Source: Nitrosomonas sp.
Lineage (GTDB): Bacteria > Pseudomonadota > Gammaproteobacteria > Burkholderiales > Nitrosomonadaceae
Reading direction: 5' to 3'
DNA: 54,988 bases
NCBI GenBank assembly: GCA_021604405.1
Contig: BQJA01000009.1
Span: 1 to 54,988, forward strand
Part shown: positions 1 to 54,988 of the stretch, in pieces
Position numbering within the stretch: the stretch's first letter is position 1
Layout: each line of letters opens with the position of its first letter
The notes under the pieces: model-generated
What the model was told of the DNA's origin: nothing
Database searches by the model: none
Seen by the model: the letters and a program-made list of their open reading frames with translations, nothing else
Made by a program: the position numbers and the translations under genes

Positions 1-93
1 TGGCGGAAGGAGTGGGATTCGAACCCACGTGCCAAGTTACCCTGACCAACTGATTTCGAGTCAGCGCCGTTATGACCACTTCGGTACCCTTCC
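1..93 (-). tRNA. tRNA-Ser(CGA)
   Basis: On the minus strand this folds into a class II tRNA with a long variable arm. The 7-bp acceptor stem is GGAAGGG against TCCTTCC, the discriminator base is G, and CCA is encoded at the very edge of the window (1-3). The anticodon stem-loop CTGACTCGAAATCAG presents CGA, which reads the serine codon UCG. The T-loop is a standard GGTTCGAATC. Confidence 0.95.
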
Positions 94-171
94 CACTTCT
101 TGAAATGTAATCCGTTTGCCCTATTTTACGCGCATTTGCTAATCACACGGCATTTATTGTAAGTCGCTTTG

Positions 172-1023
172 TTAGCGCTCTGGCGCCATTACACCGCGCA
201 TTTTCTGAATCGCCTTGGCCTCAATTTGACGCACACGCTCTGCTGATACGCCCAATTCATCAGCTAAATCATGTAATGTTGCGGTGTCTTTTTCTCTTAA
301 CCAGCGGGCCTCTATAATATGCCGGCTACGTGCATCCAGATTTTCCAGTGATTGTTTTAAGCTTTCGCCGCGTAATCGACTTGTTTGCGCAACTTCTAAT
401 TCACGCGATGGTTCTGAAGCATCCGTCAAATAGGTAATTGGGCTGTAGGTATTATCCTCGCCCTCCTCGTCCGACAGCGGCTCAAGCGAGATGTCACGGC
501 CACTGAAACGGGTTTCCATTTCCACGACTTCTTCAGCCTTGACACCGAGCTGCTGCGCAACGGCATCCACTTCCTTCGGATTCAGGGCATTCAGACCTTT
601 TTTCATACTCCGCAGGTTAAAAAACAATTTGCGCTGCTGCTTGGTCGTGGCAATCTTAACCAGCCGCCAGTTGCGCATTATATATTCATGTATTTCTGCT
701 TTTATCCAATGCACTGCAAATGATACTAACCGCACACCGCGTTCAGGATCAAAACGCTTGACTGCTTTCATCAAACCAATATTACCTTCCTGAATCAAAT
801 CAGCCTGCGGCAGACCATACCCTTTATAGCCACGCGCAATGGAAATGACAACCCGCAAATGAGATAAAATCAATTGCTGAGCAGCATCAATATCATTCTC
901 ATCCCGCAACAACCGCGCTAAACGGCCTTCCTCTTTTTCGGAGAGAATCGGGAATGAATTGGCAGTCTGAATATAATCCTCCAGACTGCCTCCCATCGAT
1001 GGCAATGTTAATGCAGATGTCAT
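172..1023 (-). CDS. rpoH: RNA polymerase sigma-32 factor RpoH
   Basis: Heat-shock sigma factor that directs RNA polymerase to chaperone and protease promoters. The 283 residues match the usual length of about 284. Region 2 (about 50-120) has the RNYWH-like stretch around FAVHWIKAEIHEYIMRN. The RpoH box QRKLFFNLR is at 130-138. The region 4 helix-turn-helix (LADELGVSAERVRQIEAKA) is near the C-terminus. The ATG start has a strong AAGGAGG about 7 nt upstream. The promoter lies inside a CIRCE element (see 1078-1107), so transcription is probably repressed by HrcA. The gene precedes a tRNA gene and follows ftsX on the same strand, but has its own promoter. Confidence 0.97.
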   Translation of the reverse strand: MTSALTLPSMGGSLEDYIQTANSFPILSEKEEGRLARLLRDENDIDAAQQLILSHLRVVISIARGYKGYGLPQADLIQEGNIGLMKAVKRFDPERGVRLVSFAVHWIKAEIHEYIMRNWRLVKIATTKQQRKLFFNLRSMKKGLNALNPKEVDAVAQQLGVKAEEVVEMETRFSGRDISLEPLSDEEGEDNTYSPITYLTDASEPSRELEVAQTSRLRGESLKQSLENLDARSRHIIEARWLREKDTATLHDLADELGVSAERVRQIEAKAIQKMRGVMAPER

Positions 1024-1077
1024 GCTGTCCTCCTTAAATCCTTGTTATACTTAGCCCATTTATAGCGTTTTATAATT

Positions 1078-1107
1078 ATTTTAGCACTCTTAAGTTGAGA
1101 GTGCCAA
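1078..1107 (-). promoter_or_regulatory. CIRCE (HrcA operator) overlapping the rpoH promoter
   Basis: TTAGCACTC (1081-1089), a 9-nt spacer, then GAGTGCCAA (1099-1107) matches the CIRCE consensus TTAGCACTC-N9-GAGTGCTAA at 17 of 18 positions. On the minus strand the same bases contain a likely sigma-70 promoter: -35 TTGGCA at 1102-1107, an 18-nt spacer, and -10 TAAAAT at 1078-1083. It ends about 55 nt before the rpoH start codon. HrcA bound here would occlude the promoter. Confidence 0.9.
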
Positions 1108-1146
1108 CAACAAAAAAGGTTCCCGGCTAAATAGCAATGTATACGA

Positions 1147-2058
1147 TTATTTCGGCTCTATTTGCCAAAGATAGCTCGCGACAGACAGGCGCGCACCCAG
1201 CCAACCCAGCCATGCAGAGAACAACAGCAGACTAATAAAATCATTCGTGGCAAGATGCTTCAAATGAAAATCAACTGTATAGAGTTCGGAAAGAACAACC
1301 AGTTCATTATTAATGATATGAATGCCAAGTGCAATAATAAGCCAAGCAGTTATCCCACCCGCAAGCCCTTGAATTGCCCCGAAATAAAGAAAAGGCCGCC
1401 GTATAAAACTGTCTGTCGCACCAATCAATTTAGACACTTCGATCTCATCATGCTTGGTAAGAATCTGCATACGAATCGTATTATAAACCACCATCACCAA
1501 GGCAAGACTTAGCAGCGCTGCAAGCATAATTACCCCGAGCTGACCGAGTTTTAGCAATGCGTCTAGCCGCATAGCCCAGGCAGTGTCAAATTGCACATAC
1601 TCAATTGCCGGCCATTGCGACATCGCAACGCGTAATCGTTCAAGTTCTTCAGCCGCAACACGATGTGTAGTGATGACAAAAGCATCAGGAAGCGGATTTT
1701 TTTCAAGATTTTCAACGATATCCGCCATCTCGTTACGCTGGGCAAGTTGTTGTAAAGCAAGTTCTTTGGAAACAAACCGTAAGCTTGTCACTTGCGGGTG
1801 ACTCTCCAAGCGTTGCCTGATGGCTTCCACTTCAGAATTGCCTGGATTCAGCTTGAGAAATAGACTTAATTGCGGCGCTTCGGTTATCTGCCCGGAATGC
1901 GCTTGCAAATTTAATAACAACGTATAGACGCCCACTGGCAAGCTAAACGCAATACCAATCACTGCCATACTGAGAAAACTAGTAAATGGCGCATTAATGA
2001 ACCGCCTAATGGTAAAAATTAATGCATGCCAATGCTGGATCAACCACGCGCGCATCAT
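1147..2058 (-). CDS. ftsX: Cell division protein FtsX (ABC transporter-like permease)
   Basis: Inner-membrane partner of FtsE in the divisome, where the pair controls septal peptidoglycan hydrolases. The 303 residues have the FtsX layout: a cytoplasmic N-terminus, one membrane segment (about 24-46), a large periplasmic domain (about 50-170), and three more membrane segments in the C-terminal half, with the family-typical stretch DEIEVSKLIGATDSFIRRPF between TM2 and TM3. The start overlaps the ftsE stop by ATGA (2055-2058), so the genes are translationally coupled. Two ATG codons stand in tandem and either could initiate. Confidence 0.95.
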   Translation of the reverse strand: MMRAWLIQHWHALIFTIRRFINAPFTSFLSMAVIGIAFSLPVGVYTLLLNLQAHSGQITEAPQLSLFLKLNPGNSEVEAIRQRLESHPQVTSLRFVSKELALQQLAQRNEMADIVENLEKNPLPDAFVITTHRVAAEELERLRVAMSQWPAIEYVQFDTAWAMRLDALLKLGQLGVIMLAALLSLALVMVVYNTIRMQILTKHDEIEVSKLIGATDSFIRRPFLYFGAIQGLAGGITAWLIIALGIHIINNELVVLSELYTVDFHLKHLATNDFISLLLFSAWLGWLGARLSVASYLWQIEPK

Positions 2059-2711
2059 ACCAACAGCTCACCATGATCAAGCGCCAGAATGCGATATTGC
2101 TGCTTGTCTTCCAGCAATGTCGCATCATGTGTTGCGATCAATACCGTCACACCCACATGATGAAACGACTTAAACATATCCATAATGTCCTTTGCGTAGC
2201 CCACATCAAGATTGCCAGTCGGTTCATCGGCAATCAGAATAGATGGGCGATGGACCACGGCACGGGCAATGCATAAGCGTTGCCGCTCCCCTCCCGAGAG
2301 TGTGATTGGATGGGCCTTTTCCTTCTTTAATAGCCCGACTTTATCTAGCGCCGCACGCACACGTCTGACAGCCACTTTGACATCAACCCCCCTAATTTCT
2401 AAAGGCAGCATCACATTATCAAAAACATTACGATCGAATAATATTTTGTGATCTTGAAAAACAAGACCTATATTTCGCCGCAAAAAAGGAATCGCGCCTT
2501 GCTTCAGTTTACTGATATCCTGTCCACTAACAATCACCTTTCCGAAAGTAGGCCGCTCTATTGCGGCAATTAATCTCAGCAGTGTGCTCTTGCCAGCACC
2601 AGAATGACCCGTCACAAGCACCATCTCTCCGGCCTCAATGGTAAAAACAATATTCTTCAGTGCAATGTATCCATCCGGATAACGTTTATTAACATTCTGG
2701 AAACTAATCAT
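2055..2711 (-). CDS. ftsE: Cell division ATP-binding protein FtsE
   Basis: ABC-type ATPase that energises FtsX at the septum. The 218 residues carry Walker A GHSGAGKST, Q-loop FQDHKIL, signature LSGGERQR, Walker B ILIADEPTGNLD and the switch His in IATHD. Length and motif spacing are those of FtsE. It overlaps ftsX by 4 nt and follows ftsY by 167 nt on the same strand, giving the conserved ftsY-ftsE-ftsX order. Confidence 0.96.
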   Translation of the reverse strand: MISFQNVNKRYPDGYIALKNIVFTIEAGEMVLVTGHSGAGKSTLLRLIAAIERPTFGKVIVSGQDISKLKQGAIPFLRRNIGLVFQDHKILFDRNVFDNVMLPLEIRGVDVKVAVRRVRAALDKVGLLKKEKAHPITLSGGERQRLCIARAVVHRPSILIADEPTGNLDVGYAKDIMDMFKSFHHVGVTVLIATHDATLLEDKQQYRILALDHGELLV

Positions 2712-2878
2712 CTTGAGAGGAATTGTTTTAATATCAACTGGGAAGTTGTCAAAATAAACAGTAGACTGGCAGCAGCGATGTATTTCAAATTATCGCTATT
2801 TTTATGTCAAAACAGAGGGTTCTAACGCGGTAATTGCGCGCCTAAAAATAGCGGTCCAGACAGTAGTTGCATAAATCT

Positions 2879-3892
2879 TCAGTCAAACAATGCGTCAACA
2901 AACTCGCGCGCATCAAATGGCTTTAAATCTTCTAAACCCTCTCCAAGACCAATAAAACGTAACGCTGGTGGATTTTGCGGATACTGGCCTGAGATTGCTG
3001 CAATTACACCCCCCTTCGCTGTACCATCAAGCTTGGTAAGAATCAGTCCTGTCACACCTAACGCTTCATCAAACACTTTAACTTGCATAATTGCATTCTG
3101 ACCCGTATTTGCGTCCAGCACCACTAATACTTCATGCGGCGCATCCGGTATTGCCTTGCCGATAACACGCTTCACTTTTTTAATTTCTTCCATCAAATGC
3201 AATTGTGTAGTTAACCGACCGGCAGTATCCGCCAGAACAATATCAATATCGCGCGCTTTGGCAGCATTAACCGCATCAAATATGACAGCAGCTGGATCGC
3301 TTTTTTTCCCTGGTTCACTTTCCTGCGCAATAACGGTAATATCGTTACGTTCACCCCAGGTAACCAGCTGCTCACGCGCAGCCGCCCGAAAAGTATCGCC
3401 AGCCGCAAGCAATACTGATTTTCCCTGCGATTTAAAATAATAGGCAAGCTTACCAATTGACGTGGTCTTTCCGACACCGTTTACACCGGCAATCATGAGT
3501 ACAAATGGTTTTTTAGTCGTCGTATCCAGTGGTTGCTGTAATGGCGTCAGCAATTCAACCAATAATTCCTGCAAAGCCAGCTTCAACTGCGCCGCATCGG
3601 TCAAACCATCACGTTTGACTCTTTTGCGAAGATTGCCAAGCAATTGTTCCGTCGCATTTACACCGGCATCGGCACTGAGCAAAATAGTTTCCAGCTCTTC
3701 GTACAAAGCCTCATCTATCCTGCCGCCACCAAACAAGCCAGAAAGCTGCTTACCAAAGTTTTGCCTGGTGCGGGAAAGTCCATCCCGGATCTTACTGGTA
3801 AAACTTATCTTTTCTTCGGATACCGATTCATTTTTCGCTGTTTCGGATGAAGATTCATCAGAATCTTTTTTGGATTTAAAAATATTAAACAT
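2879..3892 (-). CDS. ftsY: Signal recognition particle receptor FtsY
   Basis: SRP receptor GTPase that docks ribosome-SRP complexes at the inner membrane. The 337 residues have a short charged acidic N-terminal A domain (about 1-35) followed by the NG domain: G1 GVNGVGKTT, G3 DTAGRL, G4 TKLDGTAKGG, and the closing FIGLGEGLEDLKPFD. Its partner Ffh is encoded at 34489-35835 in the same window. It heads the ftsY-ftsE-ftsX run and is divergent from the M16 peptidase, with only 80 bp between starts that must hold both promoters. Confidence 0.97.
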   Translation of the reverse strand: MFNIFKSKKDSDESSSETAKNESVSEEKISFTSKIRDGLSRTRQNFGKQLSGLFGGGRIDEALYEELETILLSADAGVNATEQLLGNLRKRVKRDGLTDAAQLKLALQELLVELLTPLQQPLDTTTKKPFVLMIAGVNGVGKTTSIGKLAYYFKSQGKSVLLAAGDTFRAAAREQLVTWGERNDITVIAQESEPGKKSDPAAVIFDAVNAAKARDIDIVLADTAGRLTTQLHLMEEIKKVKRVIGKAIPDAPHEVLVVLDANTGQNAIMQVKVFDEALGVTGLILTKLDGTAKGGVIAAISGQYPQNPPALRFIGLGEGLEDLKPFDAREFVDALFD

Positions 3893-3972
3893 TCTGGTAG
3901 TGTAGGATGCTAATTAATATAAGTTCGCAAACCCCGATTTTATTCTGTTTACCCATCATTAGGTAAGTAATA

Positions 3973-5364
3973 ATGAAAACTAATTATGTTATGACATTTA
4001 CATTTTTCCGCCTTCTCGCTGCTCTCATGGTCCTGACGCCAGCTGCAATATATGCCAATCCACATGAATATATGCTGGAAAACGGTTTAAAACTGATCGT
4101 AAAAGAAGATCACCGCTCGCCAGTCGTCGTTTCGTTGATCTGGTACAAAGCTGGCAGCATTGACGAACTGAATGGCGCAACCGGTATTGCGCATGCGCTT
4201 GAACATATGATGTTCAAAGGTACAAAAAAAGTGCCTGGTGGCGAGTTTTCAAAACGTATTGCTGCGGTGGGCGGGCGCGACAATGCCTTCACCAGCCGTG
4301 ACTATACCGCATATTTCCAACAATTACACAAACAGCATTTACCATTGGCAATGGAACTGGAATCGGACCGGATGCGCAATCTGGTTCTCACCAAAGAAGA
4401 ATTCACCAAAGAAATGAATGTCGTTATGGAAGAACGACGATTGCGTACTGACGACAAGCCACACGCTCTGGTTTATGAAAAAATGATGGCCGTAGCTTAT
4501 CAATCACACCCATATAAACGTCCGGTTATCGGCTGGATGAATGACCTGGAAAATATGCGCATGGAAGACGCACAGGAATGGTATGACCGCTGGTATGCAC
4601 CTAATAATGCTATTCTGGTAATTGTAGGCGATGTCAACGCAAAAGACACCTATCAATTGGCTAAAAAATATTATGGCGCTATTAAAGCGCGTCCACTGGT
4701 TCCTTTAGACGAACGCAAACCTCAAACCGAACCCCCACAAGCCGGGATGAAACGATTAATAGTAAAAGCGCCGGCTAATTTACCCTATCTTGTCATGGGC
4801 TATCATGCACCCGCACTTCGAGACGTTACCGAGGACTGGGAACCCTATGCACTCGAAATGCTTGAAGGCGTTCTCGATGGTAACGCATCAGCACGACTCA
4901 ACAAAGCTCTGGTCCGCGAAAGCCAGATAGCCAATTCAGCAAGTGCAGGCTATAGCATAACAGCGCGTGGGCCCAGCATGTTTTATCTTGACGGCACACC
5001 CAGCGAAGGAAAAACCGTTCTGGAGTTAGAAGAAGCCATACGCAGCGAAATTGAAAAACTTATCCGTGAAGGCGTGACAGAAAAGGAACTTGCTCGCGCC
5101 AAGGCCCAGGTAGTCGCAAGCCATGTATATCAGCTTGATTCAATTTTCTCCCAGGCAATGCAGATTGGCCGATTGGAAAGCATTGGGTTATCCTACCGCG
5201 ACCCCGACATGATATTGAAAAAGTTGCAGGCAGTAACTGCCGAACAAGTACAAAGCGTTGCGAAAAAGTATTTACAGGATGACAGCCTGACAGTGGCAAC
5301 ACTTGACCCACAACCCCTGGAACAAAATCAACCAGCCAATGTTCCTGATGGATTTCGACATTAA
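3973..5364 (+). CDS. M16 family zinc metallopeptidase (PqqL/YmxG-like), exported
   Basis: Probable periplasmic zinc peptidase of the pitrilysin clan. The 463 residues start with a signal peptide (cleavage near AIYA-NP, about residue 29). The inverted zinc motif HxxEH is H74-ALE-H78, with the third ligand in VVMEERR (about 153-154), the correct 74-76 residue spacing. A second, non-catalytic M16 domain fills the C-terminal half. Related genomes often carry a second, inactive M16 gene directly downstream. Here none follows, and the next 570 bp hold no clear gene. Substrate unknown. Confidence 0.92.
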   Translation: MKTNYVMTFTFFRLLAALMVLTPAAIYANPHEYMLENGLKLIVKEDHRSPVVVSLIWYKAGSIDELNGATGIAHALEHMMFKGTKKVPGGEFSKRIAAVGGRDNAFTSRDYTAYFQQLHKQHLPLAMELESDRMRNLVLTKEEFTKEMNVVMEERRLRTDDKPHALVYEKMMAVAYQSHPYKRPVIGWMNDLENMRMEDAQEWYDRWYAPNNAILVIVGDVNAKDTYQLAKKYYGAIKARPLVPLDERKPQTEPPQAGMKRLIVKAPANLPYLVMGYHAPALRDVTEDWEPYALEMLEGVLDGNASARLNKALVRESQIANSASAGYSITARGPSMFYLDGTPSEGKTVLELEEAIRSEIEKLIREGVTEKELARAKAQVVASHVYQLDSIFSQAMQIGRLESIGLSYRDPDMILKKLQAVTAEQVQSVAKKYLQDDSLTVATLDPQPLEQNQPANVPDGFRH

Positions 5365-5936
5365 CTTCTATCAACCGTAACCAATGATAAACAATCAGTC
5401 GACAATTCAGATAACCCAACAGCATTATTGACAAATTACGACTTATAATATTGATATTTATGGGATTAGATATCTTCAGCCGACCATTCGGTGTGGTATT
5501 TATCCCATAAAATAACTTTGAAAAATCACCTTGCCATACGGTATTCTCAGCTGCATACTACGCGCTGTAAATTTTTCATTACCTTTAAAGCACGGTATCT
5601 TGGCGAATAGATTCTGGAAGCATTTTAATGAATGTCGGAATGCGGTACCCGGGCCCGCGCAAAACAGAAACCCGACCTACATTTCCTAATAAAGTGAGCG
5701 CACCAAATACAATACCCGGTATTTCATATGGTTTATCAGTTAAAAATACACTTCTTTTCATACTATAAGCGTTGTTGCTATCCAGCTCGCCATCGTTTGA
5801 TGTTAATACCCTGTTATCTGAGTCATTTTACAAAGAGAAAAGATAACAGTACATATTTTCATTGCACGACAACCACAACGGCAAGCTGAATATCTATGAA
5901 CAATACATAAATGCGCCACAAAATAATTTTTCTGGA
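5365..5936. other. Gene-poor stretch between the M16 peptidase and the P460-family gene
   Basis: 572 bp with no convincing full-length gene. It holds a 58-codon minus-strand ORF (5585-5761, listed separately) and otherwise AT-rich sequence. I see no clear terminator hairpin with a T tract. Loss of a second M16 gene would fit, but no M16-like residues can be read here. Confidence 0.5.
5585..5761 (-). CDS. Small ORF or gene remnant, 58 aa, unknown
   Basis: ATG-started frame encoding MKRSVFLTDKPYEIPGIVFG... and ending ...PESIRQDTVL. The frame stays open for about 22 more codons upstream without another ATG (reading NDSDNRVLTSNDGELDSNNA), which suggests the tail of a decayed gene rather than an intact small gene. 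I do not recognise the sequence. There is no obvious Shine-Dalgarno. Composition looks protein-like, but chance is not excluded. Confidence 0.25.
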   Translation of the reverse strand: MKRSVFLTDKPYEIPGIVFGALTLLGNVGRVSVLRGPGYRIPTFIKMLPESIRQDTVL

Positions 5937-6467
5937 TTATTTTATATTCTTAACGAAATCAACAAGCTTCTGATAAGTAAACATATAATCCTGCCCTTTC
6001 AGCGGGGTATGACACTGAACGCAATCAAGGTCATTCTCTTTTGGCATACCACTGGGGTCATAAAGGGCATAGCCCCAATCGCCTGTACGATTTTCAGCAG
6101 AATAAGTATCGCCCCAGGTATGCCGATTCTCCATCACCGCAATTGCCTCTAGTGTATCAATCTCAAAAATCCCGTCCTCTCCAGGAATTGGCGTACCATC
6201 CGCATCTTTCCTGGGACTATATATTTCCATGACAATGATAGAGCCTGATGCTGCCTCTGACTTATCGTCTTGCGTATGGCTGGCAACCGCAGCTATATTG
6301 GCATAAAGCTTGGCCACTTGCTTTTGATTGGCGCGATTCATCGTTGCATAGTTCGAGAAATTTTCGTATCCCTCAGGTAATTTAACAAATTCAGGATCGC
6401 CGCCGCCATAGGCAACCAATGGCGAAATGGCAATTAAAATTGCGATGATTCTCAACGAAGCTTTCAT
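5937..6467 (-). CDS. Cytochrome P460-family c-type heme protein without the cross-link lysine
   Basis: Periplasmic mono-heme protein. The 176 residues have an N-terminal signal peptide (about 1-21) and a C-terminal heme-binding CVQCH at 149-153, followed by the family-typical DYMFTYQKLV. In Nitrosomonas europaea cytochrome P460, which oxidises hydroxylamine, Lys70 of the motif DGTVTVKEL cross-links to the heme. The equivalent segment here reads SGSIIVMEI, placing Met80 where that Lys should be. It is therefore more likely a cytochrome c'-beta-like or uncharacterised P460 paralogue than a true P460. The ATG has a good AAGGAGAG upstream, and 248 bp separate it from plsC, so it probably has its own promoter. 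Confidence 0.88.
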   Translation of the reverse strand: MKASLRIIAILIAISPLVAYGGGDPEFVKLPEGYENFSNYATMNRANQKQVAKLYANIAAVASHTQDDKSEAASGSIIVMEIYSPRKDADGTPIPGEDGIFEIDTLEAIAVMENRHTWGDTYSAENRTGDWGYALYDPSGMPKENDLDCVQCHTPLKGQDYMFTYQKLVDFVKNIK

Positions 6468-6715
6468 GCGATATCTCTCCTTATTAATGAAATAGTTGAT
6501 CGACTGGACTTGCCAGCAAATATAGAATTTTATGAGGCCATGGAATAACAGCTAGCTTAGAGTTATTCATTTTTTTAGCCATCTAAGCAGCTTTACACTT
6601 TATTATATGCACAGAACATGACAATAGAAAACCCATAAATGAAAATGCCGCAACTTACTATCCCCATTAAAACCGCTCATAAATCAATACAATCCAAAGC
6701 GTTGCATTTGGATGC

Positions 6716-7471
6716 TCATGTTTCTTCACTTCTTTCTAATCCAGCATTCTGGCATGTTATAGAGTAATTACTTATACGTTTAGTTTCTGCTTCGATCCAT
6801 GCTTCAACCTTAGCGTTCAAGTCACCAGGCTCCATACCGGTCGGATTAATCGGTGTGCCAATGCTCACCGTGATCGTGCCAGGCCGTTTAATAAATGAAT
6901 TCCTCCCCCACAGCTCACCTGCATTATGCGCCACTGGCACGACTGGAACATTGGTATGTGTCGCAAGCCATGCGCCACCAATACGGTATTTACCCTTTTT
7001 TCCCGGCGCAATGCGTGTTCCCTCGGGAAATATCACCACCCAGAATCCCTGCTCTAGTCGATCCCTGCCTTGTTCAACAACTTGCTCTAAGGCTGCTTTA
7101 CCTGAACTGCGATCGATTGCGATGGGACTGGTCATTGCCAAACCCCAACCGAAAAAAGGAATGCGTAACAATTCTTTTTTAAGCACCCACACCTGCGGCG
7201 GAAAAATCTTTTGAAATGCAAGCGTTTCCCAGGCGGACTGATGCTTTGACAACACAATACTGGGCGTCTTTGGAATATTTTCATCACCCAGAACACGATA
7301 TTGGATTCCACAGATCACACGCAACAGAAACAACATCAAAAGTGTCCAACGGGATGTGACCCGATAACGATTCTGCGCAGAAAGTGGAAAGCAGGCAAGC
7401 GTTATAAGCGCATAAGGTGGCGTAATAATGATCTGCAACAACATATAAAGCGTCGAACGCAATATTGCCAT
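6716..7471 (-). CDS. plsC: 1-acyl-sn-glycerol-3-phosphate acyltransferase
   Basis: Transfers an acyl chain to lysophosphatidic acid to make phosphatidic acid at the inner membrane. The 251 residues have hydrophobic N-terminal segments (about 8-30 and 41-55). The acyltransferase block I is SKHQSAWE with catalytic His77; the acidic partner is Glu82 rather than the textbook Asp, as I recall for relatives in this lineage. Block III is FPEGTR at 148-153. It lies 8 bp after gmhB, the last gene of glyQ-glyS-gmhB-plsC. Confidence 0.93.
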   Translation of the reverse strand: MAILRSTLYMLLQIIITPPYALITLACFPLSAQNRYRVTSRWTLLMLFLLRVICGIQYRVLGDENIPKTPSIVLSKHQSAWETLAFQKIFPPQVWVLKKELLRIPFFGWGLAMTSPIAIDRSSGKAALEQVVEQGRDRLEQGFWVVIFPEGTRIAPGKKGKYRIGGAWLATHTNVPVVPVAHNAGELWGRNSFIKRPGTITVSIGTPINPTGMEPGDLNAKVEAWIEAETKRISNYSITCQNAGLERSEET

Positions 7472-7479
7472 GATTCTGC

Positions 7480-8013
7480 TTACGCGACCAGCGAATCGAC
7501 TGCCGCAGCCAAGTCGGCAAAAATCTTTGTCCCTGCCGGCAACTTGTCTCCAGATTCTGTTTTTTTGCCATTGCCCGTCAATACCAGAATCGGCATCGCC
7601 CCAGCTTGCGCAGCGGCCTGCAAATCCCGCAGCGAATCACCAATGGCTGGAATATTCTTAAAATCAACACTATATCGCTGCATAATTTCCTCAAACATGC
7701 CAATTTCCGGTTTACGACAATGGCATTTATCCAAATGTGTATGCGGACAAAAAAATATCGCATCAATACGCCCACCCAGCTGGCTCAATGCCTTGTGCAT
7801 TTTTGCATTAATCGCATTAAAAGATGCCATATCCAATAAACCACGGCCTATACCGGACTGGTTGGTAGCAATAATTACCCGATAACCCGCCCGGGTCAAC
7901 CGCGCAATCGCCGCCAGACTGCCCGGGATTGGTTTCCATTCTTCCGGCGTCTTGATGAAGGCATCGCTACCATAATTTATAACGCCATTATTATCGAGAA
8001 TAATCAGTTTCAC
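7480..8013 (-). CDS. gmhB: D-glycero-beta-D-manno-heptose 1,7-bisphosphate 7-phosphatase, altered motif I
   Basis: HAD-family phosphatase of the LPS inner-core heptose pathway. The 177 residues start at a GTG. HAD motif II (ATNQSG), motif III Lys (CRKPEIGMF), motif IV (IGDSLRDL) and the zinc loop (CPHTHLDKCHC) are present. Motif I, normally LDRDGVIN with an Asp nucleophile and Asp+2 acid/base, reads LDNNGVIN here (GAT AAT AAT GGC), so Asp7 is kept but the +2 Asp is Asn9. The enzyme may be impaired, or the change could be a sequencing error. It sits 22 bp after glyS and 8 bp before plsC. Confidence 0.92.
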   Translation of the reverse strand: MKLIILDNNGVINYGSDAFIKTPEEWKPIPGSLAAIARLTRAGYRVIIATNQSGIGRGLLDMASFNAINAKMHKALSQLGGRIDAIFFCPHTHLDKCHCRKPEIGMFEEIMQRYSVDFKNIPAIGDSLRDLQAAAQAGAMPILVLTGNGKKTESGDKLPAGTKIFADLAAAVDSLVA

Positions 8014-8035
8014 ATCAGTTTTTTAAAAGGTTTTC

Positions 8036-10234
8036 TCAAGCGGCTAATTTTGAAATATCAGCGACACGGTTCATCGCCTGCTGTAATTGCGCCAACAGCG
8101 CAAGCCGATTTTTACGCAACTGTCGATTGTCAGTATTCACCATTACGTTATCAAAAAAAGTGTCGACAGGCGACTTCAATGCAGCCAGCATTTGCAAAGA
8201 AGCTTTGTAATCACCCGCCGTAAAGGCCGCATCTGTGTCAGGAATCAACTCCACCAAAGCTTGATGGAGCGCCAGCTCCGCCGACTCTTGTAACAACGCA
8301 ACGTCAACCTCCCGGCTGATCGTCTCTGCGGCTTTTTTAAGTATGTTGCCGACGCGTTTATTAGCAGCAGCAAGGCTTTTTGCCTCAGGCAATACCATAA
8401 ATGCCCGTACGGCGGCTAACCGTCTGGATACGTCAGTAAAATTTTGCGGATGCAAAATGAGAACTGACTCTACTTCCTGTGCACTGTAACCCTGCTCCCT
8501 CAGACTGCCAGTCAGGCGCTCGTAGATAAAGGTTAACAATTGCGCAGCAACATCTGTCGATGCACAGCGCGAACCATGTCCGCCTACAAATTTCACTTTT
8601 TTTCCGGAATCCTGCAGATTTTCAGTGTAGCGCTGTACCCATTGTGAGTGAGTATTAATGTCCTCGATAACCTGGATAGCATGGTTAATCAGCGCGTCAA
8701 TCCTAAATGGCAAGTCTTTCTCGGTCAAAATCCGAATAACCCCCAGGGCGTGACGGCGCAATGCAAAAGGGTCTTTGTCACCGGTCGGAATCTGACCAAA
8801 ACTGAACATATTGACCAGCGTCTCCAGTTTGTCAGCCAATGCAACACAAACTGCAACTTGATTACGCGGCAATTCATCACCGGCAAAACGAGGTTTATAG
8901 TGATCTTCAATGGCAAATGCAATATTATCATCGAAGCCTTCATACTGCGCGTAATAACGGCCCATGATACCCTGCAGTTCAGGAAATTCGCCAACCATCT
9001 CGGTGAGCAGATCCGCTTTTGCCAGCATTGCCGCTTGGTCCGCTTGCACCGCCAATTCTTCGCCGCCCAACTGTTGGGCAATTCCGTTGGCGATTGCGCG
9101 CACATACTCTATCCGCAAGCCTTGCGTGCCGATTTTATTATGATAGATAACTTTATCCAATCCGGGCAAACGTTCAGCCAGTGTCTTTTTGCGATCCTGA
9201 TCAAAGAAAAATTTTGCATCCGCCAGGCGCGAACGCAAAACACGCTCATTCCCCCCAATCACCAGGCTCGCATCCATTGGTCGAATGTTGGAGACAACTA
9301 GAAATTTATTCGCCAGCTTGCCGTCAGCATGCAGCATCGGAAAATATTTCTGATTCACTTTCATGGTCAGAATCAGGCATTCCTGCGGCACATTAAGAAA
9401 TTCCGGGTCAAATTCTCCGACTAGCGTATTGGGGCGTTCAACCAGCGCCGTCACTTCATCCAAAAGGGCATCATCGTCAATTGGCTTGAGCCCTGCTCCG
9501 GCTGCTGCAGTTGCCAGCTGCTCAGCTATCTCGCTGCGCCGGTTGTCAAAACTGGCAGTTACTGCGCCTTCCATCGACAATTGCTGCGCGTAACTGTCAG
9601 CGTTCTTGATTGCTATCGGATTTACGGTGGCTTCAAAGCGATGACCTTGAGTCAGATTTTTTGCCGCAAGACCCAATACGCTGACTGGCACAATTTCATC
9701 GCCATGTAAAGCGACCAACCGATGCGCAGGCCGCACAAAATTGACACTTTGCCAGCCATCGGCCAACTGATACGTCATGACTTTAGGGATCGGCAACTGT
9801 GCAATGGTTTCATTGAGCGCTTTTTGCAACCCCTCCGCCAGCAAAACGCCTGGCACAACATGATCTAAAAAAAGCATCTCAATTTTACCTGCCATCGACC
9901 GCTTGAGTTGTGGAACAATTGACAAATCCAGACCCAAACCAGCAAGTTTGTTCTGTAACGCTGTTGTTGCTTGCCCCTCATTATCGAGGCCAACACTTAC
10001 GGGCATCAACTTATGTAACACAGTTTTATCTGCTGCCTGCGATACAACATTGGTAAGATGAACGGCCAGGCGGCGAGGGGTTGCGTAGATCGTCATCACT
10101 GTATTTTTGCCTGTGAGGTTTTGCGCTTTCAACTGATTCACTAGCACCTCTGCAAAACTTTCCCCAATGTGCCGCAGAGATTTGGGTGGCAATTCTTCCA
10201 CCAGCAGTTCAATTAGTAAATTTTTTATTGCCAT
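8036..10234 (-). CDS. glyS: Glycine--tRNA ligase beta subunit
   Basis: Beta subunit of the alpha2beta2 bacterial glycyl-tRNA synthetase. The N-terminal signature LLIELLVEELPPKSL is clear. The middle holds the HD-like catalytic-fold remnant (...DKLETLVNMFSFGQIPTGDKDPFALRR...), and the C-terminal anticodon-binding helical region ends the protein. I chose the ATG at 10234 (732 aa). A TTG two codons upstream (10240) would overlap the glyQ stop and is the alternative. glyQ ends at 10237, so the pair is translationally coupled. Confidence 0.97.
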   Translation of the reverse strand: MAIKNLLIELLVEELPPKSLRHIGESFAEVLVNQLKAQNLTGKNTVMTIYATPRRLAVHLTNVVSQAADKTVLHKLMPVSVGLDNEGQATTALQNKLAGLGLDLSIVPQLKRSMAGKIEMLFLDHVVPGVLLAEGLQKALNETIAQLPIPKVMTYQLADGWQSVNFVRPAHRLVALHGDEIVPVSVLGLAAKNLTQGHRFEATVNPIAIKNADSYAQQLSMEGAVTASFDNRRSEIAEQLATAAAGAGLKPIDDDALLDEVTALVERPNTLVGEFDPEFLNVPQECLILTMKVNQKYFPMLHADGKLANKFLVVSNIRPMDASLVIGGNERVLRSRLADAKFFFDQDRKKTLAERLPGLDKVIYHNKIGTQGLRIEYVRAIANGIAQQLGGEELAVQADQAAMLAKADLLTEMVGEFPELQGIMGRYYAQYEGFDDNIAFAIEDHYKPRFAGDELPRNQVAVCVALADKLETLVNMFSFGQIPTGDKDPFALRRHALGVIRILTEKDLPFRIDALINHAIQVIEDINTHSQWVQRYTENLQDSGKKVKFVGGHGSRCASTDVAAQLLTFIYERLTGSLREQGYSAQEVESVLILHPQNFTDVSRRLAAVRAFMVLPEAKSLAAANKRVGNILKKAAETISREVDVALLQESAELALHQALVELIPDTDAAFTAGDYKASLQMLAALKSPVDTFFDNVMVNTDNRQLRKNRLALLAQLQQAMNRVADISKLAA

Positions 10235-10236
10235 GC

Positions 10237-11154
10237 TCAACCCGAATTATTAGGCATTTGTGCAACCCACTCACGCGGTGCCATGGGAAATGGCGGATCA
10301 AGGCGTTCACGACTTTCATAGTAAGCTTGCGCAACAAGCCGCGCGAGCTTACGGATACGGCCGATATATGCAGCGCGTTCAGTAACTGAAATCGCACCAC
10401 GGGCGTCAAGCAAATTAAACGCATGGGCTGCTTTCAGTACTTGTTCATAAGCAGGCAACGCCAGCTGCTGCCCAATCAAATAATTCGCCTGCTCTTCATA
10501 TTTACCAAACATCATAAACAGAAAAGCGGTATCACTTTTTTCAAAGTTATAGATTGATTGTTCGACTTCATTCTGATGAAAAACATCATGATACGTAAGA
10601 TCTTTAGTCCAGATAAGGTCAAAAACATTTTCCACACCCTGTAAATACATTGCCAAACGCTCCAATCCGTAGGTAATTTCACCCGTGATCGGCTTACAAT
10701 CAATGCCGCCTACTTGCTGAAAATAAGTAAACTGTGTCACCTCCATACCATTCAGCCACACTTCCCAGCCTAATCCCCATGCACCCAGCGTCGGGTTTTC
10801 CCAATCATCCTCAACCAGACGAATATCGTTTTTCTTCAAATCCAAACCCAGTTCCTGCAACGATCCAAAATACAGGTCGAGAATATTCCCCGGCGCGGGT
10901 TTAAGTACAACCTGATATTGATAATAATGCTGCAAACGGTTGGGATTGTCGCCATAGCGTCCATCTTTAGGGCGGCGTGCAGGTTGCACATAGGCGGTCT
11001 TCCAGGGTTCTGGCCCTAACGCACGCAAAAAAGTAGCCGTGTGACTGGTCCCGGCACCCACTTCCATATCGTAGGGTTGCAATAACGCACAGCCCTGCCT
11101 GTCCCAATAATGTTGCAGAGTAAGTATAACTTCCTGAAATGTATGATTTGACAT
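10237..11154 (-). CDS. glyQ: Glycine--tRNA ligase alpha subunit
   Basis: Catalytic alpha subunit of the heterotetrameric glycyl-tRNA synthetase. The 305 residues match the family length. The class II signature regions are intact: the start [20 protein letters not shown], then [39 protein letters not shown] and [12 protein letters not shown]. glyS follows directly. It lies 31 bp after lnt on the same strand, so lnt, glyQ, glyS, gmhB and plsC could share a transcript. Confidence 0.97.
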
Positions 11155-11185
11155 GTTGCGCTTGCTAAAATATTCAAATGGGATT

Positions 11186-12688
11186 TTACAGGGTTTTACG
11201 GGAACTACGAAGATTTAACATCAAACCGATTAACAGGGCAAACACGGTAAGCCCTAGCACCAGACTGTTTCCGAACCGAACATAAGGTGTGGCGCCGGTA
11301 TATCCTTGCGCTTCACCATGCAGCGCCGCTGTAACAAAAACATCAATTTCCTGCAATACTTCACCGCGCTGGTCAATGATCGCTGTCACCCCTGTATTGG
11401 TTGCACGCAGCATATAGCGGCTCGTTTCCAGCGCGCGCATTTGCGAAATTTGCAAATGCTGTTTGGGTCCGATGGAACGTCCAAACCAGGCATCATTGCT
11501 GACATTCACCAACAGCGATGCTTGCGGCAGCTGGTTGATGATCTCTTCACCAAATACATCTTCATAACAAATATTGACCGCAACGCGCTGTCCAGCCAGG
11601 TTCATCGGCTGCTGGTCGATACGCCCACGCGAAAAATCGGATAATGGAATTTCCAGTACATTAATGATCCAGCCAAACACGGGTTTTAAGGGAATAAATT
11701 CACCAAACGGCACCAGGTGATGTTTGCGGTAACGTTGACGGGGTGACTCCCCAAAGCTGAACATGGTGTTGTAATATTCATCATTACCATTAGGCGCGTG
11801 CTCAGCCAAACCAATGAGTACATCACCGTTATTTTCCCGGGCATGCGCCGCCAGATGCGCCAGATAAGCGGGCGGCACTACATCATTAAACAAGGGAATC
11901 GAAATCTCCGGCGTCACGATAAGACGGCTGTTACTTTCCCGCACCAGACGGGCATAGGTCTCCATCGTGGCAATGACATGATCTTCGCGCCATTTCAAAT
12001 CCTGTGCGATATTCCCCTGCAACAGACTGACCGTCACCGGTTCGCCGTCGGGTTGCGCCCAGTTAATCTGTTGCAGACTGAAACCGGCTATCCAGATTAC
12101 GCCTAACGGCAACAAATAACGCCATTCGCGAAAACCCTGCACCAGCCACAGAGAAAGAAGCGCCGCACTCGCTACCAGAATTAACGTAATGCCATAAACA
12201 CCCACGACTGGTGCAAAGCCCGCCAGCGGACTGGTGGGTACTTGCGAATAACCCAGTGCCAGCCAGGGAAACCCGGTAAACAATGTTCCGCGCAGCCATT
12301 CGGATAACACCCACAACCCCGCAACCACCAGTAACCATGCCACAGAGTTTGTTGTCCGCAGTCTCGCCGACAGCCACCCTGTCAATGCCGGAAATAATGA
12401 AAGGTATGCGCATAACAACAGCAGAGCAAGAATGGCTATGGGTATTGGCATCCCACCAAAATCATGCAAACTGACATATAACCAGGTGACGCCCGCCCCG
12501 AACATCCCCATGCCAAAAGAGAAGCCCAAAAAAGCCGCCTGTCTTGACGTAACGCATTTGCGCCAGGAATAAAACAACAACGCCAGCGTAATAACCGGAA
12601 CCGGAAAAAGATAAAAAGGCGCAAAGCCAAGCACAGTCACTGCGCCAAGCAATAATGCGGCAACTAATTTTAGTCGGTAATGATGCAA
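11186..12688 (-). CDS. lnt: Apolipoprotein N-acyltransferase
   Basis: Integral inner-membrane enzyme that N-acylates the lipid-modified Cys of lipoproteins. The 500 residues have several N-terminal membrane spans (about 8-205) and a periplasmic nitrilase domain with the catalytic triad Glu261 (TPEISIP), Lys321 ([12 protein letters not shown]) and Cys373 (NICYEDVFG), then a final membrane segment. The only sensible start in frame is TTG at 12688, preceded by AAGG at good spacing; an in-frame stop lies about 14 codons upstream. The usual upstream corC gene is absent. Confidence 0.95.
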
Positions 12689-12708
12689 ACTGGAACCTTG
12701 GTTGGCTA

Positions 12709-12963
12709 CTACATTTTAGGAGACATTAATCGGCAAATAACTATCCTCACCCCCGAATCTATCACCACTATCGCCGGGATATTCAATTTGCACAGAAAGA
12801 AATATGACTTTATTATTTCAACGCTGCGCAACAATGCCAAACCAGGATTGCGCGTGAGAATACACTTGCAGGCCGATAGCTGCCTGGCCTTTTGTGTCGT
12901 TGGCGCCAGCCTGTCATCCAGAAATCGAATCACCTGAACGGGTACCGCAAACGAGCGCTTCAT
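12709..12963 (-). CDS. Doubtful small ORF (84 aa) coupled to the DUF6164 gene
   Basis: Starts in an ATGA overlap with the stop of the upstream DUF6164 gene and ends 20 bp before lnt. The encoded MKRSFAVPVQVIRFLDDRLA... is basic and has no family I recognise. The two alternative minus-strand frames are also open over much of this stretch, so the open frame alone proves little. It could be a small hypothetical gene or just the lnt leader region. Confidence 0.25.
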   Translation of the reverse strand: MKRSFAVPVQVIRFLDDRLAPTTQKARQLSACKCILTRNPGLALLRSVEIIKSYFFLCKLNIPAIVVIDSGVRIVICRLMSPKM

Positions 12964-13325
12964 TTGCCTATGTCCATTACCAACTTAACCTGTAAATAAA
13001 GCACCATAAAAATAATCGCCAAAAAGAAAATTACTTGAAGTGGATTTTCCTTAATTCGATCGGCAAATGTTTTAATTTTCCCTTCCTTTTTAAGGCGCGC
13101 ATATTCTGCTCTCATTCTGACAGCACGCGATTTCTGATATTCATCGATTATTCTGCGCGCTTCATCGAAGCGCTGTTCATCTTTCAACCATATCCCAGGC
13201 ATTGACAAGCCCCAGTTACCCGCGGAAGTTTCATAAAAATCCAGCGCATGCTGCGTCAGCAACTCACGGATATCATCCACTTCATCCTCAGGTGCATCTC
13301 TCAGCTTGAATAATAACTTTGCCAT
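12960..13325 (-). CDS. DUF6164-family membrane-anchored protein
   Basis: 121 residues. The N-terminal half begins MAKLLFKLRDAPEDEVDDIR and continues with HALDFYETSAGNWGLSMPGIWL, a recognisable conserved hypothetical domain that resembles a small ferredoxin-like sensor fold. A basic linker follows (about 66-95), and a single C-terminal membrane helix (about 97-115: VIFFLAIIFMVLYLQVKLV). Function is unknown. It is divergent from the SDR gene at 13425, with about 100 bp between the two starts. Confidence 0.8.
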   Translation of the reverse strand: MAKLLFKLRDAPEDEVDDIRELLTQHALDFYETSAGNWGLSMPGIWLKDEQRFDEARRIIDEYQKSRAVRMRAEYARLKKEGKIKTFADRIKENPLQVIFFLAIIFMVLYLQVKLVMDIGK

Positions 13326-13424
13326 TATATTTTTGGATATTAACCAATTTTCGTTACAATTAATGTGTTTTTTTTCAGGGATGCTATATTTTATGTTAAT
13401 AAACTGTCAAGTTAAGCTGCGCAA

Positions 13425-14261
13425 ATGAAAAGAACCATATTAATAACCGGGTGCTCCAGCGGCATTGGCTATTGCGTCGCACACGCATTACACCATAAAG
13501 GCTACCGTGTTCTTGCAACAGCGCGCAGACAAGAAAGCGTTGACGAATTATTAAACGAAGGCCTGGAAAGTTTACGCCTTGACCTGGCTGACTCCGATTC
13601 GATTCAAATTGCATTTGAAGAAGTGTTGCGCCGTACAGATGGCAATCTGTACGCGCTATTCAATAACGGCGCTTATGGCTTGCCCGGTGCGGTTGAAGAT
13701 TTAAGCCGTGATGCGCTGCGCGCACAGTTTGAAACCAATGTACTGGGCTGGCAGGAATTAACCAGTCTGGCACTTCCAGTCATGCGCCGTCAAGGCTATG
13801 GACGAGTTATTCAGAATAGCTCTGTGCTGGGTTTTGTATCCATGCCTTTCCGTGGTGCTTACAATGCATCAAAATACGCCATTGAAGGCCTCAGCGACAC
13901 GTTAAGACTCGAACTAAAGGGCACCAATATCTATGTCAGCCTGATCGAACCTGGCCCGATTGCCAGTCAGTTTCGCGTTAACTCATTAAAAGCATTAGAA
14001 AAATATATTGACATTGACAACAGCTTTCACCGTGAAAAATATCGCGGTGTACTAAAACGGCTTAACAAAAAAGGGCCAGCAGTACCATTCACCCTACCAC
14101 CGGAAGCAGTTCTCAAAAGAGTCGTTCATGCACTTGAAGCATCAAATCCCAAACCCCGTTACTATGTAACCCTGCCAACTTATTTGTTTGGCTCTCTCAA
14201 ACGCATCCTCAGCACCCGTCTGTTGGACACTTTGCTGGCCAAAGCAGGCAACAGCAATTAA
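13425..14261 (+). CDS. Short-chain dehydrogenase/reductase (classical SDR)
   Basis: NAD(P)-dependent oxidoreductase of unknown substrate. The 278 residues open with the Rossmann motif TGCSSGIG. The structural motif NNGAYG replaces the usual NNAG. The catalytic Ser is in QNSSVLG and the active-site YNASK supplies Tyr and Lys, followed by the PG motif (IEPGPI). The C-terminal half (about 200-278) is longer than in minimal SDRs and resembles the YbbO/retinol-dehydrogenase-like group. No Shine-Dalgarno is obvious at the ATG. It stands alone on its strand. Confidence 0.9.
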   Translation: MKRTILITGCSSGIGYCVAHALHHKGYRVLATARRQESVDELLNEGLESLRLDLADSDSIQIAFEEVLRRTDGNLYALFNNGAYGLPGAVEDLSRDALRAQFETNVLGWQELTSLALPVMRRQGYGRVIQNSSVLGFVSMPFRGAYNASKYAIEGLSDTLRLELKGTNIYVSLIEPGPIASQFRVNSLKALEKYIDIDNSFHREKYRGVLKRLNKKGPAVPFTLPPEAVLKRVVHALEASNPKPRYYVTLPTYLFGSLKRILSTRLLDTLLAKAGNSN

Positions 14262-14915
14262 TTCGGCAAGTAAACAGTACCAGAAAATAGGGATATGCAC
14301 GTTTCAGCCCCGGTATCCGCCTGAAATTCATTGCATTGCAAACACAAACCGTAAGATCAAATTACAATAGTACAGCACCTAACCCAGAAATGCTTTTAAA
14401 TCGATATCCCGACGACAGTTAGTGATTATTCAGTTGCATGGCATATCTTGAGTGCCTCCGTCATTATCCCTGTTAAACGGCACCGTATTTGAAATGGCCA
14501 TGTTGACGGAAAACAGACACCCTTTTATAACCGCAACGACTGATAGTATGATGGCTCTAGCCGATAATGCCCGAATATAGGTTAAAAAAAGAACACCCCA
14601 CTAGAAAGGTGGGGTGCAAAGGCTTCATCACGAACTCATCCTGCTACTTACTCATCATAAAACCACACTACTTGATACATGCTACTTGGAGCAAACCACA
14701 AAGGAGAAACAACTTCAAACTACCCATTTAACTGGTACTGACAGAAAGCGTATCAAATTTTCAAGCCAGGTCTTAACAAACACGCTGACATTTACTGTTA
14801 CACTTTTTGCAGCAAGCCAGAATCGTCAAACTCACCATTCCTTTTCTAAAGTCCAGTTACCGGGAGGCGAGACCCACCCCGCCTACCTTGTATTCATAAT
14901 ATAGTCGGTATACCT
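14262..14915. other. Gene-free stretch with a minus-strand terminator
   Basis: 654 bp between the SDR gene and the convergent outer-membrane protein gene. Frames here are short and do not look like protein. The only clear element is the hairpin at 14583-14616. If that hairpin ends the outer-membrane protein transcript, the transcript has an unusually long 3' tail of about 300 nt, which could hold a processed small RNA. Nothing else is recognised. Confidence 0.5.
14583..14616 (-). terminator. Rho-independent terminator (minus strand)
   Basis: Perfect 8-bp stem CACCCCAC (14594-14601) / GTGGGGTG (14609-14616) with a 7-nt loop. On the minus strand the hairpin is followed by TTC and seven T residues. 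It probably serves the gene at 14916-15782, whose stop lies 300 bp away. Confidence 0.75.
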
Positions 14916-15782
14916 CTAAAAACCAATGCCTACATAGCCGCCTGCGGTCATGCCGTCAACCCTGACACCATCCGACTTGCCAGCGGTCAAATGATAACGG
15001 CCATCGATACCAATATAAAAATCTTTCCAGATATTATAATCAGCGCCCGCACCAAACATCACCCCCGGGGTTAAATATGTAATTGACTCCGAGGTTGGAC
15101 TGAATACATGAATTGCCAGGCCTGCGGGAATAACCCAGGGTCTAAACTTTGAACCCGCCATAAATTTGATTTTAGGCGAAGCGGTTAATGTAAACTGACT
15201 GACTGTTACATCGCGCGGATTCAGCGTACCGCCAGCCAATTGTGTCGGGATATTGGCCAGCGCGTTGCCCTGCACATCATTGGCGAATTGTTTGTATTCA
15301 AACATAATTTCACCGGAAACATCGGTCTTGGGCAGATAACCCCACAAATCGTTTGTCAGGCCAAAGTCAACACCGGCGCCAACATACCATCCATTTTCAT
15401 CCGCAGTGTCTTGGGCCCCAAGCGGCACAACATTACTGGTAATACTCGAACCATGGCGTCCCTGCATCGCATGCGTGAAACCGCCGCGGAAGAACAACAT
15501 GCGGCTTTTACGGTTTGCCTGAACCGCCAGACCATCAGCATGAGCCGCTACCTCCTCAACCTGTTTAACATGCTCTGCTTCTAGAGCGGCCTCATTCTTT
15601 ACGCGTTCCATTTCATTCTGAATGGCTCTCAATTGTTCTTCTAGCCGTCGCATTTTTTCTTCCAGTTCACTAGTATCTGCATCCTTAGCCCATGCCTGCG
15701 GCACAGCCATTGCCAAGACAATTACGAGTGAACTAACCGCAACACTGGTACGCACCCGCGTCTTGCCCAAAAAATACTTCAT
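14916..15782 (-). CDS. Outer-membrane beta-barrel protein with N-terminal coiled coil
   Basis: 288 residues: a signal peptide (about 1-32, ending AWA), a heptad-like coiled-coil segment (about 38-80, rich in E, K and L with QLRAIQNEMERVKNE), then a domain of alternating polar and hydrophobic beta-strands ending in a terminal Phe (GYVGIGF), as is usual for proteins inserted by the BAM complex. The coiled coil before a small barrel recalls trimerising or peptidoglycan-contacting porin-like proteins. AGGAGG lies just before the ATG. A perfect Fnr-type palindrome lies about 110 bp upstream (15885-15898). Exact function unknown. Confidence 0.8.
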   Translation of the reverse strand: MKYFLGKTRVRTSVAVSSLVIVLAMAVPQAWAKDADTSELEEKMRRLEEQLRAIQNEMERVKNEAALEAEHVKQVEEVAAHADGLAVQANRKSRMLFFRGGFTHAMQGRHGSSITSNVVPLGAQDTADENGWYVGAGVDFGLTNDLWGYLPKTDVSGEIMFEYKQFANDVQGNALANIPTQLAGGTLNPRDVTVSQFTLTASPKIKFMAGSKFRPWVIPAGLAIHVFSPTSESITYLTPGVMFGAGADYNIWKDFYIGIDGRYHLTAGKSDGVRVDGMTAGGYVGIGF

Positions 15783-15856
15783 CTAACTTCCTCCATTATT
15801 TCGTTATTATTAAAGTCAGTACTTCCGTTTTTTTAATCGCGACTAAACTGCGAGTG

Positions 15857-15898
15857 ATAGTATTTAAAATTTTCTACATCAGTATTGATCTGCATCAA
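15857..15898 (-). promoter_or_regulatory. Fnr/Anr-type site with class II-spaced promoter upstream of the OMP gene
   Basis: TTGAT-CTGC-ATCAA at 15885-15898 is a perfect match to the Fnr-family palindrome TTGAT-N4-ATCAA. On the minus strand a plausible -10 hexamer TACTAT lies at 15857-15862. A start about 7 nt further on (near 15850) would centre the site at about -41.5, the class II activator position. The arrangement suggests oxygen- or nitric-oxide-responsive activation of the gene at 14916-15782. Confidence 0.55.
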
Positions 15899-16054
15899 GA
15901 TATGATTAATAAATTTTTATTTATGGTGCATGGTGGCTTTTTCATGAATTTGCGTTTTGACGCCTTGCTGGAGATGAGAAAGCTACAGACTGGTTTATTT
16001 TTAGACGGGTTTTCAAATTGTCTTCATGTGCTTCAAATGGCAGAACCAAAAAAA
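15899..16054. other. Intergenic stretch between the Fnr site and the oxidase terminator
   Basis: AT-rich sequence between the promoter of the outer-membrane protein gene and the end of the oxidase operon. A plus-strand frame of 70 codons runs through it (15854-16066), but it covers both the Fnr site and half of the terminator stem and has no ribosome-binding site, so I do not call it a gene. Confidence 0.5.
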
Positions 16055-16092
16055 ACCGCACACTGAAAACCAATCAGTGTGCGGTTCTTGTT
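16046..16092 (-). terminator. Strong bidirectional terminator after the oxidase operon
   Basis: Perfect 13-bp stem (16054-16066 / 16074-16086, core ACCGCACACTGA) with a 7-nt loop. On the minus strand it is followed by GG and eight T residues (complement of 16046-16055), ending the multicopper oxidase transcript. On the plus strand a weaker TTCTTGTTTT follows. Confidence 0.88.
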
Positions 16093-16159
16093 TTGATGCT
16101 GGAACAGGAATACCAGGTTTATACTACCCCAGCGATGAACCTATCCATTTAACGAAAAG

Positions 16160-18952
16160 TTATGGCGCCGGGTCAAGCTGTTCTCCTGTCAATCCTGTTT
16201 TCCATTCTCCAGGCAGGTTCTGCACCCAACCGTTATACACGTTCGGTATCGGCAGAACACCTTGACCACCCATGCCGGCTAAGCTGACAACGGCATCATC
16301 CGTAGTTGCGCTGCTATCAGCCATCGCAACAGTGCCTGCAATTTTTGCATCAGCAAAATTTCCGTCACCATTCGGATCCGGATCAACCACGATCAACCGA
16401 TTGGAAAACTTGCTGGACACATAAGCATAATAGCCACCGCCCGCTTTAGCGCCGAAATTGACGCCATGACAGCCTGGATCACAAGGCAGCATGGCAACCA
16501 CCTTATCGGTGCTGGTATCAACGAGCGTGATGCTACCTCCGGTATTCGCGGTAACAACCACGCGGCCGGTCGGATCAACCGGTGTCTGAATCGGGAACAC
16601 GCCAACTGTTACCAGCCCATCACCGTCCTTGTCAGTTAATGTAGTCGGACCAGTCGGACTGATGGGATCATAATCCGCAAGGAGATTGATTGTTGTTATT
16701 GGATTGCCATCAAAATCATAAACACTGAGGGAATGATCCAGCAGGTTGGCGGTATAGACTTTATCGACACCGATACCAACAGCAATAGGATGGGGGCCGT
16801 GAGGGAAGTTGCCACCCGCCGCAGGCCGAGTAAGTATCTGCCCGGTATTACCATCATAAAAACCGGTATCCGACGTATTGATATTTGGCGTAACAATTTT
16901 TCCTTCTGGCGTTATCCAATGACCATGCGGGTTTGCCGGAATCTGGCCGGCAAGCTGGGTTGGCATACTGACGTCTGGCGTCGTTGTACCTGCGGGAACC
17001 CGAACCACCATATTTTCACCGTTGATGGCGACGGTGATATCATCACTGGTTGGGAAGGTCATCACATGGGAAGGTGAATCGCCGATGCGGACATTATCAA
17101 TCATTGCACCATCCGCCTGGTTAATAAAGGTTAACTTATTATCAAACCATTGCGTCTGAAAAATAATTGACTGATCACGACTGCTCCACATATTATGCGG
17201 ATTGTTCATGTCGATCGCGGGTAACGCAATCTTACGTTTGATCTTCCAGGTCGCCGTATCGAGTACAGTAATCGTCCCGGGTTTGGTTTTTCCTGCCGTT
17301 TTCTCAAACTGGGTATTGATCCATACTTCACCGACGCCCGCGGGACTTCCATTGTCTGCCGGAGTTTTTAATTGTTCCAGCGCAATATTCTGACCGTATC
17401 TGTCTTCCAGGACGGTTTTTAATGGCAGATTATCAACCACATTTCCATCCAGATCCCCGATAGCGACAGGCACATCAGGATAGCTTACTGTCCAGGGCGC
17501 CGTTGAGGTATAGTCCTGCCAGTTCTCCTGAGTAGTGGCAACAAAGAAAGTCCGTAATATGCGAGTCGCCAGATCACTGATGGTTGGCAAATCTTTAATA
17601 CCGGTAGCCAGGTCGATTTTAGTGCCCAGATCCAGTCCTTCTGTGCTGGGGTCATCAACAATCACCGCACCGAACATGTAAGGATGAATCTTGCACGTAA
17701 AGACATAAAGGCCCGGCGTATCCAGTTTCACAGTCGCGCCGCCCCGATAGGCTTTGGTCTGATCAAATGGAATCGAATGTTGCTCTCCCTCATCTGCCTC
17801 ACTTGGCCATATTAAAGTCGTGATGGTATGCACCGCGTTAGTATCCGACATCACAAAATGCGCACTGCTGCCCGGCGACATCACTTCCAGTGATCGGGTT
17901 TTAGTGATCGGCGCCAGCGCATCCGAGCGTGCGCTTCTAAACCAACTGCCCGGTTCATCTGAAACTTCAAAAGTAACCAGACCTGGTTCACTCTGATTGG
18001 GACCCAGCAGAATCGCGCCGTAAGGCGTTGCACCCGCAACACTGTTTCCTGCAGATGCACCTGGTTCATCTACCCGGAATCTGGCGGCCATACCGGATTC
18101 CATATGCGAAACCACATGGCAATGCAAATGCCACATACCCGCGCCGACACCCGTACCCGCTTTAACGGTAAAGCTATGCCCATCCGCTTTGCCGGTCAGC
18201 AGTTTTACGTCAATAATGTTGGGCGTATCACCCTGCTCGGCGGGCGCAACTTCACCCAGCCAGCGATGCGCATGCAGGTGAAAGGTGTGATCGTGTTCGA
18301 TGGAAAGCACGTGAAACCGTACCACCTCATCTTGTACCGCAGCTAAAACCGGATTAGTCCACAAAGGCGTCTGGGTACCGTTAACAATTTCCGCACCCCA
18401 GAATGTGGAACCAACCATATACATGATGTATTCCTTGTCTAATTCAGTACGATTAACCGCAGTAATCGTACCATCGCCCTCAACAAAACTTTGCACCGTG
18501 CCATCCGGGGCATCAACCACTATCGCACCGAACAAACCAAGTAATTGTGAGCCCTCATCATAGTATGGATGTGTGCCTTGCTGGCTGGCCGCGAATGAAT
18601 AGCTTTGCGTACCACCCCCTGCCGCTGCTTCCGCACCGGCTGGCAGGCCAGGAATATTCATGCCGACAGCAACGTTGGTGTTGTTGGTCAAGGAAATATT
18701 GATCGTATCCCCCAGCTTTACAAACAACGTAGGGCCAGGAATCACCGCCTCCGTTGGATAACTCGGGGTTGCACCTTCGCTGCTGGTATGGCTGATCATT
18801 TGGTAGCCTAATTGCCCGTTAGGCAGCGTTTCAGCCGATAACTCAATGTCATGTGTAGCCGCCAGTACAATGTTTGAACAAAACAGCATGACAGCCAGGC
18901 AAATCCACGCCATCACGGTTATTTTCTTAAATCCAAAAGTAATTGATTTCAT
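16160..18952 (-). CDS. Multicopper oxidase B subunit: two cupredoxin domains, extra type 1 copper domain and beta-propeller
   Basis: Exported 930-residue protein (signal peptide about 1-31). Residues 35-150 form a cupredoxin domain that has lost its copper ligands: the HxH and HxH positions read VGMNIPG and HPYYDEG. Residues 165-295 form a second domain with a complete set: HTFHLHAH (H222, H225, H227) and WHLHCHVVSHMESGM (H277, C278, H279, H283, M288), i.e. type 1 plus half of the trinuclear site. Residues 350-432 are a plastocyanin-like type 1 domain (H375, C420, H423, M426; FTCKIHPYMFG). Residues 460-930 look like a beta-propeller with recurrent His motifs (PHNMW, PSHVM, PHGHW, PHGPH, GCHGV). 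It follows its partner gene by 29 bp. The missing domain-1 ligands are exactly those kept by the partner. Confidence 0.88.
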   Translation of the reverse strand: MKSITFGFKKITVMAWICLAVMLFCSNIVLAATHDIELSAETLPNGQLGYQMISHTSSEGATPSYPTEAVIPGPTLFVKLGDTINISLTNNTNVAVGMNIPGLPAGAEAAAGGGTQSYSFAASQQGTHPYYDEGSQLLGLFGAIVVDAPDGTVQSFVEGDGTITAVNRTELDKEYIMYMVGSTFWGAEIVNGTQTPLWTNPVLAAVQDEVVRFHVLSIEHDHTFHLHAHRWLGEVAPAEQGDTPNIIDVKLLTGKADGHSFTVKAGTGVGAGMWHLHCHVVSHMESGMAARFRVDEPGASAGNSVAGATPYGAILLGPNQSEPGLVTFEVSDEPGSWFRSARSDALAPITKTRSLEVMSPGSSAHFVMSDTNAVHTITTLIWPSEADEGEQHSIPFDQTKAYRGGATVKLDTPGLYVFTCKIHPYMFGAVIVDDPSTEGLDLGTKIDLATGIKDLPTISDLATRILRTFFVATTQENWQDYTSTAPWTVSYPDVPVAIGDLDGNVVDNLPLKTVLEDRYGQNIALEQLKTPADNGSPAGVGEVWINTQFEKTAGKTKPGTITVLDTATWKIKRKIALPAIDMNNPHNMWSSRDQSIIFQTQWFDNKLTFINQADGAMIDNVRIGDSPSHVMTFPTSDDITVAINGENMVVRVPAGTTTPDVSMPTQLAGQIPANPHGHWITPEGKIVTPNINTSDTGFYDGNTGQILTRPAAGGNFPHGPHPIAVGIGVDKVYTANLLDHSLSVYDFDGNPITTINLLADYDPISPTGPTTLTDKDGDGLVTVGVFPIQTPVDPTGRVVVTANTGGSITLVDTSTDKVVAMLPCDPGCHGVNFGAKAGGGYYAYVSSKFSNRLIVVDPDPNGDGNFADAKIAGTVAMADSSATTDDAVVSLAGMGGQGVLPIPNVYNGWVQNLPGEWKTGLTGEQLDPAP

Positions 18953-18981
18953 TTTGTTAACCTTTTTACGCGTAATTAATC

Positions 18982-20031
18982 TCAGGGAATGACGTTGAAA
19001 TCGCCTTTCATGCCCAGCAGACTGCTAGAGAAAGCAGTATCCATATATTGAGTGTTACGGTTTGCCTGTACTGCAAAAACATACTGCTCAAGCGGACCGA
19101 TAATCTTTTCACTAATAATCAGGTTGGTTCCCGGATCAATCCAACTATAACCAGGTAATGCAAAATTATGTGTCACCGTTCCCAGCGCAACCAAATGAAA
19201 GCGGACATTACTTCCTTGCTGCGCGGCTAAAGCTGGATTATCCAAAAGCGGTGTTTGCTGTCCTGTCTGGTTGTCAATCTCCATGCCGAAGAAGGCATCA
19301 TCAACCATGAACATGACATATTCTTTATTGATACTTGAAAGCGGTACTGTGACCAATTGACCGCCTTGATCCAATGCAACCGTCTCAGCAGCGCCATTTA
19401 CGATTAATGCACCATACAATCCCCGGTCTTCAGCGCCATTGAGGGTGATCATGTTATGGTCATGATAGGCCCAGGTACCCGCCGTTCCGGGGGCTGCGGT
19501 CCAGCGATAGGTGTAACTCATGGTGGGTGTTGCACTTTCATCTTGAACTAAGTTAATGTACTCGATGGTGCCGTCGCTCAAAATATCGTAATGAACGCCA
19601 TGGACATGGACGCTGACCTGGTCTAAGGTCGCGGAGTCGCCCGGATCAAAGACATGGCGTAAGGTAATCTCAACTTCATCTCCCTCATTAATAACAATCG
19701 TTGGTCCGGGTATAGTCGGTGCCGTCACGTATCTGGCAGTGGCATCGGTTTCGTTACTGCCATCCATATCAGAAATGACATGCGAATTCATCTGATAGGC
19801 AAAACGTTCACTCCCCCCCTCCGCGCCTGCTGGAATTTTCTCGGCCCATAATTCAATCTGGTGCAATTGCCCCACGGACTGCGCAAATCCCGTCGTTGCA
19901 AAAATAAAAAAAGGTAGCGCAAAAACAAGCAATGGAAGCATGCTTTGTTTCGCACTACCTTTCTTTCGGACGGTCAGCTTTAGACATTCGTCACTCGTGG
20001 GCGACGTGCAACTAAAGTTAATGTTCTTCAT
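18982..20031 (-). CDS. Multicopper oxidase A subunit: two-domain protein with only domain-1 copper ligands
   Basis: Exported 349-residue protein. Domain 1 (about 55-215) keeps both trinuclear-site pairs: VHVHG (H142, H144) and GTWAYHDHN (H190, H192), followed by the typical RGLYGALIV. Domain 2 (about 235-349) has lost nearly all ligands: the HxxHxH block reads THNFALPGY (only H288 kept), and the HCHxxxHxxxxM block reads MDTAFSSSLLGM with no His or Cys. Alone it could not form a type 1 site. It probably pairs with the product of 16160-18952. A strong AAGGAGGGG 7 nt before the ATG supports the long N-terminus (30 residues before the signal helix). It heads the operon behind unusual repeats at 20116-20245. 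Confidence 0.88.
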   Translation of the reverse strand: MKNINFSCTSPTSDECLKLTVRKKGSAKQSMLPLLVFALPFFIFATTGFAQSVGQLHQIELWAEKIPAGAEGGSERFAYQMNSHVISDMDGSNETDATARYVTAPTIPGPTIVINEGDEVEITLRHVFDPGDSATLDQVSVHVHGVHYDILSDGTIEYINLVQDESATPTMSYTYRWTAAPGTAGTWAYHDHNMITLNGAEDRGLYGALIVNGAAETVALDQGGQLVTVPLSSINKEYVMFMVDDAFFGMEIDNQTGQQTPLLDNPALAAQQGSNVRFHLVALGTVTHNFALPGYSWIDPGTNLIISEKIIGPLEQYVFAVQANRNTQYMDTAFSSSLLGMKGDFNVIP

Positions 20032-20115
20032 GAGGTCCCCTCCTTATATATTTGTTAGATAATATTTTATTGTTATTTCTCAGGCGCTTACCATGCAACC
20101 CGAAATAATTCTAGC

Positions 20116-20146
20116 ACAAAGGTGCGGCAATTTGTCGCACCTTTGT
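20116..20146. repeat. 31-bp near-perfect palindrome upstream of the oxidase operon
   Basis: ACAAAGGTGCG (20116-20126) is the exact inverse of CGCACCTTTGT (20136-20146). The 9-nt centre (GCAATTTGT) is itself nearly symmetric. It lies 85-115 bp before the start of the A subunit. Neither strand has a T tract after it, so an operator or an mRNA leader structure is more likely than a terminator. Confidence 0.7.
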
Positions 20147-20165
20147 AATATTCAATTAATATTTT

Positions 20166-20245
20166 CTTAACGTTTATTAATGTTTCTTAATGTTTCTTAA
20201 CGTTTCCTAACGTTTCTTAACGTTTCTTAACGTTTCTTAACGTTT
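20166..20245. repeat. Eight tandem 10-bp repeats (CTTAACGTTT)
   Basis: Eight head-to-tail copies of a 10-bp unit fill 20166-20245. Five are exactly CTTAACGTTT; the others differ by one to three bases (ATTAATGTTT, CTTAATGTTT, CCTAACGTTT). The period is about one helical turn, so an AACGTT core recurs on the same DNA face. The array lies 135-215 bp before the oxidase A gene (minus) and about 190 bp before aat (plus). Confidence 0.9.
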
Positions 20246-20437
20246 TGAAGCAAAATTTTTTGGGAATGTTAAATCTTGCAACCTGTGCCAGCAGTCATAG
20301 TAGACTTATATGGAGAAAGATTTCTGTTACAGAGAGATCACTGCATTTTAAATTTAATATGCTTTTCTCGTTGTACTGTCCAGACAACAAAAATCCGGAC
20401 TCCTGTTAGAATTATGCTAAAAAGTTACTAATTACTT
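20246..20437. other. Intergenic stretch between the repeat array and aat
   Basis: AT-rich sequence that must hold the aat promoter and possibly the upstream end of the oxidase control region. No gene is seen. Together with the palindrome and repeats it makes a 406-bp divergent control region. Confidence 0.5.
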
Positions 20438-21139
20438 ATGATCCCCTGGTTAGCCACCGATTCTTCCTTCCCGCCCCTTGAAATGGCACTCACTGAGCCG
20501 AATGGCTTATTGGCGGCTGGTGGAGATCTTTCGCCGCAGCGTCTGGTTGCCGCCTATCGTGCAGGCATTTTTCCCTGGTTTAATGAGGGTGAACCAATAT
20601 TATGGTGGAGCCCCGACCCACGCATGGTATTGTTCCCGAGTGAACTTAAAATATCCCGCTCACTCAAAAAAACATTAAGAAAAGAGCATTACAGAATCCG
20701 CATTGATGAGCATTTCCACGAAGTTATCCGGTCTTGCGCAACAGCGTCACGCCAGGGACAACCGGGCACATGGATACACCCGAAAATGATAACGGCGTAT
20801 TCAGCACTGCATGAAATGGGGCTGGCACACTCAGTGGAAACCTGGATAGATGATAAACTAGTCGGCGGTTTGTACGGTATTGCGATGGGTAAAGTGTTCT
20901 TTGGTGAATCAATGTTTTCCGCGATAACTGATGCTTCCAAAATTGCATTTGTACATTTAGTAAAACAATTGGAGCGCTGGGGCTTTGGCATGGTTGATTG
21001 CCAGATGAAAACAGCCCATCTGGCTTCTTTTGGCGCACGTGAGATTCCACGCTGGTTGTTTAGTCAGCAGTTGCGCGAACTTGTGGCTGATCCCGAACAA
21101 GACAGAAAATGGCATTTTGACGATGAAGCAACAAAATAA
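20438..21139 (+). CDS. aat: Leucyl/phenylalanyl-tRNA--protein transferase
   Basis: Adds Leu or Phe from tRNA to N-terminal Arg or Lys, marking proteins for ClpS/ClpAP. The 233 residues carry the family signatures [46 protein letters not shown] and [16 protein letters not shown]. The next gene bpt starts inside its 3' end (17-nt overlap), so the two N-degron transferases are probably co-translated. Confidence 0.96.
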
Positions 21140-21857
21140 AACAGCAATGGCACTGAAATACCACACCACACAACCTTATCCGTGCAGCTATTTCCTAGAA
21201 AGGCTGGCGCGTGCTCAGGTAGCTGTACCGGATTATCTAATTAACAGCCAAGTCTACGATAAGCTGATACAAGCGGGTTTTCGTCGCAGTGGCGCTTTCA
21301 CCTACCGTCCCAGTTGCGACCACTGTCACGCGTGCGTGCCTGCACGTATTCCCGTTAACGAATTTATACCCAATCGTACTCAGCGCCGCACTTGGAAGCG
21401 CCATCAACATCTGACAGCAACCTCACATGCGTTATACTTTGATCCTGATCATTTTTCGCTCTACCAGCGCTACCAGAAAAAGCGTCATGATGCTGGTGGC
21501 ATAGACAGTGATAATCAAATGCAATATCAGGACTTTCTACTGCAAAGTAACGTTAATTCCAGACTAATTGCGTTCCATGAAGGTGAACAATTACGTATGA
21601 TCAGCATTATCGACAAACTTTCCGATGGATTATCCTCAGTTTACACATTCTATGATCCGGATACAGTCAATGCAAGTTTCGGTACCTACGGCATCCTATG
21701 GCAGATAGAGCAGTGCCGCAAACTTGACTTGCCTTATGTTTATCTTGGTTACTGGATTAAGGAAAACCGGAAAATGCATTACAAAGCTAATTTCCAGCCA
21801 CTGGAAATCCTGGTCAATACGAAATGGCGGCCATTCGATAGAGAAAATGATCTGTAA
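21123..21857 (+). CDS. bpt: Aspartate/glutamate leucyltransferase Bpt
   Basis: Transfers Leu from tRNA to N-terminal Asp or Glu, the second bacterial N-degron transferase. The ATE-family motifs are clear: [45 protein letters not shown], and C-terminal [27 protein letters not shown] chose ATG 21123 (244 aa). The ATG at 21147 ([12 protein letters not shown]) is also possible. The frame stays open further upstream inside aat, but that part has no homology to the family. pyrD follows after 18 bp. Confidence 0.94.
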
Positions 21858-21875
21858 AAAGGCATAATTAGCTGC

Positions 21876-22889
21876 ATGCTCTATACACTACTACGCCCGC
21901 TGCTTTTCAAGCTTCCGCCCGAAACAGCACATCGCGTTACATTCGGCATGATTGAAAAAGGCAGAAAATTGGGACTGCTTGCAGACCATCCGGTTGATTG
22001 CAGGCCGCTTCATGTTATGGGACTGGATTTCCCCAACCCGATAGGACTGGCCGCTGGATTAGACAAAAACGGCGAATATCTTGATGCGCTTGCAGCCCTA
22101 GGTTTTGGTTTCATTGAAATCGGCACCGTGACCCCCCGGCCACAACCCGGCAATCCAAAGCCGCGTATTTTTAGAATTCCCCAGGCAAACGCGATTATCA
22201 ATCGATTAGGTTTTAATAATGAAGGTGTGGATAAATTGATAACGAATGTCGCGAATTCAAATTATCAGGGCATACTCGGCATTAATATTGGAAAAAATTT
22301 TGATACGCCATTAAGTCAGGCAACAAATGATTATCTGACCTGCTTGGGCAAGGTTTACCGCCGTGCAAGCTATGTCACAATAAATATATCTTCACCCAAT
22401 ACCACCAACTTACGCCAACTGCAGAACGCCGAAGAACTGGATTATCTGTTGCAGCGTTTAAAATTAGAACAGACGAGGCTCGCTGATAAACACGGAAAAT
22501 ATACGCCGCTGGCAATAAAGATAGCGCCCGACCTGCAACCATTACAGGTTAATGAAATAGCCGCATTATTAATAAAACACCAGATTGATTGCGTCATCGC
22601 CACCAATACGACTTTGTTCCGTGAGGGAGTCGCGGAATTCAACCATGCAGAAGAAACTGGCGGATTAAGCGGCGCGCCATTGACACATCGTGCGGACGCA
22701 GTCATTCGTCATTTGCATTCTCACTTACAAGGTGCGATACCAATCATCGGTGTTGGCGGCATCATGTCTGCTGCCGACGCGAAGAACAAAATGGCGGCAG
22801 GTGCAAACCTGGTTCAGATCTATACTGGCCTGATTTATCATGGTCCTGGTTTGGTGCAATGCATAGCCAAAACAGTCTGCACCAATTAA
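21876..22889 (+). CDS. pyrD: Dihydroorotate dehydrogenase (quinone), class 2
   Basis: Oxidises dihydroorotate to orotate with a membrane quinone, the fourth step of pyrimidine synthesis. The 337 residues have the class 2 N-terminal membrane-contact helix ([19 protein letters not shown]), then [11 protein letters not shown], the FMN-binding [22 protein letters not shown], the active-site region NISSPNT (class 2 uses Ser), and the phosphate-binding IPIIGVGGI. It is the third gene of aat-bpt-pyrD. Confidence 0.97.
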
Positions 22890-23581
22890 TAAAGCAATTT
22901 GATATTGGAACAACAACCTTGCATACCGATAAACGTACCCTGATTGAACGTATAAACGCAATACTACCGCAAACGCAATGTCAACAATGCGGCTTTTCCG
23001 GTTGCAAACCCTATGCGGCTGCAATCGCGGAAGGGCGTGCTGATATAAACCAGTGCCCACCTGGCGATGATGACGGAATTTATCAACTGGCTAAACTGTT
23101 GGGCGTAAAACCAAAACCCCTGAATACATCGCACGGCGTCCCGAAGCCGAAAGCAACCGCATTTATCGATGAAAACCGTTGCATTGGCTGCACTTTCTGT
23201 ATTCAGGCATGCCCGGTGGATGCGATTGCCGGCGCAGCCAAACAGATGCATACCGTAATAACTGCAGAATGTACCGGTTGTGAACTTTGCATTGCACCTT
23301 GTCCGATGGATTGCATCCGCATGATCCCTGTGCAAAAAACAAATGCGCCAGATCAGCACGCCAAGAAAGAAGCGGCTGATCTGGCGCGCGCACGCTATCA
23401 ATTTCGTTCACAAAGGCTTGCACGCGAAAAGCAAAAACAAACAGAGAAACTTGCCCGGAAAGCAGCAAACAAAAACCGAACGCGTGTCGCCACGAGCAAT
23501 GATGATGCGCGCAAAAAAGCGATTATCCAGGCGGCACTCAAGCGAGCTGCCGCAGTCAGGCACGAAATGGTCAAAAAGTAA
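22859..23581 (+). CDS. rsxB: RnfB/RsxB-like electron transport ferredoxin
   Basis: Iron-sulfur protein related to the B subunit of the Rnf/Rsx complex. The 240 residues start with the 4Fe-4S domain C-x2-C-x4-C ([15 protein letters not shown]) and a later Cys (NQCPP), then two ferredoxin clusters, [12 protein letters not shown] and [12 protein letters not shown]. The C-terminal third (about 160-240) is a basic Ala/Lys/Arg-rich helical tail. The membrane anchor of classical RnfB is missing, and no rsxA, C, D, G or E genes are nearby, so it may serve another acceptor. The ATG overlaps pyrD by 31 nt; a later TTG start is possible. Its link to nth, as in rsx-nth loci, is kept. Confidence 0.88.
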
Positions 23582-23594
23582 TTACGTAAACCCA

Positions 23595-24233
23595 ATGAAC
23601 TCAGCCAAACGTCGCGAAATATTTATCCGGCTGCAATCAGCCAACCCGAACCCGACGACAGAACTGGAATATAACACGCCATTTGAGTTACTGGTGGCTG
23701 TCATACTGTCAGCCCAAGCAACTGACAAAGGGGTTAATCTGGCGACACGAAAATTATTTCCCATAGCCAACACACCGGATAAAATTATCGTTTTAGGCGA
23801 AGCTGGTTTGCGTGATTACATTAAAACCATCGGATTATTCAAGGCTAAAGCCAGGAATATTCTAGCTACGTGTCAATTACTCGTTCAGGATCATGACGGA
23901 CAGGTTCCACGCACCCGGGAAAAACTGGAAGAACTGCCCGGCGTCGGGCGCAAAACAGCAAATGTCATTTTGAATACTGCGTTTGGTGAGCCCACAATTG
24001 CCGTTGACACCCATATTTTCCGCGTTGCCAATCGTACTGGTATTGCGCCGGGGAAAAATGTATGGGAGGTTGAACAGAAACTTTTAAAAGTGGTGCCTAA
24101 AGAATTCCGTCATGATGCCCATCATTTGTTAATTCTTCACGGCCGCTATGTCTGTAAAGCAAGAAAACCTGGATGCCCATCATGTATCATAAATACGTTA
24201 TGTGAGTTCAAAGAAAAGACATTATCCGTATAA
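23595..24233 (+). CDS. nth: Endonuclease III
   Basis: DNA glycosylase/AP lyase for oxidised pyrimidines in base excision repair. With the ATG at 23595 (MNSAKRREIFIRL) it has 212 residues, matching the family. The helix-hairpin-helix ELPGVGRKTANVIL contains the catalytic Lys and AVDTHIFRVANR the catalytic Asp. The C-terminal 4Fe-4S cluster motif is C-x6-C-x2-C-x5-C (CKARKPGCPSCIINTLC). The open frame extends upstream into rsxB, but that part is not homologous. The gap to rsxB is 13 bp. Confidence 0.96.
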   Translation: MNSAKRREIFIRLQSANPNPTTELEYNTPFELLVAVILSAQATDKGVNLATRKLFPIANTPDKIIVLGEAGLRDYIKTIGLFKAKARNILATCQLLVQDHDGQVPRTREKLEELPGVGRKTANVILNTAFGEPTIAVDTHIFRVANRTGIAPGKNVWEVEQKLLKVVPKEFRHDAHHLLILHGRYVCKARKPGCPSCIINTLCEFKEKTLSV

Positions 24234-24263
24234 CTTTTATTATTTTAATTACAGCCCCCGATC

Positions 24264-24695
24264 ATGTTTCAACCAACCAGAGATCAGTCACGACTATTAT
24301 TCTTCGATACCTGGCGAAAGTATCGTCAGCGCGAAGCACTTTCCGGAATAGAAGTTATCGCGCTAGAAGTGATCCTACTGCATCCGGAGTACCACGAAAT
24401 CCTGAATGATCCAGAACAGTATCTGGATAAAGATTACCCCCCGGAAACGGGTGTTACTAATCCATTCTTGCATATGGCTATGCATGTTGCGATCATGGAG
24501 CAGCTCTCAATCAATCAACCGGTGGGTATCTGTGAACGATTTGATCGCCTGCTGAAGGATACAGAGGATGCGCATGCTGCGGCGCACCAAGTGATGGAAT
24601 GTCTCGCGGAAATGATCTGGCAAGCGCAGCGCAATCAAACAGCGCCGGAAGTGTCGGTATATTTTGAATGCCTGGACAGGCAGCGAAACGATTGA
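24264..24695 (+). CDS. DUF1841-family protein
   Basis: 143-residue soluble conserved hypothetical protein of proteobacteria. It starts MFQPTRDQSRLLFFDTWRKY and contains HPEYHEIL, NPFLHMAMHVAIMEQLSINQP and AHQVMECLAEMIWQAQRN, with conserved His and Glu residues that might bind a metal. Family function is unknown. It lies 30 bp after nth and probably ends that operon. Confidence 0.87.
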   Translation: MFQPTRDQSRLLFFDTWRKYRQREALSGIEVIALEVILLHPEYHEILNDPEQYLDKDYPPETGVTNPFLHMAMHVAIMEQLSINQPVGICERFDRLLKDTEDAHAAAHQVMECLAEMIWQAQRNQTAPEVSVYFECLDRQRND

Positions 24696-24705
24696 GCCTA
24701 CAAGC

Positions 24706-24734
24706 GGGATATAACAAACACATTGTTATATCCC
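24706..24734. repeat. Perfect 12-bp hairpin without T tract between convergent genes
   Basis: GGGATATAACAA (24706-24717) / TTGTTATATCCC (24723-24734) with a 5-nt loop, just after the DUF1841 stop. Neither strand has a following T run, so intrinsic termination is doubtful. A 3'-end-stabilising stem or a protein-binding palindrome fits as well. Confidence 0.6.
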
Positions 24735-24797
24735 AGCCGTATGAAGAAGATATCTCTAATTTATTACTGATGTTTAATCTACAAAAACATCAATATG

Positions 24798-25130
24798 TTA
24801 TCTCTTTGACGATAATTTTCCGGACTGGCTTGAGAAATAGAAAGCCAGATTTTCTATATCTTCATCACTCAAAGCTGCAGCCATACCGGCCATAATAGGA
24901 TTCTTACGTTCACCAGATTTATAATCTTTCAATGCTTTCTCTAAATACGTTCTATGCTGACCGCCTATAAAGGGAAAGTTAGGCGCTGTACTTGTATTGC
25001 CATCCACACCATGGCATGAGGCACAAACCTCTTCTGCTTTTCTTTTACCCGCTTCAATATCTGCTGCTGCTACTTGCCCAGAAACTATCAGGGCCACACC
25101 GCTGATTGCGGCAATAACATAATTTTTCAT
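24798..25130 (-). CDS. Small class I cytochrome c (c553/c4-like)
   Basis: Periplasmic mono-heme electron carrier of 110 residues with a signal peptide ending near VAAA, heme motif CASCH, and the distal Met ligand probably in NPIMAGMAAALSDEDIENLAFY. I chose the ATG at 25130 because AAGGAA lies 8 nt upstream; an ATG five codons earlier lacks a good ribosome-binding site. It follows a paralogous cytochrome gene by 26 bp. The two may act together between the bc1 complex and terminal oxidases. Confidence 0.92.
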   Translation of the reverse strand: MKNYVIAAISGVALIVSGQVAAADIEAGKRKAEEVCASCHGVDGNTSTAPNFPFIGGQHRTYLEKALKDYKSGERKNPIMAGMAAALSDEDIENLAFYFSSQSGKLSSKR

Positions 25131-25156
25131 AGTTTTTCCTTGCATAACTGATAAAA

Positions 25157-25492
25157 TTAATTACCTGCTGTACCCGCGTAATAAGCAGCAAAATCCTTAA
25201 TATCTTGTTCGGACAGTGATTCTGCTATGGCCTTCATGCTGGGGTGACTGCGCTCACCATTTTTGTATTGATTTAACGCATCAGCCAGATACTGCTCGCT
25301 TTGTCCACCAATTTTAGGCACATGGTATACCACAGGAAATGCGGTACGCCAATCCGGGATTCCGTGACAACCAACACACATGGAATTTTTCTCTTTGGCC
25401 GCCGCCGCATCACCTTCTGCCTGAGCTGCGCCGGAAAATACCAGGAACATACTCGTGGCAAGTAATAATTTCATTATTATTTTTTGTTTCAT
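25157..25492 (-). CDS. Small class I cytochrome c (c553/c4-like)
   Basis: Periplasmic mono-heme cytochrome of 111 residues. Signal peptide about 1-25 (ends AQA), heme motif CVGCH, Met ligand probably in HPSMKAIAESLSEQDIKDFAAYYAG. The C-terminal half parallels the product of 24798-25130, so the two look like half-units of a di-heme c4 split into separate genes, or a tandem duplication. GAGGAGGA precedes the ATG. It is first in the two-gene operon. Confidence 0.92.
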   Translation of the reverse strand: MKQKIIMKLLLATSMFLVFSGAAQAEGDAAAAKEKNSMCVGCHGIPDWRTAFPVVYHVPKIGGQSEQYLADALNQYKNGERSHPSMKAIAESLSEQDIKDFAAYYAGTAGN

Positions 25493-25597
25493 TGTTATCC
25501 TCCTCCTCTCAAAAGTAGAGACTTTAAACGATGCAACTGCTCAGGTCAATGGGCAATCGCACGATGTATCTCCATGTTGTTTATAGGGAAATTGCTG

Positions 25598-27529
25598 TCA
25601 GTTATGAATTTCTGCTGGGTCATATTTTGTTTCCAGCTCATTCCATCTGTCAAAACAGGCCTTCAACTCTCGCTCAATGACTGAAAAACGTTCCTGCAAT
25701 ACTTTTGCTTCCTCCGGAGAATCACGATAAACAGCCGTATCGCTCAATCGTAATGAAATTTTCGCCTGCTCCTTTTCCAGTGTTTCAATCTTTGCAGGTA
25801 ACGCTTCAAGTTCACGTGTCTCATGATAACCCAGTTTACCGCGGGATGCTGGTTTCGGCGGTTTTGATGAAATGGCCGTGGATTTTACAGAATTTACTTT
25901 CTTTTGCACTGTCGTTTTAGTCTCAACAATGCGTCTTGAACGCATCCAGTCCTCATAACCACCCACATATTCTTGCAGCATGCCGTTACCCTCAAATGCA
26001 ATGACTTGCGTAACCACATTATCCAGAAACTCACGATCATGACTCACTAGAAACAATGTGCCGGAATAATCCCGCAACAACATCTCCAGCAATTCAAGTG
26101 TCTCGATATCAAGGTCATTGGTTGGTTCATCCAACACCAACACGTTGGCTGGCCGCGTAAACAATCGAGCCAGCAACAAACGGTTCCGCTCACCGCCCGA
26201 CAAGGACTTGACTGGCGAGCGCGCGCGTTCCGGTGCAAACAGAAAATCTTCCAGGTAGCTTACAACATGCTTCTTGATACCATTAATTTCTATGAATTCC
26301 GAACCTTGACTAATTGTCTCGGTTAATGTCATTTCATCGCTGAGTTGTTCGCGCATTTGATCGAAATAGGCAATCGATAGCTTGGTCCCTTGCCGCACAT
26401 TACCCGTATCCGGTTGCAAATCGCCAAGAATCAGTTTGAGCAACGTTGATTTTCCTGCACCATTGGGGCCCAGCAGCCCAATCCGGTCACCTCGCAAAAT
26501 GCGACAGGAAAAATCTTTCACAACCATTTTGTCAGCAAAACTTTTACTGATATTTTCAAGTTCTGCAACTAACTTGCCAGACCGTTCTCCAGCATCAACA
26601 TTCAGATTTGCCTTACCCATACGCTCGCGCCGTGCAGCGCGCTCTAAGCGCAAGGCCTCCAATTGTCTTACCCGGCCTTCATTACGTGTACGCCGTGCTT
26701 GTATTCCTTTACGTATCCAGGTTTCTTCCTGCGCTAATAGCTTATCAAACTTATGATTATGAACGGCTTCAATTTCAAGCAGCTCCGCTTTTTTATGCTG
26801 ATAATCCGCATAATTCCCCGAAAATGTTTGCAGATTGCCGCGATCCAACTCTATAATCCGCGTCGCCACATTATCCAGAAAACGCCGGTCATGCGTAATC
26901 AGCAGCACGCTGCCAGGAAAATTTTTGAGCAAATCCTCTAGCCACTCGATCGATGAAAAATCCAAATGGTTGGTGGGCTCATCCAGCAACAGAACGTTCG
27001 GTGATGTCACCAATGCGCGCGCCAGCGCCACACGTTTTTTTAATCCGCCGGAAAGATTCCCGACTAATGTATCGGCTGACAGGGCAAGCTTATCGATGAC
27101 CGTTTCGACCCGGGCCTGAATATTCCAACCGTCCTGCGTCTCCAAGGCGCTCTGCAAATCTTGCAATCGCGCGAGCAACGCTTCAGTGTCCGCTTCACCG
27201 CTACTTAGATCATGAGACACCGCATGGTAGTCAAGCAGTAGCTGACTAAGGTTACCCAAACCATTGGAAATTTCTTGAAATACGGTATTACCGGCCTCCA
27301 GCAATGGTTCCTGTGGCACATAAGCCAGCTTTAAAGCTGACGCACACCACAACTTGCCGTCATCCAATTTGACATCACCTGCCAGCACGCGCAGAAGACT
27401 CGATTTGCCACCGCCGTTCCGGCCGATCAGTCCGATACGTTCGCCGGAATCCAGTTGCAAGTCAATATGATCCAGTAACGCATGATGGCCAAATGCGAGG
27501 CAGGCTTTTTCAAGAGTAATTAAAGGCAT
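25598..27529 (-). CDS. uup: ABC-F ATPase Uup
   Basis: Cytoplasmic tandem ABC ATPase acting on ribosomes or DNA-repair intermediates. The 643 residues have ABC1 (Walker A GRNGGGKSS, signature LSGGLKKR, Walker B LLLDEPTNHLD), an interdomain linker rich in Arg and Lys (about 235-300), ABC2 (GPNGAGKST, LSGGERNR, VLDEPTNDLD) and a C-terminal coiled coil (about 555-643) that separates Uup from other ABC-F members. There is no membrane domain. No start alternatives are needed. Confidence 0.94.
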   Translation of the reverse strand: MPLITLEKACLAFGHHALLDHIDLQLDSGERIGLIGRNGGGKSSLLRVLAGDVKLDDGKLWCASALKLAYVPQEPLLEAGNTVFQEISNGLGNLSQLLLDYHAVSHDLSSGEADTEALLARLQDLQSALETQDGWNIQARVETVIDKLALSADTLVGNLSGGLKKRVALARALVTSPNVLLLDEPTNHLDFSSIEWLEDLLKNFPGSVLLITHDRRFLDNVATRIIELDRGNLQTFSGNYADYQHKKAELLEIEAVHNHKFDKLLAQEETWIRKGIQARRTRNEGRVRQLEALRLERAARRERMGKANLNVDAGERSGKLVAELENISKSFADKMVVKDFSCRILRGDRIGLLGPNGAGKSTLLKLILGDLQPDTGNVRQGTKLSIAYFDQMREQLSDEMTLTETISQGSEFIEINGIKKHVVSYLEDFLFAPERARSPVKSLSGGERNRLLLARLFTRPANVLVLDEPTNDLDIETLELLEMLLRDYSGTLFLVSHDREFLDNVVTQVIAFEGNGMLQEYVGGYEDWMRSRRIVETKTTVQKKVNSVKSTAISSKPPKPASRGKLGYHETRELEALPAKIETLEKEQAKISLRLSDTAVYRDSPEEAKVLQERFSVIERELKACFDRWNELETKYDPAEIHN

Positions 27530-27607
27530 AGAAAACCGATCATTATAGGCTTAATCTCGAGGACAGCAATTCTGACATGCTTAGCATGCGCCTTGCAAAC
27601 ACTTGCG

Positions 27608-27637
27608 TTAAAAAAATGGAGCCGCAAGGCTCCATTT
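27608..27637 (-). terminator. Rho-independent terminator of hsp20
   Basis: 10-bp stem AAATGGAGCC / GGCTCCATTT (27614-27623 and 27628-27637) closed by a 4-nt loop. On the minus strand the stem runs into a T tract. It lies about 30 bp after the hsp20 stop. Confidence 0.88.
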
Positions 27638-27665
27638 ATCTTATTGTATTTATTGTTATTTTTAA

Positions 27666-28094
27666 TTAATTGTCCGCCGAAGTAACACTAATTTTCTTCG
27701 GTTGTACGGCCTCTTGTTTTGGAATCGTAATTTCCAACACACCATTTTTAGATAGCGCGGAAATGGCTTCTGCATTTGCTGTATCCGGCAAACTAAAACG
27801 GCGGTAAAAGGAACCATACGTCCGTTCAACCCGCTTATAGTTATCTTTTTCAGTGAGTGCTTCGGTCTTCTTCTCACCCTTGATTGTCAATACGCCTGCT
27901 TCCATGCTGATATCAATTTCCTCAGGTTTAACACCGGGAATATCCGCGTGCAAAACAAACTTATCGGCTTCTTCCTTAATATCGACAGCAGGTGCCCATT
28001 CAGCAGTAGCCGTCGAGCCTTCTGCCGTTCCCTGTTCTAATTCTCTCTGTAAACGATTGAGCAAACTCCAGGGTTCATACCGTGTAATAGCCAT
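27666..28094 (-). CDS. Small heat shock protein, Hsp20/alpha-crystallin family
   Basis: Cytoplasmic holdase chaperone. From the ATG at 28094 (MAITRYEPWSLLNRLQRELE) it has 142 residues. The alpha-crystallin domain (about 40-130) includes ADIPGVKPEEIDISMEAGVL, the GVL motif (NGVLEITIP) and the C-terminal I-x-I-type stretch KKISVT. TGGAGG lies 5-6 nt before this ATG; frames further upstream are untranslated leader. The leader contains a 12-bp hairpin (28119-28147), so heat control could act at RNA level. Confidence 0.95.
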   Translation of the reverse strand: MAITRYEPWSLLNRLQRELEQGTAEGSTATAEWAPAVDIKEEADKFVLHADIPGVKPEEIDISMEAGVLTIKGEKKTEALTEKDNYKRVERTYGSFYRRFSLPDTANAEAISALSKNGVLEITIPKQEAVQPKKISVTSADN

Positions 28095-28118
28095 ACTTAA
28101 CCTCCACAAAAAAATTAA

Positions 28119-28147
28119 ATATCGATAACATCTACTGTTACCGATAT
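28119..28147 (-). repeat. Hairpin in the hsp20 leader (possible RNA regulator)
   Basis: ATATCGATAACA (28119-28130) and TGTTACCGATAT (28136-28147) are inverted with a single mismatch, which becomes a G-U pair in the minus-strand RNA. The loop is 5 nt. A T-rich run and then TGGAGG follow, so this could be an attenuator-like stem, a heat-labile leader structure or an operator. It does not itself cover the Shine-Dalgarno. Confidence 0.55.
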
Positions 28148-28290
28148 AAGAACTTTTATGCAATTTTCAACCCGAAGGTGTAAAGCTATTTTTAGCCGTT
28201 TCAATAGCAAGCATTCATTTGAAGACTAACTTTTTCAAATCTCACCCGCTGCTTCTGAAAATGACCTGGCTGGCAAGCACGTCCGCCATG

Positions 28291-28941
28291 CTAACTTGAT
28301 GGCGTACCGAAATATTTCTGCTTTATCCACCATCCCGCAACCGGGAGTATCAATAACAAAGCTATCCATCCCCAGTTCCGCGCCATCCACCCGGATAGAT
28401 TTCCCTGAACATTGACATTTGCATCAGCCACATTAATGATGGTGGGCGTATCTTTACCTTCCGCATAGACATGAAGATGGAGAAGGAATTTAATCTTATG
28501 GTTGCCCGACGATTCTGGGAAAACATTCCATGTCCAGTGCGTTTCGTCGTCCATGACATACAACTGCTCTTGCGGCCCCGGATTCTCAACGATTAATCCG
28601 TCGCCTACAATCTCAGCTTGCATTTCCGGCGATACCTTCCCCGTAATGCCTTGTATGCCTGTTCCTTCTGCCGTTATATCGCCAATTTTATTGATTAAAT
28701 CCGCCAGTTTCTGGGTTGCCAAATGCATAGACACTTCAAAGCCTTCATACTGCTGCACCTTTGATGGAACCGTAAATGCAGAACTGTCCACTATCGGCAA
28801 TTTAATCGTCAGCGGAATCGCTGACTCCCTGGCAACCGACATCAGGTGCGAAAGGTAATTCATGGTAAATGGCACAATTAACAACACCAGCAAAATTGCG
28901 GCGGGCATTATCATGGTAAAATTACTTCCAGATTTTCGCAT
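28291..28941 (-). CDS. Membrane-anchored protein of unknown function
   Basis: 216 residues with an N-terminal membrane helix (about 10-30), a long extracytoplasmic domain (about 35-185) and a second helix near the C-terminus (about 190-208, WGWIALLLILPVAGWWI) ending in a short basic tail. The outer domain has beta-rich stretches (EQLYVMDDETHWTWNVFPE, HKIKFLLHLHVYAEGK). I do not recognise a family. It stands alone and is divergent from the gene at 29206. I cannot assign a function. Confidence 0.75.
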   Translation of the reverse strand: MRKSGSNFTMIMPAAILLVLLIVPFTMNYLSHLMSVARESAIPLTIKLPIVDSSAFTVPSKVQQYEGFEVSMHLATQKLADLINKIGDITAEGTGIQGITGKVSPEMQAEIVGDGLIVENPGPQEQLYVMDDETHWTWNVFPESSGNHKIKFLLHLHVYAEGKDTPTIINVADANVNVQGNLSGWMARNWGWIALLLILPVAGWWIKQKYFGTPSS

Positions 28942-29205
28942 TATCCCTCCATTACTCTAGCACGCTGCAATCACATCATTCATCATTCATCATTCAACAA
29001 ATTAATCTGGCCATAATCACACACGCAACAGAATGAATTACAATATCATTTAAAAAGTATTCACCCAATAGCAAATGGTGCTTATGTTTTGCAATATTGT
29101 CCATAATACGGATCATTCTCGCCTGACATGAGCCCTGATTTGAAATATTACGTCGATAAATTTGCTAAACTTGCTATAAAAATGACTATTGAGCGAGAAT
29201 AAATC

Positions 29206-29631
29206 ATGCAAACTAAAAATTCAAAAACTCCTGATACCGCACGGAACATCTGGCCAAAACTTATCACAATTTCACTGATCTTACTGATAGCCATCGTTGC
29301 AGTATCACTTCTCCCCCGGGGCTTTTCCGATGACACTTCGTTGATTGGAAAAGGCACCAACGCATTAGTGCTGATTCATGATAACAATATTCTTCAAAGT
29401 GGGGAAACGATGGTTGCCATGAATGAGGTTAGAGACGAATATGCTGAACGCCTGGAATTCATCGTTGTTGATATAAAAACCCCTTCAGGCAAAGTATTTT
29501 CCGACAGATACAGCCTCCAACCGGCTGCATTGGTATTTTTTTCCGCAAACGGAGAAATACGTCAGACACTTTACACGCCGCAAACAGGCGATTCATTACG
29601 TCAAGAACTAAACAAAATTTTCCAATACTAG
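29206..29631 (+). CDS. Membrane-anchored thioredoxin-fold-like protein without CxxC
   Basis: 141 residues. One N-terminal membrane helix (about 17-37) is followed by a domain that reads like a thioredoxin fold: NALVLIHDNNILQSGETMVAMNEV, the strand LEFIVVDIKT, and YSLQPAALVFFSANGEIRQTL with the cis-Pro-like position. The redox CxxC is absent, so it is unlikely to exchange disulfides. It lies 56 bp before yaaA on the same strand. Function not known. Confidence 0.65.
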   Translation: MQTKNSKTPDTARNIWPKLITISLILLIAIVAVSLLPRGFSDDTSLIGKGTNALVLIHDNNILQSGETMVAMNEVRDEYAERLEFIVVDIKTPSGKVFSDRYSLQPAALVFFSANGEIRQTLYTPQTGDSLRQELNKIFQY

Positions 29632-29687
29632 GCATATAGTTGATTCGCGCCAATTCCTCAGCCTCGAAATAAATATATGACCAACCT

Positions 29688-30470
29688 ATGTTGATTGTTA
29701 TTTCACCCGCTAAAACGCTTGATTTTGAAACGCCGGCCACAACCAGAAAGCATACGATGCCAGGTTTTCTTGATGACTCGGCGAAACTAATTGATCAACT
29801 GAGGCAGCTGGAGCCGGATCAAATAGGCAAATTGATGTCCATCAGCCCGAAGCTCGCCACGCTCAATTCAAATCGCTACCACCAATGGTCATTACCTTTC
29901 AATCTGGACAACGCAAAACAGTCGATTCTGGCTTTCAAAGGTGATGTTTACACCGGCCTAGATGCAACATCCTTAAACACTGATGAACTGGCCTTTGCTC
30001 AAGAACATCTGCGCATTCTTTCCGGATTGTATGGTATTCTTCGTCCACTGGATCTTATCCAGCCCTATCGACTGGAGATGGGCACGCAACTAAACAATCT
30101 TCGTGGCAAGGATCTCTATGCATTCTGGGGCGACATTATTACTGACGCCATTAGCCAGGACATTGACAAGCAACAAGACACCACATTGATCAATTTAGCC
30201 TCCAATGAATACTTTAAATCCGTCAGGCCGGAAAACCTAAACGCCAACGTCATCACCCCGGTATTCAAAGATCAAAAAAACGGCATCTATAAAATAATCA
30301 GTTTTTTTGCCAAAAAAGCCCGTGGTCTGATGAGCCGCTATATAATTCAACATAAACTGACAAATCCGGAAGATATCAAACATTTTGATGCGGCGGGTTA
30401 TTCCTTTGATACAAATGCAAGCACCCAAGACAAATGGATTTTCACCCGTGACAACCCAGAAAACGTCTAA
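29688..30470 (+). CDS. yaaA: Peroxide stress protein YaaA (UPF0246)
   Basis: Cytoplasmic protein that in E. coli lowers free iron during peroxide stress. The 260 residues match the family, with the start MLIVISPAKTLDFE, then FKGDVYTGLDA, LRILSGLYGILRPLDLIQPYRLEMGT, NLASNEYFKSV and the basic C-terminal KKARGLMSRYII. Family function rests on E. coli work; here only the sequence match is seen. Confidence 0.93.
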   Translation: MLIVISPAKTLDFETPATTRKHTMPGFLDDSAKLIDQLRQLEPDQIGKLMSISPKLATLNSNRYHQWSLPFNLDNAKQSILAFKGDVYTGLDATSLNTDELAFAQEHLRILSGLYGILRPLDLIQPYRLEMGTQLNNLRGKDLYAFWGDIITDAISQDIDKQQDTTLINLASNEYFKSVRPENLNANVITPVFKDQKNGIYKIISFFAKKARGLMSRYIIQHKLTNPEDIKHFDAAGYSFDTNASTQDKWIFTRDNPENV

Positions 30471-30886
30471 TGGCAAGTTACATTTGTTAAGTGACTGACT
30501 AATCATCAAAACCAGTCAGTCCCGTATCTATTCGCTTCGATAAATAAATACAGGTCTACTATTAATAAAATATTTTTCGGGCAAACTGAAAGGGAAATTG
30601 GATTTATCATGATGAACAATGGCCGCCCACAACACAGGAGTTATTTGCTAGGTTCTTGAAAAGCAGATCGCTGCTATATCTTAGGAACAACTTGCGTGTT
30701 AGTGCCTTATCCAACATATACAGTCTGCCAATCATTCATTATTCCAGATGACGGCCACTAGCAAATAACTTTTAACATCAGCAAAAAAACAATCGCTTCA
30801 GCCAATACCAGGAACCCTACGCAAGAATTTTATGACTATATTGCATTTAATGCCCTATACAGCCTTGACCAGGTGGAATATCTACC
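30471..30886. other. Gene-free stretch with two inverted repeats
   Basis: 416 bp before the diguanylate cyclase gene. GACTGACT (30493-30500) / AGTCAGTC (30514-30521) form a hairpin just after yaaA without a T tract. Further on, GTTATTTGCTAG (30640-30651) and CTAGCAAATAAC (30758-30769) are perfect 12-bp inverted repeats around 106 bp. No gene is seen. The AGGTGG at 30871-30876 serves the cyclase. Confidence 0.6.
30640..30769. repeat. 130-bp element bounded by perfect 12-bp inverted repeats
   Basis: Terminal arms GTTATTTGCTAG and CTAGCAAATAAC enclose 106 bp with no long open frame. No target-site duplication is visible at the flanks. It could be a MITE-like remnant or a long stem in the leader of the diguanylate cyclase mRNA. 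Confidence 0.45.
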
Positions 30887-32533
30887 TTGAAAAGCATTAA
30901 AAGTAAAATTTTCGTCTTTGCAATGCTAGCGACGCTTATTCCATCTCTCGGACTAGGCCTGTTATCGTTCCGGCTCAATGAAGCGCTCATCAATGATAAT
31001 TTGACACGCGAGCTTCTTAGCCTGGCCGACTTTACCAGCCGCGAACTGGATCTGTGGGTTAATGAACAAATCCAAGCAACAAGCGCATTATCTACATCCG
31101 ATATCGTGATTAACAGACTTTCGGTCACATCCCAGACACAAGCAGATAAAATAAATATATCACAACAGGATTTGACTCAATATTTGCGCGCTGTACACGA
31201 AAAACTAGACACTGTACTGGAACTGACCGTAGTCGACACGGATGGAAAACTAATCGCCAGCAGTGCCGACTTACCAGCGCCCGTTGTGCTCCCACAGAAC
31301 TGGCCGCAAAATGCATCAATTAACGGCATCGTATCTAAGCCACCTCATTGGAACAAACGCTTATCAGCTGCAACACTTAGCATTGCAATTCCTGTTCTTT
31401 CATATGACGATTTTGTTATCGGTGCACTCGTTACAACGTTGGATTTGCAATCCTTAAAACCAAGCTTAAAAGATACGACAAAGCTTCCTCTTGGTGATGT
31501 GATGTTAGTAGATGCGGCTGGCAATGTGCTGCTTAGCAGTCATAACGAAACAAATCAGCTTGTTTCTTTAGATGCCGAGCTGTTAAGCCAATTACAGGCG
31601 CAAAACAGAAAACCTTTTACTTTTACAAGTGTCATGCAGCGCAAAGTTATTGGGCTTGGTTATATATATAACAAATTGCAACTCACAATTATTGCTGAAA
31701 GAGACCATCAAGAGGTCTATGCTGCTTGGATAAATCTGCGCAACCTGTTTCTTGCTTTGGTGAGTGTATTAATACTGATGGTAACAGCAATTGCATTGCG
31801 CATGGGGCATGCTATAGTTAAACCGCTGCAAGACCTGATCAGTGCGACTAAACATATTGTCGAAGGCGACCTAGATGTCCGGTTAACGATCACGAGGAAC
31901 GATGAACTGGGTCAGTTAGCGCGTACCTTTAACCGAATGACGGAGGAACTGCTGCAGAAACAGGCTAAAATCATCGCTAACAATAAAGCGATGCGACAAA
32001 AAAATAAACAGCTGGAAGCACTGTCAGTTACCGACGGCCTAACCGGCCTCTACAATCGCAACAAACTCAACATGATAATCGCTGATCAACTGGCGCGATT
32101 CAAGCGCAACCACCGTCCTTTTGCTGTACTGATGATGGATGTTGATCATTTCAAGACACTGAATGATAATCTGGGCCACATTGTCGGCGATAGAATTTTA
32201 ACTGCCGTCGCCAAAATACTGGTTCAATCCATCCGCAGCGTGGATTTTGCAGCACGATACGGTGGTGACGAATTCATTATTATTCTGACTGAAAATACTG
32301 TAAATGAAGCCCTCAATACAGCAGAACGGATACGATCACAGGTCGCAGAGAGTCTTCACGGACCCGATGAGAAGAAAATTACCATAACATTAAGTATCGG
32401 TATCGTACAATGTGAACCCGGGGATACGACATCGACAATTTTACTGACGCGCGCTGACAACGCGCTGTATGCAGCTAAACATGCCGGACGTAACCAGTCC
32501 TACTGTATTCGTCCTGGTCAAGCACAGCCATAA
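30887..32533 (+). CDS. Diguanylate cyclase with extracytoplasmic sensor, HAMP and GGDEF domains
   Basis: Inner-membrane enzyme making cyclic-di-GMP. The 548 residues start at TTG (AGGTGG upstream). TM1 (about 8-28), a periplasmic Cache-like sensor (about 35-275), TM2 (about 287-305), HAMP (about 308-360), a short coil, then GGDEF (about 380-545). The active site is intact (RYGGDEF, 457-463). The inhibitory I-site RxxD (R450 to D453) lies five residues before it, so product inhibition is likely. The metal-binding Asp is in MDVDHFKTLND. The sensed ligand is unknown. Confidence 0.94.
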   Translation: MKSIKSKIFVFAMLATLIPSLGLGLLSFRLNEALINDNLTRELLSLADFTSRELDLWVNEQIQATSALSTSDIVINRLSVTSQTQADKINISQQDLTQYLRAVHEKLDTVLELTVVDTDGKLIASSADLPAPVVLPQNWPQNASINGIVSKPPHWNKRLSAATLSIAIPVLSYDDFVIGALVTTLDLQSLKPSLKDTTKLPLGDVMLVDAAGNVLLSSHNETNQLVSLDAELLSQLQAQNRKPFTFTSVMQRKVIGLGYIYNKLQLTIIAERDHQEVYAAWINLRNLFLALVSVLILMVTAIALRMGHAIVKPLQDLISATKHIVEGDLDVRLTITRNDELGQLARTFNRMTEELLQKQAKIIANNKAMRQKNKQLEALSVTDGLTGLYNRNKLNMIIADQLARFKRNHRPFAVLMMDVDHFKTLNDNLGHIVGDRILTAVAKILVQSIRSVDFAARYGGDEFIIILTENTVNEALNTAERIRSQVAESLHGPDEKKITITLSIGIVQCEPGDTTSTILLTRADNALYAAKHAGRNQSYCIRPGQAQP

Positions 32534-32553
32534 ACAGAAAACAAATTGTCACC

Positions 32554-33393
32554 CTATTCTCTGGCAGTTTCTCTGGGCTTTTGTTGATCGCCCAGTATTT
32601 TCACCAGTGCATTTAACACCCACCCCTGACGTCCATCTTCTGTTTGCACCCTAAACCAATTTCCCCGATAAGCATTTGCCACCAATATGTAACCCTTCTC
32701 CAGAATATTGAGTATCTTTGCATTACCATGCGGATTCTGACGCAAGTTAACATCAGTTATCGTTTGCAACACAAAAGGTACATGAATTGGAACGGTTTTA
32801 CGGTTGTAATAAGATTCCTGACGGTTCTGATCTGCCAACATATTAATGAATTCCTGGGCCTGTGAGGCATAATTCATTGCGGCGACATAATTATCCTGCC
32901 TATAGGACGCTAAAGCAGCATCAAGTAAATTTTGTGCCTGTTGTTGCAACGCCTGGCTGGTGTCCGAAATTTGCGTCCGCTTCAAACTTTCCATTGCCAC
33001 TTCCGCCTCCGCAATGGTTGATGCAGTGCTTGGTTTTGTAGCCAATCGATGCAACCGGGTCTGGGCGCGGGCAACTTCACTGCTCGCTTCTTGCTGTTCC
33101 TTATCCTGACTCTGTTGATATGCGTGTTGTTGACGGATTACATTGTCTTTTTTTTTGATTAAATCCTGCAGTCGTTTGATTTCATCATGAAGCTGCAATA
33201 TTGCAATTTCATTATAGGCGGACGACGCTTCTATCACCGGTTCAGTGGTATGCATTGGTTCCTGATACGCGCAACCAATCACCATATTTACACTAAGCAA
33301 CACAATGACTAATTGAAATAATCTTGATCCGCGAAAAAACGGCAAAAACAATAAATGATAATTTATCAATGGTGTATTCACACTGCCAGACAA
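32554..33393 (-). CDS. SH3b-domain lipoprotein
   Basis: 279 residues. A hydrophobic N-terminal segment ends in the lipobox VIGC (about 38-41), so the mature protein is probably a lipoprotein. A coiled-coil region (about 65-120) and a helical repeat-like segment (about 135-185, LLDAALASYRQDNYVAAMNYA) precede a C-terminal SH3b domain (about 205-265: VNLRQNPHGNAKIL, WFRVQTEDGRQGWV), a fold that often binds cell-wall peptides. The first 20 residues before the hydrophobic stretch are unusual and a later start is possible. It converges on the cyclase gene, with 20 bp between stops. Confidence 0.82.
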   Translation of the reverse strand: MSGSVNTPLINYHLLFLPFFRGSRLFQLVIVLLSVNMVIGCAYQEPMHTTEPVIEASSAYNEIAILQLHDEIKRLQDLIKKKDNVIRQQHAYQQSQDKEQQEASSEVARAQTRLHRLATKPSTASTIAEAEVAMESLKRTQISDTSQALQQQAQNLLDAALASYRQDNYVAAMNYASQAQEFINMLADQNRQESYYNRKTVPIHVPFVLQTITDVNLRQNPHGNAKILNILEKGYILVANAYRGNWFRVQTEDGRQGWVLNALVKILGDQQKPRETARE

Positions 33394-33534
33394 CGCATAA
33401 CGAATATATCGACAAAAACAAACTAAACTTTAGTGATATCCATTAATTAATTCAAAAAATACCGCCAGACAAAGAATCTGTAACTGAAAATCTCTAGAAA
33501 AATATAACGTTGATATATTGGACCCGACAAATTA

Positions 33535-34362
33535 TTATCGGTTCAGTAGAATTTCAACGACAAATTTGCTGCCAATATAGGCGAGAATTAGTGCGACAAA
33601 ACCGGTCAATATCCACCGTACAGCAACGCGCCCACGCCAGCCATAAAGCTGCCTGCCAATGAGCAAGGCAGCAAAGATGCCCCAGGAAATAAAACCAAAC
33701 AATGTCTTATGTGTAAACGTCAAGGGCTGGTCAAAGACTTCTTGAGAAAATATGACGCCACTGAGAAGCGTAAGTGTTAATAGAACAAATCCGATCCAGA
33801 TAATACGGAATAATAATTTTTCCATTACTAAAAGTGGCGGTAGATTTGTTAAAATCGAAGATATTGCCGGATGATGCAAACGATACTCCACTACCTTCAT
33901 TAGCAATGCATGGAAAACACCGATAGTCAGTAAACTATACGCCAGCATAGCGACAAGCAGGTGCGCCTTAAAAGCAGGTGATTCAGTATTCGGCAAAGGA
34001 TGCAGCGAAGGAAAAACCATGGACAGCAAAACTGCAATCGCTGCAACGGCAACCAAAGGAGCGATCAATGTCTGCAATCCTTCTAGACGATAAAAAAATC
34101 CTGAGAACCAGTAAATTAGAACCGTTAACCACACAATAGATGAAATTGCGTTTACAACCCCGAAACTTAAGCCTTCGTCGATGAATATCGACTGATACAA
34201 TGTCATGCCATGCAATATCAGCGGTACCAGTAAAACATAACGTTCCCATACGGGTCCTTGGTTCACGATTGTCATTGTTTCTTGCCACCTTGTTCGCCAA
34301 AAATACCATCCAACTAGCGTATAAGACAAAACAGCAGCGAGATAAGTTAGAATGCTGGACAT
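33535..34362 (-). CDS. CcsA/YpjD-like cytochrome c assembly family membrane protein
   Basis: 275 residues with about eight membrane segments. It matches the family of inner-membrane proteins often encoded next to ffh (E. coli YpjD). The segments AFKAHLLVAMLAYSLLTIGVFHALLM and FTHKTLFGFISWGIFAALLIGR contain the His residues that hold heme in CcsA relatives. A role in heme handling or cytochrome c assembly is inferred from the family only. It is divergent from ffh. Confidence 0.85.
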   Translation of the reverse strand: MSSILTYLAAVLSYTLVGWYFWRTRWQETMTIVNQGPVWERYVLLVPLILHGMTLYQSIFIDEGLSFGVVNAISSIVWLTVLIYWFSGFFYRLEGLQTLIAPLVAVAAIAVLLSMVFPSLHPLPNTESPAFKAHLLVAMLAYSLLTIGVFHALLMKVVEYRLHHPAISSILTNLPPLLVMEKLLFRIIWIGFVLLTLTLLSGVIFSQEVFDQPLTFTHKTLFGFISWGIFAALLIGRQLYGWRGRVAVRWILTGFVALILAYIGSKFVVEILLNR

Positions 34363-34488
34363 TGATGTTACCGATTAAAAGCAGAAGTCAATATACATAT
34401 AAAAATGATTTTGTTTAGTCTACATGGCGTATCAACAAATTCAAAGTACTAAGCAGGGTATTTCAACTAAATTTTTGAGGTCTTAACT

Positions 34489-35835
34489 ATGTTTGACAAT
34501 CTTACCGGGCGGCTCTCTGGCGTTATTAAGACGTTACGCGGGGAAGCAAGGCTTACTGAAAGCAATATTCAAAAAGCGTTGCGCGAAGTCCGCATGGCAT
34601 TATTGGAAGCGGATGTTGCTTTACCTGTTATAAAAGATTTTATCGCGCGCATCAATGAAAAAGCGGTAGGACAGGAAGTCATGAACAGTCTAACGCCCGG
34701 GCAGGCACTCGTCGGCGTCGTACATCAAGAATTAGTGGACATTATGGGCGGAGAGAAAGCTGATATCAACCTCAGCACCGTTCCACCGGCAGTTATTTTG
34801 ATGGCAGGGTTGCAGGGCGCGGGCAAAACCACCAGCAGCGGAAAGTTGGCAAAATGGTTAATGGAGCAAAAAAAGAAAAAAGTTCTGCTGGTATCCTGTG
34901 ACATTTATCGTCCAGCCGCAATTCAACAATTGGAATTGCTGGCGCAACAAACTGGTGCAGATTTTTTTCCGGTGCAGACTGGACAAAAACCAGGAGAAAT
35001 TGGCGCGGCAGCTTTGGATTATGCACGCAAGCATCATCATGATGTATTAATTGTCGATACCGCTGGACGTCTGGGTATAGACGAAGCAATGATGCAAGAA
35101 ATCAGCGAGCTTGAAGCATTGCTGCAACCAATTGAAACCCTCTTCGTGGTTGATGCCATGCAGGGACAGGATGCCGTCAATACGGCCAAAGCTTTCTCTG
35201 AGGCATTGCCTTTGACAGGCGTTATTCTAACAAAACTTGATGGCGATGCCCGTGGCGGTGCGGCATTATCCGTTAAACAAATCACCGGAAAACCCATCAA
35301 ATTTGCTGGCGTTGCTGAAAAATTAACCGGACTCGAAGCATTCCACCCGGACCGTATGGCATCACGCATTCTGGGAATGGGCGATGTTTTAAGCTTAATT
35401 GAAGAAGCTCAGCGAAGTGCGGATCAGGACGAAGCGCAAAAACTGATGAAGAAAATGAAATCGGGCAAGGGTTTTGACCTTGACGATTTCAAAATGCAAT
35501 TCCAGCAGATGAAAAAAATGGGCGGCATGAGCGCCATGATGGATAAATTACCGGCGCATTTAAGTCAAGCTGCGCAAAACGTCAATGTTGATGACAAAAC
35601 AATCGGCCGCACTGAAGCAATAATTAATGCCATGACACAACAAGAACGGACTAAACCGGAGATTCTCAAAGCATCCCGGAAGCGAAGAATTGCAGCGGGG
35701 TCCGGTGTCAGTGTACAAGAAGTGAATCGCTTATTGTCACAATTTGAACAAGCCCGGAAGATGATGAAAATGATGAAAAAAGGTGGGATGTCAAAAATGA
35801 TGCGTGGGCTTAAAGGTATGTTTCCAAGGGCGTGA
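34489..35835 (+). CDS. ffh: Signal recognition particle protein Ffh
   Basis: SRP GTPase that binds signal peptides on the ribosome and docks with FtsY (2879-3892). The 448 residues have an N domain (about 1-90), the G domain (GLQGAGKTTSSGKLA, DTAGRLG, TKLDGDARGG) and a Met-rich M domain (about 300-448) with KKMGGMSAMMDKLP and the C-terminal KKGGMSKMMRGLKGMFP for RNA and signal-sequence binding. It has no operon partner; rpsP does not follow. Confidence 0.97.
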   Translation: MFDNLTGRLSGVIKTLRGEARLTESNIQKALREVRMALLEADVALPVIKDFIARINEKAVGQEVMNSLTPGQALVGVVHQELVDIMGGEKADINLSTVPPAVILMAGLQGAGKTTSSGKLAKWLMEQKKKKVLLVSCDIYRPAAIQQLELLAQQTGADFFPVQTGQKPGEIGAAALDYARKHHHDVLIVDTAGRLGIDEAMMQEISELEALLQPIETLFVVDAMQGQDAVNTAKAFSEALPLTGVILTKLDGDARGGAALSVKQITGKPIKFAGVAEKLTGLEAFHPDRMASRILGMGDVLSLIEEAQRSADQDEAQKLMKKMKSGKGFDLDDFKMQFQQMKKMGGMSAMMDKLPAHLSQAAQNVNVDDKTIGRTEAIINAMTQQERTKPEILKASRKRRIAAGSGVSVQEVNRLLSQFEQARKMMKMMKKGGMSKMMRGLKGMFPRA

Positions 35836-35881
35836 TAACACCAGGCATTCCAAAAAGCCATATTTACGATACGCATGTTGA

Positions 35882-36430
35882 TTATTTTGCTTCTGGCGCT
35901 TGCGCCAGTCCAATAATCTTCTCGCCTGCCTTAATCCCTCTGGCGGAAAACCACCCCTGATTCACCTCAAGTGCATACTTGGCCAAACCAGCAGACCCGT
36001 GCGTTTTTTTTGTGTGAGGCATCATCTCGGCTATATTAAGAATAGTACCTTTATCATCGACGAAGGCTACGCTGAGTGGAATACGGGTATTCATCATCCA
36101 CATACTGTAACGATCAACTTTGGGAAAGATAAACAACATGGCGCTATTTTCGTCCAATGCGTCCCGGTACATTAACCCCTTTGCACGGGCCATCGGCGTA
36201 TGCGCAACCTCTGCGGTGACTGTGTGACCTGAAATAGTCAGAGAAACAATGACTTTATCCGTGACGTCTGCGGTTGCTGCCATGGAGCAAAATAACAGGA
36301 TTACCCCCAGGCCTAAAAAAAACCGGTAAATAGCATTTCCCTCACAGGGCCTTTTGCCTCCGGCAGAGGGTTCAGACCCAAAGCATCGAAGACGATTCGA
36401 TGCAGCACAGCAAGAATTTAGATTGTCCAT
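35882..36430 (-). CDS. DUF192-family exported protein
   Basis: Probable periplasmic or membrane-anchored protein. The DUF192 core is clear: HTPMARAKGLMYRDALDENSAMLFIFP, SMWMMNTRIPLSVAFVDDKG, and the C-terminal YALEVNQGWFSARGIKAGEKI. The hydrophobic export segment (FFLGLGVILLFCSMAATA) is preceded by an odd Cys- and Arg-rich 40-residue leader with no better ATG, so the start is uncertain. I use the ATG at 36430; another lies at 36442 or 36454. Family function unknown. Confidence 0.83.
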   Translation of the reverse strand: MDNLNSCCAASNRLRCFGSEPSAGGKRPCEGNAIYRFFLGLGVILLFCSMAATADVTDKVIVSLTISGHTVTAEVAHTPMARAKGLMYRDALDENSAMLFIFPKVDRYSMWMMNTRIPLSVAFVDDKGTILNIAEMMPHTKKTHGSAGLAKYALEVNQGWFSARGIKAGEKIIGLAQAPEAK

Positions 36431-36532
36431 AAAGATTGTCATTTCAAGACACAAAAAATGAGTTTACACGTGTACTTAAGCATTTTGTAACGTAGCAAGG
36501 CAGACAAAGAGACACTAAATCACAGCAATGCA

Positions 36533-36982
36533 TCAATGTTTACCGGTACTGCCGAAACCGTCTTCGCCTCGATGACTTTGCTCGAAGTCATTTATTACAT
36601 TAAAACTTACTTGCATGACAGGCACAACGACTAACTGCGCAATACGCGCCATTGGACTTAATTGAAAAGGCGCTTGTCCCCGATTCCAGCAAGAAATAAA
36701 AATCTGACCCTGATAGTCTGAATCAATCAACCCCACCAGATTCCCCAATACGATGCCATGCTTGTGACCCAATCCAGAGCGTGGCAAAATTATCGCAGCA
36801 TAAGCCGGATCGGCCAAATGAATAGCGATTCCCGCTGGCACAAGACGGGTTTCTCCCGGCATGATCGTCATCGTCTGCTCAACGCAGGCACGCAAATCAA
36901 GCCCAGCAGAACCAGGAGTTGCATAAGCTGGCAGTTGATTTTTCAAACGTGGATCAAGAACTTTTATGTCTACTTTTATCAT
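36533..36982 (-). CDS. dut: Deoxyuridine 5'-triphosphate nucleotidohydrolase
   Basis: Trimeric dUTPase that hydrolyses dUTP to dUMP, keeping uracil out of DNA and feeding thymidylate synthesis. The 149 residues hold the five conserved motifs, e.g. [26 protein letters not shown], and the C-terminal GEDGFGSTG arm. It starts 6 bp after coaBC on the same strand, the widespread coaBC-dut pairing. Confidence 0.96.
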
Positions 36983-36988
36983 GGAATA

Positions 36989-38194
36989 TCAATCGTGTTG
37001 TTTTTTATATAACTGCGCTATATGTTTGATCAAATGGTGCGCCTGACTAATTTTGGACGCAGTGGGAAGGAAATGTTTACCATCATCATCCAGTAAAACC
37101 AACGCGCTCTCATCAGCACCAATGGAGTCTTGCACCAGGTTAGCAACGATGAGCGGCAATTTCTTGTTGCGGCGTTTGTCTTCAGCGTTACTTTCAAGAT
37201 TCTCGCTTTCCGCGGCAAATCCCACACAAAACGGTGCGTCTGGCAGATCCGCTACAAATTTCAGAATGTCTGGATTAGGCGTAAGTGTCAATGTCAGTGG
37301 ATGATTTGTTTTTTTTATTTTTTGTTGCTTGGCCATCGTAGCTGAAAAGTCTGCAACAGCAGCCACAGCAATAAAAATATCCACATGCGTTATTTCATTT
37401 TTAACCGCGGCCAGCATTTCTTTTGCACTGACAACTTTGACATTTTTGGCATTCATTGGCGGAGAATGACACACTGGGCCAGAAACAAGGGTAACTGCTG
37501 CGCCGGCCTCCAAAGCTGCACTCGCCAACGCATAACCCATTTTTCCAGAGCTTATATTTGTAATCCCACGCACGGCATCAATTGCCTCAAATGTTGGCCC
37601 GGCGGTTATCAATACACGTTTGCCTTGCAACCATTTGGTACGAAACAACCTACGCATCGCTGCAACTAATGCATCCGCCTCCAGCATGCGCCCCATTCCA
37701 AACTCGCCGCAAGCTTGTTCGCCACTCGCAGGTCCCAATATCTTCACACCATCACTTTGTAATGCCGTAAGATTTCTTTGGGTTGCCGGGTTCTCCCACA
37801 TTTGACGGTTCATTGCAGGGGCAATCAGCAAAGGACAATCGCGGGCAAGACATAATGCCGCCAGCAGATCGTCAGCCAGTCCATTCGCAAGTTTAGCAAT
37901 AAAATCAGCACTGGCTGGTGCAATCAGAATCGCATCCACTTCTCGCGAAAGGTTAATATGCGCCATATTGCTGTCGGTGTTGGTCTGCCATAAATCCGTA
38001 AACACGGGTTTCCCGGTCAATGCCTGTAAGGTTGCCGCACCTATAAAGCGGCAAGCTGATTCAGTCATAACCGTCTGCACGACAGCACCATCCTGTACCA
38101 ATAGGCGCGCCAGTTCTGCCGCTTTATAAGCAGCCACACCACCGGTTAATCCAAGTAACAAACGTTTTGAAGCAAGAATAGATAAATCCAGCAT
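36989..38194 (-). CDS. coaBC: Phosphopantothenoylcysteine decarboxylase/phosphopantothenate--cysteine ligase
   Basis: Bifunctional coenzyme A enzyme. The 401 residues have an N-terminal CoaC flavoprotein domain (GLTGGVAAYKAAELARLL, the FMN-binding NMAHINLSREVDAILIAPASADF with the active-site His, the LIAPAMNRQMWENPA loop) and the C-terminal CoaB ligase domain (LITAGPTFEAIDAVRGITNISSG, IVANLVQDSIG). It leads into dut. A gap of about 180 bp lies between it and the divergent radC. Confidence 0.96.
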   Translation of the reverse strand: MLDLSILASKRLLLGLTGGVAAYKAAELARLLVQDGAVVQTVMTESACRFIGAATLQALTGKPVFTDLWQTNTDSNMAHINLSREVDAILIAPASADFIAKLANGLADDLLAALCLARDCPLLIAPAMNRQMWENPATQRNLTALQSDGVKILGPASGEQACGEFGMGRMLEADALVAAMRRLFRTKWLQGKRVLITAGPTFEAIDAVRGITNISSGKMGYALASAALEAGAAVTLVSGPVCHSPPMNAKNVKVVSAKEMLAAVKNEITHVDIFIAVAAVADFSATMAKQQKIKKTNHPLTLTLTPNPDILKFVADLPDAPFCVGFAAESENLESNAEDKRRNKKLPLIVANLVQDSIGADESALVLLDDDGKHFLPTASKISQAHHLIKHIAQLYKKQHD

Positions 38195-38377
38195 AAATTT
38201 TTTGATTAAAGTACCGTAATATTATATTTAATCCTTCAGACAAGTCTCACATTATCTGCAAAGGCTTTTTTTGCAAGCATACAAGGAAAGTTACTTAATT
38301 TAAACGCGCAGACACAACATTTATATGTACTTATCTCATCGTTCATGCTCTTTTTCACTGAACCTGACATTACTTAT

Positions 38378-39052
38378 ATGGCTATTTCAGACTGGCCCAA
38401 ATCCGAACGTCCACGTGAAAAACTTCTAACAAAGGGCGCTGCAACCTTATCTGACGCGGAATTACTGGCAATATTTCTGCGCACCGGCGTGGTTGGTAAA
38501 AGCGCCGTTGATCTTGCGCGGGAACTAATCAAGAATTTCGGTAGCTTGGCTAGCCTTTGTGCCGCCAGTCAAAGTACTTTTTGCCAAATACCTGGTTTGG
38601 GCGCTGCCAAATACACCCAATTGCAGGCAGTTATGGAAATGGCCCGGCGCGCGCTGAATGATGAATTGAAAAATGGAGACGCCTTGCATTCACCCGAAGC
38701 CGTGCGTAATTTTCTGCGTCTGACACTCAATCATAAAGAACACGAAGTCTTTATCGCTATTTTCCTGGATGCCAGAAATCGCACCATTGCAATTGAAGAA
38801 ATGTTTAATGGTACGTTGACACAAGCAAGTGTCTATCCACGTGAAGTGGTAAAACGGGCACTATTTCACAATGCAGCGGCCATAATTTTTGCACATAATC
38901 ACCCCTCTGGTGTCGCAGAGCCAAGTGAGACTGACAAAATTCTGACTGAGTCGCTTATGAAAGCGCTTGCACTGGTAGATGTAAAGGTACTGGATCATTT
39001 TATTGTTGGGAATAGAACTGCCATGTCGTTTGCCGAGAATGGATTAATCTAA
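38378..39052 (+). CDS. radC: RadC family JAB domain protein
   Basis: JAMM-type metalloprotein of debated role, historically tied to DNA repair. The 224 residues from ATG 38378 ([20 protein letters not shown]) include a helix-hairpin-helix-like N-terminal region ([16 protein letters not shown]) and the JAB domain with Glu ([17 protein letters not shown]) and the zinc motif [14 protein letters not shown]. An upstream ATG at 38345 would add 11 residues that do not match relatives. It precedes the rpmB-rpmG operon, which has its own promoter. Confidence 0.93.
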
Positions 39053-39094
39053 GGTAAATTATTTCGCATAATTTTCTTAGCTGCGTAGTTATAT

Positions 39095-39124
39095 TTGAGG
39101 CAATCTTATGAATTAGTATATAAT
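39095..39124 (+). promoter_or_regulatory. Sigma-70 promoter of rpmB-rpmG
   Basis: -35 TTGAGG at 39095-39100, an 18-nt spacer, and a consensus -10 TATAAT at 39119-39124, just upstream of the GGAG and start of rpmB. Hexamers and position fit a constitutive ribosomal-protein promoter. Confidence 0.7.
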
Positions 39125-39156
39125 TCGCCTTTTTGGAAATTCTGGAGTGCATTATC

Positions 39157-39393
39157 ATGGCACGAGTCTGTGAAATAACTGGCAAAAAACCCGTATCGGG
39201 TCACCATGTATCCCATGCCAATAATAAGACTAAAAGACGGTTCTTGCCCAATTTGCAACGTCGCAAGTTTTGGATAGAAAGTGAAAATCGTTGGATTAAA
39301 CTGCGTTTATCAAACGCAGCATTGCGTACAATCGATAAAAAAGGGATTGATACCGTACTTGCAAAAATGCGATCATGTGGTGAAAACGTTTAG
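39157..39393 (+). CDS. rpmB: 50S ribosomal protein L28
   Basis: Large-subunit ribosomal protein of 78 residues. It starts [20 protein letters not shown], continues [16 protein letters not shown], and ends [18 protein letters not shown], a full-length match. TGGAG lies upstream of this ATG; an in-frame ATG eight codons earlier is ignored. It heads the rpmB-rpmG pair, 68 bp before rpmG. Confidence 0.97.
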
Positions 39394-39461
39394 TTATCCA
39401 TATGCGTCATCAATACGCGCCCTTTTTACAAAACCCTCCGCTATAGTTAAGGATTATCGTT

Positions 39462-39617
39462 ATGCGTGATAAAATTAAGCTTGAGTCCTCTGCTGGAACA
39501 GGCCACTTCTATACGACCACCAAGAACAAACGTGCAAAACCCGAGAAAATTGAAATTTCGAAATATGACCCAGTTGCGCGTAAGCATGTTAAATATAAAG
39601 AAACAAAGCTTAAATAA
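39462..39617 (+). CDS. rpmG: 50S ribosomal protein L33
   Basis: A 51-residue ribosomal protein: [56 protein letters not shown] lies just before the ATG. This form lacks the zinc-binding Cys pairs, so it is the C-minus paralogue type. It is followed by a strong bidirectional terminator. Confidence 0.97.
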
Positions 39618-39646
39618 CTCAGAAATACAGTTATCAGCCAAACAAT

Positions 39647-39675
39647 AAAAAAACCCGTCGCTGACGGGTTTTTTT
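39647..39675. terminator. Bidirectional rho-independent terminator
   Basis: A7 then CCCGTC (39654-39659) / GACGGG (39663-39668) with a 3-nt loop and T7 after it. It ends rpmG on the plus strand and the convergent desaturase gene on the minus strand. Confidence 0.93.
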
Positions 39676-39697
39676 ATTGAACTATTCAAGCAGATTT

Positions 39698-40891
39698 CTA
39701 AGCATAGCAACGTAATCGTTTGGAGAAATTCTTCAGTGCTTCAATACCACTTTCCTCCGCGCGATGACACCAATCTTCCAGCTCCTTGACCAGTTCATCG
39801 GTAGATGCTGTAGAACGTTCCCAGATTGCTGCAAGTTCTTCACGCATGGTATAAACCTTATCAAGTGTGTGAGTTTTGCTCAAAACCTCACTCAATTTAG
39901 TACGCTCATGTTCCTGCAGCGTTTTTGAATCAGACAAAAGCCAGCGCTTTAATGTCGGATAGTCCACATCATCCATATGCGCAATTTTTTCCTTCAGATG
40001 ATCGAATTCTTTAGAAAACGTGAATTTCATTGATTGCGTATATTTGGCCAATACTTCATAACGATGGGAAATAACCGCCTGTAACGTTTCAATATCGCAT
40101 GTTGTTTTCGCTTTATCAAAACGAAGCGTCGGCGCAATCTTCTTAACCTTGGCCAAACCCATCATTTCAAGTATACGAATATACAGCCAGCCAATATCAA
40201 ATTCATACCACTTGTTGGACAGCCGTGCAGACGTTGCATAAGCATGATGATTATTATGCAGTTCTTCACCGCCAATCAGAATGCCCCATGGCACGATGTT
40301 ACGGCTTGCATCTTCGGCCTGAAAGTTACGATAACCCCAATAATGGCCAACGCCATTTATGATGCCAGCTGCCATAACCGGCGCCCACATCATTTGAACA
40401 GCCCATATTGTAATCCCAATGGGACCAAAAAGAATGATGTTAATAATCAGCAATAATGCAACACCCATAGCGCTATGTTTATAATAAACGTTACGCTCCA
40501 TCCAGTCATCGGGTGTACCATAACCATACCGTTTAAGCGTATCCTGATTTTTCGCTTCTACCCGGTACAGCTCCGACCCCTCCAGAAAAACTTTTTTGAT
40601 GCCATAAATTACCGGGCTATGCGGATCGTTCTCGGACTCACATTTAGCATGATGTTTTCGGTGTATAGCCGTCCATTCCTTGGTCACCATACCCGTTGTC
40701 AGCCACAACCAGAAACGAAAGAAATGGCTTGGAATGGGATGCAACTCAAGCGCTCTGTGTGCTGAATGGCGGTGCAGATAAATCGTTATACTCGCAATGG
40801 TAATATGCGTAAGGACTAGAGTAACGACTATATATCCCCACCAGGGCAAATCAACAACCCCTGAAATTAAGTTTAAAAAGTCTGAAATCAT
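39698..40891 (-). CDS. Fatty-acid delta-9-type desaturase with extra C-terminal helical tail
   Basis: Integral-membrane di-iron desaturase introducing a double bond into acyl chains. The 397 residues hold the three His boxes HRHSAH, HRKHH and HNNHH with four membrane segments between them, all within about residues 1-260. Residues about 290-397 form an extra helical tail (ELAAIWERSTASTDELVKEL, EDWCHRAEESGIEALKNFSK, RLRCYA) that resembles the end of ISL3-type transposases rather than a desaturase. It was either acquired by fusion or is a real regulatory tail. It stands alone, convergent with rpmG. Confidence 0.92.
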   Translation of the reverse strand: MISDFLNLISGVVDLPWWGYIVVTLVLTHITIASITIYLHRHSAHRALELHPIPSHFFRFWLWLTTGMVTKEWTAIHRKHHAKCESENDPHSPVIYGIKKVFLEGSELYRVEAKNQDTLKRYGYGTPDDWMERNVYYKHSAMGVALLLIINIILFGPIGITIWAVQMMWAPVMAAGIINGVGHYWGYRNFQAEDASRNIVPWGILIGGEELHNNHHAYATSARLSNKWYEFDIGWLYIRILEMMGLAKVKKIAPTLRFDKAKTTCDIETLQAVISHRYEVLAKYTQSMKFTFSKEFDHLKEKIAHMDDVDYPTLKRWLLSDSKTLQEHERTKLSEVLSKTHTLDKVYTMREELAAIWERSTASTDELVKELEDWCHRAEESGIEALKNFSKRLRCYA

Positions 40892-41001
40892 ATAAGTTAA
40901 GATCCTATTAATTCACTTTTACTGTGTAAAAAGGCACCGTCAATGTAAAGGTAAACAAGTGCTTAGTCAAGAAAGAAATTCGCTGACAAAATTCTGTTTA
41001 T

Positions 41002-41559
41002 TTAATTTCTCGGCTGTCGTATATGGTGCAGCCGCCATTCGCCCGGCGCAATATCCGTGATTGAATATTCGCCAATTGCGTAACGAATAAGCCGAAGCGT
41101 AGGACAAAGTACAGCCGCAGTCATCCGTCTCACTTGCCGATTTTTACCCTCTGTAATAATTAATTCAATCCAGCTCGTCGGAATATTCTTACGAAAGCGA
41201 ATGGGTGGCGAACGTGGCCATAAATTATCTGGCTCATTAATTAAGCGTAACCGAGCTGGTTGTGTTTTAAAATTTTTTAGCAAGATTCCTTGGCGTAAAT
41301 TTTTTATTGCAGCCTGATCAGGCACGCCTTCAACCTGAACCCAGTAAGTTTTGGGCAATTTATATCTCGGGTCAGTTATCCGATGCTGCAATTTACCCGT
41401 ATCTGTAAGCACAACCAGACCTTCGCTATCAGCATCAAGCCGCCCAGCCGGATAAAAGCCAGGAAGTGGGATAAAATCCTGTAAAGATTTATGAACAGAA
41501 TGCGCCGTGAATTGACAAACCACACCACAGGGTTTATTGAAAAGGATCACACGCGCCAT
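41002..41559 (-). CDS. rluE: 23S rRNA pseudouridine synthase, RluE-like
   Basis: RsuA/RluB-E-F family enzyme modifying 23S rRNA (in E. coli RluE makes pseudouridine 2457). The 185 residues lack the S4 RNA-binding domain, as RluE does. They start ILFNKPCGVVCQFT, with the catalytic Asp in GRLDADSEGLVVLTDTG and EGKNRQVRRMTAAVLCPTLRLIR in the C-terminal part. RluE is favoured over RluF by size. Confidence 0.9.
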   Translation of the reverse strand: MARVILFNKPCGVVCQFTAHSVHKSLQDFIPLPGFYPAGRLDADSEGLVVLTDTGKLQHRITDPRYKLPKTYWVQVEGVPDQAAIKNLRQGILLKNFKTQPARLRLINEPDNLWPRSPPIRFRKNIPTSWIELIITEGKNRQVRRMTAAVLCPTLRLIRYAIGEYSITDIAPGEWRLHHIRQPRN

Positions 41560-41710
41560 GCTTTTTTTACAACGGGATCAGCATTCTTTCACGCTTAGCC
41601 CGCTGAAATATCACAAATAAAATCTGGGAAGCCATACTCAAATTTGACAAATCGCTATACCACGAGTTCCATTATTTCCCTCTGATAAACAAAATAACTT
41701 TAAACCCTCA

Positions 41711-42019
41711 TTAATCCGGATCATGATCTGACCGTTGCCCAAACAACACATTCGGCGCATGGACCGGCTGCCTGATGACAACCACCTTGTGGCGAGATTT
41801 AGCGCCGTGTTTGAGCGTAATCTGGCGTAATGACACGTCAAAACTTTTAGCGAGGAATTTTAGTAACACTGCATTTGCTTTGCCCTCAACTGGTGATGCA
41901 GCAAGTTTTATTTTCAACGCATTGCCATGCAGGCCAGCCACTGCAGTATGCTTTGCGCCTGGCTGGACATGCAATGTCAAAATGAAGTTTTTTGCTGCGT
42001 CACTGCGATACCAACTCAC
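41711..42019 (-). CDS. yggU: UPF0235 (YggU/DUF167) family protein
   Basis: Small soluble protein of 102 residues with the family core LHVQPGAKHTAVAGLHGNAL, KIKLAASPVEGKANAVLLKF, LAKSFDVSLRQITLKHGAKS, RHKVVVI. It lies 10 bp after yggT in the conserved proC-yggT-yggU run. Function unknown. Confidence 0.92.
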   Translation of the reverse strand: MSWYRSDAAKNFILTLHVQPGAKHTAVAGLHGNALKIKLAASPVEGKANAVLLKFLAKSFDVSLRQITLKHGAKSRHKVVVIRQPVHAPNVLFGQRSDHDPD

Positions 42020-42029
42020 TCAACACCTG

Positions 42030-42602
42030 TCAGAACATGGTATAAATTTTCATCTGCGCGCCAGCCACTATCATCAATAATAGTTGAATCACTATCAACG
42101 CGAACAATGGCGACAAGTCCACATTCGCAATTGGAGGGATACGTTTTCGAAAAAAGCCCAGAAACGGGCGAGTAAAGCTATCGAGTAATGGCGCCAAAGG
42201 ACTGACCGGGTTCAGCCAGGACAATATGGCCTGCGCAATAATCATAATCAAAAGGATGTAAAGCGTCATTTTGACAATTTCAACGAATGCCAGCAATCCA
42301 ATAATCCCGGCGACAGCAACGAAATTAGCACCAAATTCATTACCCTGCAGCATAAAAATGCTCGAAACAATAATATACTGAGCCATCCAGGCCAGAATCA
42401 GCGTAGATAGATCCATTCCGGCCCAGCCGGGAATGAAGCGGCGCGCCGGTCGCACAATGAAATCGGTCACGGCAACAAGAAATTTAGATAACTGGTTGTA
42501 ATAGGGAATACGGAGCAACTGAAAATAAAATCGCAATAGCAATGCAAGTGAAAACAACCCTATGAGGGTATCAATAAGAAAAATTATGATCTGATCTGAC
42601 AT
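42030..42602 (-). CDS. yggT: YggT family integral membrane protein
   Basis: 190 residues with two YGGT domains, each a pair of membrane segments, and the conserved amphipathic stretches TDFIVRPARRFIP and LDSFTRPFLGFFRKRIPPIANVDLSPL. Family members have been linked to osmotic tolerance and to membrane-protein organisation; here only the match and neighbourhood are seen. It lies between proC (101 bp upstream) and yggU. Confidence 0.93.
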   Translation of the reverse strand: MSDQIIIFLIDTLIGLFSLALLLRFYFQLLRIPYYNQLSKFLVAVTDFIVRPARRFIPGWAGMDLSTLILAWMAQYIIVSSIFMLQGNEFGANFVAVAGIIGLLAFVEIVKMTLYILLIMIIAQAILSWLNPVSPLAPLLDSFTRPFLGFFRKRIPPIANVDLSPLFALIVIQLLLMIVAGAQMKIYTMF

Positions 42603-42703
42603 ATATTTTTTTCCCGGAACAGTAAACTAAATGAAGAATAACAAGCACTTTAGCATTCTAATTCATTGCCATATTATTTCGCACGTCTGATTTATTTCGC
42701 ATT

Positions 42704-43537
42704 TTAACGATTGAAACGGCCCGGTTGCATTTCGCCAAACTCGTCACTTAGCTCGCGCGAGCGCTCACTCGCCGCATGAATCGCGCTTACAATCCGGCAC
42801 CTAATTTCTTTTTCGTCCATGTGCTGTATTGCCCGCTCGGTAATACCGCCTTTTGACGTGACGCGCAAACGCAGCGTCTCCACCGTTTCGCGACTCTGTT
42901 CCGCCAGTTTGACTGCGCCAAGAAAAGTTTGCAAACTTAATTGACAGGACTGATCCGCCGACAAACCCAGTTCCATACCCGCTTGCTGCATCGCTTCGAT
43001 AAAATAGAACACATAAGCCGGGCCACTACCGGATATGGCGGTCACTGTATGCAACATATCTTCCTGTTCAACCCACAGCACTGACCCGACAGCAGCCAGG
43101 ATGTTCTCAGCATGTTCCTTTTCTTGCGCGTTTACAGCGGGCAATGCGTAAAGGCCTGTCACACCTGCTTGCACCAATGCCGGCGTATTCGGCATGGCGC
43201 GTATGACACGCTGATACCCACCCAGCCACCGGCTAATATCTGTCGCTTGAATACTGGCGGCAATGGATATAACCAGTTGATTTTTCAACAACGGCGCGAG
43301 TTTCTGCGTCAATTCAGCCAGTTGCTGCGGCTTAACCGCCAGGATCACCACATCGGTGTCTGCCACCCCTTCGGCAAGATCCGCCACGGCGTCTATATCA
43401 AAATCAGTTTTAATACGTGCGCGGGATTCTACGCTTATCTCCACCACCCTAATCTGCAAAGCGGTATAGTCCCTTCGTAATAGCCCCCCAATTAGCGCGG
43501 AGGCCATATTTCCACCACCAACAAATGTCATGTTCAT
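42704..43537 (-). CDS. proC: Pyrroline-5-carboxylate reductase
   Basis: NAD(P)H-dependent last step of proline synthesis. The 277 residues open with MNMTFVGGGNMASALIGGLL and carry AVKPQQL, RAMPNTPALVQAGVTGLYA, and the active-site ISGSGPAYVFYFIEAM...VTSKGGITERAI. It lies 39 bp after mutM. Confidence 0.97.
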   Translation of the reverse strand: MNMTFVGGGNMASALIGGLLRRDYTALQIRVVEISVESRARIKTDFDIDAVADLAEGVADTDVVILAVKPQQLAELTQKLAPLLKNQLVISIAASIQATDISRWLGGYQRVIRAMPNTPALVQAGVTGLYALPAVNAQEKEHAENILAAVGSVLWVEQEDMLHTVTAISGSGPAYVFYFIEAMQQAGMELGLSADQSCQLSLQTFLGAVKLAEQSRETVETLRLRVTSKGGITERAIQHMDEKEIRCRIVSAIHAASERSRELSDEFGEMQPGRFNR

Positions 43538-43576
43538 TCAACTACCACCTTTTAAAATCCATCTCTCATTTTTGAC

Positions 43577-44407
43577 TTATCGTTGACAACTGGGGCAATA
43601 AAAACTGGAACGTTGTCCCTGCTTGATTTGTTTAATTATTGCGCCACATTTCCGGCATGGCTGTCCGGCTCTCCCATATACCCAATACTGTTGTTGAAAA
43701 TACCCCGGCCTGCCATCACTGTTCACAAAATCACGTAAACTGCTACCGCCGGCCTCAATCGCCTGAACAAGCACCTCCTTGACTGTTTGCACCAGTTTCT
43801 TGTAACGGTTAATACCAATCCGGCCAGCAGCAATTCTGGGGCTGATACCAGCACGAAACAACGCTTCGTTCGCGTAAATATTACCAATACCCACAACAAC
43901 CTGATTAGTCATTAATAGCATCTTAATGCTGATACGCAAATCACGTGTTTTGCGATACAACATATGTTCATTGAATGCTTCACTCAGTGGCTCAGGTCCA
44001 AGATTAGACAATAATGGATGGGTTGTGATGTCGCCGGGTTGCCACAAGACTGCACCAAAACGGCGCGGATCCCTTAATCGTAAAATTGTGCCGTTATCCA
44101 GAACCAAGTCTACATGATCGTGCTTTTGTGGCAATATGTCTGTTCGTGAGGACACAGCCGTTAACAACCGCAAGCTTCCCGACATACCTAAATGAATAAT
44201 CAAGGTACCTTCCCCGCAATCGAGCAAAAGATATTTCGCCCGCCTTCTCACTGCATGAATTTGCAAATTGCTTAACGTTTTCTCCAGATCATCGGGGATT
44301 GGCCAACGAAAATTCGGGTTTCTTACAGTGACACCTGCGATGCGGTGATCAATTAAACCCGGCTCAATACCACGCCGCGTTGTTTCAACCTCTGGCAGTT
44401 CCGGCAT
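43577..44407 (-). CDS. mutM: Formamidopyrimidine-DNA glycosylase
   Basis: Bifunctional DNA glycosylase removing 8-oxoguanine. The 276 residues start with the catalytic [12 protein letters not shown] (Pro2 nucleophile, Glu3). A Lys in [12 protein letters not shown] and the helix-two-turn-helix [18 protein letters not shown] follow, and the C-terminal zinc finger has four Cys (CRKCGAIIK...FYCPSCQ). The start overlaps the upstream gene stop by one base (TAATG), so translation is coupled. Confidence 0.97.
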
Positions 44408-45288
44408 TAGTCTTCTGGCAAAATTGACGCTTGACTGACGAAGTATGGGTCAATTAGCGATTTACCCGCATTAGCCGAAAAAACATATCGTATTTCTTCA
44501 TCGCTGCGTGTCAAAATCAGTCCGGAGCCAGTCTCCAGCGCGTTAAATTTTATTTTTTGACCGTTCTGCAAACGAATGTTTATTTCTTTTTGCACTACAG
44601 GCATTTCGTCCACCTGCAAAACTTCTGATCCAAGCATAAGGCTGCTGGCGGCAGCCTGCTGCCATAATTGAACCCAATGAACAATTTTCTCCTGGCTTAA
44701 TAATTGCTCGCTATTTTCCGAACTTACCAGCCATTGCCGCTCATGTTTCTCGATACTGATATCATCCAGCTGAAAACTAACCGGCGTTTCTGTCTCAGCC
44801 AACGGTGCAGGACTCACTATTTCGCTTGGCTGTAATTGCAACATAACTGCATAGCGTGGAGAAATTAAAAACACATTATCCTCGGTCGCAACATATTGCT
44901 GGTTGGTAATCGGCGTTAACCCGCCAAAATCAAAAGATTCACGATTGATAAATAACTGCACATTGGGGGTGTCCAGGTTAAATCGCGCCAGATCTGTCAG
45001 CGGGAAGCGATGTTCACTTTTAGCTGTCAAGATTTCCAGAAGCTGCGTCACTTTTTCCTCGTCAGCTCTGGCGTTTATTGGTTCGGTTAAATGCCAGCGA
45101 TTTTTCAGCTTCTCCAGGACAATACGATTATCTTTATGCAGGATTTGAATACTTTGCGCCGCTTCCGGAGACAACGAAGAAATTCTATACGTCTGCGCCT
45201 CATCAGATTGCGGTCTAATATAAAGAAATATCACGATGCCAACGATAGTTGCCAACATGATCAGGTTGAGCCGGGCATGATATGTCAT
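44407..45288 (-). CDS. DUF4340-like protein next to a GldG-type transporter
   Basis: 293 residues with one N-terminal membrane helix (about 7-24) and a long extracytoplasmic part containing two similar beta-rich halves (around [23 protein letters not shown] and [15 protein letters not shown]), as in DUF4340 proteins. Such proteins usually sit beside ABC-2 genes of the GldA/F/G type and are thought to work with them. It starts 3 bp after the GldG-like gene. Substrate unknown. Confidence 0.8.
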
Positions 45289-45291
45289 GAC

Positions 45292-46647
45292 TTATTTTCT
45301 TCTCCGATACCACCAAATAAATATACCGCTCGCCAATAGTAATACTGGCAGCACAATTAAAAAGCTAACAACAATCAAAGTTAGCGTCGTTTCACTGAAA
45401 ACCAGGCGACTGTCGCGCGTTGCACGAGGCTGAATAGTAATGAGCTGATCATCACCTGCGAGCCAGTTAATTAGATTCAGGCCAAAGTCCAGATTTCCGC
45501 CATTCCCCAAGTAAGTATTGGCGAGGAAATGGCCACTGCCAACGACTACCACGCGCTGCTCTTTATCCCGTACAGAACGGCTCAAGGCAGCAGCGATACT
45601 TACCGGACCCGCCACATCATACATTTGATCAAAGCTCACATCATCATTCAGGTCACCCGTTTCTACCCAGCCTTGCTGTGCTGCGTCAACCAGTGAGATA
45701 CCATACCATTCCTTGTTTTCATTAATGGTAATCTGACGCGCAAAAGGAAAGACCGTCAAATAATCAAAGTTGTTGGTAATCGCATGCTGCCCATAACCAA
45801 CACCTAATGTGAAAGTGATTGGCGCTTTAAGCTGCTTAGCCTGAGGATCAACCACGACACCTGGCGTGAGTGTCAATTGCAGTTGCTCCGCTAATGGCAA
45901 TAGTCCACGCAGTGATTCGTGATCCACGAGCCATAACAAATTACCGCCACGATCAATATACGTCAGCAATTTATCCACTTCTCCTGGCAGCAAATCTTTC
46001 TGTGGCGAAGCGATAATCAGTATACTTGCCTCAATCGGGGCATCCTGCTCTAAAGCAAGATTTAGCGTGCTGCTCTTAAATCCCTTATCCAGTAACTGCT
46101 TACCGAACTCTCCCAAGTCATAGTTGGCATCACCACTCATGCTGCGTTCGCCATGACCGGTCAGAACCCTGATCATTTTTTCCTCATCGCGGGCCAGCCG
46201 CATGAACAGATTGGTCATTGCCTGCTCATTGATTACTGTCAAATGCTCACGCCTGCCTTTATAGCTAATCACCATTTCACCGTTCACACGCACACCGGCC
46301 TGCTGCGCCAGTTTTGGCTGTGCAACAGGATCAACAAAGGTAACCGTAATATCCGGTTTAATATTCTGATATAACGCAATAAAATTGCCGATGATATCGC
46401 GCACATCACCGAATTTCATATCTCGATCGGTTGCATACACCGTGATATCTACCGGGCCGGCTAATTGTTGTAATGTGGCGATGCTTGCCTGACTCAAACT
46501 GTTACGGCTATTCTGCGTGGCATCCCATTGCAGGCGGGTTGCCAGTGCCAGATAACCCAGCAAACCCACCATCACCAATAAAAGAATGACAAACAAGAAA
46601 TTATGCAGCAAAAAATGCAAGCGTAATTTTTTATCAATATTTATCAC
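45292..46647 (-). CDS. GldG-like ABC transport system auxiliary protein
   Basis: 451 residues, one membrane helix at each end (about 14-36 and 425-446). The extracytoplasmic body has the GldG/ABC_transp_aux signatures: TRLQWDATQNSRNSLSQAS, DITVYATDRD, the dinucleotide-like LTGHGERSM, and LIIASPQKDLLPGEVDKLLTYIDRGGNLLWLVD. The homologues in Bacteroidetes support gliding, but this family is widespread in non-gliding bacteria and nothing here suggests gliding. It is 46 bp after the permease gene. Confidence 0.87.
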   Translation of the reverse strand: MINIDKKLRLHFLLHNFLFVILLLVMVGLLGYLALATRLQWDATQNSRNSLSQASIATLQQLAGPVDITVYATDRDMKFGDVRDIIGNFIALYQNIKPDITVTFVDPVAQPKLAQQAGVRVNGEMVISYKGRREHLTVINEQAMTNLFMRLARDEEKMIRVLTGHGERSMSGDANYDLGEFGKQLLDKGFKSSTLNLALEQDAPIEASILIIASPQKDLLPGEVDKLLTYIDRGGNLLWLVDHESLRGLLPLAEQLQLTLTPGVVVDPQAKQLKAPITFTLGVGYGQHAITNNFDYLTVFPFARQITINENKEWYGISLVDAAQQGWVETGDLNDDVSFDQMYDVAGPVSIAAALSRSVRDKEQRVVVVGSGHFLANTYLGNGGNLDFGLNLINWLAGDDQLITIQPRATRDSRLVFSETTLTLIVVSFLIVLPVLLLASGIFIWWYRRRK

Positions 46648-46693
46648 TTAAATTCGCATCTCAAGCAGGCGCCCTGCAATATTTACTGCATGT

Positions 46694-47437
46694 TCAACCA
46701 CGTAACCGTTCCCCATTCATACGGTGCATAGTTAAAATCAAGAATGTGACGATAAATAGAATGAAATAGGCAAGACTAAAGGTATCAATAATGCCACGGT
46801 TAAAATACTCATAATGCTTCAACAGCGAAAAATAGCGCGCGACACCATCCGCATCACTCGCGGCAATATCGACAACCCATAATCCTAACAGTAAACCCAG
46901 CGCACCGATTGCCGCAATCGCTGGATAAACAGTAAGACTGGAAACAAACAGCCCCAGCGAGACAAAACAAGCCGCGATCAGCGACAAACCAAGTACGTTC
47001 GCCAGTAACAAACCAAAATCCAGCGTGCCCCCTATCAGCAGCGAAGTTGATAATCCAGCCAGCAACGCAATCATGATAAAAAAGAAAGCCATCAAACTCA
47101 GAAACTTGCCTATAACGATGTCAGCAACAGAAATTGGTGCGGATAAAAGCAGAACCAGCGTATTATTTCGTCTTTCTTCTGCCAGCAAACGCATCGTTAA
47201 CAAAGGCGTGACCATCAACAGCACAACAGCAGCCATCGAAAATACCGGTGTAACAATAACTTCCGTAATTCCGGGTGGATTGGCTATTTGTATTAATTGT
47301 GATTGTACGCCCAGGAAAGCATCCAGACGGCCCAAAAAAACCCATGTCAATACCAGCTGCGTTAACGCCAGCAGCGTCCAGGCCAGCGGGGAAGTAAACA
47401 ATATTTTTAGTTCTTTCCGGGCAATCGTTGCAATCAT
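46694..47437 (-). CDS. ABC-2 type transporter permease (GldF-like)
   Basis: 247 residues with about six membrane segments and the ABC-2 pattern: a basic start (ARKELKILFTSPLAW), then LLTMRLLAEERRNNTLVLLLSAPIS, the conserved coupling region. Exported or moved substrate unknown. It overlaps the ATPase gene by 4 nt and is the second gene of the five-gene transporter/mutM run. Confidence 0.9.
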   Translation of the reverse strand: MIATIARKELKILFTSPLAWTLLALTQLVLTWVFLGRLDAFLGVQSQLIQIANPPGITEVIVTPVFSMAAVVLLMVTPLLTMRLLAEERRNNTLVLLLSAPISVADIVIGKFLSLMAFFFIMIALLAGLSTSLLIGGTLDFGLLLANVLGLSLIAACFVSLGLFVSSLTVYPAIAAIGALGLLLGLWVVDIAASDADGVARYFSLLKHYEYFNRGIIDTFSLAYFILFIVTFLILTMHRMNGERLRG

Positions 47438-48189
47438 CTGACTACTTCCGCTTGCGCTTTATCCGACGTCAGCTTCGCAAACAAAGCTTCTAGACTTATT
47501 TCGCGCTGTTTCATCTCAACCATCTTATCAGCGAATATAATGCGGCCATGATACATAATATGTACGCGATCACACACACTTTCTACTTCTGACAAAATAT
47601 GCGTAGAAAGTATCACACTATGTGCAGCGCCCAACTCACGAATCAAGGCGCGGATTTCAAGTACCTGGTTGGGATCAAGCCCCACCGTTGGCTCGTCAAG
47701 AACAATCACATCAGGATCATGAATAATTGCTTGCGCAATTCCAAGCCGCTGTTGATAACCTTTTGACAACATGCCAATCAGACGACTGCCCATCGCTGTC
47801 AAACCACAACGTTGCTTAACCCTATCCAATGCTGAATGAATTTTGCCACAACTGATCCGATGTAGCCGGGCAACAAATTGCAAATATTCATTGACTGTCA
47901 TTTCCTGGTATAGCGGCGGCGTTTCAGGTAAATAGCCAATGTACGCTTTAGCGTTAACCGGTTTATCCAGCAGATCAACACCACAAACCGCCAGACTGCC
48001 AGCACTTGGCGCAAGAGTCCCGGTCAGCATGCGCATGGTCGTTGTTTTACCCGCGCCATTTGGACCGAGCAACCCCAATACCTCGCCACGCTTCAGTTCA
48101 AGATTAACATCCCGTACCGCAGCATGCGCGCCAAAATCACGGCTTATATTATGCGCAGACAGGGTTACAAATGTATTTTCTACAGTCAT
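47434..48189 (-). CDS. ABC transporter ATP-binding protein (GldA-like)
   Basis: 251 residues: Walker A GPNGAGKTT, Q-loop LPETPPLYQEM, signature LSKGYQQRLGIAQ (a KGYQQR variant common in GldA/NatA-type ATPases), Walker B VIVLDEPTVGLDPNQ, switch ILSTHILSEVE. First gene of the transporter run. The ATPase, permease, GldG-like protein and DUF4340-like protein together form one system. Confidence 0.93.
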   Translation of the reverse strand: MTVENTFVTLSAHNISRDFGAHAAVRDVNLELKRGEVLGLLGPNGAGKTTTMRMLTGTLAPSAGSLAVCGVDLLDKPVNAKAYIGYLPETPPLYQEMTVNEYLQFVARLHRISCGKIHSALDRVKQRCGLTAMGSRLIGMLSKGYQQRLGIAQAIIHDPDVIVLDEPTVGLDPNQVLEIRALIRELGAAHSVILSTHILSEVESVCDRVHIMYHGRIIFADKMVEMKQREISLEALFAKLTSDKAQAEVVR

Positions 48190-48344
48190 CGAATTCTTTT
48201 ATATTGCTCGGGTTGTACCGAAAACAGAGGTATATAAAACATGGCCAATTTATCACCGCCATAATGAAAAATCATCTTCCAAAATATCTCAGAAAGGTGT
48301 AGCCTCTGGTGGTGCGGCCACTACTAATTCTTGATTCGTCAGCC

Positions 48345-49676
48345 ATGAATAATACCAAGTTAGCAAGCAATGCTATATGGAGAATATGCCTGATTAGCGT
48401 AGGCTTAATCTTTTTGTCGGCATGCACATTAAACAAGCAGTATCATACTCAATACGAAACCTGTCACACGGCAGCTCCTCACACTGAATGCAAAGCCAGT
48501 ACTGTTGTTGATTTTCAGGACACAGCCGATCCGGACGCAAACTACTCCTTAGGCTTCATTGAATTTGATGACCAGGGACAACTGCATGACCGCAAGCAGC
48601 TTTCATACTTAATCGATGATCTTTACAGCAGAGCCGATAACAATAGCCTGCTTATCGTGGTATTTGTCCATGGATGGCAGCATAACGCACAACATAATGA
48701 TCGTTTTGTGCATAACTTTCATGAAACGTTACGTATGTTAAGCCAGGAGGAATCACAGGCTGCCCGCTTGGAAATGCGTAAAACCCGGCAAATTGCAGGG
48801 GTTTATCTAGGCTGGCGCGGCCGTTCTCTGGATATACCGGGTATTAATGCCACGACATTCTGGGAACGAAAAAACACCGCTCATACTGTAGGACGTGGTG
48901 GCGTTGCTGAAGTATTATCACGCCTCGAAGAAATCCGTAACCTTAAAATCAGCATGGATCACACAAATCCAATCACACAGACCCGCCTTGTCATCATTGG
49001 CCACAGTTTTGGCGGCGCCATAGTATTTACTGCACTTTCGCAAATACTCATGGAGCGTTTTGTGCAGACAAAAGGTCCTGTCGGCGTTGCTTCCGATGTC
49101 CGGGGATTTGGCGATTTGGTGGTACTGCTGAATCCAGCTTTTGAAGCGACACAATTCCTGAATCATAGACTGATGTCTAATGAAAGAGGGCATTATTTTG
49201 ACAGCCAATATCCCGTATTGGCTGTTTTGACCTCCGAATCGGACTGGGCGACAAAATATGCATTCTGGGCAGGCCGCGCCGTTTCAACGTTATTTAATAC
49301 TTACAAAGATATTAAATACGTCAACAAAGCAACTAATACGGAAGAAATTATCAGCGAAGGAAGCGCAAATCGAACTGCCATCGGTCATTTCAAGCCAATT
49401 GAAACGCACTTTCTTGAATACAAACCCGATGCAAAAGCAGAAGACGACATGGTCACCTACCAGCGCGTAAAAAAAGAATGGAGCGAGGACGCACCCGGCA
49501 ACACCGTTGAGTTTAATTACTCTATACTGCATCATCAGAACAACTCAGTCAGTCATAATCCTTATCTGATTATTCAGGCAGATAAACGGATCATCCCAAA
49601 TCACAGTGATATTTTCAGTAATGAAGTCGGCGATTTCATTCGTAACTTTATCTTGCTATCGGTACAGGATGATTGA
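48345..49676 (+). CDS. Alpha/beta-hydrolase-fold lipoprotein
   Basis: 443 residues from the ATG at 48345 (MNNTKLASNAIWRICLISVG), with a signal helix and the lipobox LSAC, so it is probably a lipoprotein. The body has FVHGW and the nucleophile elbow GHSFGG of lipase/hydrolase folds, and LVVLLNPAFEATQF. The rest has no family I can name. A GTG at 48309 in the same frame is a less likely start. Single gene, divergent from the ABC operon. Confidence 0.82.
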   Translation: MNNTKLASNAIWRICLISVGLIFLSACTLNKQYHTQYETCHTAAPHTECKASTVVDFQDTADPDANYSLGFIEFDDQGQLHDRKQLSYLIDDLYSRADNNSLLIVVFVHGWQHNAQHNDRFVHNFHETLRMLSQEESQAARLEMRKTRQIAGVYLGWRGRSLDIPGINATTFWERKNTAHTVGRGGVAEVLSRLEEIRNLKISMDHTNPITQTRLVIIGHSFGGAIVFTALSQILMERFVQTKGPVGVASDVRGFGDLVVLLNPAFEATQFLNHRLMSNERGHYFDSQYPVLAVLTSESDWATKYAFWAGRAVSTLFNTYKDIKYVNKATNTEEIISEGSANRTAIGHFKPIETHFLEYKPDAKAEDDMVTYQRVKKEWSEDAPGNTVEFNYSILHHQNNSVSHNPYLIIQADKRIIPNHSDIFSNEVGDFIRNFILLSVQDD

Positions 49677-49680
49677 TTAG

Positions 49681-49839
49681 CCGCAGGCTTTAATTAAACG
49701 TTTACAATCTGGCGCGGCCTGGGAAGATACCAAGTTTGGGGTGCGTCATTTCAATGATATTGAACGCCTCGCCATTATCGGTGATAAAACATGGGAAAAA
49801 GGATTGGCCTATTACAAACGTGATGAAGCGAAAGCATGA
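49681..49839 (+). pseudogene. Remnant of a SpoIIAA-like (STAS-fold) protein
   Basis: The plus frame 49681-49839 has no start and reads QSGAAWEDTKFGVRHFNDIE then RLAIIGDKTWEKGLAYYKRD, a clear match to the central and C-terminal part of SpoIIAA-like proteins (pattern AWED-KFGL-H---FERIAVVGDK-WE). The N-terminal half is missing, and the frame stops early after DEAKA. A decayed fragment, bounded upstream by the hydrolase gene. Confidence 0.75.
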
Positions 49840-49902
49840 GCCAAAGAAGCTGAATAGTATGCCGTGATATAAAACGGTATTATCTCGTTAGCAACCCATC
49901 CG

Positions 49903-52113
49903 CTATAATGTTGTTAATCTCAACCGCAGCGCGTTGCCTATAACGCTGACCGAGGACAACGACATCGCCGCCGCGGCGATAATCGGGGAAAGCAAGACAC
50001 CAAAAAACGGATACAAAATACCTGCCGCGACGGGGACCCCGGCTGTATTGTAAATAAAAGCGAAAAACAGATTCTGCCGAATGTTGCGCATGGTCGCCAC
50101 AGACAGTTTGCGGGCGCGGACAATACCGGTCAAATCACCTTTTAACAAGGTTACACCAGCGCTTTCCATCGCGACATCCGTCCCGGTTCCCATTGCAATC
50201 CCAACATCAGCAGCCGCCAACGCCGGCGCATCATTTGTCCCGTCACCAGCCATGGCGACAACGCGTTTTTCATCACGCAATTTTTTAACAATTTTACCTT
50301 TATCTTCCGGCAAAATTTCTGCTTCGACTTCTTCAATACCTAATGTTTTCGCAACAGCTTCTGCGGTACGGCGGTTATCGCCGGTAAGCATGACGATATG
50401 AATGCCCTGGTTTAGCAGTTGCTTGATTGCATCCGGTGTTGTTTCTTTCAGCGGATCGGCGATAGCCAGAATCCCGGCAATTTGGCCGTCCACGGCAACA
50501 AAAATAACCGTCGCACCATCAGAGCGAAGTTCATCAGCCTGCGTGGCTAACAGTGAGACATCGATCGATTGTTCCGCCATCAAAATAGTATTACCCAATG
50601 CAATATCCCGTCCGTTGATTTTACCGGTTACCCCCTTACCGGTTGGCGAGTCAAAATCATTTGCCGTAGAAAAATTCAGTCCTCGGTTTTTCGCTGACAT
50701 AACGATGGCGTGAGCAAGGGGATGTTCACTGCTTTGCTCCAGAGAAGCGGCCAGTGTCAGCAGGTCATTCTCGGCAAAACCTTTTACCGTGACAATCTTT
50801 GTCACGGTTGGCTTGCCTTCGGTCAGCGTGCCTGTCTTGTCAATCACCAGCGTATCGACTTTTTCCATGCGTTCCAACGCTTCGGCATTCTTAATCAATA
50901 CGCCTGCCTGCGCGCCTTTACCCACGCCAACCATAATGGACATGGGCGTGGCAAGCCCCAGCGCGCAAGGACAGGCAATGATCAGAACACTGACAGCGGC
51001 GATAAGTGCATAGCTGAAAGCAGGGGCGGGGCCGTATATACCCCAGATGATGAAAGCCACAACGGCCACCAGAATCACTGCCGGAACAAACCATGATGCG
51101 ACAACATCCGCCAATCTCTGAATGGGCGCCCGGCTGCGCTGTGCTTCCGCAACCATGTGAACGATTTGCGACAGCATGGTGTCTGTGCCAACACGCTCAG
51201 CCTGCATAACAAAACTGCCGGTCTGGTTCATTGTCCCGCCGATGACACGGCTCTCCGCCACTTTTTTGACAGGCATCGACTCGCCTGTCACCATTGACTC
51301 ATCCACAGCGCTACGGCCTTCAGTTACAACGCCGTCGAGCGGTATTTTCTCGCCAGGGCGCACACGCAACAGATTACCGACTTTAACTTGATCCAGCGGC
51401 ACATCTTCATCCTCGCCACTTTCATTCACTTTGCGGGCTGTTTTCGGCGCAAGATCAAGCAGGGCACGGATTGCACCGCCTGTCTGCTCGCGTGCTTTCA
51501 ATTCCAGGACCTGACCGAGCAGCACAAGCACCGTAATAACCGCCGCCGCCTCAAAATAGACTGCAACCGTGCCATCTTCCTGAAAAGTCTCGGGAAAAAT
51601 GCCGGGAACGAATGTCGCCACAATACTGTACAACCAAGCCACCCCGGTACCCATAGCAATCAAAGTAAACATATTCAGATTACGGGTTTTCAAAGAGGCC
51701 CAGCCGCGCTCAAAAAACGGCTTTCCGGCCCACAACACAACAGGCGTTGCCAGCACAAACTGTATCCAGTTGGAAAGTGTGCCGCTGATATAGTCATGAA
51801 GATTAACAACATGACCGCCCATTTCCAGCACAAAAACCGGCAAGGTCAGCGCAAGGGCAATCCAGAACCGCTTGCGCATATCGGTTAATTCCGGGTTTTC
51901 ACCTTCCTCGCCGGTTATTATCTCCGGCTCCAGAGCCATGCCGCACATCGGACAATTCCCCGGTCCGTTTTGCTGGACTTCAGGATGCATGGGGCAGGTG
52001 TAGATGATATCCGCACTGACAGAGGGAGAAATTTGACCCGTTTTTTTTGCATGTTCATGGTGACAACAGGTTTGGTCTTTATCATCGTGTTGTTCATGTT
52101 GTTCCTGCCTCAT
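49903..52113 (-). CDS. copA: Copper-translocating P1B-type ATPase
   Basis: Inner-membrane copper exporter of 736 residues. The N-terminal His/Cys-rich segment leads to the heavy-metal-binding motif [22 protein letters not shown], in place of the usual GMxCxxC ferredoxin-like domain. Then eight membrane segments, the transport motif ACPCALG, the actuator TGES, the phosphorylation site DKTGTLT, SSEHPLA (P1B HP motif) and [10 protein letters not shown] chose ATG 52113 because GAGGTG lies 6 nt upstream; the longer frame (52155) lacks a site. Base composition is richer in G+C than neighbouring genes, hinting at transfer. No CueR box is seen upstream. Confidence 0.93.
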
Positions 52114-52246
52114 AATTTTCACCTCGCAAAAAAACGCAGCTAACGAATTACTCAACGCAACTTGTTACTGGGTTTCATAAATACACAGAAAACCCGGACG
52201 TCTGACGCTTAAAATGGTGCGTCCACGTACAGATAGAGCCCGCCCG

Positions 52247-52936
52247 TTACACTTTTAATCTCATTGGCCGCACATCTTTATATGTACACAGCCCTAACCA
52301 GTCCGGCATTGTTTTAATCAAGTTACGATCGCCATGTGCCTTGATTGCCTCGCTCGCTAATGCCTTTATTAAATCAATATCTCCCTGCCAGGCCTCCACC
52401 ATCGTCCGCACATTGCTAGAGATATATAAATCTACATTCTTACCGGGATCTTCGGTACACAAATCAACTTCATTTCCGTCAACCCATACCCACCAGCTTC
52501 GGTGTTTTTTTAAATCAGTGAACCCAAAACAGATAACTGTTTCACCATCTGGAAGATTCTTTGTTTGAATCCTGCGCTGAACTTCCCGCATCAGCAATTC
52601 CACATCCAGTTCATCATCACTCATCCGGCCGCGCGCCCAACGCATGCCCCAGACGGCAATATTTTCCATAAGCGGCTCCAGCTCTTTTCCCGCGGGTGTA
52701 AGCCGATATTCATAGCCACGCTGACCCGATACTTGTTTGCGTATAATCACGCCATTTTCTTCGAGCGCTTTGAGCCGCTTGGTCAAAAGTGTCGGCGAAA
52801 TTCTTGATATGGCCCGTTGAAAATCATTGAACCGGGTGGTTCCCATCAGGAGCTCTCTCAGAATCAAGATCGTCCATTTCTCAAACAGGATTTCTGCCGC
52901 CTTGGATACCGGGCAAAACTGGCCATATACAGTCAT
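52247..52936 (-). CDS. HxlR-family transcriptional regulator with C-terminal SCP2-like domain
   Basis: 229 residues. The N-terminal HxlR winged helix (about 1-105) has CPVSKAAEILFEKWTILILR, the Cys being typical of redox- or electrophile-sensing HxlR proteins. The C-terminal part (about 110-229) resembles SCP2-type sterol-binding domains (VDLYISSNVRTMVEAWQGDI). Divergent from osmC, with palindromic DNA between them, so it probably regulates that gene and itself. Confidence 0.9.
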   Translation of the reverse strand: MTVYGQFCPVSKAAEILFEKWTILILRELLMGTTRFNDFQRAISRISPTLLTKRLKALEENGVIIRKQVSGQRGYEYRLTPAGKELEPLMENIAVWGMRWARGRMSDDELDVELLMREVQRRIQTKNLPDGETVICFGFTDLKKHRSWWVWVDGNEVDLCTEDPGKNVDLYISSNVRTMVEAWQGDIDLIKALASEAIKAHGDRNLIKTMPDWLGLCTYKDVRPMRLKV

Positions 52937-52952
52937 TTTACACGCCTCACGG

Positions 52953-52980
52953 AACTACAGCTTTTGTAGTTAAATACTAC
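52953..52980. promoter_or_regulatory. Putative HxlR operator between hxlR-type gene and osmC
   Basis: Two overlapping palindromes share one arm: AACTAC-N7-GTAGTT (52953-52971) and GTAGT-TAAAT-ACTAC (52966-52980). GTAGT/ACTAC arms with short spacers are common in HxlR-family operators. They lie 17 to 44 bp before the regulator start, in the divergent promoter region. Confidence 0.6.
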
Positions 52981-53080
52981 ACTCCGCGCAGTATCTGTCA
53001 AGGCAGTTTCCCCGATATACTGGCATTTAGAGGGTGTAAAACACATGCTCTTTTTACAATGATATATAGGAGAAATACAA

Positions 53081-53656
53081 ATGCCTGCAGAACAAGCAAA
53101 AGTACAATCGCCAGAGTTCGTGAACGGTATTGAAACTGAGAAGATTACGAAAGTGGTCAGCGAAATCAACGCCGACAAAAATAATGCCAAATGGAAATTC
53201 CGTTCAGAAAATCACTGGCTGGGCGGGACCTTAAATCAAAGCGCGTTTAAAGATTTTTATGCGCTTGGTGAGGAAAACACCTCACGCACCACGCCGTTTA
53301 TGCTGAAGGCCGATGAACCTGTATCGCTTTCAGGAAATGATGCGGCGCTAAATCCAACGGAATATCTTTTGCATGCGTTGACTTCTTGCCTGACGACATC
53401 GCTCGTGGCGCATGCCGCGGTCCGGGGTATTGCGATTGAAGATTTATCCTCATCCACTGAAGGCGACATTGATCTTCGCGGTTTTTTAGGCTTATCCGAA
53501 GATGTACGCAAGGGTTATCAGACGATTCGCATTAATATGAAGGTCAAAAGTGATGCACCCGCGGATCAGTTAAAAGAACTGGCGTTGTTTTCTCCAGTTT
53601 ATGACGTTGTCTCAAACTCACTGCCAGTAGAACTGAATATTGAAACCTATTCCTGA
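53081..53656 (+). CDS. OsmC-family peroxide-type protein
   Basis: 191 residues with the OsmC/Ohr fold. The conserved two-cysteine arrangement is only partly seen: ALTSCLTTSLVAHAAVRGIAIEDLSS contains one Cys and the family helix, and the first Cys position has no clear partner. The front half (KWKFRSENHWLGGTLNQSAF) is typical of the larger OsmC subgroup rather than Ohr. Good GGAG upstream. Divergent from an HxlR regulator, so it may be induced by electrophiles or peroxide. Confidence 0.88.
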   Translation: MPAEQAKVQSPEFVNGIETEKITKVVSEINADKNNAKWKFRSENHWLGGTLNQSAFKDFYALGEENTSRTTPFMLKADEPVSLSGNDAALNPTEYLLHALTSCLTTSLVAHAAVRGIAIEDLSSSTEGDIDLRGFLGLSEDVRKGYQTIRINMKVKSDAPADQLKELALFSPVYDVVSNSLPVELNIETYS

Positions 53657-53665
53657 AAAATCATT

Positions 53666-53704
53666 AACAAAACCCGCAGGAATTCTTACTTCGCGGGTTT
53701 TGTT
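53666..53704 (+). terminator. Terminator hairpin after osmC
   Basis: Perfect 12-bp stem AACAAAACCCGC / GCGGGTTTTGTT (53666-53677 and 53693-53704) with a 15-nt loop, right after the osmC stop. Its right arm overlaps the end of the decayed methyltransferase frame on the opposite strand. The T tract is the stem's own TTTTG. Confidence 0.65.
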
Positions 53705-54126
53705 GCTGTAAAAACGATTTCCTGAAACGCTAATTTAAGTGGTAAAGGGCCATAGACTTTTTCAAGTGCATCGGCTGTCGCCTTTGTCACCACGCTTGCC
53801 GCTACAGTAGCCCGCTCATTAATTTCCAGAACCCCGGGATTTCCTTCTACGAACCCTTTGGAAATACGGGCCGCTTCAGGAATCTCTATCTCTTCTGAAA
53901 CAGTATGGCATGTAACATCGTTGAGCCCGCTCTGCGTTATAAGCGCTTTGATATGATCAATGTCATAAAACCCGAAAGGCGTTGTCAAAAATTGCGGCGG
54001 ATCATTTGTAAAAAAAACTAGAAATCGTTTGATGTACTATCGATGCTGTTTTATTCTGTTCCAGAGAAACTCGGACATTGAATGCCAGAACGCCACCGGG
54101 TTTCTGCGCGCCCGCCATCTCTGTCA
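53686..54126 (-). pseudogene. Decayed class I SAM-dependent methyltransferase
   Basis: Two minus-strand frames join into one methyltransferase C-terminal part. The upstream frame reads EMAGAQKPGGVLAFNVRVSL, EQNKTASIVHQTISSFF; the downstream frame reads TNDPPQFLTTPFGFYDIDHI and continues to a stop at 53686. They shift at a run of eight T residues (54010-54017 on the plus strand as A). The family pattern is KPGG...F-N-W...DPP-FL-TPFGY-D. The N-terminal SAM-binding half is missing, and the start at 53988 (TTG) inside the fragment is not real. Either a frameshifted remnant or a sequencing slip in the homopolymer plus truncation. Confidence 0.7.
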
Positions 54127-54335
54127 GCCCCCTACCCTTGCAATGCGGTAAATATCAACAAGGGAGGAAAATCTGCGCCGTCATACCCAGTAAACCGGAT
54201 ACCGACCATTCAAATATATTATCAGGAAATGTGGTCAAGCAGCTTTCTGACCTGAAAACAGGGCGGCGCAGACAACCGCTATGGCATCGTCCTTGTATTG
54301 CGTGATTCCGCGCCATATAATTTATATTTTCGTGT
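54127..54335. other. Stretch between the methyltransferase remnant and the riboswitch
   Basis: 209 bp, richer in G+C, probably holding more of the decayed methyltransferase and the promoter of the PACE gene. Open frames here run on both strands but none matches a protein I know. Confidence 0.4.
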
Positions 54336-54381
54336 GAGGACGACCTCCCCCCGTCTGGGGCGTTTACTCGGGACGACCCGA
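54336..54381 (+). ncRNA. Guanidine-II (mini-ykkC) riboswitch
   Basis: Two hairpins with identical ACGA loops: GAGG-ACGA-CCTC (54336-54347) and TCGGG-ACGA-CCCGA (54368-54381). This matches the guanidine-II architecture of two stem-loops with ACGR tetraloops and GG/CC closing pairs. The 20-nt linker can form a small CCCC/GGGG stem. The element ends about 24 nt before the PACE start and just before AAGGAA and GGGGAA, so translation control by guanidine is likely. Confidence 0.8.
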
Positions 54382-54404
54382 AGGAAATATGGGGAACATG
54401 AAAA

Positions 54405-54848
54405 TTGCGTACCACCAAAGACCGCATACGTCACGCCATCAGCTTTGAGATCATTGCCCTGTTTATCGTTACGCCAGTCGGTGCGTGGGTTTTTGACATG
54501 CCGCTACACGACATCGGCGTTGTTGCCATCGTCAGCGCGACAATCGCGGCGATTTGGAACTATGTCTATAACCTGTTATTCGACCACGTCATGCTTCGAA
54601 TCATCGGAAATGTACACAAGACACTCATGGTGCGCGTCGTCCATGCAATACTTTTCGAGGCTGGATTGGTCGTAATCTTAATGCCTTTCATTGCATGGTA
54701 TCTCGAAGTCAGCTTGATGCAGGCATTTCTGATGGATATCTCATTTGCACTCTTCTTCCTGGTCTACGCATTTGTCTTTAATTGGGTATACGATTTGATC
54801 TTTCCCGTACGTATCCCTCAACAATTAACCGATCCAGGCGGCCAGTAG
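54405..54848 (+). CDS. PACE-family (AceI-like) efflux transporter
   Basis: 147 residues with four membrane segments in two tandem BTP-type repeats. The first (RIRHAISFEIIALFIVTPVG, AAIWNYVYNLLFDHVM) and the second (RVVHAILFEAGLVVILMPFI, FVFNWVYDLIFP) match the chlorhexidine/biocide efflux AceI family; the membrane Glu in SFEI and FEAG is conserved. The start is TTG at 54405, after GGGGAA. ATGs at 54389 and 54398 are out of frame and give only a 19-codon frame. A guanidine-II riboswitch lies directly upstream. Confidence 0.88.
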   Translation: MRTTKDRIRHAISFEIIALFIVTPVGAWVFDMPLHDIGVVAIVSATIAAIWNYVYNLLFDHVMLRIIGNVHKTLMVRVVHAILFEAGLVVILMPFIAWYLEVSLMQAFLMDISFALFFLVYAFVFNWVYDLIFPVRIPQQLTDPGGQ

Positions 54849-54988
54849 GTTCTGTCGCATTAACGAAAGAAAGCTGATATCTGGCTGATTTTATCAAGCG
54901 AACAGTTGATCTTGACGCGATTATCTTGCCAGAGCATAAAATTGTTCAGCAAAAGACATTTTTTCTGCTCCTTCCATCATCAACTGAC
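54849..54988. other. Window end, no clear gene
   Basis: 140 bp after the PACE stop. The sequence GGTTCTGTCGCA at 54848-54859 resembles terminal repeats of IS6-type elements, but no transposase is in view. A minus-strand ATG with a good AAGGAG gives only 12 codons (MSFAEQFYALAR) before a stop. Confidence 0.35.

Follow-up and report, generated by a model that had tools for sequence, protein, structure and literature searches.

Type B two-domain multicopper oxidases are described, in passages of PMC13151041, as trimeric enzymes in which each trinuclear copper site takes its ligands from two neighbouring monomers, domain 1 of the first and domain 2 of the second. The described members, namely SLAC, SgfSL and Ssl1 of Streptomyces and CjMCO of Cellvibrio, are homotrimers of one complete gene product, with the type-1 Cys in domain 2. 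A different layout is known from ceruloplasmin, which is asymmetric and has one trinuclear site; in such six-domain blue proteins the domains form one polypeptide and the asymmetry comes about by gene fusion. Among ammonia oxidisers, Nitrosopumilus maritimus has a two-domain oxidase with a C-terminal blue-copper domain (PDB 9cck, probably MCO4a, Nmar_1354), and the two-domain oxidases of N. viennensis are classed as type C in an excerpt of PMC11561398.

Here we analyse a pair of adjacent genes, A and B, in a 54,988-nt stretch of Nitrosomonas sp. DNA (contig BQJA01000009.1), which we refer to as the window. Both open reading frames lie on the minus strand, 29 nt apart, and share the ligand motifs of the type B oxidases, with the difference that the ligands are divided over two genes. 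The oxidase features are as follows.

18982..20031, minus strand: gene A (349 aa), half-oxidase whose trinuclear ligands are all in domain 1; hydrophobic N-terminal segment, putatively exported
19600..19608, minus strand: A domain 1, H142-V-H144; both His in 90/90 distinct A
19456..19464, minus strand: A domain 1, H190-D-H192; both His in 90/90 distinct A
19141..19170, minus strand: first ligand motif of A domain 2 (HNFALPGYSW), degenerate by alignment to complete relatives; His at the two trinuclear positions in 0/91 A
18997..19056, minus strand: A domain 2, degenerate HCH block (NTQYMDTAFSSSLLGMKGDF); Cys in 0/91 A, trinuclear His in 0 and 1 of 91
16160..18952, minus strand: gene B (930 aa), half-oxidase with domain-2 ligands, extended by a fused type-1 cupredoxin and propeller; hydrophobic N-terminal segment, putatively exported
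18644..18664, minus strand: B domain 1, GMNIPGL where the first ligand pair would stand; His at either position in 0/92 B
18551..18571, minus strand: B domain 1, HPYYDEG where the second ligand pair would stand; first position (Y131 in the window) His in 44/74 distinct bacterial B, second in 0/92
18272..18289, minus strand: B domain 2, H222-T-F-H225-L-H227; three His in 91/91 distinct B
18089..18124, minus strand: B domain 2, H277-C278-H279...H283...M288; all five in 91/91 distinct B

Residues of A and B were assigned to the type-1 or the trinuclear sites according to the roles of the corresponding SLAC ligands. When the two proteins are aligned separately with two-domain oxidases, both are nearest to type B laccases, which are their best PDB sequence matches (A: E 2e-16; B: E 2e-21), and they lack opposite ligand sets, as the original prediction had it. 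In domain 2 of A, THNFALPGYSW replaces the HTFHLH(G/A)HRW of small laccases and complete relatives, and QYMDTAF replaces their W..HCH; what is left of the type-1 site is the position of one His (H288) and the axial Met (M341). The description of A as having H142/H144 and H190/H192 but no HCH block is thus borne out by the window. In B, VGMNIPG and HPYYDEG stand in place of HVHG and YHDH in domain 1, and all eight ligands claimed for domain 2 (H222, H225, H227, H277, C278, H279, H283, M288) are present, not only in the window but in 91 of 91 distinct B sequences. The claim that B has lost both domain-1 pairs is exact for the window B only, because the Y131 position is still His in 44 of the 74 distinct bacterial B sequences. 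A domain-2 type-1 copper set, a trait of type B, is found in B (H222, C278, H283 and M288 in 91/91) and is incomplete in A, where the Cys occurs in 0/91. Since neither chain has both trinuclear ligand sets, which stand together in one chain in all 26 complete relatives, we file A and B as a variant and not as an ordinary member of type B.

Fold comparison places B in the same group. The AlphaFold2 model of B has pLDDT 90 and pTM 0.88, and in a structure search with this predicted model small laccases were the best fold matches of the oxidase part. The two cupredoxin domains are accordingly nearest to small laccases by sequence for A and B and by predicted fold for B. The matches that might indicate kinship to 9cck, and so to MCO4a-type hydroxylamine oxidases, are weaker for both proteins, i.e., E 4e-4 for A and Foldseek rank 9 with rmsd 17.6 for B, in each case below the small laccases; moreover, 9cck is a chain of 409 residues, with no room for a propeller. 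Nor do A and B make up a six-domain ceruloplasmin-like oxidase, given that A has two cupredoxin domains and B three, on separate genes; their asymmetry comes about through two genes instead of fusion.

From the sequences we conclude, with a probability of roughly 85%, that A and B complement each other as the two halves of a single type B two-domain multicopper oxidase, i.e., an obligate heteromer with a trinuclear site between domain 1 of A and domain 2 of B. Each protein seems to have retained half of the copper centre, and activity would then probably require that A and B join; on the reading as complementary halves, neither A nor B alone could build the trinuclear site.

The split is an old conserved state rather than local decay. 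It is carried by Nitrosomonas (including N. europaea), Nitrosospira, Nitrosovibrio and archaea of the Nitrososphaeraceae, and throughout this set the four domain-1 His are kept in 90/90 distinct A and the eight domain-2 ligands in 91/91 distinct B. Columns other than ligands follow the same crossed pattern, with conservation of 0.81 in domain 1 and 0.52 in domain 2 of A, and of 0.44 in domain 1 and 0.73 in domain 2 of B; a crossing as large was seen in 0 of 10000 permutations, with the limitation that alignment columns are non-independent. In phylogenetic trees the bacterial and archaeal A sequences cluster together (support 100 in one tree and 70 in another), as do the bacterial and archaeal B sequences (support 99 in both). 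A survey of the genus gave a match in 44 of 60 other Nitrosomonas genomes (with a broken piece of B only in G050 and pieces only in G038), and none in the remaining 16, some of which are incomplete. The crossed conservation of ligands and other residues led us to reject a decaying duplicate, and the matches in 44 of the 60 genomes a frame-shift or assembly artefact. The missing half of the ligands in each chain could also be taken to mean that the two proteins decayed independently and form no trinuclear site, A being a pseudo-oxidase or copper carrier and B a type-1 and propeller electron-transfer protein, whose second type-1 motif and propeller could serve other chemistry. We regard this as very unlikely, since the trinuclear His are complete in domain 2 of B (91/91) and in domain 1 of A (90/90) in bacteria and archaea alike, and neither exact complements nor crossed retention of non-ligand residues would be expected from independent decay. 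The invariance of the four trinuclear His in domain 2 of B would likewise be unexpected if B used its type-1 site only.

Gene order points to the same partnership. B directly follows A in 48/50, 19/19, 62/65 and 16/16 cases in four sets of loci, the first three of which overlap in genomes, and the five A genes with no B directly after them are at contig ends or belong to one frame-shifted locus that was counted twice. Copies increase as pairs, with two tandem pairs in L041/L123 and L112/L125 and two or three pairs in single genomes. The 10-bp repeat upstream of A is not conserved: when 162 upstream regions, in which some genomes are represented twice, were searched for tandem repeats, a comparable array turned up in the window alone. 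The search for the same losses elsewhere, proposed with the original prediction, showed the adjacent pair to be conserved, with two orphans lacking an adjacent partner. One (L218) is a B gene that has no A beside it, although two A-B pairs exist in the same genome; the other (L249) encodes domain 2, cupredoxin and propeller but no domain 1, and its genome additionally has a complete single-gene copy. Homologues with the same losses and no partner gene, which had been named as evidence against the prediction, are therefore represented marginally, by these two only. Together with four further Cu-oxidase_3 domain matches in the genome, the orphans lend some substance to the idea that A and B are each completed by another multicopper oxidase or a third protein and not by each other. 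The near-universal adjacency of A and B and their increase as pairs speak against it, as do the A-B pairs and the complete copy in the genomes of the two orphans, and we give this idea even less credence than independent decay.

Complete relatives of A and B, which provide controls, have all 12 ligands in one chain and are of two kinds. The first, found mostly in methanotrophs (15/15 with all 12 ligands), includes close full-length relatives in which a complete oxidase gene is accompanied by a separate cupredoxin-propeller gene (L097, L175, L178-L180, L184, L186 and L191); gene order and cupredoxin-propeller are those of A-B, with the difference that the oxidase chain is complete and the propeller unfused. 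We found no published description of this arrangement in the literature searched. The second comprises single-gene oxidase-cupredoxin-propeller proteins from further genomes of the same archaeal order (L238-L247, and L248, which is cut by a contig end), which share the domain order of B but have all 12 ligands in 11/11, so a partner should be unnecessary. In one tree B did not group with these complete one-gene fusions, which gives no support to an origin of B from them.

We infer the assembly, electron path and catalysis, as well as the order of fusion, duplication and loss, as follows. A single chain of the ancestor would have carried all ligands, and the trinuclear site would have formed where domain 1 of one subunit meets domain 2 of its neighbour. 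After duplication, the copy with the fused type-1 cupredoxin and propeller would have dropped the domain-1 ligands and become B, and the other copy would have retained domain 1 while dropping the trinuclear ligands and type-1 Cys of domain 2 to become A. The two products, both probably exported, would assemble such that His 142, 144, 190 and 192 of A and His 225, 227, 277 and 279 of B enclose the three-copper site. Electrons may enter via the type-1 copper of the third cupredoxin of B, that of B domain 2 (H222, C278, H283, M288), or both, and O2 would be reduced at the trinuclear site. The original prediction was of an obligate heteromer with exactly one ligand set per interface. Its first part is much the best reading of the complementary losses, the adjacency, the joint increase in copies and the complete relatives. 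The second part does not follow, as a three-membered ring of A and B cannot alternate: of the three interfaces in an A2B or AB2 ring, the first would be complete, the second would have half of the ligands and the third none. Candidate stoichiometries are A2B, AB2 or an assembly other than a trimer.

A predicted model of the A-B read-through (pLDDT 78, pTM 0.81) gave coagulation factor V and ceruloplasmin as first Foldseek matches, among hits that included factor VIII, at TM about 0.28 and rmsd about 20; at these values at most one two-domain unit superposes, and the modelled placement of A and B fails to reproduce a known ring. Among the matches listed by VIA-align for this model were small laccases only, over model residues 335-607, which correspond to the B unit. 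Among the top 100 covarying pairs between A and B, 41 joined A domain 1 to B domain 2 where 26 were expected (Neff 49), a mild excess too weak to use, and pairs between the two domains 1 were also above expectation (36 seen, 28 expected).

Beyond the oxidase part, B carries two further domains that distinguish it from the described type B oxidases:

17654..17983, minus strand: B third cupredoxin (about residues 324-433; H375, C420, H423, M426); weak Cupredoxin_1 and Copper-bind matches, AlphaFold2 model
16238..17335, minus strand: 7-bladed YVTN/lactonase-like propeller of B, roughly residues 540-905, several of its His conserved; residues 540-915 align to 1l0q at Z 37 in VIA-align

The third cupredoxin, with its complete type-1 motif, and the propeller were absent from the original prediction. 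In an alignment of B with free-standing cupredoxin-propeller proteins, H375, C420 and H423 are found in 100/100 sequences, and M426 is invariant across 47 aligned rows. The propeller His are kept nearly as strictly in such sequences (H586 and H629 in 100/100, H829 in 99, H676 in 97, H678 in 96), and the predicted strand list would place them where several blades begin, which is suggestive of a His-bound copper cluster at the propeller hub, as in the lactonase-type nitrous oxide reductase L-NosZ. When B is compared as a whole by VIA-align, the result mainly tests the propeller. Assignment of B or its relatives to L-NosZ, or a direct link to NosZ-type N2O reduction, is not supported: the propellers of L097 and of an archaeal B (L195) score 60 and 56 bits against the L-NosZ model NF052460, far from its cut-off of 700 (the best value being 59.7 bits for L097), and the profile search returned no L-NosZ match for the window B at E 0.1. 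The hydrazine synthase beta model fits the L097 propeller almost equally well (56 bits, cut-off 560).

As to the substrate, our leading guesses are hydroxylamine/NO chemistry and Cu(I) oxidation. Carriers of the split or complete form are mostly oxidisers of ammonia or methane, organisms with a copper membrane monooxygenase. We checked 38 carrier entries outside the Nitrosomonas family, at least two of whose genomes are duplicated (G538/G565 and G539/G600): the bacterial AMO/pMMO subunit A was found in 19 of the 38, archaeal AmoA in 13 of the 15 archaeal entries, and neither in six (G186, G535, G546, G547, G548, G705). For G186 mis-binning is likely, because its contig equals L192 in length and its open reading frame lengths (unaligned) are identical to those of the Methylocystaceae contig L193. 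The association with copper monooxygenases would suit the same A-B heteromer acting in Cu(I) oxidation or copper supply for such an enzyme instead of nitrogen chemistry, as would the two-domain oxidases of N. viennensis, which are up under copper limitation and proposed to oxidise Cu(I) in passages of PMC7785015. Against this role, which we consider possible though doubtful, stand the 16 of 60 same-genus genomes without a match, some of them incomplete. In addition, a complete homologue in Methylocaldum adjoins a gene for which NCBIfam gives the NO sensor NsrR as best match, though this falls short of the cut-off and the iron regulator RirA scores nearly as well, and an archaeal two-domain oxidase, probably with a C-terminal cupredoxin, turns NH2OH into HNO according to an excerpt of PMC12448741 and a PDB title. 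We tentatively favour a reduced-nitrogen substrate (hydroxylamine, HNO or NO) over Cu(I). The full picture would be a two-gene oxidase whose O2-reducing centre exists only at the A-B contact, through duplication and reciprocal loss that preceded the bacterial and archaeal split forms, fed by a second blue copper and a propeller with a His-lined copper site, and oxidising hydroxylamine, HNO or NO in bacterial as well as archaeal ammonia oxidisers; taken as a whole, we hold it to be rather unlikely.

We found no published split two-domain oxidase in the literature searched, which left out most subscription papers and all bioRxiv preprints. The complete one-gene form, the complete oxidase with its extra domains on a second gene, and the reciprocally broken pair would together make up a rare natural series from homomer to obligate heteromer, in which all three forms survive and each ligand can be traced. 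The pair also places a conserved copper enzyme, apparently unstudied as far as we found, in soil archaea as well as in Nitrosospira and Nitrosomonas, N. europaea among them. In these ammonia oxidisers, and above all in the archaea, there is continuing debate over which enzymes handle hydroxylamine and NO after the ammonia monooxygenase step.

Two adjacent genes in the window each carry part of the ligand set of a two-domain multicopper oxidase:

18982-20031, minus strand: gene A, a real open reading frame encoding 349 amino acids
16160-18952, minus strand: gene B, a real open reading frame encoding 930 amino acids

The genes follow each other in the order A, then B, separated by a gap of 29 nt. 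Sequence motifs place H142/H144 and H190/H192 in A, which contains no HCH block anywhere in its sequence, and the ligands H222, H225, H227, H277, C278, H279, H283 and M288 in B, where the alignment puts VGMNIPG and HPYYDEG at the sites of the laccase domain-1 pairs. Both reading frames and their complementary ligand sets are thus present in the window as the original prediction described them. The best PDB sequence matches of A (E 2.2e-16) and B (E 2.1e-21) are among type B small laccases. Beyond the original prediction, B contains a third cupredoxin (H375, C420, H423, M426) and, C-terminal of it, a seven-bladed propeller. AlphaFold2 modelled B with a mean pLDDT of 90 and a pTM of 0.88, and the propeller of this model matches 1l0q, an archaeal surface-layer YVTN propeller, with Z 37 and rmsd 1.9 over 291 residues.

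Several other elements were recorded in the same contig. About 130 bases upstream of A lies a tandem array (20163-20245) of 8.3 copies of the 10-bp unit TTTCTTAACG, and comparison of upstream regions found no similar array among the homologues. Downstream of B, 14916-15782 encodes a coiled-coil and outer-membrane beta-barrel-like protein (Pfam match below the cut-off), and its homologues, facing one way or the other, are close to A-B at several Nitrosomonas loci. A guanidine-II riboswitch at 54332-54381 scores above the Rfam gathering score.

The search of other genomes for A-B pairs with the same losses bore out the division of ligands. After removal of identical and short sequences, the four domain-1 His are kept in 90/90 A and 15/15 complete proteins (all 12 ligands in one chain), and the eight domain-2 ligands in 91/91 B and 15/15 complete proteins. 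With the window included, His occurs at the four domain-2 trinuclear positions of A in 0, 0, 0 and 1 of 91 sequences. The type-1 Cys is absent from all 91; the first type-1 His is retained in 89% and the axial Met in 97%. None of the 92 B sequences has His at three of the four domain-1 positions; at the fourth it persists in 48% (44 of the 74 bacterial B versus 0 of 17 archaeal B), so that a single vestige is left. Non-ligand conservation, measured at positions nearly invariant in complete proteins (at least 14 of 15, ligands excluded), is crossed in the same way as the ligands: mean retention is high in domain 1 of A (0.81, 63 columns) and domain 2 of B (0.73), and low in domain 2 of A (0.52, 53 columns) and domain 1 of B (0.44). 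This interaction between domain and gene was reached by 0 of 10000 permutations, a count that serves only as a guide, the columns not being independent. Judged from the sequences, the split is exact and old.

According to PMC13151041, a type B enzyme is a trimer whose trinuclear site is shared between adjacent monomers, one contributing domain 1 and the other domain 2. Neither A nor B could build such a site as a homotrimer; a contact between the two could, each supplying four His. On this ground we infer, with a probability of roughly 0.85, that A and B form an obligate heteromer. The original prediction of exactly one ligand set per interface is not supported, as in a ring of three two-domain units a complete contact would be possible at one of three interfaces only. 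An A-B ring would share its asymmetry with ceruloplasmin, but here the units come from separate genes. For a model of the pair, the N. marina genes were joined by reading through the stop that separates A from B, and 18 relatives read alike served as the alignment, giving 756 residues with pLDDT 78 and pTM 0.81. Foldseek matched this model to factor V and ceruloplasmin at an rmsd of about 20, so at most one unit superposes on them; VIA-align listed small laccases alone, on the B unit. In fold, ligands and interface site the pair agrees with type B oxidases; the literature searched contained no description of a two-domain oxidase with ligands divided as in A and B. PMC12448741 names two consecutively numbered MCO3 genes of one archaeon, NFRAN_2029 and NFRAN_2030, which may or may not be an A-B pair.

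In four locus sets, the first three of which overlap in genomes, B directly follows A in 48/50, 19/19, 62/65 and 16/16 cases. The five misses are contig ends (L036/L159, judged by length to be the same contig, and L119) and one locus found in two sets (L053/L146), in which a frame-shifted B overlaps A. Conversely, A lies upstream of a long B reading frame in 46/48, 18/19, 61/63 and 16/17 cases, the misses being a contig end (L068), frame-shifted copies (L057/L153 and L110/L177) and one true orphan B (L218). Homologues with the same losses and no partner gene had been named as evidence against the heteromer; adjacency holds nearly always, but not for L218, whose genome carries two A-B pairs elsewhere. 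This archaeal orphan (3567-6710) lies between two similar reading frames of transposase-like look. Another archaeal locus, L249 (3895-6360), encodes an oxidase-cupredoxin-propeller protein without domain 1; the same genome has a complete fused protein too (L248). A and B multiply together: tandem double pairs occur in L041/L123 and L112/L125, and single genomes contain two or three pairs.

The oxidase occurs in three architectures. Ammonia-oxidising bacteria and Nitrososphaeraceae have the split form. In methanotrophs a complete two-domain oxidase is followed by a separate cupredoxin-propeller gene, a neighbour found beside 13 of 16 complete oxidases of the named set, whereas L181 (Methylocystis silviterrae) and the Nitrosopumilus-type L182 and L189 lack it. 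Other genomes of the archaeal order fuse complete oxidase, cupredoxin and propeller in one gene; all 12 ligands are kept in 11/11 of these fusions, counted from 16 loci after leaving out L249-L253 (broken, cut by a contig end or without domain 1) and including L248, itself cut at its 3' end.

The search with A, whose counts take in complete forms too, matched 45 of 101 genomes, namely the window's own and 44 of 60 from the same genus (one, G050, with a broken B fragment only), and 0 of 40 from other families of the order. Matches were found in 72/125 genomes of the family (3 of 4 genera), 4/369 of the class sample (two from the same genus), 2/388 of the phylum sample (both from the same genus), 13/70 of the archaeal family of the split locus L195, 30/390 sampled from the order that includes it, and 10/101 sampled from one methanotroph family. 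The best 80 of 120 matches to named genomes, representing 79 loci, include ammonia oxidisers (Nitrosomonas, Nitrosospira, Nitrosovibrio), methanotrophs (Methylocaldum, Methylomicrobium, Methyloglobulus, Methylocystis, Methylothermaceae), archaea (Nitrosopumilus, Nitrososphaeraceae) and some loosely named MAGs. An essential role is argued against by the 16 of 60 same-genus genomes, some incomplete, that have no match, and by broken copies; because A or B is broken or frame-shifted in some ammonia oxidisers (L085 2221-2529, L084 48-1682, L057 4309-7073, L110 4422-7198), the locus may not be needed everywhere.

As to a possible substrate, PMC12448741 reports an archaeal oxidase that turns NH2OH into HNO; going by a PDB title, this enzyme probably carries an added cupredoxin. 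Carriers from beyond the Nitrosomonas family were represented by 38 entries, among which two or more genomes appear twice. Bacterial AMO/pMMO subunit A is present in 19 entries, archaeal AmoA in 13 of the 15 archaeal ones, and neither subunit in 6. AMO occurs in 10/369 genomes of the class sample. Its absence is weak evidence, because that search found no AMO subunit A even in the assembly to which the window belongs, a Nitrosomonas genome, probably owing to an assembly gap. Beside the complete oxidase of Methylocaldum (L175) is a divergently oriented Rrf2 regulator gene (7166-7615). Its product scores best against the model of the NO sensor NsrR (142.8 bits, cut-off 182), and the iron regulator RirA is a close second (138.9 bits, cut-off 193). 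Methylocystis rosea has sigma-factor and FolE genes near its complete oxidase and NnrS about 6 kb off.

Of 100 sequences, 96 to 100 keep each of the propeller His 586, 629, 676, 678 and 829, which lie, by our reading of the strands in the B model, at the starts of several blades. The blade-start His of 16238-17335 and of free-standing cupredoxin-propeller relatives look metal-hub-like. The relatives' propellers weakly match lactonase-type N2O reductase, and equally weakly hydrazine synthase beta; a profile search found no match of the window's B itself to that reductase. The conserved His and the relatives' weak match to the reductase make a metal site at the propeller hub possible.

L119, L120 and L121, from MAGs that bear the titles Nitrospirae, Chromatiales and Pseudomonadales, also contain split-type A or A-B genes. 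In the trees these genes are nearest to those of N. marina and of the window, their MAGs gave no match in bacterial and archaeal AMO searches, and their placement reflects either transfer or mis-binning. The trees were rooted with Streptomyces outgroups, the second adding the one-gene fusions, with which B did not group. Deep supports, which bear on the order of events, are 70-83. Bacterial and archaeal A join with support 100 in the first tree and 70 with one-gene forms added, and bacterial and archaeal B with 99 in both. The simplest reading would be that each half arose once and was later transferred from one domain of life to the other.
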